Virus record (IMG/VR): IMGVR_UViG_3300005613_000196
Span: 1-37,648 of that record
DNA: 37,648 bases
Source: a virus
Strand: one strand, 5' to 3'
The position numbers and the translations under genes were made by a program. Within the stretch, counting starts at the first letter, position 1; each line of letters opens with the position of its first letter. Under the pieces are notes generated by a model, which worked only from the letters and a program-made list of their open reading frames with translations, ran no database searches and had not been told where the DNA came from. This document shows positions 1 through 37,648 of this stretch, in pieces.

Positions 1-57
1 GTAAAAAAAGCCGCAAGTTTTTCACAGACTTTTAAATAAATAAAATGCGTTCCACAA

Positions 58-1155
58 ATGCAAGTCAAATCCAGAATCAAAAAAATATCAAAGGTGAAGG
101 CATCGGAGATTCTTCCGAACCCGAAGAACTGGCGAACACATCCGGAAGAACAAAAAAACGCGATGATGGGCGCGTTTGCTGAAATCGGAAACATTGACGT
201 TCTGAAAGTTTTCGAAACACCAAAGGGATTAATGCTGGTCGATGGCCATCTCCGAACGGATATCCTCGGCGACAACGAAGTTGAAGTTGCGATCCTGGAC
301 TTGACTCAAGAGGAAGCCGACAAAGCACTTTTGACTTTTGATCCGATCGCAATTGCAGCGGCGGCCGACGAAAAGAAACTCGCCGAACTTATGGATGCGA
401 TCGACCTGGAATCAAAAGCTCTGGCTGGGATTCTGGAAAACATCGAGATTCCGGAAAGCAAAGGAACCGGCGAGGTGGTTGAAGTCGAACCGCAGATTTC
501 AAAAGCAGATGAGTTGAAGGAGAAGTGGGGAACAGCCGAGGGGCAATTGTGGTTGATCGAGGGGAACCAGGAGCACCGTCTGCTTTGTGGTGATTCGACA
601 AGTGCCGAGGATGTTGGGCGGTTGATGGGAGGAGAGAGGGCGGAATCTATGGTAACTGATCCTCCTTACGGAATCGGGATTGCTGCAAATCCAGTAAGGC
701 AAAAGCATAAAAAAAGTGAATGGGATGCGAAGCCAATTGAACCAGCTGGATTTTTATCTATGGTTCAATCATCAATAATCTGGGGGGGTAACTATTTCAA
801 GTTGCCTCCGGCGAAAGGTTTTTTTGTTTGGGATAAAAAACAGCCTGAAAACTTTACTCTTGCAATGTGTGAAATGGCTTGGACTAACATTGACTCAACT
901 GCAAAAATGTTTCGTCAATCTGTCACTTCGTATCAAAAAGAACATCCAACACAAAAACCAGTTGATCTTATTGCCTGGTGTATTGGATACGTCTCTGGCG
1001 CAATACTTGACCCATTCCTCGGCTCCGGAACCACCATGCTAGCGGCCGAACAACTCAACCGCAAGTGTTATGGAATGGAAATCTCACCAGCATATACGGC
1101 GGTGATTCTCCAACGCATGACCGACGCGGGTTGTAAATGCAAACTAAGCGAATAG
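58..1155 (+). CDS. ParB-like domain fused to beta-class DNA methyltransferase (N4-C/N6-A)
   Basis: The 365-residue protein has two parts. The N-terminal ~110 residues look like a ParB/Srx-type domain (NPKNW near 21-25, DGHLR at 62-66). The C-terminal part is an amino-methyltransferase with DPPY at 201-204 (catalytic motif IV) and DPFLGSGTT at 318-326 (AdoMet-binding motif I). DPPY preceding the AdoMet motif is the beta-class order; HPTQKP at 296-301 is the usual motif before it. No restriction partner is adjacent, so it is probably an orphan enzyme that modifies phage DNA against host restriction or influences packaging next to the terminase. The stretch at about 690-1010 is more AT-rich than its flanks, which suggests mosaic exchange of the specificity region. 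Target sequence cannot be read. The ATG at 58 is the only reasonable start. Confidence 0.9.
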   Translation: MQVKSRIKKISKVKASEILPNPKNWRTHPEEQKNAMMGAFAEIGNIDVLKVFETPKGLMLVDGHLRTDILGDNEVEVAILDLTQEEADKALLTFDPIAIAAAADEKKLAELMDAIDLESKALAGILENIEIPESKGTGEVVEVEPQISKADELKEKWGTAEGQLWLIEGNQEHRLLCGDSTSAEDVGRLMGGERAESMVTDPPYGIGIAANPVRQKHKKSEWDAKPIEPAGFLSMVQSSIIWGGNYFKLPPAKGFFVWDKKQPENFTLAMCEMAWTNIDSTAKMFRQSVTSYQKEHPTQKPVDLIAWCIGYVSGAILDPFLGSGTTMLAAEQLNRKCYGMEISPAYTAVILQRMTDAGCKCKLSE

Positions 1156-1159
1156 CAAT

Positions 1160-3334
1160 GTGGCAACTGTCAAAGAACTCGAACAGAAAGCAAAGGATCT
1201 AAAACGACTCCTGGCCGAAGCGAAAAAGATCGCGGGCAATTCAGGAGGCGGAGGATTTGATCACAATGCGTACCATCGGGAATATCAGAGCAAGAAGAAC
1301 GCGGCCGCTCGTGAGATCACAATTCGCAAATGTGCGGAACCAAACCGCCGTGCGGACTTACTGGCCGATCCGGTGGAGTACATCAAGTTCTATTTTGGCG
1401 AGAGATTTTGGCGGCCGATGTCTCGATCGCAAATTGAGACTATCAATTCAATCGTCGAAACCGCACGCATGGGATCGGATGAAATCTTTTGTGCTCCGCG
1501 CGGTGATTGGAAAACAGAAACGGCAAAAGCGATGATCAACTATCTGATCACTTCCGGAATCGTCTGCTTCCCAGTAATTATTGGATCGACCGCCGATGAT
1601 GCTCTGATGAAATTTAACGACATTAAATCACAGTTCGAAAAGAATGATCGACTCGCGGCCGACTTTCCGGAGATATGCGATCCGATCCATGCACTCGAAG
1701 GAGCACCGTCGAAAGCTCGCAAGCAAACGGTGAGCGGTGAACTTACGGATTTCTATTGGCAATCGAAGTTTGTCACGTTTCCGCACGTTGCCGAGGTTCC
1801 TGGAAGTGGAGTCAAAAGTCCTTTTTCAAAATGTGCGTTGACATATCGCGGATTAGATGCGGCAATTCGCGGGATCAATGTTTACGGTCGCCGGCCGGAC
1901 TTGGCGTTTTGCGACGATCTGGAGACGAGAGAATCAGCCGACTCCGACCATCAAACGGAGATCCGTGAGCGGTTGTTGGACAACGATGTTGCTGGACTCG
2001 CCGGCGGTGGAGAATCACTTCCTCGGATCGTGCTCGGAACCATTCAAAACAACAAATGTCTCACTCACAAAAAACTGATCGAATGGGGCGGCCGGCAATA
2101 CAAAGCGGTTGACAAGTGGCCGAGTGCTCGCGGGATGGAACTGGCGGAAGAATATATCGAGACCAGGAAAGCAGAGAAATCGGAAGGAACAAAGACTTAT
2201 CCGAATTCGCGAAAGTTCTACATAGAACACCGCCAGGATATCGAATCGGCCGTGGTGGTCGGCAACGAACATTGCTTTTCGTCCAAGACGGACAAAGAAG
2301 GTTTGCCGATTGAAGTTTCGACGTTTCAACGAGTCCTGAACAACGCGGCCGATAATGGCTGGTCTTACGTTTGGTGTGAACTTCAAAATGATCCACCGGA
2401 CGAAAAGAAAATCGAAACCATTGGTTTGACATCGGCCAAAGTAATGTCGCGAATTTCCGGTCTCAATCAAAAGGAATCCGACAAATACACGGAACTCACC
2501 ACCGCCGCGATCGACCTTGGAAAATACGCTTGCCATTGGGCCATTGTGGATTGGATGGAAGGATTAACCGGCCGAGTCACAAACTACGGTGTCGCCGAAG
2601 TACACAGCGAAGGAATCGGCGACGACAAAGCACAAACCGCAATGTCACTTCGATCCGCGTTAATGAATTTCAGGAGTGAACTACTCGGCGGTGAACTTTC
2701 AGAACGCAAGCCCGATATCGTTTTGATTGATTCATCGAACTTCACAGACACGGCGTATTCGTTCGTCAAAGAAATTGCGGCCGAGTCTTCAAATTTCTAT
2801 GCGATCAAAGGACTCTCACCATATCGCAGCTATCAGCGGATTGAGGGAAAGAGGATCGTCGGCAACCATTGGCATGCGAATTTACAAGAGAGAGACGCGG
2901 TTTGGTTGTATCTTCTCGACACCGATGCACTGAAAACGATGGTTCATCAAATGTGGGCGACTCCAACTTTCGACGAGGTGAATCAATACAATCCGCTTTC
3001 TCTCTCGCTTTACTCCTCGTTCACGGACGACGGGAAACCGAATCCAAGAAAGCATAATTCATTCGCAAAACACCAAGTCGCGGAGGAATACCGAGAGGAG
3101 TTCAAGCCAGGCAAGGGAATGATTCGCGGTTGGCACCAAAGCAACCCCAATAATCACTGGTTTGATTGTATGTATATGAATTTGGTCGCGAGCTTTATGA
3201 AGGGGATGAAACCGCCGTTCGAGCCAAATCCAATCCCAACACCACCACCATCGAAACAACCGGAACCACCGAAGACCGAAAGCCGCAGTGGTTACGCTCG
3301 CGGCCAAAAACCATTTCTAGCACGGAGAAGATAA
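1160..3334 (+). CDS. terL: terminase large subunit, ATPase plus RNase H-like nuclease
   Basis: This 724-residue protein is the DNA packaging motor. The ATPase part carries the Walker A region CAPRGDWKTE at 111-120 and a Walker B-like strand DLAFCDDLE at 247-255. The nuclease part has the spaced acidic residues expected of a large terminase: D452 in AAIDLGKY, D524 in IVLIDSSN, and D669 in HWFDC (666-670), resembling GpA-type terminases. The Walker A glycine before lysine is replaced by Trp117 (codon TGG at 1508-1510), which is atypical. The start is GTG at 1160, five bases after the methyltransferase stop; an ATG at 1158 is in another frame and closes after a few codons. The last ~50 residues are a proline-rich, basic tail. 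Position upstream of the portal supports the call. Confidence 0.9.
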   Translation: MATVKELEQKAKDLKRLLAEAKKIAGNSGGGGFDHNAYHREYQSKKNAAAREITIRKCAEPNRRADLLADPVEYIKFYFGERFWRPMSRSQIETINSIVETARMGSDEIFCAPRGDWKTETAKAMINYLITSGIVCFPVIIGSTADDALMKFNDIKSQFEKNDRLAADFPEICDPIHALEGAPSKARKQTVSGELTDFYWQSKFVTFPHVAEVPGSGVKSPFSKCALTYRGLDAAIRGINVYGRRPDLAFCDDLETRESADSDHQTEIRERLLDNDVAGLAGGGESLPRIVLGTIQNNKCLTHKKLIEWGGRQYKAVDKWPSARGMELAEEYIETRKAEKSEGTKTYPNSRKFYIEHRQDIESAVVVGNEHCFSSKTDKEGLPIEVSTFQRVLNNAADNGWSYVWCELQNDPPDEKKIETIGLTSAKVMSRISGLNQKESDKYTELTTAAIDLGKYACHWAIVDWMEGLTGRVTNYGVAEVHSEGIGDDKAQTAMSLRSALMNFRSELLGGELSERKPDIVLIDSSNFTDTAYSFVKEIAAESSNFYAIKGLSPYRSYQRIEGKRIVGNHWHANLQERDAVWLYLLDTDALKTMVHQMWATPTFDEVNQYNPLSLSLYSSFTDDGKPNPRKHNSFAKHQVAEEYREEFKPGKGMIRGWHQSNPNNHWFDCMYMNLVASFMKGMKPPFEPNPIPTPPPSKQPEPPKTESRSGYARGQKPFLARRR

Positions 3335-3336
3335 GA

Positions 3337-3828
3337 ATGAGCAAGGAAGACATGAAAGAAGCAAAAGAAGAGAAAGCCACAGCGGGTGAGCTCCCATCGG
3401 TGGAGTTGCCATCCACGGCGGAAAAACCGAAGCGGCGGCGACGAGTGAAAAAAGACGCGGTGGAGAATAAACCGCCGACCACGGTGATCGACAATGGAGA
3501 AGTGAAAGAGGCGGATCCAGCACCAACACCATCACCCGCAATCATTAAGTGGAGCGAACCGGAAACGGATTTGCCAGTGACCACGGGTGAAGTTTTGATT
3601 CAAATCCCCTATTGCATCGACAAGACAATCTACCCTCGGCGGCGATTTATGACCGCAATCCGCGAGATGACCGCCAAACAGCGATTCGGATTCCAAGTGC
3701 TCCTCGAAGGCATGAAGGATCAGGACACGAAATTAGAGATGGGCGGCCGAGTGACCAACCACGTGACCGCTTTGCGATCGATGTTGGAGAAGGTGGCGGA
3801 TGCTGTCAAAGGTGATTGTGATGGCTAA
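3337..3828 (+). CDS. hypothetical protein, basic/proline-rich N-terminus
   Basis: I do not recognise this 163-residue protein. The ATG at 3337 lies two bases after the terminase stop; the longer upstream reading would overlap the terminase by ~170 bp and is not favoured. The first ~75 residues are low complexity (Lys/Glu/Pro, with KPKRRRRVKK) and probably disordered. Residues ~80-160 are ordered and mostly helical (RRRFMTAIREMTAKQRFGF, then a helix ending in SMLEKVADAVK). The position directly after terL could suit an accessory packaging or head protein, but nothing in the sequence proves it. It overlaps the next gene by eight bases, so the two are probably translationally coupled. Confidence 0.65.
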   Translation: MSKEDMKEAKEEKATAGELPSVELPSTAEKPKRRRRVKKDAVENKPPTTVIDNGEVKEADPAPTPSPAIIKWSEPETDLPVTTGEVLIQIPYCIDKTIYPRRRFMTAIREMTAKQRFGFQVLLEGMKDQDTKLEMGGRVTNHVTALRSMLEKVADAVKGDCDG

Positions 3829-4129
3829 ACGAAAGAAACCAACACCACCGACACCACCCGCGCTCGATGATCTCCTGGAGGAATACGTTCCACCGCAAAA
3901 CAGAACCGGATATCTAGCCAAAGTTAGCGATGAGGTCTTGGAATTCATCACGCGAGCAGTCACCCGGTTTGAGAGCGGCGAATTAAGGGACAAATTCCCT
4001 AACTATTCGAAACTCGGCGAATGGTTGCATGAGACTTTGAGCCAAGTTCGGCCGGATGGATTCCCAAAAATAACGGTCAAGTATTTCACCGAAGTGATCA
4101 AAACACTGAAAAAGAACGATGTTGGATAA
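3821..4129 (+). CDS. small hypothetical protein, possible DNA-binding helices
   Basis: 102 residues from the ATG at 3821, which overlaps the preceding stop by eight bases; an upstream ATG at 3800 would overlap more and is less likely. The N-terminus is basic and proline-rich (MAKRKKPTPPTPP). The rest is predicted helical: a helix around LAKVSDEVLEFITRAV, then KFPNYSKLGEWLHETL and ITVKYFTEVIKTLKK, a spacing compatible with a helix-turn-helix. A small DNA-binding protein beside terL could be a displaced small terminase subunit, but no family signature confirms this. Its end overlaps the phosphoesterase start by 11 bases. Confidence 0.6.
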   Translation: MAKRKKPTPPTPPALDDLLEEYVPPQNRTGYLAKVSDEVLEFITRAVTRFESGELRDKFPNYSKLGEWLHETLSQVRPDGFPKITVKYFTEVIKTLKKNDVG

Positions 4130-5087
4130 AGCCCTTGATGAATACGACCCGAACGTGGAATTGAAAGCTCGGTTGAAAGAATCCGAGGCGAAAAACAAGT
4201 TGCTTGAGTCCCAATTGAATATGGCATCAAAGCAACTCGAAAGATCCAACGCCGCGAAGTTCAAATTATCACTCGGCAAATCGAAGAAAAAGAAAGGAAG
4301 CGGATTTTGCCGGGTGATCATCCCAGATTCCCACGGCTCCGCGATCAATAAAAAAGCAGCTAATGCGTTTTTGGGTGACCTAGACTATATCAAGCCAGCA
4401 GAGATAGTGATGCTTGGCGATCACATCGATTGCGGTGGGTTCCTCGCGCAGCACCATACCCTTGGATATGTCGCCCAAACGGAATACAGTTTCATCGATG
4501 ACGCGATTGCGGCCAATGTCTTTCTGGATGAAATCCAAAAGCGAACGGGAAAAGTTGAAACCGATTATCTTGAAGGGAATCACGAGCGGCGGATCGAAAA
4601 TTGGATTGTGACGCAAACGCTTGGAAAGAAAAAGGACGCTCAATTTCTTCAATCCATGTTCTCCATTGAATCCACGTTGAACATCTCGAAGCGAGGATTC
4701 CGGTTGATTGAACAGGGGAAATTTTACGACAAGGTGAAACTTCCCGCGACAATCAAAAAAGGCAATTGCTATTTCACCCACGGAAGCAGCACGGCAAAAC
4801 ACGCGGCCGCCGTTCATGTTGCGAAATTTGGTGGAAACGTGGTCTATGGTCACACTCACCGCGCGGACTCATACATCGGGAAGAATGTCAAAGATGGAAT
4901 GATTGGCGCGTGGTGCCCTGGGTGCCTATCGGAGTTACAACCGCTTTGGCAACACACCAACCCAACAGACTGGAGCAATGGTTACGGATTGCAGATGGTT
5001 AAAAGCAACGGTCGATTTCTCCATATCAATGTCCCAATCGTAAATGGTATCAGTCTCCTCAGTCCCTTGATCGATGAGTTGAAATAA
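4119..5087 (+). CDS. calcineurin-like metallophosphoesterase
   Basis: 322 residues with all blocks of the calcineurin-like phosphoesterase fold in order: PDSHG (69-73; the usual DxH), GDHID (100-104; GDxxD), GNHE (153-156), a lone His in FTHGSS (221) and GHTH (244-247). These residues coordinate a di-metal centre that hydrolyses phosphoesters. The first ~60 residues form a charged helix, probably a coiled coil, ending in a lysine run. Such enzymes are frequent in phages near the packaging genes or in DNA metabolism; the substrate (nucleic acid, nucleotide or protein) cannot be inferred. The start overlaps the previous gene by 11 bases and the stop overlaps the next start (TAATG). Confidence 0.88.
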   Translation: MLDKALDEYDPNVELKARLKESEAKNKLLESQLNMASKQLERSNAAKFKLSLGKSKKKKGSGFCRVIIPDSHGSAINKKAANAFLGDLDYIKPAEIVMLGDHIDCGGFLAQHHTLGYVAQTEYSFIDDAIAANVFLDEIQKRTGKVETDYLEGNHERRIENWIVTQTLGKKKDAQFLQSMFSIESTLNISKRGFRLIEQGKFYDKVKLPATIKKGNCYFTHGSSTAKHAAAVHVAKFGGNVVYGHTHRADSYIGKNVKDGMIGAWCPGCLSELQPLWQHTNPTDWSNGYGLQMVKSNGRFLHINVPIVNGISLLSPLIDELK

Positions 5088-5374
5088 TGAGAACGGCCGA
5101 ATTCCACATCAAACTTTCAGATGAAACATGGACGATTCGATTTGTGACCATGAAAGAACTCGGCGGCAAAAAATGGGGCGATTGCGATAGGGATTCCAAG
5201 CTCATTCGTGTTTATCGCGGTTTGAAAAGTTTCGATCAAATGGACACGATCATCCACGAGATCCGCCATGCCCAAGCTCCACACGAAACCGAGGAGCACA
5301 TCAACCGCACGAGCACCGAGATCGCGGCGGCGCTCGGACTTGCTGGATTTACCCGGCCAGAAAAAAAACCTTAA
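5087..5374 (+). CDS. small HExxH putative zinc metalloprotease
   Basis: 95 residues with a zinc-binding HEIRH motif at 57-61 on a predicted helix (MDTIIHEIRHAQ), followed by a second helix with acidic residues (HETEEHINRTSTEI) that could supply the third ligand. The size and layout resemble the small SprT/M78-like metallopeptidase domains of phages. The role is unknown; possibilities include structural-protein processing or cleavage of a host regulator. The ATG overlaps the phosphoesterase stop (TAATGA), so translation is coupled. The C-terminus is basic (TRPEKKP). Confidence 0.7.
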   Translation: MRTAEFHIKLSDETWTIRFVTMKELGGKKWGDCDRDSKLIRVYRGLKSFDQMDTIIHEIRHAQAPHETEEHINRTSTEIAAALGLAGFTRPEKKP

Positions 5375-5425
5375 AAAAATTGCTGCAAATCGATTCTTGC
5401 AAATTCTAGCCATAATAATTCCAGC

Positions 5426-5701
5426 ATGGCTACAGTTTCAGAATTAACGACATTGCTCGAAGCCGCGCTTGATTACGAAGAAGCCGCCAGCTTGTCAAAA
5501 GCTAAATCGGTGATTACCTACGTGAATCAATTACTTCTCAAGCGGCCTCAAAGTTCAGGTCATGCCGGTTCGAGCATTTCATACGACACCGCGACTCTAC
5601 AGCAATTGCGCGACGATGCTCGCGTGTATGTCAAAGCCAAATCTTCAACCTCATCTTCTGGGGTTCGCTTCCTCGGTCCTTCCGCTACTTTCCGAGGTTA
5701 A
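5426..5701 (+). CDS. gpW-like head-tail joining protein (putative)
   Basis: 91 residues, two helices separated by a Ser/Gly-rich turn: an N-terminal helix (SELTTLLEAALDYEEAASLS), then LQQLRDDARVYVKAK, then a Ser-rich tail. Size, fold pattern and position between terminase and portal match the lambda gpW slot. gpW is a small head-completion protein that stabilises packaged DNA and forms part of the tail attachment site. Sequence identity to gpW is not evident by eye, so the call rests mainly on synteny. It starts 51 bases after the previous stop with no clear Shine-Dalgarno site and ends two bases before the portal ATG. Confidence 0.55.
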   Translation: MATVSELTTLLEAALDYEEAASLSKAKSVITYVNQLLLKRPQSSGHAGSSISYDTATLQQLRDDARVYVKAKSSTSSSGVRFLGPSATFRG

Positions 5702-5703
5702 TC

Positions 5704-7368
5704 ATGTCATTCTCAAGGGCAGAAAATAAAACATTAAATCACGCAATCGCGTCTTTCAATACAGCTTACGGTGATTATAAAGCCACAAAGAAAGGGCGAT
5801 TCAACCAGCGGAGAGCAAACATTGCTCCAATGGGATCCTCGGCCGATTATCACATCCGGTCGGAATATCAGTTCTACCAATTGATCGAAGATTGTTATGA
5901 CCTGGAAAGAAATGATTCCGTTGTCGGAATGCTCCTCAATCGTCGCGTTTCAAATGTTGTGCAAGATGGATTTCGACTGGAAGCGACCACGGGTGATGAG
6001 GGACTTAACACCGCGATCAAGGAGCGATGGCTGGACTGGGCGAACGATCCGGAACAGTGCGACATCTCCGGCGAGTCATGTTGGCATGATTTCGAAGTTG
6101 CGAACGACTGGACTCACTTGCTCGCGGGCGATTGCGGAACGAGCGTCACGGAATCCGGGCACCTTCAATTCTTCGAACCGTACCTGATCAGGAACGACCA
6201 CGGTGATTCATCACCCGATGGCCGAGAGATCGTGCTTGGTGTTGAGCTGGATGAGAACCGCCGGCGAAATCAATACTACATCGCAGAAGATATCCTTGAT
6301 CCATACAAAACGACGTTCAACGAATTCGCACCAATCCAGACGAGAGATGAATTCGGAAACCGCCAGTTCGTCCACATGTACAACAACAAGCGACTCTCGA
6401 TGACTCGCGGCGTAAGTGCGTTTGCTCCGATCTTCGAACTCACTGGAATGCTTGAGGATGTGAACTTTGCGAAACTCGTGCAACAACAAATCGTTTCTTG
6501 CGTTGCTTTCCTCATTAACGAAACGGTCGAATCTTCCGGATTGCCATCAACCACAAATCAATTCGGTAATCAAACGACCGGAACATCGGCGGCCGGGGAC
6601 ACTCAACTCTTCGATCAAGTCGAACCCGGGATGGAGGTCAAACCGGGACCGGGGAAAACGGTTTCGGGATTCTCACCAAACATTCCAAACGCCGAATACT
6701 TTCAGCAATATCGGTTGATCCTTCAATTGATTTGTGGAAATCTCGATCTACCACTCTCCGTTGGAATGATGGATTCTAGTGAGACCAACTTCCACGGATT
6801 TATCGGCGCGGCAAACGAAGCCAAAAAACTCTGGCGGAACTCGCAACGCAACCTGGACAAAAAGGTTCATCGGAACATCTATATCGCAAAGGTGCTCCAA
6901 TTCGCTCAAGAAGATCGAGCAATGGCCGAGGCTTTGACGAAATATGGAATCGAAAAGTTCACCTCTCACATATGGCACAAACCAGTTTGGCAATCAGTCA
7001 AACCGCTGGATGACACGAACGACCGGTTGATGAGATTGCGAAACGCGATCATCTCACCGTCACGAATGCACGCGGAGTTAAATACGGATTACGAAGAACA
7101 CGTTTCCGAGACGATCCGTGACAACTCATTTGCAATTCGAGCCGCGAAACTTGAAGCGATCGAGATCAACACCGATCCGCAATTTCAAGATGGGCAGCCG
7201 GTTCACTGGCAGCAACTTTATCCAATGCCGACTCCGGACGGAATGCAATCGACAACCCAAGTTGAAACGAATCCAGAACCGATTGAAGACGCGGGAGAGG
7301 ATGACGGAGCAAGCGACAATCCTCAGCCATCGAATCGGATCAACGCTTTACTAGGGAGTGAAAATTGA
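5704..7368 (+). CDS. portal protein, lambda gpB-like
   Basis: 554 residues, the usual size for lambda-family portals. It would form the dodecameric ring at one capsid vertex through which DNA enters and to which the tail attaches. Family-like segments are ERNDSVVGMLLNRRVSNVV near the N-terminus, a central WxxDPEQCDxxG-type region, GRQF/FVHMY and DVNFAKLVQQQ, and the late MMDSSETNFHGF block typical of lambda portals. The C-terminus is acidic and low complexity. The ATG at 5704 has GAGG seven bases upstream. The stop TGA (7366-7368) overlaps the TTG start of the protease gene. Confidence 0.88.
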   Translation: MSFSRAENKTLNHAIASFNTAYGDYKATKKGRFNQRRANIAPMGSSADYHIRSEYQFYQLIEDCYDLERNDSVVGMLLNRRVSNVVQDGFRLEATTGDEGLNTAIKERWLDWANDPEQCDISGESCWHDFEVANDWTHLLAGDCGTSVTESGHLQFFEPYLIRNDHGDSSPDGREIVLGVELDENRRRNQYYIAEDILDPYKTTFNEFAPIQTRDEFGNRQFVHMYNNKRLSMTRGVSAFAPIFELTGMLEDVNFAKLVQQQIVSCVAFLINETVESSGLPSTTNQFGNQTTGTSAAGDTQLFDQVEPGMEVKPGPGKTVSGFSPNIPNAEYFQQYRLILQLICGNLDLPLSVGMMDSSETNFHGFIGAANEAKKLWRNSQRNLDKKVHRNIYIAKVLQFAQEDRAMAEALTKYGIEKFTSHIWHKPVWQSVKPLDDTNDRLMRLRNAIISPSRMHAELNTDYEEHVSETIRDNSFAIRAAKLEAIEINTDPQFQDGQPVHWQQLYPMPTPDGMQSTTQVETNPEPIEDAGEDDGASDNPQPSNRINALLGSEN

Positions 7369-8684
7369 ATCCAGAGATACGAATTTACGGACCAATCGGC
7401 GGCAATGACGAGAACGCGAACACCGTCAAGTCGATCAGTGATCAACTTGATGCGATCGGCGAAGCGGAAGAAATCGACGTTTTGATCAATTCGGATGGTG
7501 GTTCCGTTTCCCAAGGGATCGGAATCGTCAAGCTACTCAAAAAGCACCCGGCAAAAATTCACACGGTTGTCCAAGGCGGCGCGTGCTCGATCGCGGGCTA
7601 CATCGCTTGCAGCGGAGACCGGCGGACGATCGAAAAGGATTCCATCTTCCATATCCACGGTCCGCAAGTTGGAACGGAAGGGAACTTGAACGATCACGAG
7701 AAAAGCGTTGAGTTGTTGCGAATTGCAACAGATTCAATGGCCTCTGTTTATTCGGAACTCACCGGACAATCCACGGACGAGATCGCGGAAATCTTCAAAT
7801 CAGAGAACTATTTCTCAGCCGAACAAGCGGTTGAACTTGGTTACTTCACTGAACTCGGTAATGCGACACCGCTCGCCGCGCTAATCAATACAAAGAAATT
7901 TTCAGTTCCAGAAAGGTTTGCGGCTGCGTTGGCCCGACGTTCGGAACCAAACCCCAGGGATATCGACGAAATGTCAAAAACACCCGCAAGCCTTGAAGAC
8001 CTTGAGGCAAAGTTGACCGGAGCATCGGCCGAATTCTTGGTTGATCAACTAAAGTCAAAAGTCTCAATTGATGAGGCAAAAGATAACTTCATCAAAACAT
8101 TGCAAGCGAAGAACCAAAAGCTCCAGGCTGAGGTTGATAATGCAAAGGCAATGGAAGATGAGGATGAAGAGGAAGTCACCGCCGAGGAACCGGAAGAGCC
8201 GGTTGTGAGTGGTGTCACGGCCGAAGAGATCCTCGCTGTTCTCCAATCCATGCTCGATCCAGGCGATGAAGAAATGGTCGCCGAGGAAGAAGAAGAAGAA
8301 GTCGAAGCAATGGAAGACGATGAGGCTGTTGCAATGGACGATGACGAGGCAGAAGCCAACAGCGAAGAAGATGTCACGGCTGAGCTACTAGCAAAAATTG
8401 CTGGTCGATTGAACTCAAAAAAGACAGTTGCAAAAAAGAAGCCAACCGCCAAATCAAAACAAACTGGCAAATGGAACTTCAAAGGTGCTCGTGCTGTTCG
8501 AACCTCAACCGCAAACGCGGCGGCCGTTGCAAAGATCACCGCAACCGCTCATGTCAAAAAGTTGGTTGATGCTCGGATGAAAGAAACCGGCAAAAAGAAG
8601 CATGAGGTGATTCGGGCGATCTTCAAAGAGGAACCAAAACTTCACGATCGATACCTTGCAGAGGCAAACGCCTCGAAGAAGTAA
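7365..8684 (+). CDS. ClpP-like (S14) capsid maturation protease with C-terminal scaffold-like region
   Basis: 439 residues. Residues 1-165 have the ClpP fold of phage prohead proteases: INSDGGSVSQG, the nucleophile block GGACSIAGYIA (Ser75) and FHIHGP with His98. The position of the usual third catalytic residue, Asp in ClpP (RDRF), is Asn148 here (SENYF), with Glu147 adjacent. Residues ~200-345 are a low-complexity acidic linker and ~345-439 a basic region (KKTVAKKKPTAKSK). Together they resemble the lambda C/Nu3 arrangement, where the protease tail serves as scaffold. The start is TTG at 7365, overlapping the portal stop. An internal ATG at 7971 preceded by AGGGA could yield the scaffold alone. 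Confidence 0.85.
   Translation: MNPEIRIYGPIGGNDENANTVKSISDQLDAIGEAEEIDVLINSDGGSVSQGIGIVKLLKKHPAKIHTVVQGGACSIAGYIACSGDRRTIEKDSIFHIHGPQVGTEGNLNDHEKSVELLRIATDSMASVYSELTGQSTDEIAEIFKSENYFSAEQAVELGYFTELGNATPLAALINTKKFSVPERFAAALARRSEPNPRDIDEMSKTPASLEDLEAKLTGASAEFLVDQLKSKVSIDEAKDNFIKTLQAKNQKLQAEVDNAKAMEDEDEEEVTAEEPEEPVVSGVTAEEILAVLQSMLDPGDEEMVAEEEEEEVEAMEDDEAVAMDDDEAEANSEEDVTAELLAKIAGRLNSKKTVAKKKPTAKSKQTGKWNFKGARAVRTSTANAAAVAKITATAHVKKLVDARMKETGKKKHEVIRAIFKEEPKLHDRYLAEANASKK
7971..8684 (+). CDS. possible internally initiated scaffold protein (Nu3-like), in frame within the protease gene
   Basis: An in-frame ATG at 7971 (MSKTPASLEDLEAKL) follows an AGGGA sequence by ten bases and would give a 237-residue protein containing only the helical, acidic and lysine-rich tail. 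In lambda the scaffold Nu3 is made in just this way from within gene C. The sequence shows the start and the charge pattern; independent translation is inferred. Confidence 0.35.
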   Translation: MSKTPASLEDLEAKLTGASAEFLVDQLKSKVSIDEAKDNFIKTLQAKNQKLQAEVDNAKAMEDEDEEEVTAEEPEEPVVSGVTAEEILAVLQSMLDPGDEEMVAEEEEEEVEAMEDDEAVAMDDDEAEANSEEDVTAELLAKIAGRLNSKKTVAKKKPTAKSKQTGKWNFKGARAVRTSTANAAAVAKITATAHVKKLVDARMKETGKKKHEVIRAIFKEEPKLHDRYLAEANASKK

Positions 8685-8747
8685 TCCATCCTTCGAGTCA
8701 ATCAATCTTTCAATTTTGCAAATCAAAAAATTCAAGAGGTTCAAACA

Positions 8748-9458
8748 ATGTCACGAGTAAATGATACCGGGAAATTCTCAGCACTTCCGGGCGCAACCGC
8801 GATTCCGCTTTATTCACGAGTGAAGCAAACGGCCGCCGGTGTTGATCTGGCAGGTGCAAACGATTCAACCTTCGGTTCTGCGATGCGAGCGGGCTACGCT
8901 CCCGATGCAACGCGAGATAACTTCCAGGAAGAAATGAGCGTCAAAATGGCGAATGCTCCTGGAACTCACTTCGCGATTGCAAACGCAGCGATCACAGCCG
9001 GAGCAGAATTCCAAGGCGCGGCAAGTGGTGAGATTGCTCCGTTGGCCGGCGGTAAAGCGATTGGCAAAGCAATCGAAGCCGCGACAGCCGATGGAGATGT
9101 GATCGAGGTTGTTTATTATCCCGAATCAACAACCGGGTTGGCAACTTTCGCTGATCCTGGAGATGCGGGCAACATCGATGTGACATTGAGTTCATACGTT
9201 CAATTGGTCACCGCCGGAGCAGAAACGCGAACGCTTGGTGACCCAGCTTCGGCCGGTCAACTGCTAACAGTGACCATGCTCACCGATGGTGGCGATGCGG
9301 TTGTGACTTCTGACTCACCAGTAAACCAAACCGGAAACAACACTCTGACTTTCGGAGCAATTCTGGACACGATTACGCTCGTTGGAATTGCTGATGGTGC
9401 GTCATCTTATCGATGGTCCGTTGTCGGGAACGATGGCGTGGCATTAACAACCGTTTAA
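8748..9458 (+). CDS. capsid decoration/stabilisation protein (gpD or DUF2190 slot) with extra beta domain
   Basis: 236 residues between protease and major capsid gene, the slot of lambda gpD. The N-terminal ~120 residues are Ala/Gly-rich with ALPGATAIPLYSRVKQTAAG and AGAEFQGAASGEIAPLAGGK, resembling cement proteins that cap capsid three-fold sites. Residues ~135-236 form a separate beta-rich module (ETRTLGDPASAGQLLTV, NQTGNNTLTF, SSYRWSVVGNDG) that may be surface displayed. AAGAGG lies about ten bases upstream of the ATG. A hairpin follows the gene at 9478-9499, which may set the expression ratio with the capsid gene. Confidence 0.7.
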   Translation: MSRVNDTGKFSALPGATAIPLYSRVKQTAAGVDLAGANDSTFGSAMRAGYAPDATRDNFQEEMSVKMANAPGTHFAIANAAITAGAEFQGAASGEIAPLAGGKAIGKAIEAATADGDVIEVVYYPESTTGLATFADPGDAGNIDVTLSSYVQLVTAGAETRTLGDPASAGQLLTVTMLTDGGDAVVTSDSPVNQTGNNTLTFGAILDTITLVGIADGASSYRWSVVGNDGVALTTV

Positions 9459-9470
9459 TCCGTTTCACTA

Positions 9471-9499
9471 AAAAAAAGGGAGTCGCGTCAACGACTCCC
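9471..9499. terminator. A-tract plus hairpin between decoration and capsid genes
   Basis: Perfect 8-bp stem GGGAGTCG (9478-9485) with CGACTCCC (9492-9499), loop CGTCAA, preceded by seven A residues. On the plus strand no T-tract follows, so it is not a classical rightward terminator. Read leftward, the A-run becomes a T-run and the element looks like an intrinsic terminator, although no leftward gene is nearby. It may also act as an RNA stability or processing hairpin. Confidence 0.45.
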
Positions 9500-9598
9500 C
9501 CAATTCAACATCTGAGCAATTCAGCCCAAACGTCAAACCTAGCATTTTGATTCTGGCTGAACAGCTCTTTGAAATCAACATTCAAAGGAGTTCTTTCG

Positions 9599-10567
9599 AT
9601 GCCTAAGCCATCAACACAGTTAAGCCGAAGCCGGCCGGACATTGCCGAATCAATGCTTGAGTTTGATCTTCAAGCGAACAATAACAAGATGATTGCAACT
9701 CAATTGTTGCCAGTCTTTGAAGCAAACGCACAAGCTGGAAACTTTGGACGGATTCCGCTCGAATCGCTCCTTGAAGAGTCAAAGACCGACCGTGCAAGCG
9801 GTGGATCTTATGGCCGAGGCGATTACGAATTTGAGGACGTGACCTTCGCAACGAAAGAGCAAGGTTGGGAAGAGCCGGTTGACGATCGCGATGCAAAAAT
9901 ATACTCAGATTATTTTGATGCTGAGATGATCGCGGCCGATCGAGCACGTGCGAAAATCTTGGTCAATCAAGAGAAGCGAGCGGCTGCCATTACCTTCGGA
10001 AACGGATCGATCAACACGACCGCCGCTGGAACCGTATGGAGCACCGCAGCAAGTGCAACTCCAGTGACCAACGTGGAAACGGCGGTCCAAGCTGTATGGG
10101 CTCGAACGGGCATTTGGCCGAATGCGATCGTGATGAGCTACCTGCTCTTCCGCGAATTGCGTCAATGTGCCGAAGTCCTTGATCGGATCGAATCTTCTGG
10201 TGCTGGTGACCAGACGCGAGCCTCGGACGTGACCGTTGCACAATTGGCCGCCGTATTCGATTTGGATTATGTTCTGATCGCCGGCGGTTCTCGTAACACT
10301 GCCAAAAAAGGCCAAACCGCTTCCGTTGCTCAAATCTGGGACAAAACAAAGTGCATGGTTGGTGCAGTTGCAACTGGTCAAGACTTGCGAGAGCCTTGCA
10401 TCGGACGAACCTTCCATTATTCAGATGATGGATCGTCAATTGGTGGAACGGTTGAATCTTATCGTGAGGAATCATTGCGGTCGGATATCATCCGTTGTCG
10501 ACATGAAACTCAGGAAAAATTGATCTACCCAGAAGCGGCGGAAATTATCACCGGTTGCTTGGCGTAG
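9599..10567 (+). CDS. major capsid protein, lambda gpE-like (HK97 fold)
   Basis: 322 residues. The ATG at 9599 has an excellent AAAGGAG site at 9584-9590, the strongest in the structural block, as expected for the most abundant virion protein; the TTG at 9569 is rejected. Family-like features of gpE-type capsids include a long helix with RARAKILVNQEKRAA, an N-A-I-VMSYLLFRELRQ region, a DYVLIAGG strand followed by the A-domain loops, and a C-terminal RCRHETQEKLIYPEAAEII segment. It assembles the icosahedral shell; the decoration protein upstream and connector downstream fit the lambda order. Confidence 0.85.
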   Translation: MPKPSTQLSRSRPDIAESMLEFDLQANNNKMIATQLLPVFEANAQAGNFGRIPLESLLEESKTDRASGGSYGRGDYEFEDVTFATKEQGWEEPVDDRDAKIYSDYFDAEMIAADRARAKILVNQEKRAAAITFGNGSINTTAAGTVWSTAASATPVTNVETAVQAVWARTGIWPNAIVMSYLLFRELRQCAEVLDRIESSGAGDQTRASDVTVAQLAAVFDLDYVLIAGGSRNTAKKGQTASVAQIWDKTKCMVGAVATGQDLREPCIGRTFHYSDDGSSIGGTVESYREESLRSDIIRCRHETQEKLIYPEAAEIITGCLA

Positions 10568-10606
10568 TTTCAATTTTTCAACAGTTGTTTTTCAAAACTT
10601 GCGGCG

Positions 10607-10945
10607 ATGACTACCGAATTTGACGGATATTTTGCAGACGCTTTTGATGACCTTACGCGGGTGATGGGTGAGACTCTCACTTATCGGCCACGGGCAGGAG
10701 GCACAAGAGTAATCACCGGGATCGTCAACCGGGATCCGCCGCAAGTTTTTATTTCAAATGAAATCGTGACACCGACGCTCATGATCTCAGTTCACCATGA
10801 TTCGACCACGGGAGTTGTTTATTCCGAGATCGACGCGGGTGATCAAATCGACGTTGCGGTGAAGCCAGGGGCGACGCCCGAAACCCGGCTGATAACAAAA
10901 GTCGAATCTTCTGACGGCGGCGTGACAGTTTTAGTCGTGCGGTAA
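10607..10945 (+). CDS. head-tail connector / head completion protein (gpFII-like slot)
   Basis: 112 residues, beta-rich, with short strands around TLTYRPRAGGTRVITGIV, VFISNEIVTPTLMISV, and a C-terminal TRLITKVESSDGGVTVLVVR. This matches the size and position of small head-tail joining proteins such as lambda gpFII, which bind below the portal and receive the tail. Identification is from synteny plus secondary-structure pattern. The start ATG lies 39 bases after the capsid stop with a weak ribosome site (GCGGCG). Confidence 0.6.
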   Translation: MTTEFDGYFADAFDDLTRVMGETLTYRPRAGGTRVITGIVNRDPPQVFISNEIVTPTLMISVHHDSTTGVVYSEIDAGDQIDVAVKPGATPETRLITKVESSDGGVTVLVVR

Positions 10946-10969
10946 TCTCAAATCAATAACGGTGTCCAC

Positions 10970-11596
10970 ATGCAAACAACATTCGAAGTCAAAGGCAATG
11001 GTCTTGATTCGTTGATGAATGTGCTGACTGAAACGCCAAAGAAACTACCGGCTGAACTTGCACGACTTTCAAACAACATTGCCAAAGAACATAGAAAATC
11101 AATTGCCAAAGAAGTTCGAAAGCATGTATTGATTCAAAACAAAGGCGTGTTGAAATCGATAAATATCACAAAAGAAGCTTCGAAAGGTTCTTTTGATGCA
11201 CGGCTGAAACTAAAAAGATCGGAGCGGCCATCATTGAAATACTTTGGAGCACGACAAACCAAAGCGGGTGTAACATACAGGATCAGTAAAAAGCGATCCA
11301 AGAAAACCATTAAAGGGGCATTTGGGCCAAAAATTCCGAGACTCGGCGGCAATGTTTATTCGCGAACAAGCAAAAAGCGACTTCCGATTCGAAAGCTATA
11401 TGGTCCGAGCGTTCTTGGCGTTTATCTGAGAAATGATTTATTGCCATGGTCAAAAGAACAACTTTCCGACGAACTTGGAAAGCAAACAGCAAAGCGAGTC
11501 CGAGCCATAATCGTCAGTCAGATTAAGAAACAAGGTCGGGTTGAAGGTTTGAGCACCGAAATGATCAACAGCCGAATCAAGCAAAGGTTAGGTTGA
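10970..11596 (+). CDS. minor tail protein Z-like (gpZ)
   Basis: 208 residues, strongly basic. It shows the hallmarks of the prophage minor tail protein Z family: an N-terminal strand (FEVKGNGLDSLMNVL), a basic helical region (KEHRKSIAKEVRKHV), the conserved block PSLKYFGARQTKAGVTYRISK, a GNVYSRTSKKRLPIRKLYGPS block, and a charged C-terminal helix. gpZ acts in tail completion at the head-proximal end. Its stop overlaps a TTG at 11593; the next gene probably starts at ATG 11599. Confidence 0.78.
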   Translation: MQTTFEVKGNGLDSLMNVLTETPKKLPAELARLSNNIAKEHRKSIAKEVRKHVLIQNKGVLKSINITKEASKGSFDARLKLKRSERPSLKYFGARQTKAGVTYRISKKRSKKTIKGAFGPKIPRLGGNVYSRTSKKRLPIRKLYGPSVLGVYLRNDLLPWSKEQLSDELGKQTAKRVRAIIVSQIKKQGRVEGLSTEMINSRIKQRLG

Positions 11597-11598
11597 TC

Positions 11599-12063
11599 AT
11601 GAGCGTTATTAGTGATTTTGTGGACGTGATCGAGGCCCGGTTGTCTTCCGTGGCCGGTGTCTCGGTCATCGTCCCCACAAGACAAGCAGGCGATGCCATT
11701 GACGACAAAACCGTGACGATCAAAACGCGGGATGTTGAAGAATTGCCGGAGTTTGATCGGCCAGGTAATCCGCCAGCAATCGGCAAAATGTTGCCGGTCG
11801 CGGTCACTGGTCTTGTCATTCCAAGCGAGCTTGCAGCTACACCGACACCGTTTCATGAAGCCGCGGCCGATCTTGGCACTAGTTGCCAAAATGCAATCAC
11901 AAGCCCAGTTAATTGGCATACGTTCGGCGGGAATTCAATCGATGCGATAGTTGGACCGCTGGCATTCATCGAACCGGACGACGAAGAACCCGGCGCTTTT
12001 CAATTTACAATTCAAATCAAATATCGCGTTGACGAAACCGATCACAACAATCTAAGGGCGTAA
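11599..12063 (+). CDS. tail terminator-like protein (gpU slot)
   Basis: 154 residues. The ATG at 11599 follows the gpZ-like stop by two bases; a TTG two codons upstream is the alternative. The alpha/beta pattern (opening helix SDFVDVIEARLSS, strands TVTIKTRDVEEL and LPVAVTGLVI, C-terminal FQFTIQIKYRVDETD) fits gpU-like terminators, which cap the tail tube and set its length with the tape measure. Position between gpZ-like and tail tube genes supports this; the sequence alone would not. Confidence 0.55.
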   Translation: MSVISDFVDVIEARLSSVAGVSVIVPTRQAGDAIDDKTVTIKTRDVEELPEFDRPGNPPAIGKMLPVAVTGLVIPSELAATPTPFHEAAADLGTSCQNAITSPVNWHTFGGNSIDAIVGPLAFIEPDDEEPGAFQFTIQIKYRVDETDHNNLRA

Positions 12064-12067
12064 AAAA

Positions 12068-12997
12068 ATGGGATTACTAAAACGAAAAACCTTGATGGCG
12101 GCCAAGATTGAAACGACCGCTTACACGGCTGAATCACTCGCAAACGCTGATTCGAGTTTCAATTTTTATGATGCTTCGATCAAACCAGCGATTGAAATCA
12201 ATCAGCGAATGGCTTTGTCGAACTTCTCAAAACGCAAATCAACCGCAGGACCGAGATCGGCCGTGGTGACGTTCAAAACTGACCTGGTCGGAAACGGTGA
12301 CGGTGCTGCGCCGCCATGGGCTGATTTGCTTTTTCCTGCTTGCGGCTTTGTCAAATCGACAAACACGTTCGGGCCCGTTTCTTCGGCTCCTGGTGCTAAT
12401 GGTGTCAAAACGTTGACGATTGCAGTCTATGAAGACGGCCGAAAGAAACTGGCTAAAGGTTGCATGGGAACTTTCAAGTTTGTCGGCGAATCCGGTAAAG
12501 ACATGATGATTGAATGGACGTTTACCGGTTGTTACGTTCAGACGAACGATGCCAGCATGTTGACGCCGACTTATCCGACCGGTGTTCCGCTTCGTTTTGC
12601 CGATGCAACGGTTGCACTCGGATCGCATACACCATGCTTGCAAAAGCTTGAAATTGACGCTGGAAACAATGTTATCTTGCGAGAAGACCCGGCCGACTCA
12701 TCTGGTTACAAAGGCGCGATTGTCACTGATCGCACGGTTGTCGGAACGGCTGACCCAGAAGCACAACTTGTCGCGGGATATGACACGTTTGGTAAGTGGC
12801 TCGCGAACACCGAAGAGGAATTTTCGGTTGTGGTTGATGACGGAACGGATGTGATCACAATCACCGCGCCAAAATGCGAGATCACAAACATTGACGACGG
12901 AGACCGAAACAGCTTGCGAACTGACCCGATCACATTCCAAGCGAATTTGGATTCGGCCGGCGATGACGAACTCACAATTGCATTCTCGGCTTCGTAA
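12068..12997 (+). CDS. major tail tube protein
   Basis: 309 residues, mostly beta, with the N-terminal KRKTLMAAKIETTAYTAESL segment typical of tail tube proteins, where a 'type' of tube subunit begins with an Ala/Thr-rich strand after a positively charged start. Strands such as MMIEWTFTGCYVQTND and the C-terminal ITFQANLDSAGDDELTIAFS fit a tube fold. It is immediately upstream of the chaperone pair and tape measure, as in lambda V-G-T-H. It would polymerise around the tape measure to form the non-contractile tail. Confidence 0.72.
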   Translation: MGLLKRKTLMAAKIETTAYTAESLANADSSFNFYDASIKPAIEINQRMALSNFSKRKSTAGPRSAVVTFKTDLVGNGDGAAPPWADLLFPACGFVKSTNTFGPVSSAPGANGVKTLTIAVYEDGRKKLAKGCMGTFKFVGESGKDMMIEWTFTGCYVQTNDASMLTPTYPTGVPLRFADATVALGSHTPCLQKLEIDAGNNVILREDPADSSGYKGAIVTDRTVVGTADPEAQLVAGYDTFGKWLANTEEEFSVVVDDGTDVITITAPKCEITNIDDGDRNSLRTDPITFQANLDSAGDDELTIAFSAS

Positions 12998-13001
12998 TCG
13001 A

Positions 13002-13031
13002 TTCACAATTTCACAATTCACAATTCACATT
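13002..13031 (+). repeat. short tandem repeat TTCACAA(T), four copies
   Basis: Four consecutive 7-8 base units (13002, 13010, 13017, 13024; the last is TTCACATT) lie in the 53-base gap between the tail tube gene and the chaperone gene. No secondary structure is evident. The array could be a slippage product or a spacer that influences initiation at 13051. Confidence 0.8.
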
Positions 13032-13050
13032 TTGCAAACGGTAACCACAA

Positions 13051-13416
13051 ATGCCAAGAGCAACAAACCCAAATTCAACAATCGAGATCGTTCTTGATTG
13101 TGACAAAGACCAGACACCGCAAGCCAAGTTTCTCTTTCGACCGCCGGTGATGGCAGACGAAGAGGCTCTTGGTTCTGCTTTTGATATTCGAGACAAGGAT
13201 TCAGCTACTCTCACAGAATCGGTCACACAAGCAATCGAGACTTGTTTGATCGGTTTTGAAAATTGCGGAAAGTTTGAATTCGGAAAGAATCGAATTTGTG
13301 AATTCTTGAGCGCGGCGGAGGGTTTCGAACTCGTTTCAAAACTTCTCTCATCCGGCCGATTGGATTCAGACGAAAAAAAAAGTTCCGAGTCGCCAGTCTC
13401 ATCCGAGGCGGATTGA
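13051..13416 (+). CDS. tail assembly chaperone, gpG-like product
   Basis: 121 residues in the slot between tail tube and tape measure, where lambda G and GT are made. It has a compact alpha/beta N-terminal region and an acidic, Ser-rich C-terminus. A run of nine A residues at 13373-13381 sits near its 3' end in phase for a -1 slip (zero-frame GAA AAA AAA). The product of normal reading ends at TGA 13414-13416. gpG-like proteins coat the tape measure before tube assembly. There is no good Shine-Dalgarno site; the upstream tandem repeat is adjacent. Confidence 0.7.
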   Translation: MPRATNPNSTIEIVLDCDKDQTPQAKFLFRPPVMADEEALGSAFDIRDKDSATLTESVTQAIETCLIGFENCGKFEFGKNRICEFLSAAEGFELVSKLLSSGRLDSDEKKSSESPVSSEAD

Positions 13417-13718
13417 TTTGTAAAAGTTGCTCTTCGAAAGAGTGTTGTGAGAAATATCAAAACCTTGAAATCGAGTGTCCTGAATGTGATGGCACTGGCT
13501 GTGATTCTTGTAATCGCGGGCGGTTCAACCTTTCAGAATGTCCACAGAAATTCATCGGTGATTACATTTCCACTTTTCGATTGGTCGATCTTTTTCAGAA
13601 AGGAATTCCGCCGGTTGCAGGAGGGGCATTGAATCAAACCATGTGGTTCATTGATGCCGCCGCCACGTTGAAAAATGAAGACGCAATCGTTGAGGAAGAA
13701 TTGACAAATGGCAACTGA
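13413..13718 (+). CDS. gpT-like extension of the tail chaperone, reached by -1 frameshift; CxxC zinc-binding motif
   Basis: This frame is open from before the A9 tract to 13718, and slipping -1 at 13374-13380 would fuse it to the upstream ORF, giving a protein of about 222 residues. A TTG at 13413 overlapping the upstream stop (with GAGG four bases before) gives an alternative independent start. The extension has CKSCSSKECC and CPECDGTGCDSCNRG, the latter resembling a DnaJ-type CxxCxGxG zinc repeat, unusual for a T domain. The remainder (ISTFRLVDLFQKGIPP, QTMWFIDAAATL) is helical. It overlaps the tape measure start by 11 bases. Confidence 0.7.
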   Translation: MICKSCSSKECCEKYQNLEIECPECDGTGCDSCNRGRFNLSECPQKFIGDYISTFRLVDLFQKGIPPVAGGALNQTMWFIDAAATLKNEDAIVEEELTNGN

Positions 13719-15102
13719 ATCTGTTGAACTAATCGTTGGAGCAAAAGACAACGCTTCCGCCATACTTTCAAAAGCGGCTGGAAGTCAAAAGCAGTATGAA
13801 CGGGCTTTGACCGACACGGCCGACACTTCCGCGCGTACAACCGCCGCACTTGCAATCATGATGCAATCGATGGGCGGATCGGAAGTTGGACAAATGGCAA
13901 GCGGGATCATGCTGGTCAAAGCAAGCCTTGACGCTTTACGAGCCGCCGAAGCTGAAAATGCAAGCGGATTCGAAAAACTAGCAGCAAAAGCAAGTTTATT
14001 TTTTGCCGCGTTTCAAGCTGGTTACATGATCGGCGATTTTTTCAGTGGTGCGAAACAAGCGGCCGAAAAACTCAATCAGGAAATGGAACGATCAAAGCAA
14101 TTGATTTCTGGAATCAATGATGCTCGGTCGCGGCGGTTGTCGGATGAACAATTCGAATTGAGTCTGATCAAGAATCCAGATGCTCAAATTGCACAATTGA
14201 AGAAGTTGAGAGACGCGGCCGACAAGGAAGCACGCGGAGCACAAAAGAACGCTGAAGACGCGCGGGCATCATTTGAGGTTTACAACACGTGGGAGAACAA
14301 TTGGCTGAGGATCAATAAGTCGGTCCAGATCGCAGAAAAAGAACGATGGGAAAACGCCAAAATAAACGCGGCGAAATTTCGAGCGGAATTATTGTCTCTC
14401 AATACCCAACTCGAACGAGCGGAAAAAATTCAATCGTTGGAGAAATCACGGGCGATCAGCGAGGAAATCAAGAAGACCGCAGCACAAGCGGCCGAGGAAG
14501 AGAAGAAACGCCAGGAAGCATTACAGAAAGCGGCTGAGTCGCAAGCTCAGAAAGATGAGGGGTATTTAAACAGCTTACGTGAGCAACTCATCCTACTCCG
14601 TGATGGATCGGCTGCCGCTCAGAAGTTCAAAGATGCTCAAGCGGGAATTGGATCAGCGGCAATCAAGGAAGGGCAGGAATACCGGCGGCAGATTGAATTG
14701 CTCACCAAAAGAAACGAACTCCAACAACGAGCCAAACAGATCACCGAAGCGAATTTGTCTCCACTCCAAAAATTCCGCAAGGATTATGAGGAACTCGCAA
14801 AACTCCAGGTGGGGAATTTGATCTCTGGTGACACGTTTTCGGCTGAACTCACACGGTTAAAGAAGCGGTTGACATCCGGAGCCGGTGGAAATGACAAGAT
14901 CCAACAGAGAGCACAATTGACGCAGGAATCAAGCCGGTTTCTTTCGCGGGCTCGCGGTTCCGATCCGATTCAACAGCAAACGGAAAATTCGAAAAAGCAA
15001 GTTGAACTTCTCACGCAAGCGAAAAAGGTCTTTGATCAAGTGAATCAAAAGCTCGCGAGCATTCAATCGAACACCGCGAAACAACCGAAGGTGCTCAACT
15101 AA
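13708..15102 (+). CDS. tape measure protein (short)
   Basis: 464 residues, almost wholly helical and rich in Ala, Lys, Glu and Gln, with long coiled-coil segments (about 155-345) and a hydrophobic patch near 75-105 (ASLFFAAFQAGYMIGDFF) that could insert in the host membrane during DNA entry. Tape measure length sets tail length; at about 0.15 nm per residue the tail would be roughly 70 nm, short for a siphovirus. Position after the frameshifted chaperones is diagnostic. GAGGAA lies about ten bases upstream of the ATG. Its stop overlaps the next start (TAATG). Confidence 0.85.
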   Translation: MATESVELIVGAKDNASAILSKAAGSQKQYERALTDTADTSARTTAALAIMMQSMGGSEVGQMASGIMLVKASLDALRAAEAENASGFEKLAAKASLFFAAFQAGYMIGDFFSGAKQAAEKLNQEMERSKQLISGINDARSRRLSDEQFELSLIKNPDAQIAQLKKLRDAADKEARGAQKNAEDARASFEVYNTWENNWLRINKSVQIAEKERWENAKINAAKFRAELLSLNTQLERAEKIQSLEKSRAISEEIKKTAAQAAEEEKKRQEALQKAAESQAQKDEGYLNSLREQLILLRDGSAAAQKFKDAQAGIGSAAIKEGQEYRRQIELLTKRNELQQRAKQITEANLSPLQKFRKDYEELAKLQVGNLISGDTFSAELTRLKKRLTSGAGGNDKIQQRAQLTQESSRFLSRARGSDPIQQQTENSKKQVELLTQAKKVFDQVNQKLASIQSNTAKQPKVLN

Positions 15103-15977
15103 TGTCAGTCACAACAGTCACCCGAACATGGTCGAGCGAATCCGGAACATTTTCAAAGGAGTTGTCATCCGATGACCTCGGCAGCGCTGACCACATCGAG
15201 ATGTATGATGTGATCGTGGATGATCCTGCGAATGACAACGCATACACGGTCAAAGCGGATTCCTCGGTTGTTCAGATCGGTGAGCAACTGGGATCTCTGT
15301 TCCTCTGGTGCACCAATGTTGCCGCGACTCGCGAATCAACCGTGTTGTTCAAAGTCGTTGTCACTTATAAATCGATGCCGGGCGATCCGAGTGTTGACAA
15401 TCCATTGAATCAACCGGCGATCGTGAAATGGAAAACCGTCAAAGCAAATGGCGAGATCGATGAGGATGTGAATGGAACAGTGATCGCAACTCCCAACGGC
15501 GAACCAGTGACCGGAATCACCCGTCCGTTTTCCGATTTGGCGGCCACGATATCTCAACCATTCGCGTCATTCTCACCGAGTTCATTTTACAACTTCATGG
15601 ATCGAGTGAATTCTGATTCATTCCTCGGATGGGCTCCTGGAACGGCAAAGGTTGATGACATCGCGGCCGATCCGAACTCATTTGAAATCAGTGGATCAAC
15701 GGTCAATTATTACGATGTGACGGTGACGGTTTTGTTCAGGAATCCGATCAGGACCACGGCCGCGAAAGCATGGTATAACCGGCGGGTTCTCAAAGGATTT
15801 CTGATCACCGATGGGAATGGTGACATTGTTCATGCGACCGACGAAAACAAAGAGTTCGTGACCTCTCCGACATTCCTGGCCGAAGATGGAACGGAAGTCA
15901 CAAAAGACAACGCGGTTTGGGTTGAGGATCAAATTTTCGCAAGTGTCGCATTTTCTGGAATGGGGTTTAGATTCTGA
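15102..15977 (+). CDS. putative distal tail / baseplate protein
   Basis: 291 residues, not recognised by family. It is beta-rich throughout (HIEMYDVIVDDPANDN, STVLFKVVVTYKSMPG, YYDVTVTVLFRNP) and ends in WVEDQIFASVAFSGMGFRF, similar in feel to tail-tip proteins. The position straight after the tape measure is where distal tail proteins are encoded. Translation is coupled on both sides: TAATG with the tape measure and TGATGA-type overlap with the next gene. Confidence 0.5.
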   Translation: MSVTTVTRTWSSESGTFSKELSSDDLGSADHIEMYDVIVDDPANDNAYTVKADSSVVQIGEQLGSLFLWCTNVAATRESTVLFKVVVTYKSMPGDPSVDNPLNQPAIVKWKTVKANGEIDEDVNGTVIATPNGEPVTGITRPFSDLAATISQPFASFSPSSFYNFMDRVNSDSFLGWAPGTAKVDDIAADPNSFEISGSTVNYYDVTVTVLFRNPIRTTAAKAWYNRRVLKGFLITDGNGDIVHATDENKEFVTSPTFLAEDGTEVTKDNAVWVEDQIFASVAFSGMGFRF

Positions 15978-16969
15978 TGAGTGGAAACGACGGAGTAAAC
16001 TTTTCGGAGAAGCTCGCGCGAGACGTGAAGACCGCAACCGGTTTAGTTCTTGGCAACCGTGGAAATGAAACGGTCCAGGCATTTGGAAGGACCAACAATC
16101 GACAGGCGAGATTCTACAAAGCACCCGGCGGAGGGATCGCGGCTCCTACGAATTCCACAACACCAAGTTCGGCGACTTGCACGTTGATGAAATGGAACGC
16201 GGCTGGAACTGCGATCGAGGCAACGAACACAACAGAGACGGTCTATTCGTTCTCAGCTTACGCGGCGGATTCGATCTTCCAAGCGAAGCAAGTTGGAGGA
16301 AAGATTTTTGCGGATCCGACCGGTGGTGATTTTGAAATCCCTGCTGCACCACTAATACTTAACACAACTGATTCCGGGATTTTCGATAACGACATAACAA
16401 CCACAAAAGCAGTTTTTAAACTCCAACTCCAAGACACGCCATCGCTTTGGACTGATTATTGGGAAGCAACCGCTTCTGGAAACACAGCCGGGAATATAAA
16501 CATTAAATTGGCAGGTGCCTATGTTGTTAATGTACCTTTTACTATTTACACATCGGGTTCAAAAGGAACGCAAGTTGAACTAGATGTTGTTGGTGGCTCA
16601 AACGTATTTGCGTACACCACAGACACCCCAGCAGACGCAACTATTGAATTATGGGCAACGGATGCAGGCAATGCGACATGGCCTGGAACATCTGGCGATG
16701 GCGTATTACTTGATAAGTGGAAGAACCTAGAGCCGCAGGTTGGGTTATCGCTTGCAAGCGGTGCAAACACTTATCGCAGCGGTTCGCTTACTTCAATGTT
16801 TGAATCAGAGGTTGATGATTTTGAATTGCAAGTTTGGCATTACGAAGCGAACAACACGACCGACGCAACCAACTTTTTATCGACAAGAAGCGGCGGCTGG
16901 ATTCTTAGATTACCAAATTCGATTGACACCACATTCGATGGAACTGACCTTGGTTCCGTATCACCATAG
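15977..16969 (+). CDS. putative tail tip or fibre protein
   Basis: 330 residues with no family I can name. The N-terminal ~110 residues (KLARDVKTATGLVLGNRG, RFYKAPGGGIAAP) look like an adaptor that would attach to the tail; residues ~125-330 are beta-rich with many Thr, Asn and Gly residues and carry FKLQLQDTPSLWTDYWEA and GNINIKLAGAYVVNVPFTIY. The C-terminal segment (codons from about 16350 to 16900) uses more AT-rich codons than its surroundings, consistent with exchange of the receptor-binding part. The ATG overlaps the upstream stop (ATGA). Confidence 0.5.
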   Translation: MSGNDGVNFSEKLARDVKTATGLVLGNRGNETVQAFGRTNNRQARFYKAPGGGIAAPTNSTTPSSATCTLMKWNAAGTAIEATNTTETVYSFSAYAADSIFQAKQVGGKIFADPTGGDFEIPAAPLILNTTDSGIFDNDITTTKAVFKLQLQDTPSLWTDYWEATASGNTAGNINIKLAGAYVVNVPFTIYTSGSKGTQVELDVVGGSNVFAYTTDTPADATIELWATDAGNATWPGTSGDGVLLDKWKNLEPQVGLSLASGANTYRSGSLTSMFESEVDDFELQVWHYEANNTTDATNFLSTRSGGWILRLPNSIDTTFDGTDLGSVSP

Positions 16970-16981
16970 GGACTGATTCAA

Positions 16982-17389
16982 ATGGCCGCAGTAACAATGA
17001 CACCCGAAAACGTTCGCATCGTATCGGGAACGGTGAAAGCTGGATTGACCGGCGGAGCAACTCTTGCGGCCGGGATTTTTGTTTATGCTGATTCCACCGC
17101 AGCCGGAAAGCTCAAAGCCGGCGGAGTTTCCACAACCGCACTTTCCACGATCGTTGGGATGCTTGTTGGACCAACGGCTGATGGAGAACCGGCAATCATT
17201 GCTTCCGATGGTGATGTGATCACCGGCGGTACTTTTGCAAAAGAGACTTGGTATTGCGTTGGAGCCAGTGGAATCATTCAACCGGTCGCTGATTTGAGCA
17301 CCGGAAATAAGATCACTTATTTGGGTTACGGTTTGGATAATGGGAATCTGAAAATTTCGATTCACGTGACCGATGAAGCCGCGGCTTGA
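16982..17389 (+). CDS. small beta-rich structural protein (putative)
   Basis: 135 residues, Gly/Ala/Thr-rich, with repeated strands (VRIVSGTVKAGLTGGATLAAG, ITGGTFAKETWYCVGASG) resembling small head-fibre or decoration modules of phages. No catalytic motif. It is the last rightward gene of the structural block, and its final 28 bases overlap the convergent gene at 17362-17541. The stop (17387-17389) is close to the point where the leftward cassette-like DNA appears to begin. Confidence 0.5.
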   Translation: MAAVTMTPENVRIVSGTVKAGLTGGATLAAGIFVYADSTAAGKLKAGGVSTTALSTIVGMLVGPTADGEPAIIASDGDVITGGTFAKETWYCVGASGIIQPVADLSTGNKITYLGYGLDNGNLKISIHVTDEAAA

Positions 17390-17541
17390 TTCTGACACCA
17401 CGAAACATGGTCGCCGTGTTGATCCACCGCCAAAATCCATTCTTCTCCGGTTGGCTTGTGTCGTACCGTATCCCCCGCACGAAATCGGCAGATAACAATG
17501 CCATCAACCGGAGCGGCATTTGTCGCGTTTTCTGGACTCAT
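17362..17541 (-). CDS. small protein with GDTVRHKPTGE motif; probably C-terminally truncated
   Basis: 59 residues, too short for ordinary ORF lists. ATG at 17541 is preceded by AGGAG (17549-17553) with seven bases between. The core IVICRFRAGDTVRHKPTGEEW... ILAVDQHGDHVSWC looks like a small conserved accessory protein seen in phages, in which DxVxHxPTGExW is followed by a strand and WCGW-type end. Here the sequence after SWC changes to QNQAAASSVT, read antisense to the structural gene, so the natural C-terminus seems lost at the junction near 17395. Its start and ribosome site lie inside the first attC-like repeat. Function unknown. Confidence 0.65.
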   Translation of the reverse strand: MSPENATNAAPVDGIVICRFRAGDTVRHKPTGEEWILAVDQHGDHVSWCQNQAAASSVT

Positions 17542-17578
17542 AGTTTTTCTCCTGCCGCCCGGTTATGGCGGGCGTTAT
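17492..17578 (+). repeat. attC-like site 1 (integron cassette recombination site architecture)
   Basis: 87 bp. Outer boxes ATAAC (17492-17496) and GTTAT (17574-17578) pair. Inner left box GCCATCAACCGGAGCGGC (17500-17517, 18 nt) pairs with right box GCCGCCCGGTTATGGC (17554-17569, 16 nt) over 16 bp. Two unpaired bases, C and A, remain on the left arm, so the bottom strand has extrahelical G and T. Short unpaired spacers (AAT, GGGC) separate the boxes. This is the defining attC design, with the longer left arm giving plus-strand orientation. The 36-nt loop contains the start and ribosome site of the leftward gene at 17362-17541. Confidence 0.7.
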
Positions 17579-17985
17579 GCGGACGGAATCACCCGAAACG
17601 CTACGATGTTCATGTAGTAATCTTCCGACTGATGCACCCACGAAAAATGCTTCGCGATGCCTGTTGTATCGTTCTCTTCTGGTTGAGAAGAGAACTTAAC
17701 TTCAACCTTAATATTATCACTAACTGGTTGCTTGCCTCCTCGCCAACGTATCCATTTTCCCGGTTCTGCTTTGATTTCGCTCGGACACTGACCACCAACC
17801 GCAACACCATCTCTCATTGAATACGCAATTGGCGTTCGCTCACCGAGGTCCGACCGTAGCAGATACCGCAAGCATTGCTCTGCTTGCCAGCACTCACTAT
17901 CGGTGCAACGGCAAATGTCGTTCGCAATCGCCGCATAACAATGCCGTGCAACGGAGCCGGACTTGCGGCTGTTTTCTGTACTCAT
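17575..17985 (-). CDS. small phage-type accessory protein filling a cassette-like unit
   Basis: 136 residues. ATG at 17985 (a second ATG at 17988 is adjacent) has AGGA five bases upstream. The C-terminal half, PGKWIRWRGGKQPV... IKVEVKFSSQ... IVAFRVI, resembles a small domain common in phage accessory proteins (tryptophan-rich start, VEV-F strand, final AYRV-type strand). The N-terminal ~20 residues are encoded by the attC-like repeat at 17935-18021 and match the corresponding start of the next gene (MS-EN). The TAA stop (17575-17577) is formed by the GTTA core of repeat 1, exactly at the expected cassette boundary. Function unknown. Confidence 0.65.
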   Translation of the reverse strand: MSTENSRKSGSVARHCYAAIANDICRCTDSECWQAEQCLRYLLRSDLGERTPIAYSMRDGVAVGGQCPSEIKAEPGKWIRWRGGKQPVSDNIKVEVKFSSQPEENDTTGIAKHFSWVHQSEDYYMNIVAFRVIPSA

Positions 17986-18021
17986 CATTTTCCTTTCGCA
18001 CCCGGTGATCGCAGGCGTTAC
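17935..18021 (+). repeat. attC-like site 2
   Basis: 87 bp, same length and layout as site 1. It has ATAACAATGCC at the left, GGCGTTAC at the right, CAACGGAGC versus CAACCGGAGC in the left inner box, and the same pyrimidine-rich loop with GTTTTCTG-ACTCAT. The inner stem is less perfect than in site 1 (several mismatches), so this copy is partly decayed or hybrid. The core GTTAC at 18017-18021 supplies the TAA stop of the leftward gene at 18018-18227, and the loop supplies the start and ribosome site of the gene ending at 17575. Confidence 0.6.
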
Positions 18022-18227
18022 GTGGATTCCGATTGCGGCTTCCGTCCACGGCTGGGCCGATTATTGGCCCACTCTTTGGCGCTGGCAATCTCTACCAGTC
18101 GCGTCCCGCCGCAGGTTGAGACGTTTACTATCTCGCCACGATCGACCGCCGATTGCAGCGTTGTCCTTGGGACGGAGACGGCTTTCGCCGCCTCTGTCTC
18201 TGTCCCGTATTTCGCTGGGTGGATCAT
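18018..18227 (-). CDS. small helix-turn-helix DNA-binding protein
   Basis: 69 residues. Start ATG at 18227 overlaps the stop of the upstream gene (ATGA). Residues ~6-35 form a helix-turn-helix: TETEAAKAVSVPRTTLQSAVDRGEI, followed by a small wing (VSTCGGTRLVEI) and a last helix (ASAKEWANN) and a basic tail. This resembles excisionase/MerR-like winged helix proteins. It could regulate the leftward genes or the adjacent promoter region at 18719-18770; both are inference. Its stop codon lies in the core of attC-like site 2. Confidence 0.65.
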   Translation of the reverse strand: MIHPAKYGTETEAAKAVSVPRTTLQSAVDRGEIVNVSTCGGTRLVEIASAKEWANNRPSRGRKPQSEST

Positions 18228-18565
18228 TCGGCCACCACAGCTGCGAATGCTTCGGCAGTCAGGATGCGCAGGCAATCATGTTCTTGCCCAAACTCGTCGC
18301 AATCCACGTAGGCAACTGCGTCGTATCCGTCAGCGATCGCTGCGTAGATGTCTGCCTGTCTGTCGCATGGCCACTCCTGATTGTCGATTGCTTCCCGCAT
18401 TTCTTCGTCGGTCATTTCGACGGACATTACTGTCAGCAGGCTTTCTTCGATCGTGACCTTTTTCACGTGTGGCCCGTATGCTCGGGCGTTCGACTCCGAC
18501 TCAGTAAAGCAAATCGCTGGGTAAAAATTCAATTCTGCGTTCCGTGATCCGTTGTACATCGTCAT
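18224..18565 (-). CDS. possible ADP-ribosyltransferase-fold protein
   Basis: 113 residues from ATG 18565 (ATG 18559 is an alternative; no strong Shine-Dalgarno site). The pattern MYNGSRN... ICFTESESNARAYG... VKKVTIEE... DGYDAVAYVDCDE... HDCLRI resembles the ART-like fold found in phage accessory proteins and some toxins (opening YxGS, an [FY][FT]T-type strand with a helix ending AxxYG, and a late GYDxV strand). The catalytic glutamate cannot be assigned, so activity is unproven. It is acidic overall and co-oriented with the helix-turn-helix gene it overlaps. Possible roles are host modification or anti-defence. Confidence 0.5.
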   Translation of the reverse strand: MTMYNGSRNAELNFYPAICFTESESNARAYGPHVKKVTIEESLLTVMSVEMTDEEMREAIDNQEWPCDRQADIYAAIADGYDAVAYVDCDEFGQEHDCLRILTAEAFAAVVAE

Positions 18566-18615
18566 GGCTATTTGTCCGATTTGTGTTCTGCGGCTCGCGT
18601 CATTCGCTTGCCTGA

Positions 18616-18653
18616 CTATTGCATTATCGGCTATCTGCCGACAAAAGCAATAG
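18616..18653. repeat. bipartite inverted repeat upstream of the leftward cluster
   Basis: Outer arms CTATTGC (18616-18622) and GCAATAG (18647-18653), inner arms TCGGC (18627-18631) and GCCGA (18637-18641), with small asymmetric internal loops. It lies in the leader of the leftward genes. It lacks the AAC/GTT cores of the attC-like sites. It could be an operator, an mRNA hairpin, or the right border of the cassette DNA. Confidence 0.5.
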
Positions 18654-18718
18654 CTAAATCTGCATTGTGCCAAAAATAATTCCAGAAAAGTGAATTTATT
18701 TTTTAAAAAAAATGTCTA

Positions 18719-18770
18719 GATTGATGTTGATTTTAAATTTTGCAGTGCGTATGATCAATCGAAATCAATC
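18719..18770. promoter_or_regulatory. GATTGAT / ATCAATC operator-like repeats around the early promoter
   Basis: GATTGAT at 18719-18725 is the inverted partner of ATCAATC at 18754-18760, and a direct copy ATCAATC lies at 18764-18770. The three 7-mers bracket the -35 and -10 boxes, the placement expected for repressor sites. No protein is assigned; the small helix-turn-helix protein encoded nearby is one candidate. Confidence 0.45.
18727..18755 (+). promoter_or_regulatory. sigma70-type promoter for the early operon
   Basis: -35 TTGATT (18727-18732), 17-bp spacer, -10 TATGAT (18750-18755), in an AT-rich stretch. Transcription should begin near 18762 and run rightward into a ~165-nt leader. It is the best promoter match I see in the window and is placed at the divergence of leftward and rightward genes. 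Confidence 0.6.
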
Positions 18771-18929
18771 ACGGCAAGCGACGGACGGAAACAAATGGAA
18801 TCTAAGTCGCAAGGATTCGAAGGATCGGCCGCGATTGGTTTTTTAAGCTGTCAGAATTAACAAACAAACAAAAACCGAAACCGGTTTTAAACGTCTTGGC
18901 TCCTGACAGCGCCAAGGCGTTTTTTTTTT
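18762..18929 (+). ncRNA. structured leader / candidate attenuator RNA
   Basis: Between the promoter and the first early gene the transcript can form a hairpin AAAACCG/CGGTTTT (18871-18888), then the terminator hairpin. The terminator loop contains CTGACAGC (18903-18910), an exact complement of GCTGTCAG at 18847-18854. The loop could therefore pair upstream as a pseudoknot or an alternative fold. I see no known riboswitch class. The element may release a small RNA of about 165 nt or control read-through into the early operon. Confidence 0.45.
18892..18929 (+). terminator. strong intrinsic terminator
   Basis: Nine-bp stem CGTCTTGGC (18892-18900) with GCCAAGGCG (18911-18919), one G-U pair, ten-nt loop, followed by ten T residues (18920-18929). 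Since it lies just upstream of the early genes, the operon needs read-through, antitermination or another promoter. Confidence 0.85.
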
Positions 18930-18942
18930 GGAAGGTAGCAAG

Positions 18943-19137
18943 ATGAGCTATTTGATTTTTAGCATGGGAGGCTTTTTGCTCCTCCTGGCGATCGACATCG
19001 CAACGAGTCGAAACACGGTTGAACCTCAGACGGTTGATCTCGATCCGAATGGAATGCCGGATGATTTTCCAACTCGTGAGGATTTGGAATTCATGGAATT
19101 GATCACTGAGCCGAATCGTGATTTGGGGGATGCGTGA
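18943..19137 (+). CDS. small single-span membrane protein
   Basis: 64 residues from ATG 18943, 13 bases after the terminator T-run, with GGAAGG about eight bases upstream. Residues ~3-22 (LIFSMGGFLLLLAIDIA) form one membrane-spanning helix; the rest is acidic and soluble (LDPNGMPDDFPTREDLE). As first gene of the early operon it could alter the host membrane or exclude other phages; this is speculation. It overlaps no known family I can name. Its stop is just before the next start. Confidence 0.6.
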   Translation: MSYLIFSMGGFLLLLAIDIATSRNTVEPQTVDLDPNGMPDDFPTREDLEFMELITEPNRDLGDA

Positions 19138-19138
19138 G

Positions 19139-19477
19139 ATGGAATTGAAGCAAACGAACGAGCGGCCGACTGAGGGGCAATTTTTTGCTTGGTGGGAATA
19201 CGAAGGAAGGATCTGGTGTTTCACACGAATGAGCGAAGACGGGTTCGTTTATCAATACAACTGCTCAAGGGACGGTTGGGATAAGCTAGAAAATGACGCC
19301 GAGGAGGGATTGAATGTTTCGTACTTTGTTCCAATCAAACGCGAAAAATACGAAGTCCACGACGCGAACGGTAAGTATTACCAAAGCACGAATTCGAAAG
19401 AAGAAGCGATTGCCCAGGCTCGGCAGATCAAAGGGACCATCCTCCGATTTGTTGAAGATGGGACGGTGGAACAATGA
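19139..19477 (+). CDS. hypothetical early protein, SH3-like strands
   Basis: 112 residues from ATG 19139, which has GGGGGA eight bases upstream; ATG 19130 is too close to that site. The N-terminal half contains aromatic-rich strands (GQFFAWWEYEGRIWCFTRM, GFVYQYNCSRDGWDKL), followed by strand/helix segments ending with HDANGKYYQSTNSKEEAIAQ and LRFVEDGTVEQ. I do not recognise a family. The stop overlaps the next start (ATGA), placing it firmly in the early operon. Confidence 0.6.
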   Translation: MELKQTNERPTEGQFFAWWEYEGRIWCFTRMSEDGFVYQYNCSRDGWDKLENDAEEGLNVSYFVPIKREKYEVHDANGKYYQSTNSKEEAIAQARQIKGTILRFVEDGTVEQ

Positions 19478-20238
19478 TTGTTTGGGACATCGAGACAGGA
19501 CCGCTCGACAAATCAACCGTCCTCGCACGAACACCGGATTTTAAGCCACCAGAGCGACCGGGTGATTTCGATCCATCGGCCGTGAAACTCGGCAACTTGA
19601 AAGACGAGGCGAAGATCGCAGCAAAGATCGAAGCTGAACGTGAGAAGCATGATCGAACGGTTGCGAATTATGAGAAGAACATCGCAGCCGCGAAAGAGGT
19701 CCATGAATCCGAAGCAATGGAAAAGGCGGCACTCTCGCCGATCACGGGTGAGGTTCTGGCTATTGGGTACAAATCGGCCAAAGGGACTCTCATGCGAATC
19801 GCTGGTCAAGATCACGACCGATTAACGGAAGCGGATTTGATTTCTGAATTCTGGGAGCGATATCAAAATTGCATCGCGCCGGCTCGGAAACTGGTCGGCC
19901 ACAACATCTTTGGATTCGACCTTCCATTTCTCATCAATCGCTCGTGGGTGTTGGATATCACGGTTCCGAAAGGGGTGATTGATCGAGATCGATTTTGGAA
20001 CGAGCGGATCTTTGTGGACACGATGAAACGGTGGTCACTCGGACGATATGGCGAATGGGTGAAACTCGACACTCTCTCTCAATTGTTCGGTGGAACTGGA
20101 AAGCCAGAAGGAGTGACGGGCGCAATGTTCGCGGACCTGATCAAAGGGAATGAGGAGGAGAAGAAAGCCGCCGTGGATTACCTCTTCAACGATTTGGAAA
20201 TGACCTGGAAAGTCGCGGTTGCGATGGGGGTGATGTGA
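19474..20238 (+). CDS. DnaQ-like 3'-5' exonuclease (DEDDy)
   Basis: 254 residues. ExoI motif DIETG at 5-9 (Asp5, Glu7), ExoII motif VGHNIFGFDLPFL with Asp149, and ExoIII YLFND with Tyr236/Asp240, the DEDDy set of PolB-type proofreading exonucleases. There is no polymerase domain in the window, so it would work alone on phage or host DNA ends or with the host replisome. An insert of charged helices (about 40-85) separates ExoI from the rest. It is translationally coupled to the upstream gene and followed directly by a small gene. Confidence 0.85.
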   Translation: MIVWDIETGPLDKSTVLARTPDFKPPERPGDFDPSAVKLGNLKDEAKIAAKIEAEREKHDRTVANYEKNIAAAKEVHESEAMEKAALSPITGEVLAIGYKSAKGTLMRIAGQDHDRLTEADLISEFWERYQNCIAPARKLVGHNIFGFDLPFLINRSWVLDITVPKGVIDRDRFWNERIFVDTMKRWSLGRYGEWVKLDTLSQLFGGTGKPEGVTGAMFADLIKGNEEEKKAAVDYLFNDLEMTWKVAVAMGVM

Positions 20239-20239
20239 G

Positions 20240-20452
20240 ATGGATGAGATGACCAAGGAAATCGAATTCCTTCTTAGTCAAATTCTAGGCAACGCAAATA
20301 AATTAACTCAATTGCTCTCAAGTTTTTCGCGGGAAATCGACTCCATAGCAAAGCGGCCGTTGGCTGAAATGAGCCTCTCGGAAAAAGTAAAACTTGCAAG
20401 ACTTCTAATTAGTTTCAACAACAAAAAAACAATAACGGATCAAACCAAATGA
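20240..20452 (+). CDS. small helical hypothetical protein
   Basis: 70 residues, two predicted helices (IEFLLSQILGNANKLTQLLSSF and SLSEKVKLARLLISF) and a basic tail. The ATG at 20240 follows the exonuclease stop by one base; ATG 20249 is an alternative. Its stop overlaps the next start (ATGA). Composition is more AT-rich than neighbours. No family recognised; its context suggests an accessory to the recombination proteins. Confidence 0.55.
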   Translation: MDEMTKEIEFLLSQILGNANKLTQLLSSFSREIDSIAKRPLAEMSLSEKVKLARLLISFNNKKTITDQTK

Positions 20453-21459
20453 CAACAAACCAACTTATTGCATACGACAAGATCGACAATGTTCCGTCTT
20501 TCGTGGAATCACTCGGCCGATCAATTGCACTCTCCAAAATGTTCGGATGTGAATCGGAGGAACAAGGTCACATTATGGCGCTCGAATGTATCGCCAAAAA
20601 AATGCCGCCGCTCTCGATCGCTGAAAAGTATCACTTGATTCACGGCAAACTGAGCATGAAAACCGAAGCAATGCTCGCGGATTTTCGCACGGTTGCCAAA
20701 GGGATGCACCGAGTGATTTGTAGGACACCGGACAAGGTTGCGATCGAGTTGATCACGGCCGACCGGCAATCACACGAATTCGAATTGACCTGGGCAGAAG
20801 CGAAGCGAGAGCCATTCGTTTACGAGGGCAAGGAATCAACCGTGGTTGAACAGATCAACAGCGGCAAGATGGACAAACTGAAACTCAAAGCGAAGTATGC
20901 AACCGATCGATCGCGGATGCAAATGCTCTGGGCGAGACTGGTGAGTGATTCAATCCGATGTCTCGCTCCGGAAGTGATTTGCGGAACCTATACACCGGAG
21001 GAGGTGAGCGACTTTGACCAAATTCCGGAGGAGATCCGAAACGATCAGCCGGTTGAGTCGGAAGCGATCGAGGAAGCGGAGGTTGCAACAAAGCCAACCG
21101 AAACGACTGAAACGACCGCCGGAAACATCACATTCGAAACCACGGTTGAACCAGAGAAGGAAGAGAAACCGGCTGAACCATTCGATGAGAACACGGCCGA
21201 GTCCATGAGCAACAACGATCCGTGCCTATCAACTCAGGTGGACATGATTAAAGACGCTCTCTCAGTGGCAAAACAAACGAAGGGACTTGAGGACATTGTC
21301 GGCCGGGTGAAAGCAAAGCTCATCCAGCATGGACTCAACAAGATCGCGGATCTCACATACGGCGGCGCGGCTTTGCTCTTGGAATCAATCAACAAAAAAC
21401 ACATCGAAGCATTTTTTGAAGCGGACCTCAAAGCACACGGAGGAACGGAAAAAAACTGA
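20449..21459 (+). CDS. RecT-like single-strand annealing protein (putative)
   Basis: 336 residues. The N-terminal ~190 residues follow the RecT-like pattern: ALECIAKKMPPLSIAEKYHLIHGKLS, a strand-rich core, and KYATDRSRMQMLWARLVSDSIRCLAPEVICG near 155-185, comparable to the WxR...R...P block of RecT. The remainder is an acidic, Thr/Glu-rich linker and a C-terminal helical domain. RecT proteins anneal complementary strands for phage recombination and replication. The exonuclease two genes upstream and the ssDNA-binding protein next door fit this. Distant from well-known RecT proteins, so moderate certainty. Confidence 0.65.
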   Translation: MTTNQLIAYDKIDNVPSFVESLGRSIALSKMFGCESEEQGHIMALECIAKKMPPLSIAEKYHLIHGKLSMKTEAMLADFRTVAKGMHRVICRTPDKVAIELITADRQSHEFELTWAEAKREPFVYEGKESTVVEQINSGKMDKLKLKAKYATDRSRMQMLWARLVSDSIRCLAPEVICGTYTPEEVSDFDQIPEEIRNDQPVESEAIEEAEVATKPTETTETTAGNITFETTVEPEKEEKPAEPFDENTAESMSNNDPCLSTQVDMIKDALSVAKQTKGLEDIVGRVKAKLIQHGLNKIADLTYGGAALLLESINKKHIEAFFEADLKAHGGTEKN

Positions 21460-21632
21460 ATTGGCGAACTCGGCTGATTGTTGAACAACCGATTTTGCAG
21501 CAACTCACAAAACGGTTTTCAACGGATGAGATTTGGAACGCCGGGATTGAAACACTCGGCTATCCGCCAACCTGGAGCATTCGAACGGTGGATGTTCTGG
21601 CAATCAAAAACTTTTTAACTAGGAAGAATTAA
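21456..21632 (+). CDS. small hypothetical protein with probable CTG start
   Basis: The frame is open and codes for 58 residues, LNWRTRLIVEQPILQQLTKRF... to LTRKN, with ordered composition (TDEIWNAGIETLGYPPTWSIRTVDVLAIKNF) unlike shadow frames. No ATG, GTG or TTG exists at the beginning; the best start is CTG at 21456, overlapping the RecT-like stop as CTGA. GGAGG at 21439-21443 is 12 bases upstream. It fills what would otherwise be a 176-base gap. Function unknown. Confidence 0.5.
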   Translation: MNWRTRLIVEQPILQQLTKRFSTDEIWNAGIETLGYPPTWSIRTVDVLAIKNFLTRKN

Positions 21633-21635
21633 ATC

Positions 21636-22229
21636 ATGGAATTTGAAGCACCAGAAGAACTCGGCGGAAGTGGAAACTATCTATCCGAAGCCGGAACGTA
21701 TCACCTCGCAATCAATCACATTTGGGAAGGAACTGGACCGAAAGGAGGAGTGATCCAAGGTTTCTCGGTTGGGTTCCAGGTTCTTGCGGGAACGGTTGAG
21801 GATCAAGAGAAGAAGGAGTTGAACATCTCATTTTTCAATCCGAATCTCAATCACTCGGAAGTTGCTCAAAAGATCAGCCGGCAACAGCAAGCAGCGTTTT
21901 TGATTGCAAGTGGTTTGATGAAACCGGCCGACCTCGGAAAGAGGGTTTCAATCGATCTCAACAAGGCAATTGGTCAACAAGTGATCGCGACATTTGAGGA
22001 GAACGAATACAACGGCAACGTGAATTTGCGGCTGAGGTTCTCGGACATCTGGCACGTTGACGATCCGCGTACAAAGAGTTTTCCAAAGGATGCGGATTCG
22101 ATCGGGATGCTGCCAACCTATGCGAGAAAAGGTGAGAGCTATTTTGCACCGCTCAAAGCCGGAAAGAAAACAGCCGCCGAGCAACCGGTCGCAAGCGGAA
22201 TCACACAATCGGATTTGGACGAACTATAG
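21636..22229 (+). CDS. single-stranded DNA-binding protein (DUF669-like)
   Basis: 197 residues. An OB-like beta pattern: GTYHLAINHIWEGTGPKGG, GFSVGFQVLAGT, then ELNISFFNPN, and VIATFEENEYNGNVNLRLRFSDIWHVDD, like the DUF669 family of phage ssDNA-binding proteins. It ends with an acidic tip SDLDEL, reminiscent of the interaction tail of bacterial SSB. It would protect ssDNA in replication and recombination beside the RecT-like protein. AGGAAG lies about ten bases before the ATG. Confidence 0.7.
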   Translation: MEFEAPEELGGSGNYLSEAGTYHLAINHIWEGTGPKGGVIQGFSVGFQVLAGTVEDQEKKELNISFFNPNLNHSEVAQKISRQQQAAFLIASGLMKPADLGKRVSIDLNKAIGQQVIATFEENEYNGNVNLRLRFSDIWHVDDPRTKSFPKDADSIGMLPTYARKGESYFAPLKAGKKTAAEQPVASGITQSDLDEL

Positions 22230-22254
22230 ACCGCAAAGAGGCAGGTCTTCAGGG

Positions 22255-22306
22255 GCTCGCGGGTGCTGGTGTTGTTTCAGTTCCTCTCCGCTCGCGGGCT
22301 CCTGGT
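22255..22306 (+). repeat. imperfect direct repeat in a 104-base gap
   Basis: GCTCGCGGG at 22255-22263 and 22290-22298, each followed by a CTGGTG-type end (TGCTGGTG and CTCCTGGTG). The gap 22230-22333 holds no other gene; the repeat may be a duplication remnant. Confidence 0.6.
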
Positions 22307-22333
22307 GAATGGAAATTCAAAACGGAGCCAACC

Positions 22334-22528
22334 ATGAAAACACTCAGACACACAATCGACGCGATGAATCGGGATATCAAACGAGCGAGGGAAACACTCC
22401 AAACGACCAAGGATTACGCGGCTCAAATTCGTTGCAGATCCTTGATCAAAAAGTTCTCCACCGTGGTCATCAAACTGAAGAAGGCAGTTAGGGAAATCGA
22501 ATGTCAGCTTGGACGCATCGGCCAATAA
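22334..22528 (+). CDS. small basic coiled-coil protein
   Basis: 64 residues, strongly basic and helical throughout (MNRDIKRARETLQ, LIKKFSTVVIKLKKAVREIE), probably a dimeric coiled coil. GGAG lies about eight bases before the ATG. It overlaps the sigma factor gene by 28 bases. The charge suggests nucleic acid contact or sigma/RNA polymerase partnering, but no family is recognised. Confidence 0.5.
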   Translation: MKTLRHTIDAMNRDIKRARETLQTTKDYAAQIRCRSLIKKFSTVVIKLKKAVREIECQLGRIGQ

Positions 22529-23172
22529 CGGCGGAACAGGAATTCGAATTAATCGCGAAAGCCAAGGAGGGCTGTAGCGATTCAATGAACCGATTGTTTG
22601 AGGGGCACTTTCCCTGGTGGGTGAAGCAATGCTCAGAGTTCCTCAAGCATCGTTTCATCAATTCGGCAATTGGCAACGAATACCGAGGCAATTATGAGAT
22701 GGACGAATTGCTCTCCATTTGCTTCATTCAAATGCGACGGTCGGTGATGATCTTCGACCAGTCTCGCGGAAACCGGTTGCTCACTTATTGCGGATTCAAT
22801 TGCTGGAAATGGTTTCACGGTCGCGAGCGTGTGGAATATCGGCCGATTATGATGGTCGATGATGAATACCTAAAAGACACGGCCGAGATTCCAGATCCAA
22901 CGGTTGAGTTGATCCATAAATTTAATGCGGAACAATACAAATGGATTGTGAAAAATGCAGTTGAAACGATGTTGCACGGACGAGAGAAGGAAATCATCCA
23001 GAAAAGATATCTCAACGACCATCCGCAAACGCTGAAATCGATCGGCGAGGATTTAGGAATATCAAAGGAGCGGGTGAGACAGATCGAGCGAGAGTCAATG
23101 GCGGCTCTCATGCGGTACTTCGAAAAACACTATCCGTGGTTGAGCGGTGAGATTCGCGGGGAAAATTTATGA
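22501..23172 (+). CDS. phage-encoded sigma factor of the sigma70 family
   Basis: 223 residues. An N-terminal sigma region 2-like helical part (EQEFELIAKAKEGCSDSMNRLF, then RGNRLLTYCGFNCWKWF) and a C-terminal region 4 helix-turn-helix at about 158-208: LKSIGEDLGISKERVRQIERE, the classical sigma70 promoter -35 reader. Length fits a small group 3/4-like factor. It would steer host RNA polymerase to phage promoters, presumably of the late genes. GGGAAA is found near the ATG at 22501. Its stop overlaps the helicase start by four bases. Confidence 0.85.
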   Translation: MSAWTHRPITAEQEFELIAKAKEGCSDSMNRLFEGHFPWWVKQCSEFLKHRFINSAIGNEYRGNYEMDELLSICFIQMRRSVMIFDQSRGNRLLTYCGFNCWKWFHGRERVEYRPIMMVDDEYLKDTAEIPDPTVELIHKFNAEQYKWIVKNAVETMLHGREKEIIQKRYLNDHPQTLKSIGEDLGISKERVRQIERESMAALMRYFEKHYPWLSGEIRGENL

Positions 23173-25496
23173 ACATTGCAAACGGAAGATTGCAGGAAAT
23201 AACCGCCGTGTTCATCGATGAGAGGTTTAGGTTTTCAAATCCATCGGGTGATGTGATCATCGGTGAGATTGAAACGGATGATTTGATCAGCGGCGGATTA
23301 TCGATTAAGGGCGAGGCGGATGTTGGGGAGTTGATACCGTTCCAAAAGTATACGTTTTATGGCAAATACTCATCATACAAAAACAAGCGAACGGGAGTGA
23401 TTGAGAAGCAATTCCACTTCAATTCATTTGTCGAAACTGAACCGGCCGGCCGCAATGGGATCATTGCTTACATGGTTCAGGCTGGACAAGGCAACCGGAT
23501 CGGAATGGTCACAGCTAATAAGATATTCGACAAGTTCGGAGAAGAATCACTTCGGATCATGCGAGAGGAACCGGAGACGATCAGCGGATTCACGCGGGTG
23601 CGATTGGACTATTGCGAATCAGCATCTCGATGGTTACTAGAACGAAAGAAGCTCGAACAAATCACCGTTCGAATGAATGAATTGATGAGCGGCCGAGGGT
23701 TCCCGAAGTCAACCGTGAAACGGGCGATCAAAGCATGGGGCAACAAAGCAATCCAAGTGATCAAGAAAGATCCATATCAGTTGATGGCCTTTCCTGGTTG
23801 TGGGTTCAAGCTATGTGACAATTTGTATCTCCACCTCGGACTTCGACCAGATCGTTTAAGGAGACAAGCATTCCTGATTTGGTATTCGCTCGCAAGTAAT
23901 TCCGATGGCCACACGTGGTTTGATGTCAACCAGGCAATCCAAGGATTGAACAACCTCGTGGGATTTTCAGCACGACCAGCGGCGGCTTTGAAATTGGCAA
24001 AGAAGATTTGCAAGATTGACGATGGAAGACATGGAGCGATTGCGATTGAACGGGAATCGGAGGGTGGTGGTTCGATCGTTGAATCTGGCGGTCGAGTGAT
24101 GGTCGCGGAAGGGAAAAAAGCAAACAACGAAATGAAACTTGCGAGATTGATTTCAGACGCAACGGATGAGGGTTGCAGATGGCCGGCGGTTGATGGAATA
24201 AAGAATTTGTCCGACCACCAGAGGATCAATCTGGAAGCATGTTTGAAAGGTCCGATTGCGATTCTCGGCGGAAGTCCTGGAACCGGAAAAACTTGGACGG
24301 GCGCGAACCTGATCAAAGCACTAGGGAAAACGGTTGGATTGGGAAACGTGGCGGTGGCGGCTCCAACCGGAAAGGCAGCCGTGCGGATCTCGGAAGTCAT
24401 GCACGGTCACGGATTGGAATTGACCGCAAAGACTTGGCACTCACTGCTTGGCGTTGGTGACGTTGACAAAGTCACCGGCCGATTTGGATTCAACCACAAC
24501 GAGAAGAATCCGCTTCAATACAAGGTGATTATCGGTGACGAGTCATCCATGTTGGATACCGATCTCATGACCTCAGTGATCAAAGCCAGAGCGGTTGGAA
24601 CTCAAATCCTCTTCCTCGGTGATGTGAACCAACTTCCACCAGTCGGCCATGGTGCTCCGCTTCGTGATTTCATTGCGGCCGGTTTGCCATACGGCGAATT
24701 GACGGAGATTCAACGAAACAGCGGCGGAATTGTCGAAGCTTGCGCGTCAATGCGAGACGGAGAGACATGGGGCGAGGGTGACAATTTGAAGATTGACAAC
24801 GAAGGGGATCAAGACGAGGCAATTGTCAACCAGGTACATCACGCGGCCTCAAACGGATACGACCCGATTTGGGATTGTCAAGTTGTGGTGGCGGTCAATG
24901 AAAAGTCACCACTCAGCCGGAAGGCAATGAATGTGATTTTGCAAAATGAATTCAATGGATCGCCGAGGAATAAATTCTCACCATTCCGCCGAGGCGACAA
25001 GATCGTTTGTTTAAAGAATGGATTCTTTCCGCTTCACGATGGCAATGTTGATGTTGATGAGATTGACACCGACGAAGATGGCCGAGCGTACGTTGCGAAC
25101 GGCGAACTCGCCAAAGTGGAAGATGTGGCGGAGAAGTTTATTATCGCCAGTCTGAAGAATCCGACGCGAGTGATCAAGATTCCAACCGGATCGGCAAGTG
25201 AGAAATCCACCGGTTGCAGTTGGGATCTAGGGTATGCGTTGAGCGTCCACAAATCGCAGGGTTCCGAATGGCCGGTTGTGATCGTGGCACTCGATGAATA
25301 CCCAGGAGCACGGCGGATTTGCGATAGGAGTTGGATCTATACGGCCATCTCACGAGCGAAGGATTCATGCGTTCTAGTCGGCAAAAAATCAACAGCCGAT
25401 TCGATGTGTCGGCGACAAAACATTTTGAAGCGGAAGACGTTCTTGCGAGAGAGGATTTTATTGAATGCCGCGAGGCGGGAATTGGTGGAGTTATGA
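23169..25496 (+). CDS. RecD2-like SF1 DNA helicase
   Basis: 775 residues. Residues 1-350 hold an OB-like N-terminus and helix-hairpin-helix-like parts (MTANKIFDKFGEESLRIM, FPKSTVKRAIKAWG, DPYQLMAFPGCGFKLCDNL) typical of RecD2. The motor follows: Walker A GGSPGTGKT (367-375), PTGKAA (400-404), DESS (457-460), GDVNQLPPVG (484-493) and SVHKSQGSEWP near 692. It should translocate 5'-3' on ssDNA with ATP. It works with the recombination genes around it. It is coupled to the sigma gene upstream and the small gene downstream. Confidence 0.9.
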   Translation: MNIANGRLQEITAVFIDERFRFSNPSGDVIIGEIETDDLISGGLSIKGEADVGELIPFQKYTFYGKYSSYKNKRTGVIEKQFHFNSFVETEPAGRNGIIAYMVQAGQGNRIGMVTANKIFDKFGEESLRIMREEPETISGFTRVRLDYCESASRWLLERKKLEQITVRMNELMSGRGFPKSTVKRAIKAWGNKAIQVIKKDPYQLMAFPGCGFKLCDNLYLHLGLRPDRLRRQAFLIWYSLASNSDGHTWFDVNQAIQGLNNLVGFSARPAAALKLAKKICKIDDGRHGAIAIERESEGGGSIVESGGRVMVAEGKKANNEMKLARLISDATDEGCRWPAVDGIKNLSDHQRINLEACLKGPIAILGGSPGTGKTWTGANLIKALGKTVGLGNVAVAAPTGKAAVRISEVMHGHGLELTAKTWHSLLGVGDVDKVTGRFGFNHNEKNPLQYKVIIGDESSMLDTDLMTSVIKARAVGTQILFLGDVNQLPPVGHGAPLRDFIAAGLPYGELTEIQRNSGGIVEACASMRDGETWGEGDNLKIDNEGDQDEAIVNQVHHAASNGYDPIWDCQVVVAVNEKSPLSRKAMNVILQNEFNGSPRNKFSPFRRGDKIVCLKNGFFPLHDGNVDVDEIDTDEDGRAYVANGELAKVEDVAEKFIIASLKNPTRVIKIPTGSASEKSTGCSWDLGYALSVHKSQGSEWPVVIVALDEYPGARRICDRSWIYTAISRAKDSCVLVGKKSTADSMCRRQNILKRKTFLRERILLNAARRELVEL

Positions 25497-25708
25497 AAGC
25501 AAGTACAGCCGCTGCAATGGCGAAGGCTCATAAAAGAGTGAATTTTATAATTGAAGTAATAGAAAGGACTGCCAAAAAAGGGAAAACGCAAGCCCAAGTT
25601 CAGATTACCGAAGACGGAGTCAGAGACATTTTGAAAGATTTAGGTTACCACCTAAGCGATGAAATTGATTGTGAAAATAACTATCGCGGAACTTATATCA
25701 GTTGGTGA
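25493..25708 (+). CDS. small hypothetical protein
   Basis: 71 residues from ATG 25493, overlapping the helicase stop, with GGTGGAG immediately upstream. One long amphipathic helix (MAKAHKRVNFIIEVIERTAKKG) then a short alpha/beta part (QVQITEDGVRDILKDLGYHLSD) and CENNYRGTYISW. No family recognised. The longer upstream reading frame into the helicase gene is a shadow. Confidence 0.55.
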   Translation: MKASTAAAMAKAHKRVNFIIEVIERTAKKGKTQAQVQITEDGVRDILKDLGYHLSDEIDCENNYRGTYISW

Positions 25709-25712
25709 AACC

Positions 25713-26582
25713 ATGGCATTCAACGCAGCAATTGAAAAGATCAGATTACATTTCGGGATCACTCAACTCTCCGATTGGAATGATGTTCTCCCGGTTTGGA
25801 TCCTCGATCTAGACGGAGTTGGACCCGCGACACTGGATCACGTTCGGATTTACCTGGCATTGAAAAACGTGACTTTGAAAGACGATCACACGCCGGAATT
25901 CTGGAAAGAAAAACTAGGCTCGGCAAGGATCGGAAACGCAATGTCGGATGATGATTTATTGGTCTCGGTTCCGTTCACAATCTTAGTTGACAAGATGGAG
26001 CAACAGCCATTTGGATTCGATTCAATTGTTCCCGATGTGACCGAAACCCCGGCGGATTTGAAGCAACGGGTGAAAGATGGTGAGATCAAGCAGAGTGATA
26101 TCAAATTTTTGATACCTAAAAAATTCCGAGCGCTCGGTCCATCCAATGGCGATTATTCCGTTGATGGATTCGAGGGGCGGGTTCACATCGAACGAAAGTC
26201 CATGAACGACGCGCACGGAACAATTATTTCTTACGGTGATCGCCAGCGGAGATTCGAAAGGGAACTTGAAAATCTTTCGACCATGGAATCGTCGGCCGTG
26301 GTGGTCGAATGCTCCCTTGGGAGATTGATCGCTGAGACACCGAGCCACGGAAAGAAAACAACCGGTGAAAACAAGAGGATCATCCACCGGCGGCTCATCG
26401 CATGGATGCAGGACTATTCAGTTCCGTGGTTCTTTTGTGACAACCGGGATTTTGCCGAGGTGACAACCTTTCGATTCCTGAAACGATTCGTTCGCAAGGT
26501 TGCTGAGGCAAACAAGAAAGCAAAGAAGTCAGATGATGATTTTCTAAAGTCGCCGGAGTTGGTGACGTTGAATGACTTTTAA
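25713..26582 (+). CDS. ERCC4-type nuclease with helix-hairpin-helix
   Basis: 289 residues. Helix-hairpin-helix at about 30-52 (LDLDGVGPATLDHVRIYLAL). The ERCC4/XPF nuclease core has VDKMEQQPF (92-100), GDYSVDGFEGRVHIERKS (146-163), the IERKS block being the catalytic ERK-type motif, then GDRQRRFERELENL and AVVVECSLGRLI. It should cut branched or forked DNA in phage recombination or replication. The ATG at 25713 is preferred over one 54 bases upstream, which would lie in the prior gene. The C-terminus VTLNDF is an acidic/aromatic tip. A good GGAG precedes the following gene. Confidence 0.85.
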   Translation: MAFNAAIEKIRLHFGITQLSDWNDVLPVWILDLDGVGPATLDHVRIYLALKNVTLKDDHTPEFWKEKLGSARIGNAMSDDDLLVSVPFTILVDKMEQQPFGFDSIVPDVTETPADLKQRVKDGEIKQSDIKFLIPKKFRALGPSNGDYSVDGFEGRVHIERKSMNDAHGTIISYGDRQRRFERELENLSTMESSAVVVECSLGRLIAETPSHGKKTTGENKRIIHRRLIAWMQDYSVPWFFCDNRDFAEVTTFRFLKRFVRKVAEANKKAKKSDDDFLKSPELVTLNDF

Positions 26583-26599
26583 TTGATTGGAGAATTGAG

Positions 26600-27547
26600 A
26601 TGGAAGAAAAAGCGGAAGATGGGAATGAAGCGGCGGTTGCAACCGAGCGGTCGGAATCCGATTGCATCCTGGACAGAATTTGGAACGCGGAACTCGTCGT
26701 GAGATCGCGGGAATCCACGGTTGAAGAATTGAAAGAGGAATTGAAAGAGGCTCGCGCGGAATACGATGGAGCAGTCAAAGCGTTGAGACGATTGGCTCAA
26801 GCGAAGAATGAAAGCTGGCCGATCTTCGAGAGTAATGGTGGCAATGGTGGTGGTAATATTGGTGATAATGACACTCCTCCTCAGCCGGCCGAATTATCCA
26901 TTGAACCGATCTCAGCCGATTGGAGACTGGAACCGATCGAAACTCTCCTTCAACCACCAATCGCGGGCATGGGTGCAAAGAAGGTGGAGTTGCTTGAGGA
27001 TACCATTCCAACGCTCGGAGATTTTGAAGACCTCCGCGCAAAGGTCGGCCGTGAAACTGACACTCTGGCCAAGTTGCTACCCAAAGGATTTGGCGAAAAG
27101 ATGGTTGATGAATTGGAAAACCGCCAACTTGAATATCTCGCGAAGATTCAGAAGGAAGAACCGCCGGCCGATCAATTGGAACCAGATCAGGAACCAATCA
27201 CCAACTCCAACGATCCGGAATTAAATGAAGAAGATCGTCAACTCCTCAAGCGTCTTTCCGAGCTTGACCCAGGGACGGATGAGGATTGGACGCAATGGAA
27301 GCATGATTCCGATTGTTGGCAAGGTGGGTTTGATGCTGGCAACGCGGGTGAGGAAGTTGGTGTTTGCATCTATACACCAGGAGACAAACAGGATGATTGG
27401 TTGCGAGGTTGGTGCGCAGCAAACTCAGAGTGGGAGGAAGAGGAGATTGAAGGAGATGAAGAGGGAGAGAGTCAACCGTCTGATGAGGCTCCTATTGATA
27501 GGGCTCCCGTTGTAGCGACCGTGACCACCGAACTCGATGAGTTGTAA
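26600..27547 (+). CDS. HhH plus RMF-like domain protein
   Basis: 315 residues. An N-terminal coiled coil (about 30-68), a Gly/Asn linker, a helix-hairpin-helix (LQPPIAGMGAKKVELLEDT), a charged middle, then a ribosome modulation factor-like module near 240-280: WQGGFDAGNAG... IYTPGDKQDDWLRGWCAAN, matching the RMF/CrpP GxxAG...P...WLxGW pattern. It ends TELDEL, like the DUF669 protein. RMF dimerises ribosomes in E. coli; the phage copy could touch ribosomes, DNA or only mediate assembly. GGAG lies about ten bases upstream of the ATG. Confidence 0.6.
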   Translation: MEEKAEDGNEAAVATERSESDCILDRIWNAELVVRSRESTVEELKEELKEARAEYDGAVKALRRLAQAKNESWPIFESNGGNGGGNIGDNDTPPQPAELSIEPISADWRLEPIETLLQPPIAGMGAKKVELLEDTIPTLGDFEDLRAKVGRETDTLAKLLPKGFGEKMVDELENRQLEYLAKIQKEEPPADQLEPDQEPITNSNDPELNEEDRQLLKRLSELDPGTDEDWTQWKHDSDCWQGGFDAGNAGEEVGVCIYTPGDKQDDWLRGWCAANSEWEEEEIEGDEEGESQPSDEAPIDRAPVVATVTTELDEL

Positions 27548-27640
27548 ACCACAACAAAACCAAAGAACTCCTCCGCCGGTTGGTCACCTCGATCATCCGG
27601 CATTTTTTTGCCACCAATCAAACCGATAACGAAAAACCTC

Positions 27641-30163
27641 ATGCAATACGACATCACGGAAGTTAAAAACACGGCCGTGAATCGATGGGGCGAGATATTC
27701 ACCGCGCTCGCATCCATCAATTCAGCCATCCTGGACGGATCAAACCACCCGTGTCCGAAACACTGCTCACCGGATGCCGGCGGAAAGGACCGGTTCCGAT
27801 TCATTGACAAAACAGATGGCTCCCTCTTTTGCAACCGGTGTTTCGAATCGAAGAATGGCGACGGAATCGCGGCGGTCCAATGGTTGCTGAACATCGATTT
27901 CAAAACCGCACTTCACAAAATCGCGGAATATCTCAACATCAAACCAAAGGGGAGGCAGAAAAAGAAAAACATCAATCCAACAAATGACCTTGAATTCCTC
28001 GACTGGAACTCACAACTCGCGAAATATTGGTGCAAAACGAAAGAACCAATCACCGAAGAATCGCTCATTAAATGCCATGCTAGGCAAGCTCTTTATAAAT
28101 GCAATGGAGCACAAATCAAGGTGATTGCAATTCCGACATGGAGCGAATCACCCACGAAGCCAATCGGCTGGACTCTGTACGCGATCAGCGGCGGAACACT
28201 CCCCAAGCGAATTGGGAAGAAAGTGGAACAGGTGAAAGTCAAACTCACCTATGGATCAAAAGCCGGGTTGATTGGTCCGGAAATGTCACCCGATGCAAAG
28301 GAGATTTGGAAGACGGAAGGCCCAACGGACCTCCTGGCATTCCTTTCGATGGATGGATTGCCATCAAACGTCGCGGCTTTCTGTAATGCCAATGGCGCGA
28401 AGGAGGATCCATCACGAGCTTTCCAATGGTTGCCGGAAAAACTCAGCGGAAAGAGTGTCTATGTAATCCACGATTGCGACGAACCAGGGCAGGAAGGAGC
28501 GACCGAGATTCCGAGAACCGATGGATCCATTCGGCCGGGCTGGTGTCCCTTTCTGGCCGGTGGTGGTGGTGATGCTGATGGTCCGGCAACCGTGAGGAAC
28601 ATTGTTCTCCCGTATCCAATCGCGCCAACGAACGGAAAGGATTTGAGGGATTGGTTGGCCGAGGGTAATGGATACGAACAACTATCACATCTCACTTCAA
28701 CCGCCGTGATCATCAAACCAATTGATCCGAAAGTTCTTAATGAGATCATCGAAGCGGAGGATGATCCACATCGGCTCGCGCGGGTGAATCTTGCAAGATA
28801 CAAATCCTCCCATGATGGCCGGCTGATTTATTGGCGTGATGAGTGGTGGAAGTATAAGTCCGGATGTTATTCGAAGATTGAACCGAACGAGCTAAGGGCA
28901 AAATTGACCGCAACGATTCGGAAGGAGTTCGAAAAGTGCTTTCACGATCAGCAGCCGGAAGGGGACAAAGAAAAGAAGCCGATTAAAAAAGTGACGCGTG
29001 GATTGGTCACCAATGTGATCGGGGCAACGGAATCAATGGTCACTCAATCGGGCTCGATTGAAATGCCATCATGGTTACCAGATCGAACGCAAAGAAATTA
29101 TCTATCGGTGAAAAATGGGATCCTAAATCTCGATGCACTATTTGAGCGGGATGGTGAGAATTGCTTTATCCCTCATTCACCGAATTGGTTCTCATCGCTC
29201 CGGCTGAATTACGATTTTGATCCAGAAGCGGAAGCGGCGGAATGGAAAGAATACATCAACTTTATCACTGAGGGAGATCAGGAGAAAATCAACCTCTTGC
29301 AAGAATGGGCGGGTTATCTCCTCTGGCCGAAGTCCGAACGGCAATCGTTTCTGGTATTCGAAGGCGAAGGTGGAACGGGAAAGAGTAGCTTTTTCGCTGG
29401 AATGGCGGCCATGCTCGGTGAGGAAAACATTTCCAGCCTATCGCTTGAAGACCTCGGAGATTCGTTTGGGCTCGCGTCCACGGTCGGCAAGGTTGCTAAT
29501 ATTGCTGGTGATGTTGGGACGATTAACGGGAACGAGGAAGCAATTCTAAAGCGGTACACTGGCGGCGATAAGGTGGAAATCCAACGAAAATTCCTCCCAT
29601 CGCTATCCATTCGACCAACCGCAAAAATGATGATGGCGTGGAACACTCGGCCGCGATTTCGGGACAAGTCCGAGGGGCTCTGGCGGCGAATGATTCTAAT
29701 TCCGCTCAATAACCAAGTCGGATCCAAGCGAGTTTTTGGAATGGATAATCCGCGATTCTGGGCGGCCGAGGCTCCTGGAATTATGAGGTGGGCGCTCGGT
29801 GGATTGAATCGACTACTGGACCAAAATAAGTTCTCGGAATGCAAAGCAACCACGGCCGCGATCGAGGAGTTTAAGAACGAAGTCAACCCGATCAAAAGGT
29901 TCTTTGACGATTGTATCAAGCCAACTGATCACGGCGCAATCGAGTCCCAGAGGATCTATCAAGCATACAAGCACTGGTGTCAAACGACCGGCCATCACCC
30001 ACTTTCGGACGCCGCACTTGGTAAACAATTGAGGAAATTTTTTCCAGAAGTGGAGCGAAAAAGATTTCGAACGGGAAGAAAATTGGTTTGGAAATACGAA
30101 AGAATAATTTTTTCAGTTGAAGAAATTAACGGAATGAATGTGATCGAGAGCGATCTGTTCTAA
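27641..30163 (+). CDS. primase-helicase with zinc ribbon, TOPRIM and SF3/D5-like ATPase
   Basis: 840 residues from ATG 27641; the TTG at 27608 is less likely. A zinc ribbon (C38, C42, C64, C67), a TOPRIM fold with Glu226 in KTEGPTDLL and DCDEPG at 278-283, a D5-like N domain, and an SF3-type ATPase with GEGGTGKSS (575-583), then IAGDVGTI and WNTRP... WRRMILIPL. It should prime and unwind phage DNA, serving as the main replication initiator. No strong ribosome site. The C-terminus ends ESDLF, an acidic/hydrophobic tip. The candidate origin lies directly after it. Confidence 0.88.
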   Translation: MQYDITEVKNTAVNRWGEIFTALASINSAILDGSNHPCPKHCSPDAGGKDRFRFIDKTDGSLFCNRCFESKNGDGIAAVQWLLNIDFKTALHKIAEYLNIKPKGRQKKKNINPTNDLEFLDWNSQLAKYWCKTKEPITEESLIKCHARQALYKCNGAQIKVIAIPTWSESPTKPIGWTLYAISGGTLPKRIGKKVEQVKVKLTYGSKAGLIGPEMSPDAKEIWKTEGPTDLLAFLSMDGLPSNVAAFCNANGAKEDPSRAFQWLPEKLSGKSVYVIHDCDEPGQEGATEIPRTDGSIRPGWCPFLAGGGGDADGPATVRNIVLPYPIAPTNGKDLRDWLAEGNGYEQLSHLTSTAVIIKPIDPKVLNEIIEAEDDPHRLARVNLARYKSSHDGRLIYWRDEWWKYKSGCYSKIEPNELRAKLTATIRKEFEKCFHDQQPEGDKEKKPIKKVTRGLVTNVIGATESMVTQSGSIEMPSWLPDRTQRNYLSVKNGILNLDALFERDGENCFIPHSPNWFSSLRLNYDFDPEAEAAEWKEYINFITEGDQEKINLLQEWAGYLLWPKSERQSFLVFEGEGGTGKSSFFAGMAAMLGEENISSLSLEDLGDSFGLASTVGKVANIAGDVGTINGNEEAILKRYTGGDKVEIQRKFLPSLSIRPTAKMMMAWNTRPRFRDKSEGLWRRMILIPLNNQVGSKRVFGMDNPRFWAAEAPGIMRWALGGLNRLLDQNKFSECKATTAAIEEFKNEVNPIKRFFDDCIKPTDHGAIESQRIYQAYKHWCQTTGHHPLSDAALGKQLRKFFPEVERKRFRTGRKLVWKYERIIFSVEEINGMNVIESDLF

Positions 30164-30220
30164 GAAAAATTTTTTTGACGATGAAAAAATTTTTTTGAGT
30201 TGAAAAAAATTTTTTGAGAA
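30164..30220 (+). repeat. three tandem 19-bp A/T-tract repeats
   Basis: Units start at 30164, 30183 and 30202, each with a GAAAAA(AA)TTTTTT(T)GA core. Related tracts recur at 30528-30540 and 30560-30575 inside the next gene. Such phased, easily melted and intrinsically curved tracts are frequent at replication origins. Confidence 0.75.
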
Positions 30221-30518
30221 ATTTTCAACCGATGACAACCACCACCGCAAAACATGATGAAAAAGTCAAATGTTCCCAGAAAAGTTCCCCGATTTTCCTA
30301 GTGATTTTTTTTACTGGGAACACAGTTTGACCCCTATTTTTATTACCTTTTCTTCTTCTTGTTCCTATGTTCCTAGTAAATATAGATATATATAGGGAGA
30401 GTAAGAAAAGAAGAAAATAAAAAATAAAAAGAGGGTAAGAAAATAAATAAATAAAAAGAGAGTAATAAGTTAGAGCGTAAGTAGGAAACCCCTAGGAACG
30501 CGGGAACACTGAGAACAA
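30164..30518. other. candidate replication origin with GTTCC iterons
   Basis: 355 AT-rich bases without a gene. It holds the 19-bp A/T repeats; the perfect inverted pair TGTTCCCAG (30271-30279) and CTGGGAACA (30314-30322); further GTTCC copies at 30284, 30361 and 30369; reverse copies CTAGGAAC (30492-30499) and GGGAACA (30502-30508); and a purine-rich, A-rich stretch near 30400-30475. Iterons plus an unwinding element next to the primase-helicase is the usual phage origin design. No promoter could be singled out. Confidence 0.5.
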
Positions 30519-30896
30519 ATGGATTTTGAAAAATTTTTTGGTGAAACGAAAACTGATGAGAAAAAATTTTTTTTCGTCGGTGGAACGGAGGAAGAAAAAA
30601 AACCTCAGTCGCCGGATCGGAAAGTTGAGCAGGTGGAAGCGAAGGGCTCCGCCGACAGCACCACGGCCGATTTTTTGGAGGGGCGAGCGGAGGACGAAAT
30701 CTCTTCCTCTCACATCTGCCCATCGTGCCAAGATTCCGAATGGTGGATTGATATCCATCTCGGCGGTCCACATTGCATCCATTGCAAACCTCCTCCGGCT
30801 CATGGAATGGTGAGGGAAAGATTTTTCTACGATGATCGCGGGAATCGATGGGGAATCACGGCCGGAAAAAAGATGGAAATTTGGCGAAAAGTTTGA
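30519..30896 (+). CDS. zinc-ribbon hypothetical protein
   Basis: 125 residues. A Lys/Glu-rich N-terminal half, then a zinc ribbon CPSCQDSEWWIDIHLGG with CIHC, and a short C-terminus (FYDDRGNRWGITAGKKMEIW). The first codons overlap A/T tracts like those in the origin region. It may bind the origin or be a small replication accessory; not proven. Its ATG at 30519 lacks a strong ribosome site. Confidence 0.6.
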   Translation: MDFEKFFGETKTDEKKFFFVGGTEEEKKPQSPDRKVEQVEAKGSADSTTADFLEGRAEDEISSSHICPSCQDSEWWIDIHLGGPHCIHCKPPPAHGMVRERFFYDDRGNRWGITAGKKMEIWRKV

Positions 30897-30996
30897 AGAA
30901 TTATGGATTAAATCGGATGCCAGATTTCAACTTCTCAATATCATTTTGTGTCGGATTTTTGAAATCACACGAACAAAAAATGATCACGGGTTGGTT

Positions 30997-33357
30997 GTGT
31001 CGATCGTCTCAAAATTATTCTCAAAGAAAGCCAAGGGGTTACTCAAGAGCCTGGTTGGCGCGAATAGCAAAAATCCGGTCACGATTGAGATCGATCGAGC
31101 ATTCCGGTCAAAGGGTTTTGCAAAATCCTATGCTGATACTTTTGCTGCCTGGTACGTCGCTAAGAACGCATCACTGGCGGGCGTTGTCCAAGACGAGGTT
31201 CCCAATCGAGATTCAACCCGTAGTGAGTTGAGTTGTCGTGCTACGACGTTCACGACAAATCAGAGGTTTTCCGCTGGATCGGTTGTCACAGGGACAAGTA
31301 AAACGGCGTTGAGTGCTTTTATTTGGGTGAATCCTTCAACTCTGGCTGGTGACAAATCAATCATTGGAGAATTCAACACAACCGCTCAGCGTGGTTGGTT
31401 CATTCAATTCGACGGCACAAGTTTGCGAGTTATCGTATCGGCAGATGGCGGGATCGTTAACGCAAAGAGCTATGTAACTACGGCAACATTTTTAACTGGA
31501 ACATGGTATCACGTTGGGTTTGCTTTTGCGGCTGGCGTTTTAACTGTTTACATCAATGGTAAGTCGGCGGCAGTTACTAAGACAGTTGATGGGACAGCAT
31601 CAACAATCCATGATTCAACTCAGGTACTTGAGATTGGATCAAATAACGGCGGTGCAAATTATCTTGAAGGTTCGGCGGCTCACCCGTACATCAAAGAATC
31701 CGCACTAACAGCCGCTCAAGTGCGTGACCTTTATCTCGACGATCTAGCCAACGTCCCGACTCCCGATCACGCTTGGATTCTCGACGGTGACAACGCTTGG
31801 ACGATTGCGGGGAGTTCCGTTCTATCACCAAGCAACACGCCAACGAGATCGGAGAGCGAAGACAATCCAAAATCGTCCAATGATTTTAACCACGCTGGCT
31901 ACACAAATAACGCTGGAACGATTGCACCTGCTCAATGGGGATCAGCGGCAACCGACGCACAAGGAAACACGCTCCAATACACGGGACAAGTAGCTCGAAA
32001 TGGGCAGCTAGAAGATGGGCCTTGCGTGGATTTGGATGGAGTGAATCAGTATGGAGTCATCACCAACACGGACGATTACAGCGGCGAAGATTGGGTGTTG
32101 AAATGTCGTTTCGTCGTGAATTCTTTAGTGGGAATTGAAAATGTTTTCTCGCAAGACGACGGAGGGGGGACTGGGAGAAGTTGGTTGTACCGAGAATCAG
32201 GTACTCTACGTACTGCTATTGGCGGGGCGGTACAGACGTTTTCGAACACTCTATCCGCCGCAAAAGAATACTACGTTGAACTTGAAAAATCATCAACAAC
32301 GATAACGCTGCGAACCACGAATTTAACGGATGGATTGGACGTACAGACAGATTCCGTAACGGCAACAATGGAATTGGCCACTGGGAATCTCAATCTGGCG
32401 GTTAATAAGATCGGGACGTATTTATTTGAAGGTAGAATCTGGGGGCTCGAACTCGACTGCACAACCGATTCGAGCAAGTCTTTCACCATTCCGATCAGCG
32501 AAGAATCTGGAACCAAGTCATTCGACATCTCCGGCAACGGAAAAGACATCAATTGGCAGAATTCACCGAGTCTTTCTGGCACTCAAGATTCCTATTTTCA
32601 TGGTGAGGCGGTTGGCTATTCACTATACGAACACGCCAGCACAGCGGATATTCTAGTACCGCTCAAATCTGATGGGACAGCATTAACAATCACACCACCA
32701 AGCGGCTATTCAAAAACGGGTGATTATCCAGCGGGACCATACCACAATAACACCCAAGCGACTTTGCGCGGCTATCTAGCAAATTCGGACAGTGAAGCGG
32801 ATATTTATTTTGGAGCGAGCTTTAACGGTTCAAGCTCGGTTATCAATCTTGGCGATATCGGAAACACGACAGAAGCTGAATTTGATTTGTACGTCCCAAA
32901 TGTGACGGGAACAAAAGCATTAATCCAACTTGCAAGCGGTGATTATCTGCAATTGAACGCAGCGACAATTGAAGCAAACGACATAGCTGGTGCGACTTTT
33001 TACGTTGACGGTGTTGCGGGAACGACCATAGCAGCCACGACATGGCAAACGGTGAGAGTGACCTACACAACCTACGATTCAACAGCGGTTTTGATTGGCA
33101 ATCAGTCAACCAGTTTCTTAACCGGATACGTCAAAAATCTTAAGTTCAAAAACGCTTCTTCCGATGTTGCGATTCTTCCGCTCTATAAAGACTCACTAGA
33201 TCGATCTAGCAATTGCAATCACGGAACAGAAACCGATATCACTTATCTCAATAATCCAGCTACCGAGATAGCGGCACTCAACCCAACTATTGCCGGAACT
33301 GAGACGCTCGCGGTGACTGACGGCAATAAAAAACTTATCCTATTAGGCGCTAAATGA
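30997..33357 (+). CDS. LamG/ConA-like multi-domain tail fibre
   Basis: About 786 residues if it begins at GTG 30997 (VSIVSKLFSKKAKG). The frame is open from 30832, but the earlier part overlaps the zinc-ribbon gene and reads poorly, so the start is uncertain. There are at least three concanavalin/LamG-like beta modules (around FSAGSVVTGTSKTALSAFIW, GVNQYGVITNTDDYSGEDW, ASFNGSSSVINLGDIGN). Each has the usual TWYHVGF or WQTVRVTY strand. Such fibres bind glycans or proteins on the host. Composition is AT-richer than the structural block. The stop overlaps the next start (ATGA). Confidence 0.7.
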   Translation: MSIVSKLFSKKAKGLLKSLVGANSKNPVTIEIDRAFRSKGFAKSYADTFAAWYVAKNASLAGVVQDEVPNRDSTRSELSCRATTFTTNQRFSAGSVVTGTSKTALSAFIWVNPSTLAGDKSIIGEFNTTAQRGWFIQFDGTSLRVIVSADGGIVNAKSYVTTATFLTGTWYHVGFAFAAGVLTVYINGKSAAVTKTVDGTASTIHDSTQVLEIGSNNGGANYLEGSAAHPYIKESALTAAQVRDLYLDDLANVPTPDHAWILDGDNAWTIAGSSVLSPSNTPTRSESEDNPKSSNDFNHAGYTNNAGTIAPAQWGSAATDAQGNTLQYTGQVARNGQLEDGPCVDLDGVNQYGVITNTDDYSGEDWVLKCRFVVNSLVGIENVFSQDDGGGTGRSWLYRESGTLRTAIGGAVQTFSNTLSAAKEYYVELEKSSTTITLRTTNLTDGLDVQTDSVTATMELATGNLNLAVNKIGTYLFEGRIWGLELDCTTDSSKSFTIPISEESGTKSFDISGNGKDINWQNSPSLSGTQDSYFHGEAVGYSLYEHASTADILVPLKSDGTALTITPPSGYSKTGDYPAGPYHNNTQATLRGYLANSDSEADIYFGASFNGSSSVINLGDIGNTTEAEFDLYVPNVTGTKALIQLASGDYLQLNAATIEANDIAGATFYVDGVAGTTIAATTWQTVRVTYTTYDSTAVLIGNQSTSFLTGYVKNLKFKNASSDVAILPLYKDSLDRSSNCNHGTETDITYLNNPATEIAALNPTIAGTETLAVTDGNKKLILLGAK

Positions 33358-33875
33358 GCAACCCAAAAATAACAGGTCTGACTTCGTTCTACTTGGCAGC
33401 ATTGGCAGACGATCAACATTCAATGAACGGACTCGTCAAAATGCTTTCTGCTCTTGATCCAAAATTCGAGGGTAAGTATTTCACGTATGAACCGCAAGAC
33501 GTTGAATTGTTTCTTTCTCAAGTGAGCGTTCCAACTGCTTTGGGGATTGCAGCGACGGAAGGCATCTTGTCATTCACTGGTTATCCACTTTGGATCAGTG
33601 CAACCGACGCGACCGCTCAAGTTCCGAGCTATTTTCCGCAGTCGGTGAAGTATGCGGAGGATGACCTCGAAGCGGAAACCCCAATTCAGAAAACCTTCTC
33701 TGAATGGGTGATCGACCAAAACCATGATCTATACACAATCGATGGTGTGACGTTCGGGGGTGACTTCTGGCGGCATGGTTTGGACTTCGCAAGCCAAGTT
33801 TACGCTGATGCGAATTACGGGTTGCTGGAAGATTCTGACGCAAAAGCAAAGATCGCCTCTCAGGGTGTTTCATAA
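33354..33875 (+). CDS. fibre-associated hypothetical protein
   Basis: 173 residues, coupled to the fibre by an ATGA overlap, which suggests a fibre chaperone, tip or attachment partner. Mixed alpha/beta with SFYLAALADDQHSMNGLVKM, ATEGILSFTGYPLWISATD and WVIDQNHDLYTIDGVTFGGDF. No family recognised. A hairpin follows immediately, so the gene ends a transcription unit. Confidence 0.5.
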   Translation: MSNPKITGLTSFYLAALADDQHSMNGLVKMLSALDPKFEGKYFTYEPQDVELFLSQVSVPTALGIAATEGILSFTGYPLWISATDATAQVPSYFPQSVKYAEDDLEAETPIQKTFSEWVIDQNHDLYTIDGVTFGGDFWRHGLDFASQVYADANYGLLEDSDAKAKIASQGVS

Positions 33876-33914
33876 AAAAAAGCCCCGTAATGAGTCTGCA
33901 AACTCGCGGGGCTT
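33874..33914. terminator. A-tract plus hairpin after the fibre unit
   Basis: Stem AAGCCCCG (33880-33887) with CGGGGCTT (33907-33914), inner GAGT/ACTC pair (33892-33895, 33902-33905), preceded by eight A residues and without a T-tract on the right. The same design occurs at 9471-9499. It most likely marks the end of the fibre unit, as a weak rightward terminator or a processing/stability hairpin; read leftward it is a good intrinsic terminator. Confidence 0.5.
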
Positions 33915-33944
33915 CAAAATCACGTTCAATTATTAAGTCGAAAA

Positions 33945-34271
33945 ATGGAACAGAAACAGGACAGTAGATTGAACAACTTTTTGGAAGATTCGAAGGTGAG
34001 ATTTGCGACTCTAATTTTCGTGGTTGTGTTTATCCTTGGGACGATCACGGGACTCTGTCTGTTCATCTTCAAAGAATCACAATGGCGCACGAATATCCAG
34101 CGTGACATCTCTGACCTTCGTGCAACAGTCAATGAAGTTAAGGATTTGGTTCAAGGCAGTACAAGTGATCGATTCACATATACGCAGATGAAGACATGGG
34201 TTACGCGATTCAAGGAATTAAACGAAGACTCACCGATCAAAATTCCAACGCTGCCAATGAGGTTTCCATGA
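33945..34271 (+). CDS. membrane protein with one transmembrane helix (holin or spanin candidate)
   Basis: 108 residues. A charged N-terminus, a transmembrane helix at about 20-43 (FATLIFVVVFILGTITGLCLFIF), then a heptad-like helix (WRTNIQRDISDLRATVNEVKDLV). One TM plus coiled coil is the plan of i-spanin-like and some holin-like proteins; the order before a peptidase-like gene fits a lysis block. No family signature decides. The stop overlaps the next start (ATGA). Confidence 0.5.
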   Translation: MEQKQDSRLNNFLEDSKVRFATLIFVVVFILGTITGLCLFIFKESQWRTNIQRDISDLRATVNEVKDLVQGSTSDRFTYTQMKTWVTRFKELNEDSPIKIPTLPMRFP

Positions 34272-34723
34272 TACCCGTAAAAGTTCATTTCTATCGTGGT
34301 ACTGGATTCATTGGACGGGCCATTCGTTTCTTTTCATGGGGCGAGCAATCCCATGTGGCGATGCAAATCAACAACACGCTTTATGAGGCTAAAGAATTTC
34401 ATGGAGTCATTAGAACTAAGTACCCAGAAGCGGCACAACGTAAACCAGACTGGACATTGACACTCGAAGCGGATGAACAGCAAGTTTTAGATTTGATCCA
34501 CTGGTGGCAATCACACATCGGCAAATCATACGATTATCGCGGAGTCTTCCGGTTCATTTCAAGACGCAAAGAAGACCACAAAACTAAAGACAAATATTTC
34601 TGTAGTGAAGCGGTTTGCGATGCGTGTGAATTCGCAGGCATTCCGCTTTTTAACCGGGTTGATGGTTCAAAGGTTCCGCCAGCCTGGGTATTTCGAAGTT
34701 TACGACTAAAGGAAAAAGAATAA
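34268..34723 (+). CDS. permuted NlpC/P60 (YiiX-like) cysteine hydrolase, putative lysis enzyme
   Basis: 151 residues from ATG 34268. The YiiX/YebB-type permuted papain-like fold shows an early SHVAMQI with His29, a TLYEA strand, then KYFCSEAVCDAC with Cys112 as nucleophile. Such enzymes act on amide bonds of lipid, peptide or peptidoglycan. With the TM protein upstream it is a reasonable endolysin candidate, but no cell-wall binding domain is visible. The stop overlaps the following ATG (TAATG). Confidence 0.65.
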   Translation: MIPVKVHFYRGTGFIGRAIRFFSWGEQSHVAMQINNTLYEAKEFHGVIRTKYPEAAQRKPDWTLTLEADEQQVLDLIHWWQSHIGKSYDYRGVFRFISRRKEDHKTKDKYFCSEAVCDACEFAGIPLFNRVDGSKVPPAWVFRSLRLKEKE

Positions 34724-35103
34724 TGAACACATTAACCGTTGAATGTAAAAACTGTATACGCTTTCAACTTGAAATGGCTATGGACGATCTGTTCGTAGAC
34801 TCACAAGATAAAACGCTTTCATTCTGGGAACGTCGGAAGAAGAAGCAACACGCTAGATTGATTCGACAGGTATTACGCAACCCAAAGAAGCTAGAAGAAC
34901 TTGAAGAGTTCGTCCAAAAGAAGGCGACTAGCTACCACCTAGAAAAAGGCATGGTAGGAGAATTTGGAGACGGTTCTATCATTGCATGGCTTCAGGATGG
35001 CGGATTGGAACAGATTTTAGAATTCTTAAAAGGGTTGTTTGAGATAATTTCGATTTTCTTTTTGCTTCAATTCATTCTCCTTTCAATCGTGTTGGGCATC
35101 TAA
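34723..35103 (+). CDS. hypothetical protein with C-terminal membrane helix
   Basis: 126 residues. A basic helical middle (WERRKKKQHARLIRQVLRNPKK, KLEELEEFVQKK) and a hydrophobic C-terminal segment (GLFEIISIFFLLQFILLSIVLGI) that should insert in the membrane. Such tail-anchored layout could be holin-like or help localise the neighbouring hydrolase. No family recognised. It is coupled to the gene before by TAATG overlap. Confidence 0.5.
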   Translation: MNTLTVECKNCIRFQLEMAMDDLFVDSQDKTLSFWERRKKKQHARLIRQVLRNPKKLEELEEFVQKKATSYHLEKGMVGEFGDGSIIAWLQDGGLEQILEFLKGLFEIISIFFLLQFILLSIVLGI

Positions 35104-35112
35104 GGCGAAACA

Positions 35113-35904
35113 ATGAAACTTTTCACGACCAGTTTGATAATCTCACTATCAATCATCCTTTCGTCCTTCGCTACCTTGGACGGACTAGCCGCGCCCAAAC
35201 CTTCCCGTGTGTTCTCGGGCGCGGCTTATCTTGCAAATGGACTATCGGTTAGCGGCGAATCGGCGGTTGCTATTGGCGATACGGTTGTCCTTTCTCCGGT
35301 TGATGCTGATGGATGTTCGATTACTTGGACACCGATTCAGGGCATCGAGCTAATCGGAAAAATGGTACAGACAAACGAACAGCGGGCGATTATCAATGAC
35401 GATTTGGAATTCATCGGGTTGCCTATTTCGTCTCTGGTATTCAAGCCATCCAAATCGGGAACGATCCGCTTTCAATGCACCGCGATTGATTGGGATAAGC
35501 GGAAGTTCTTTCAAGTTATTCATAGCGTAACTGTATCAGGAAAAGCCAAACCAGACGATGAAAAAGAACCAGACGACGACAAGCCGGAACCACCAAAACC
35601 GGAAGTTGTTTTTTCAAAGACTGATTACCTGGTACTAATCGAGGAAAGCGAAGAACGGAGCGCTAAAACAGCGGCCATTGTTATGTCGGAATGGTGGCAG
35701 TTGGGATTAGTGAGAGACGGTTACAATAAGCCGCTCATTAAAGATGATGACGGAGCCGGAAAAGATTTTGTGACAACGGCCAAAGCGAGCGGGAGTTATT
35801 CAGACGTTCCGTTCATTGCGATAATGGACAAAGACGGAAATCTAGTCTCGACTTTTGCGCTGCCAGATACCGTTGATGAATTGAAAAAGGAGTTGGTACT
35901 ATGA
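35113..35904 (+). CDS. secreted thioredoxin-like fold protein without CxxC
   Basis: 263 residues. A signal peptide (MKLFTTSLIISLSIILSSFA, then cleavage near GLAAP), an Ig-like domain (about 35-150), a Pro/Glu/Asp linker, and a C-terminal part with YLVLIEESEERS, DVPFIAIMDKDGNLVSTFALP and DELKKEL, a thioredoxin-like pattern with no CxxC pair. It is predicted to act outside the cytoplasm. AAGGCG lies ahead of the ATG. The stop overlaps the next gene's start. The role could be virion, superinfection or envelope related. Confidence 0.55.
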   Translation: MKLFTTSLIISLSIILSSFATLDGLAAPKPSRVFSGAAYLANGLSVSGESAVAIGDTVVLSPVDADGCSITWTPIQGIELIGKMVQTNEQRAIINDDLEFIGLPISSLVFKPSKSGTIRFQCTAIDWDKRKFFQVIHSVTVSGKAKPDDEKEPDDDKPEPPKPEVVFSKTDYLVLIEESEERSAKTAAIVMSEWWQLGLVRDGYNKPLIKDDDGAGKDFVTTAKASGSYSDVPFIAIMDKDGNLVSTFALPDTVDELKKELVL

Positions 35905-36716
35905 GCTACCACATAATTGATTTTGGCGGTAATTTGTACCACACTGGCAACTTGAAGCCATCGGTCAAAAATTGCAAGGTTAAGCGATGGCGAATCAAGC
36001 AATTCGGACGGGCAGCAATCGAAGGATTGATTAACGATCCAAGCAGAGTTAAAGCGGCTGATATGTTCGGTCCTGAATGGATTTACAACCAAGGATCAAT
36101 TGGAAGTTGTAACGGGTGCGCAGGTGCAAAGGCTCTCCAACGGCAACGAGTGTTAGCAGGGCAACCAAACGTCGAACTATCTGGCGAATTCCTCTATTCT
36201 CGGATCAACGGTTCGCGTGATGTTGGCTCGATGCTTGATGACGGAATGGAATGGCTGAGAGACAACGGCGTTTCACCATGGAAACCGCGACACGCGCAGA
36301 AGTTCCGCGAACGCGATTTCACAGCCGAGGACGTGCGCGATTCTGTTCGGTTCCGGGGTGTCGAATGCTATGGTGTCGATTCTGAATTAGAGCTTGCAGC
36401 CGGAATAGCTCTTGGATTTACAGCGGTTGTTGCAGTTCATGCTGACAATGGATTCATGCGATTAGATTCGAATGGAATCGCAGGTGGTGGAAACGGTCCA
36501 GGCAATCATGCAGTGGGAATAGACGACGTTGAGATTTTCGACGGTGAACTAGTCTTCAGAATGTTCAACAGTTGGGGCACGAACTACGGCGACAATGGCT
36601 ACGCTGGACTGACTTGGAAGCGGCATTTCAAGACAACCAATAAGTACCACTATTTCTATCTGATACGAGCGGTTAATAATGACACTCAAGACAATGTACC
36701 GGAGTTGAACCAATGA
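35901..36716 (+). CDS. papain-like (C1A-type) cysteine protease
   Basis: 271 residues with a full catalytic set. Q64 and C70 in NQGSIGSCNGCAG correspond to the papain QGxCGSCW block; His203 lies in GNHAVGIDD; Asn223 in FNSWGTNYGDNGYAGLTW. No signal peptide is clear. A papain-like enzyme is unusual for a phage lysis or tail block; it could process a virion protein or attack a proteinaceous envelope. GGAG sits about nine bases before the ATG. It is coupled to both neighbours by ATGA overlaps. Confidence 0.82.
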   Translation: MSYHIIDFGGNLYHTGNLKPSVKNCKVKRWRIKQFGRAAIEGLINDPSRVKAADMFGPEWIYNQGSIGSCNGCAGAKALQRQRVLAGQPNVELSGEFLYSRINGSRDVGSMLDDGMEWLRDNGVSPWKPRHAQKFRERDFTAEDVRDSVRFRGVECYGVDSELELAAGIALGFTAVVAVHADNGFMRLDSNGIAGGGNGPGNHAVGIDDVEIFDGELVFRMFNSWGTNYGDNGYAGLTWKRHFKTTNKYHYFYLIRAVNNDTQDNVPELNQ

Positions 36717-37180
36717 GAAATATCAGAATAGCGGTTGTTGTGTTAGCATCAATGGCGGCTGTTGTGTTATCAGAAATGTTCATTGGTGCGGTGCTCATCG
36801 GCAAGGATGAGCCACGGTTGAAAGTTCCACCGCGGCTAAAGGTGATGACAGCGGCAAAGACTGCAACCGACACGAATGTCGGAACCAAAGAGCCACTACC
36901 ACCACTACCAGAGACAACCACAGTTGTCACAAAGACACCGAAAGTTATCTATCGCTCTGCAAGTTCGCCACGGTGGAACCTTAGCGGATCATGGTCGAGG
37001 GTTCGAAACAGGGCCGATCTAATCAATCACTTGGCAACGACTCACGAATACAGCAAAGCGACATTGAACCAAATGAGCCTAAACCAACTATTTGCACTCC
37101 ATGATGACGATCACGAAGGACGGTCGACATTAACCAAGGCCACTAAAGCCGTTGATGATTGCCCGCCTGGTAGCACGTGA
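36713..37180 (+). CDS. membrane-anchored hypothetical protein with C-terminal helical domain
   Basis: 155 residues. An N-terminal hydrophobic segment (IAVVVLASMAAVVLSEMFIGAVL) is a membrane anchor or signal. A Lys/Thr/Pro-rich linker follows, then a module LINHLATTHEYSKATLNQMSLNQLFALHDDDHEG that looks like a small compact helical domain. No family is named. The location after the protease suggests an envelope partner. The start overlaps the protease stop. Confidence 0.5.
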   Translation: MRNIRIAVVVLASMAAVVLSEMFIGAVLIGKDEPRLKVPPRLKVMTAAKTATDTNVGTKEPLPPLPETTTVVTKTPKVIYRSASSPRWNLSGSWSRVRNRADLINHLATTHEYSKATLNQMSLNQLFALHDDDHEGRSTLTKATKAVDDCPPGST

Positions 37181-37304
37181 CCACCAACAACGGGCACGGT
37201 CGCGCCTCAGAGAACGTATGGAATTTTCTTTAACTCACGACGATTTCGGTAGCATTCAAAAACAATAATCATTCACTAGATTTCAACACGCAGGAGCCAA
37301 GCAA
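37181..37304. other. 124-base gap
   Basis: No gene or clear promoter seen. It contains AT-rich stretches (TAATCATT near 37266) and, close to the next start, CAGGAG, a good ribosome site. Confidence 0.5.
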
Positions 37305-37586
37305 ATGGCAAACGAAGTAATCGACGACGGAACCGCAAACGGTAACAGTGACGCATCATGGGCCGGGGGCGATGGGTATCTGGTGTGCAAGGGGACATTC
37401 GACGGAGCCACGGTGGTTGTTGTTGGGATCACTGAGTCTGATGGAGTTGAGATCCCATTTGAGAAGGAAGCAACCTTTCGAGAGAATCGAGCGGTGCAAT
37501 TCTCCTTTCCAGCGGGTACTCTCCGAGGCAAATTATCAGGAGTTGGATCGAGCACGAGCGTCTCGTTGTTTGCGATCGCCAAGTGA
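37305..37586 (+). CDS. small beta-rich structural protein
   Basis: 93 residues, Gly/Ala/Ser-rich beta pattern (GDGYLVCKGTFDGATVVVVGI, AVQFSFPAGTLRGKLSG, TSVSLFAIA), like small decoration or capsid-fibre proteins of phages. AGGAG is about nine bases upstream of the ATG. It is alone after the lysis-type block and would sit before the methyltransferase if the genome is circular. The family is not recognised. Confidence 0.5.
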   Translation: MANEVIDDGTANGNSDASWAGGDGYLVCKGTFDGATVVVVGITESDGVEIPFEKEATFRENRAVQFSFPAGTLRGKLSGVGSSTSVSLFAIAK

Positions 37587-37648
37587 CCCCACCCCCATTA
37601 AGGTACTTTTTCGGCCTTTAGAAGCCATTGCGGTAAAAAAAGCAGATC

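Follow-up and report, generated by a model that had tools for sequence, protein, structure and literature searches.

A candidate replication origin of the P4/PICI type directly behind the primase-helicase gene of a phage without cultured relatives

In the PICI/SaPI pri-rep-ori module, the origin lies immediately 3' of the initiator gene, with two sets of iterons placed around an AT-rich region (PMC6092414). The origin of the crenarchaeal plasmid pRN1 lies in the first 166 bp downstream of its primase-helicase gene, and both pRN1 and phage BIP-1, whose replication proteins combine primase, SF3 and winged-helix parts, carry a non-coding stem-loop of ~100 nt downstream of the replication gene (PMC4234260). 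Satellite phage P4 (NC_001609) encodes a P4-family primase-helicase, alpha, with Zn-ribbon, D5_N, SF3 and winged-helix parts, and directly 3' of alpha lies the cis replication region crr, where the annotation lists ten type I repeats that occur in both orientations. Two of the three P4 tracts made of at least five A and at least five T, A>=5(N)T>=5, are found in crr beside the type I iterons (A6T8 at 4291-4304 and A6GT8 at 4471-4485). In P4-like elements of E. coli both crr tracts are kept while their middle base and flanks change, even though the most diverged crr copies are only ~78% identical, indicating that the AnTn-type tract is a conserved part of such replication sites and providing a precedent for the tracts described below. 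In most of the genome matches listed, similarity to P4 crr starts at the outer tract. We know of no role for these conserved A/T tracts, and a literature search on P4 crr and SaPI5 brought up no openly accessible footprinting paper.

Here we studied a region of 412 bp (30164-30575) directly behind a P4-family primase-helicase gene in a virus record from IMG/VR that has 37,648 bases and is classified as linear; the window that we analyzed is the entire record. A preliminary description had put this region forward as a candidate replication origin, and that proposal is supported by the family of the adjacent gene, the origin-binding fold of its product, the layout of the iterons, a melting region, the tracts of P4 crr and an enrichment of 3' iterons across the gene family. 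We consider it probable that the region is the replication origin of this phage, that it is of the P4/PICI type, and that the adjacent primase-helicase uses it.

Like crr, the site lies directly 3' of its gene and has A5-6(N)T5-8 tracts adjoining the iterons; the P4 type I iteron (TGTTCACC) and the iteron of the window (TGTTCCYAG) have a TGTTC core in common, while the rest of the word differs. Unlike P4, which has one tract per 120-bp repeat, the window has five tracts in two edge groups, and it represents a full-size phage with terminase, portal and capsid genes of its own. As in PICIs, two iteron sets flank AT-rich DNA 3' of the gene, one copy on the left being reversed, but the full virion gene set is not the gene content of a satellite and the A/T tracts are an addition. 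The pRN1 system differs in having an iteron-free origin and an archaeo-eukaryal type of primase, whereas the window has iterons and a stem-loop that is weaker when judged against shuffles.

The primase-helicase gene and its surroundings

The gene (27608-30163, + strand) encodes a protein of 851 aa, our proposed initiator, with a Zn ribbon, D5_N, an SF3 helicase (DUF5906) and a C-terminal winged helix. That a primase-helicase adjoins the site, as initially described, was confirmed by a TIGR01613 score of 185.5 bits against a curated cut-off of 108.7. Pfam matched the 851-aa protein to Zn_Ribbon_Prim, D5_N, DUF5906 and Pox_D5/RFX; P4 alpha, which served as our control, gave Zn_Ribbon_Prim, D5_N, DUF5906 and Pox_D5 in the shared order, plus Toprim. 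No Pfam Toprim model matched the 851-aa protein at E<=0.01, and Toprim-like motifs (EGPTD and DCDEPGQ) are visible by eye. Scans for close relatives with single proteins (primase, RecD-like helicase or terminase) revealed nothing near; a search with a two-member primase alignment yielded nine relatives at 22-27% identity, the nearest primases being 26-27% identical.

AlphaFold2, given the C-terminal 200 residues and ten relatives, predicted a winged-helix domain of the origin-binding type at residues ~758-838 (29879-30121, + strand; pLDDT ~90). Upon comparison by VIA-align, this domain resembled the RFX1 DBD (Z 13.1), the RFX5 DBD (Z 13.0) and the P4 origin-binding domain 1KA8 (Z 9.3, rmsd 2.9, 80 residues), which we confirmed by sequence to be part of P4 alpha. 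Judging from position and family, the 851-aa protein would be the one that recognizes the TGTTCCYAG iterons.

The gap behind the stop codon (30164-30518; 355 bp) is the longest among the accepted genes (runner-up: 254 bp) and also the most AT-rich gene gap (GC 0.31). Reading from left to right, the stop codon of the primase-helicase gene is followed by three GAnTn tracts, mostly forward iterons, an unstable purine-rich centre, iterons that are all reversed, and the start of a zinc-ribbon gene with two GAnTn tracts in its first 19 codons. This gene (30519-30896, + strand), taken from the ORF list, shows coding-like codon use from its ATG and encodes a Zn-ribbon (CxxC...CxxC) protein of 125 aa, for which we obtained a weak PHROG match only and found nothing in support of a role. 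An Rfam search of the window returned zero families, and DNA similarity to known phages around the 3' end of the primase-helicase gene was not detected.

The phage has terminase and portal genes of its own (by PHROG) as well as a large block of structural genes (from the ORF list), with the large terminase gene (TerL) at 1160-3334. The position just before a large terminase gene is often that of a small terminase; here, immediately ahead of TerL, 58-1155 encodes a ParB-like domain fused to a DNA methyltransferase. Elsewhere, 33945-37180 includes a papain-family C1 peptidase (35901-36716), and 34196-34723 gave a weak match to a YaeF-like permuted papain enzyme.

Iterons, unstable DNA and A/T tracts

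The GTTCC copies in both orientations that had been noted earlier are indeed present, seven GTTCC/GGAAC words lying inside the region, where the genome's densest 300 bp for them is found, although the 9-mer TGTTCCYAG describes the repeat better. All three perfect copies of this 9-mer in the genome are inside the region, as are 7 of the 13 genome sites with at most one mismatch, and there are nine copies in the region when two mismatches are allowed. On the left side these are TGTTCCCAG (30271-30279, +, no mismatch), a degenerate copy (30283-30291, +, two mismatches), TTTTCCTAG (30293-30301, +, one mismatch), a second TGTTCCCAG (30314-30322, -, no mismatch), TGTTCCTAT (30360-30368, +, one mismatch) and TGTTCCTAG (30368-30376, +, no mismatch); on the right side we found CGTTCCTAG (30492-30500, -, one mismatch), the degenerate TGTTCCCGC (30500-30508, -, two mismatches) and TGTTCTCAG (30509-30517, -, one mismatch), the last of which ends 1 bp ahead of the ATG of the next gene. 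The iterons therefore run mostly forward in the left set (30271-30376) and are all reversed in the right set (30492-30517), and the two sets are not perfectly opposed because the copy at 30314 is reversed. The latter is the inverted partner of the 30271 copy: the perfect 9-bp inverted pair of the preliminary description was recovered (TGTTCCCAG at 30271-30279 and CTGGGAACA at 30314-30322), and with GTCAAA/TTTGAC added the stem measures 15 bp and has a bulge of 3 nt. The 450 bp that follow the stop codon contain 54 repeat pairs, compared to 13.6 ± 6.4 in dinucleotide shuffles, none of 100 shuffles reaching 54. In a coarse repeat scan of the whole record the region ranked 3 of 165, and the top two places (~8.1 kb and ~26.8 kb) are within coding sequence.

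Gene gaps can also hold operators, which commonly contain inverted repeats, and one could read the site as a regulatory region whose operators and promoter serve the zinc-ribbon gene and the genes after it. It would be bound by the zinc-ribbon protein or the sigma-like factor of the phage, and perhaps also be used by the primase-helicase for autoregulation. The virus does encode a sigma-70 region 4 protein of 223 aa (22501-23172), whose gene adjoins a RecD2-like helicase gene. However, neither a sigma-70-like promoter on the + strand nor a terminator was found above chance in the region, and nine iterons spread around 100 bp of unstable DNA exceed what an operator needs. We give this reading very little weight as an account of the region, while noting that a regulatory role and an origin are compatible and not mutually exclusive.

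The least stable 100 bp of the genome, 30373-30472 (nearest-neighbour stability: -1.043; genome mean: -1.408, sd 0.065; 5.6 SD off), lie between the two iteron sets and form a probable DNA unwinding element; the purine-rich AT stretch that had been reported here is real and spans 30380-30480. When folded as a single strand, the region was more stable than its shuffles (z -5.1). Two predicted stem-loops contribute local folds: one with iterons in its arms at 30265-30331 (DNA fold of 30262-30334: -12 kcal/mol, z -3.9, 0 of 200 shuffles) and one of ~100 nt with purine/pyrimidine arms at 30332-30434 (DNA fold of 30330-30436: z -3.1, 0 of 200 shuffles), the latter falling to z -2.5 (4 of 200 shuffles) when a slightly wider stretch was folded. 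The preliminary description had looked to GC skew for the position of the origin. Nothing in the skew places the origin elsewhere, and there is no sign change at ~30 kb; over the whole genome and at four-fold sites the skew follows gene direction, and it is uninformative for locating the origin.

The other six near-matches to TGTTCCYAG are scattered, with two together at most (34790 and 34824), and the near-match scan of the 37.6-kb window revealed no second iteron cluster. This differs from P4, in which an annotated ori with the same iterons is found ~4.5 kb from crr, and it bears on the alternative that the region is an auxiliary cis site for replication, comparable to crr with its distant ori, and that initiation takes place elsewhere. 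In its favor, the P4 site behind alpha is crr, and the window shares AnTn tracts with it. However, in addition to the lack of a second cluster, the next most AT-rich gap (18674-18927) is without direct repeats and looks promoter-like, and the least stable DNA of the genome sits in the 30164-30575 region itself; we therefore regard an auxiliary site as unlikely. The gap at 18674-18927, which lies between a reversed gene and the early operon, contains a hairpin followed by a T run (GCGCCAAGGCGTTTTTTTTTT) near 18.91 kb and looks like a divergent regulatory or promoter region.

The outer edges of the region are marked by A/T tracts. The left group comprises A5T7 at 30165-30176, A6T7 at 30184-30196 (+19) and A7T6 at 30203-30215 (+19). 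The three 19-bp repeats reported previously are thus present, with left edges at 30164, 30183 and 30202, exactly 19 bp apart, but the period is near-exact and not exact as had been stated, since the ends of the T runs are spaced 20 and 19 bp. The right group, A5T6 at 30529-30539 and A6T8 at 30561-30574, lies at the start of the zinc-ribbon gene, in agreement with the preliminary description, and occupies codons 4-19 of the ORF; codon use in this segment is typical of the genes of the virus, suggesting that the right tracts are probably within coding DNA. These five (A5-7T6-8) are the sole tracts with at least five A followed by at least five T in 37.6 kb, compared to an expectation of 0.32 per genome under an order-2 Markov model. 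In a simple curvature model with wedge angles, 30306-30365 was the most curved 60 bp, but several other places scored nearly as high; we do not rely on this result.

Phased A/T tracts could instead mark curved DNA bound by terminase at a packaging (pac/cos) site, a reading that is a rival for the tracts only. We found three phased AnTn tracts in nine IMG/VR contigs; in six of these, four of them independent, the tracts lie at terminase genes, and SPP1-type small terminases have been proposed to select intrinsically bent DNA, as at SPP1 pac (PMC4737164). However, TerL is ~27 kb from the region, or 8.5 kb if the ends are joined; the arrays at terminase genes are without a TGTTC iteron cluster and mostly have a spacing of ~21 bp; P4 itself has AnTn tracts in crr; and the iterons and the melting region would be left unexplained. 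We rejected a packaging site for the window on account of the distance from the terminase gene, and consider it most improbable. As a separate observation, phased A5-6T5-7 arrays at the starts of terminase genes were seen in four independent IMG/VR phage groups (L005:9978-10077; L006:3412-3486, also L010; L007:4876-4928, also L012; L008:4016-4063), with a spacing of ~18 bp in L008 and with the large terminase confirmed by PHROGs. These arrays are a possible packaging-site signature.

Iterons behind other P4-family genes

For a survey of the layout, P4-family genes were gathered from phages and plasmids, from IMG/VR contigs and from 61 surveyed genomes that belong to a single phylum, and one statistic was applied to all loci, namely a repeat excess downstream of the stop codon (450 bp) that none of 100 shuffles reached. 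Such an iteron-like excess was present behind 23 of 47 P4-family genes, compared to 17 of 136 other gene ends at the same loci (Fisher p=9e-7, a guide only, because the set is phylogenetically unweighted and the loci were partly found via similarity to the window protein). At z>=5, the counts were 13 of 47 and 2 of 136, respectively. When the window and P4 were left out, 21 of 45 P4-family genes remained by the shuffle cut and 11 of 45 at z>=5. The rule is not universal, since most of the nearest relatives of the window primase are without 3' iterons, several of them having another gene directly behind the primase, and since 24 of the 47 P4-family genes do not pass the strictest cut.

The iteron words differ between loci while the layout recurs. 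Opposed sets around a centre 3' of the gene were found in Streptomyces, Pseudonocardia, Klebsiella, Bacillus, Deinococcus plasmids, a Peptococcaceae MAG and others; at locus L062, ATGTTCCRTCA iterons form opposed sets around AT-rich DNA. In the Streptomyces virginiae plasmid NZ_CP108186, opposed sets of TGTTCAGGG iterons flank a less GC-rich centre behind a P4-family gene. This plasmid differs from the window in its GC-rich host, in its more numerous and tighter copies and in being without AnTn tracts. To our knowledge, no origin has been published for this plasmid. A TGTTC/GTTC word occurs in the iterons of the window, P4, L017, L045, L062 and possibly L036; this observation was made post hoc, and we treat a shared iteron word across several families as a lead.

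We also came across strong unannotated iteron arrays of 10-12 copies at L017:4206-4490, 3' of 5161 in L025, 3' of 5017 in L022, 3' of 2853 in L043 and 3' of the primase stop in L063. The loci with such arrays are Streptomyces, Pseudonocardia and Deinococcus plasmids, a short IMG/VR contig and a genome contig, and the arrays lie directly behind P4-family primase genes.

Proposed mechanism and implications

If the region is the origin, the 851-aa protein would bind the TGTTCCYAG iterons through its C-terminal RFX/P4-type winged helix, and two SF3 hexamers would assemble on the opposed iteron sets and melt the unstable purine-rich centre (30373-30472). The primase part would then prime both strands, leading to bidirectional replication. 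The GAnTn tracts at the outer edges, as the putative counterpart of the AnTn-type tracts of P4 crr, would provide stiff, bent DNA that probably brings the iteron sets together or binds a host nucleoid protein.

An origin of this kind is known; the spread of the 3' iteron layout outside satellites is less expected. Iterons around AT-rich DNA immediately 3' of a primase-helicase gene, a layout said to be absent from known bacterial replicons outside PICIs, may be ancient and common to P4-family primase-helicases, whether in phages, plasmids or chromosomal islands of bacteria, and perhaps of archaea. We offer this tentatively, with slightly less than even confidence. This phage would then represent the full form, with the A/T tracts as a defined third module, and the iterons would often keep a TGTTC core that is read by the RFX-type winged helix.

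Our analysis proposes a concrete pair of origin and initiator for a phage without cultured relatives, and the survey points to comparable arrangements in further replicons. Specialists may find two observations useful, namely that many P4-family genes are followed by 3' iterons and that P4 crr has conserved A/T tracts. The finding also suggests a simple rule for locating the origins of uncultured phages, plasmids and islands, 'look just behind the P4-family primase'.
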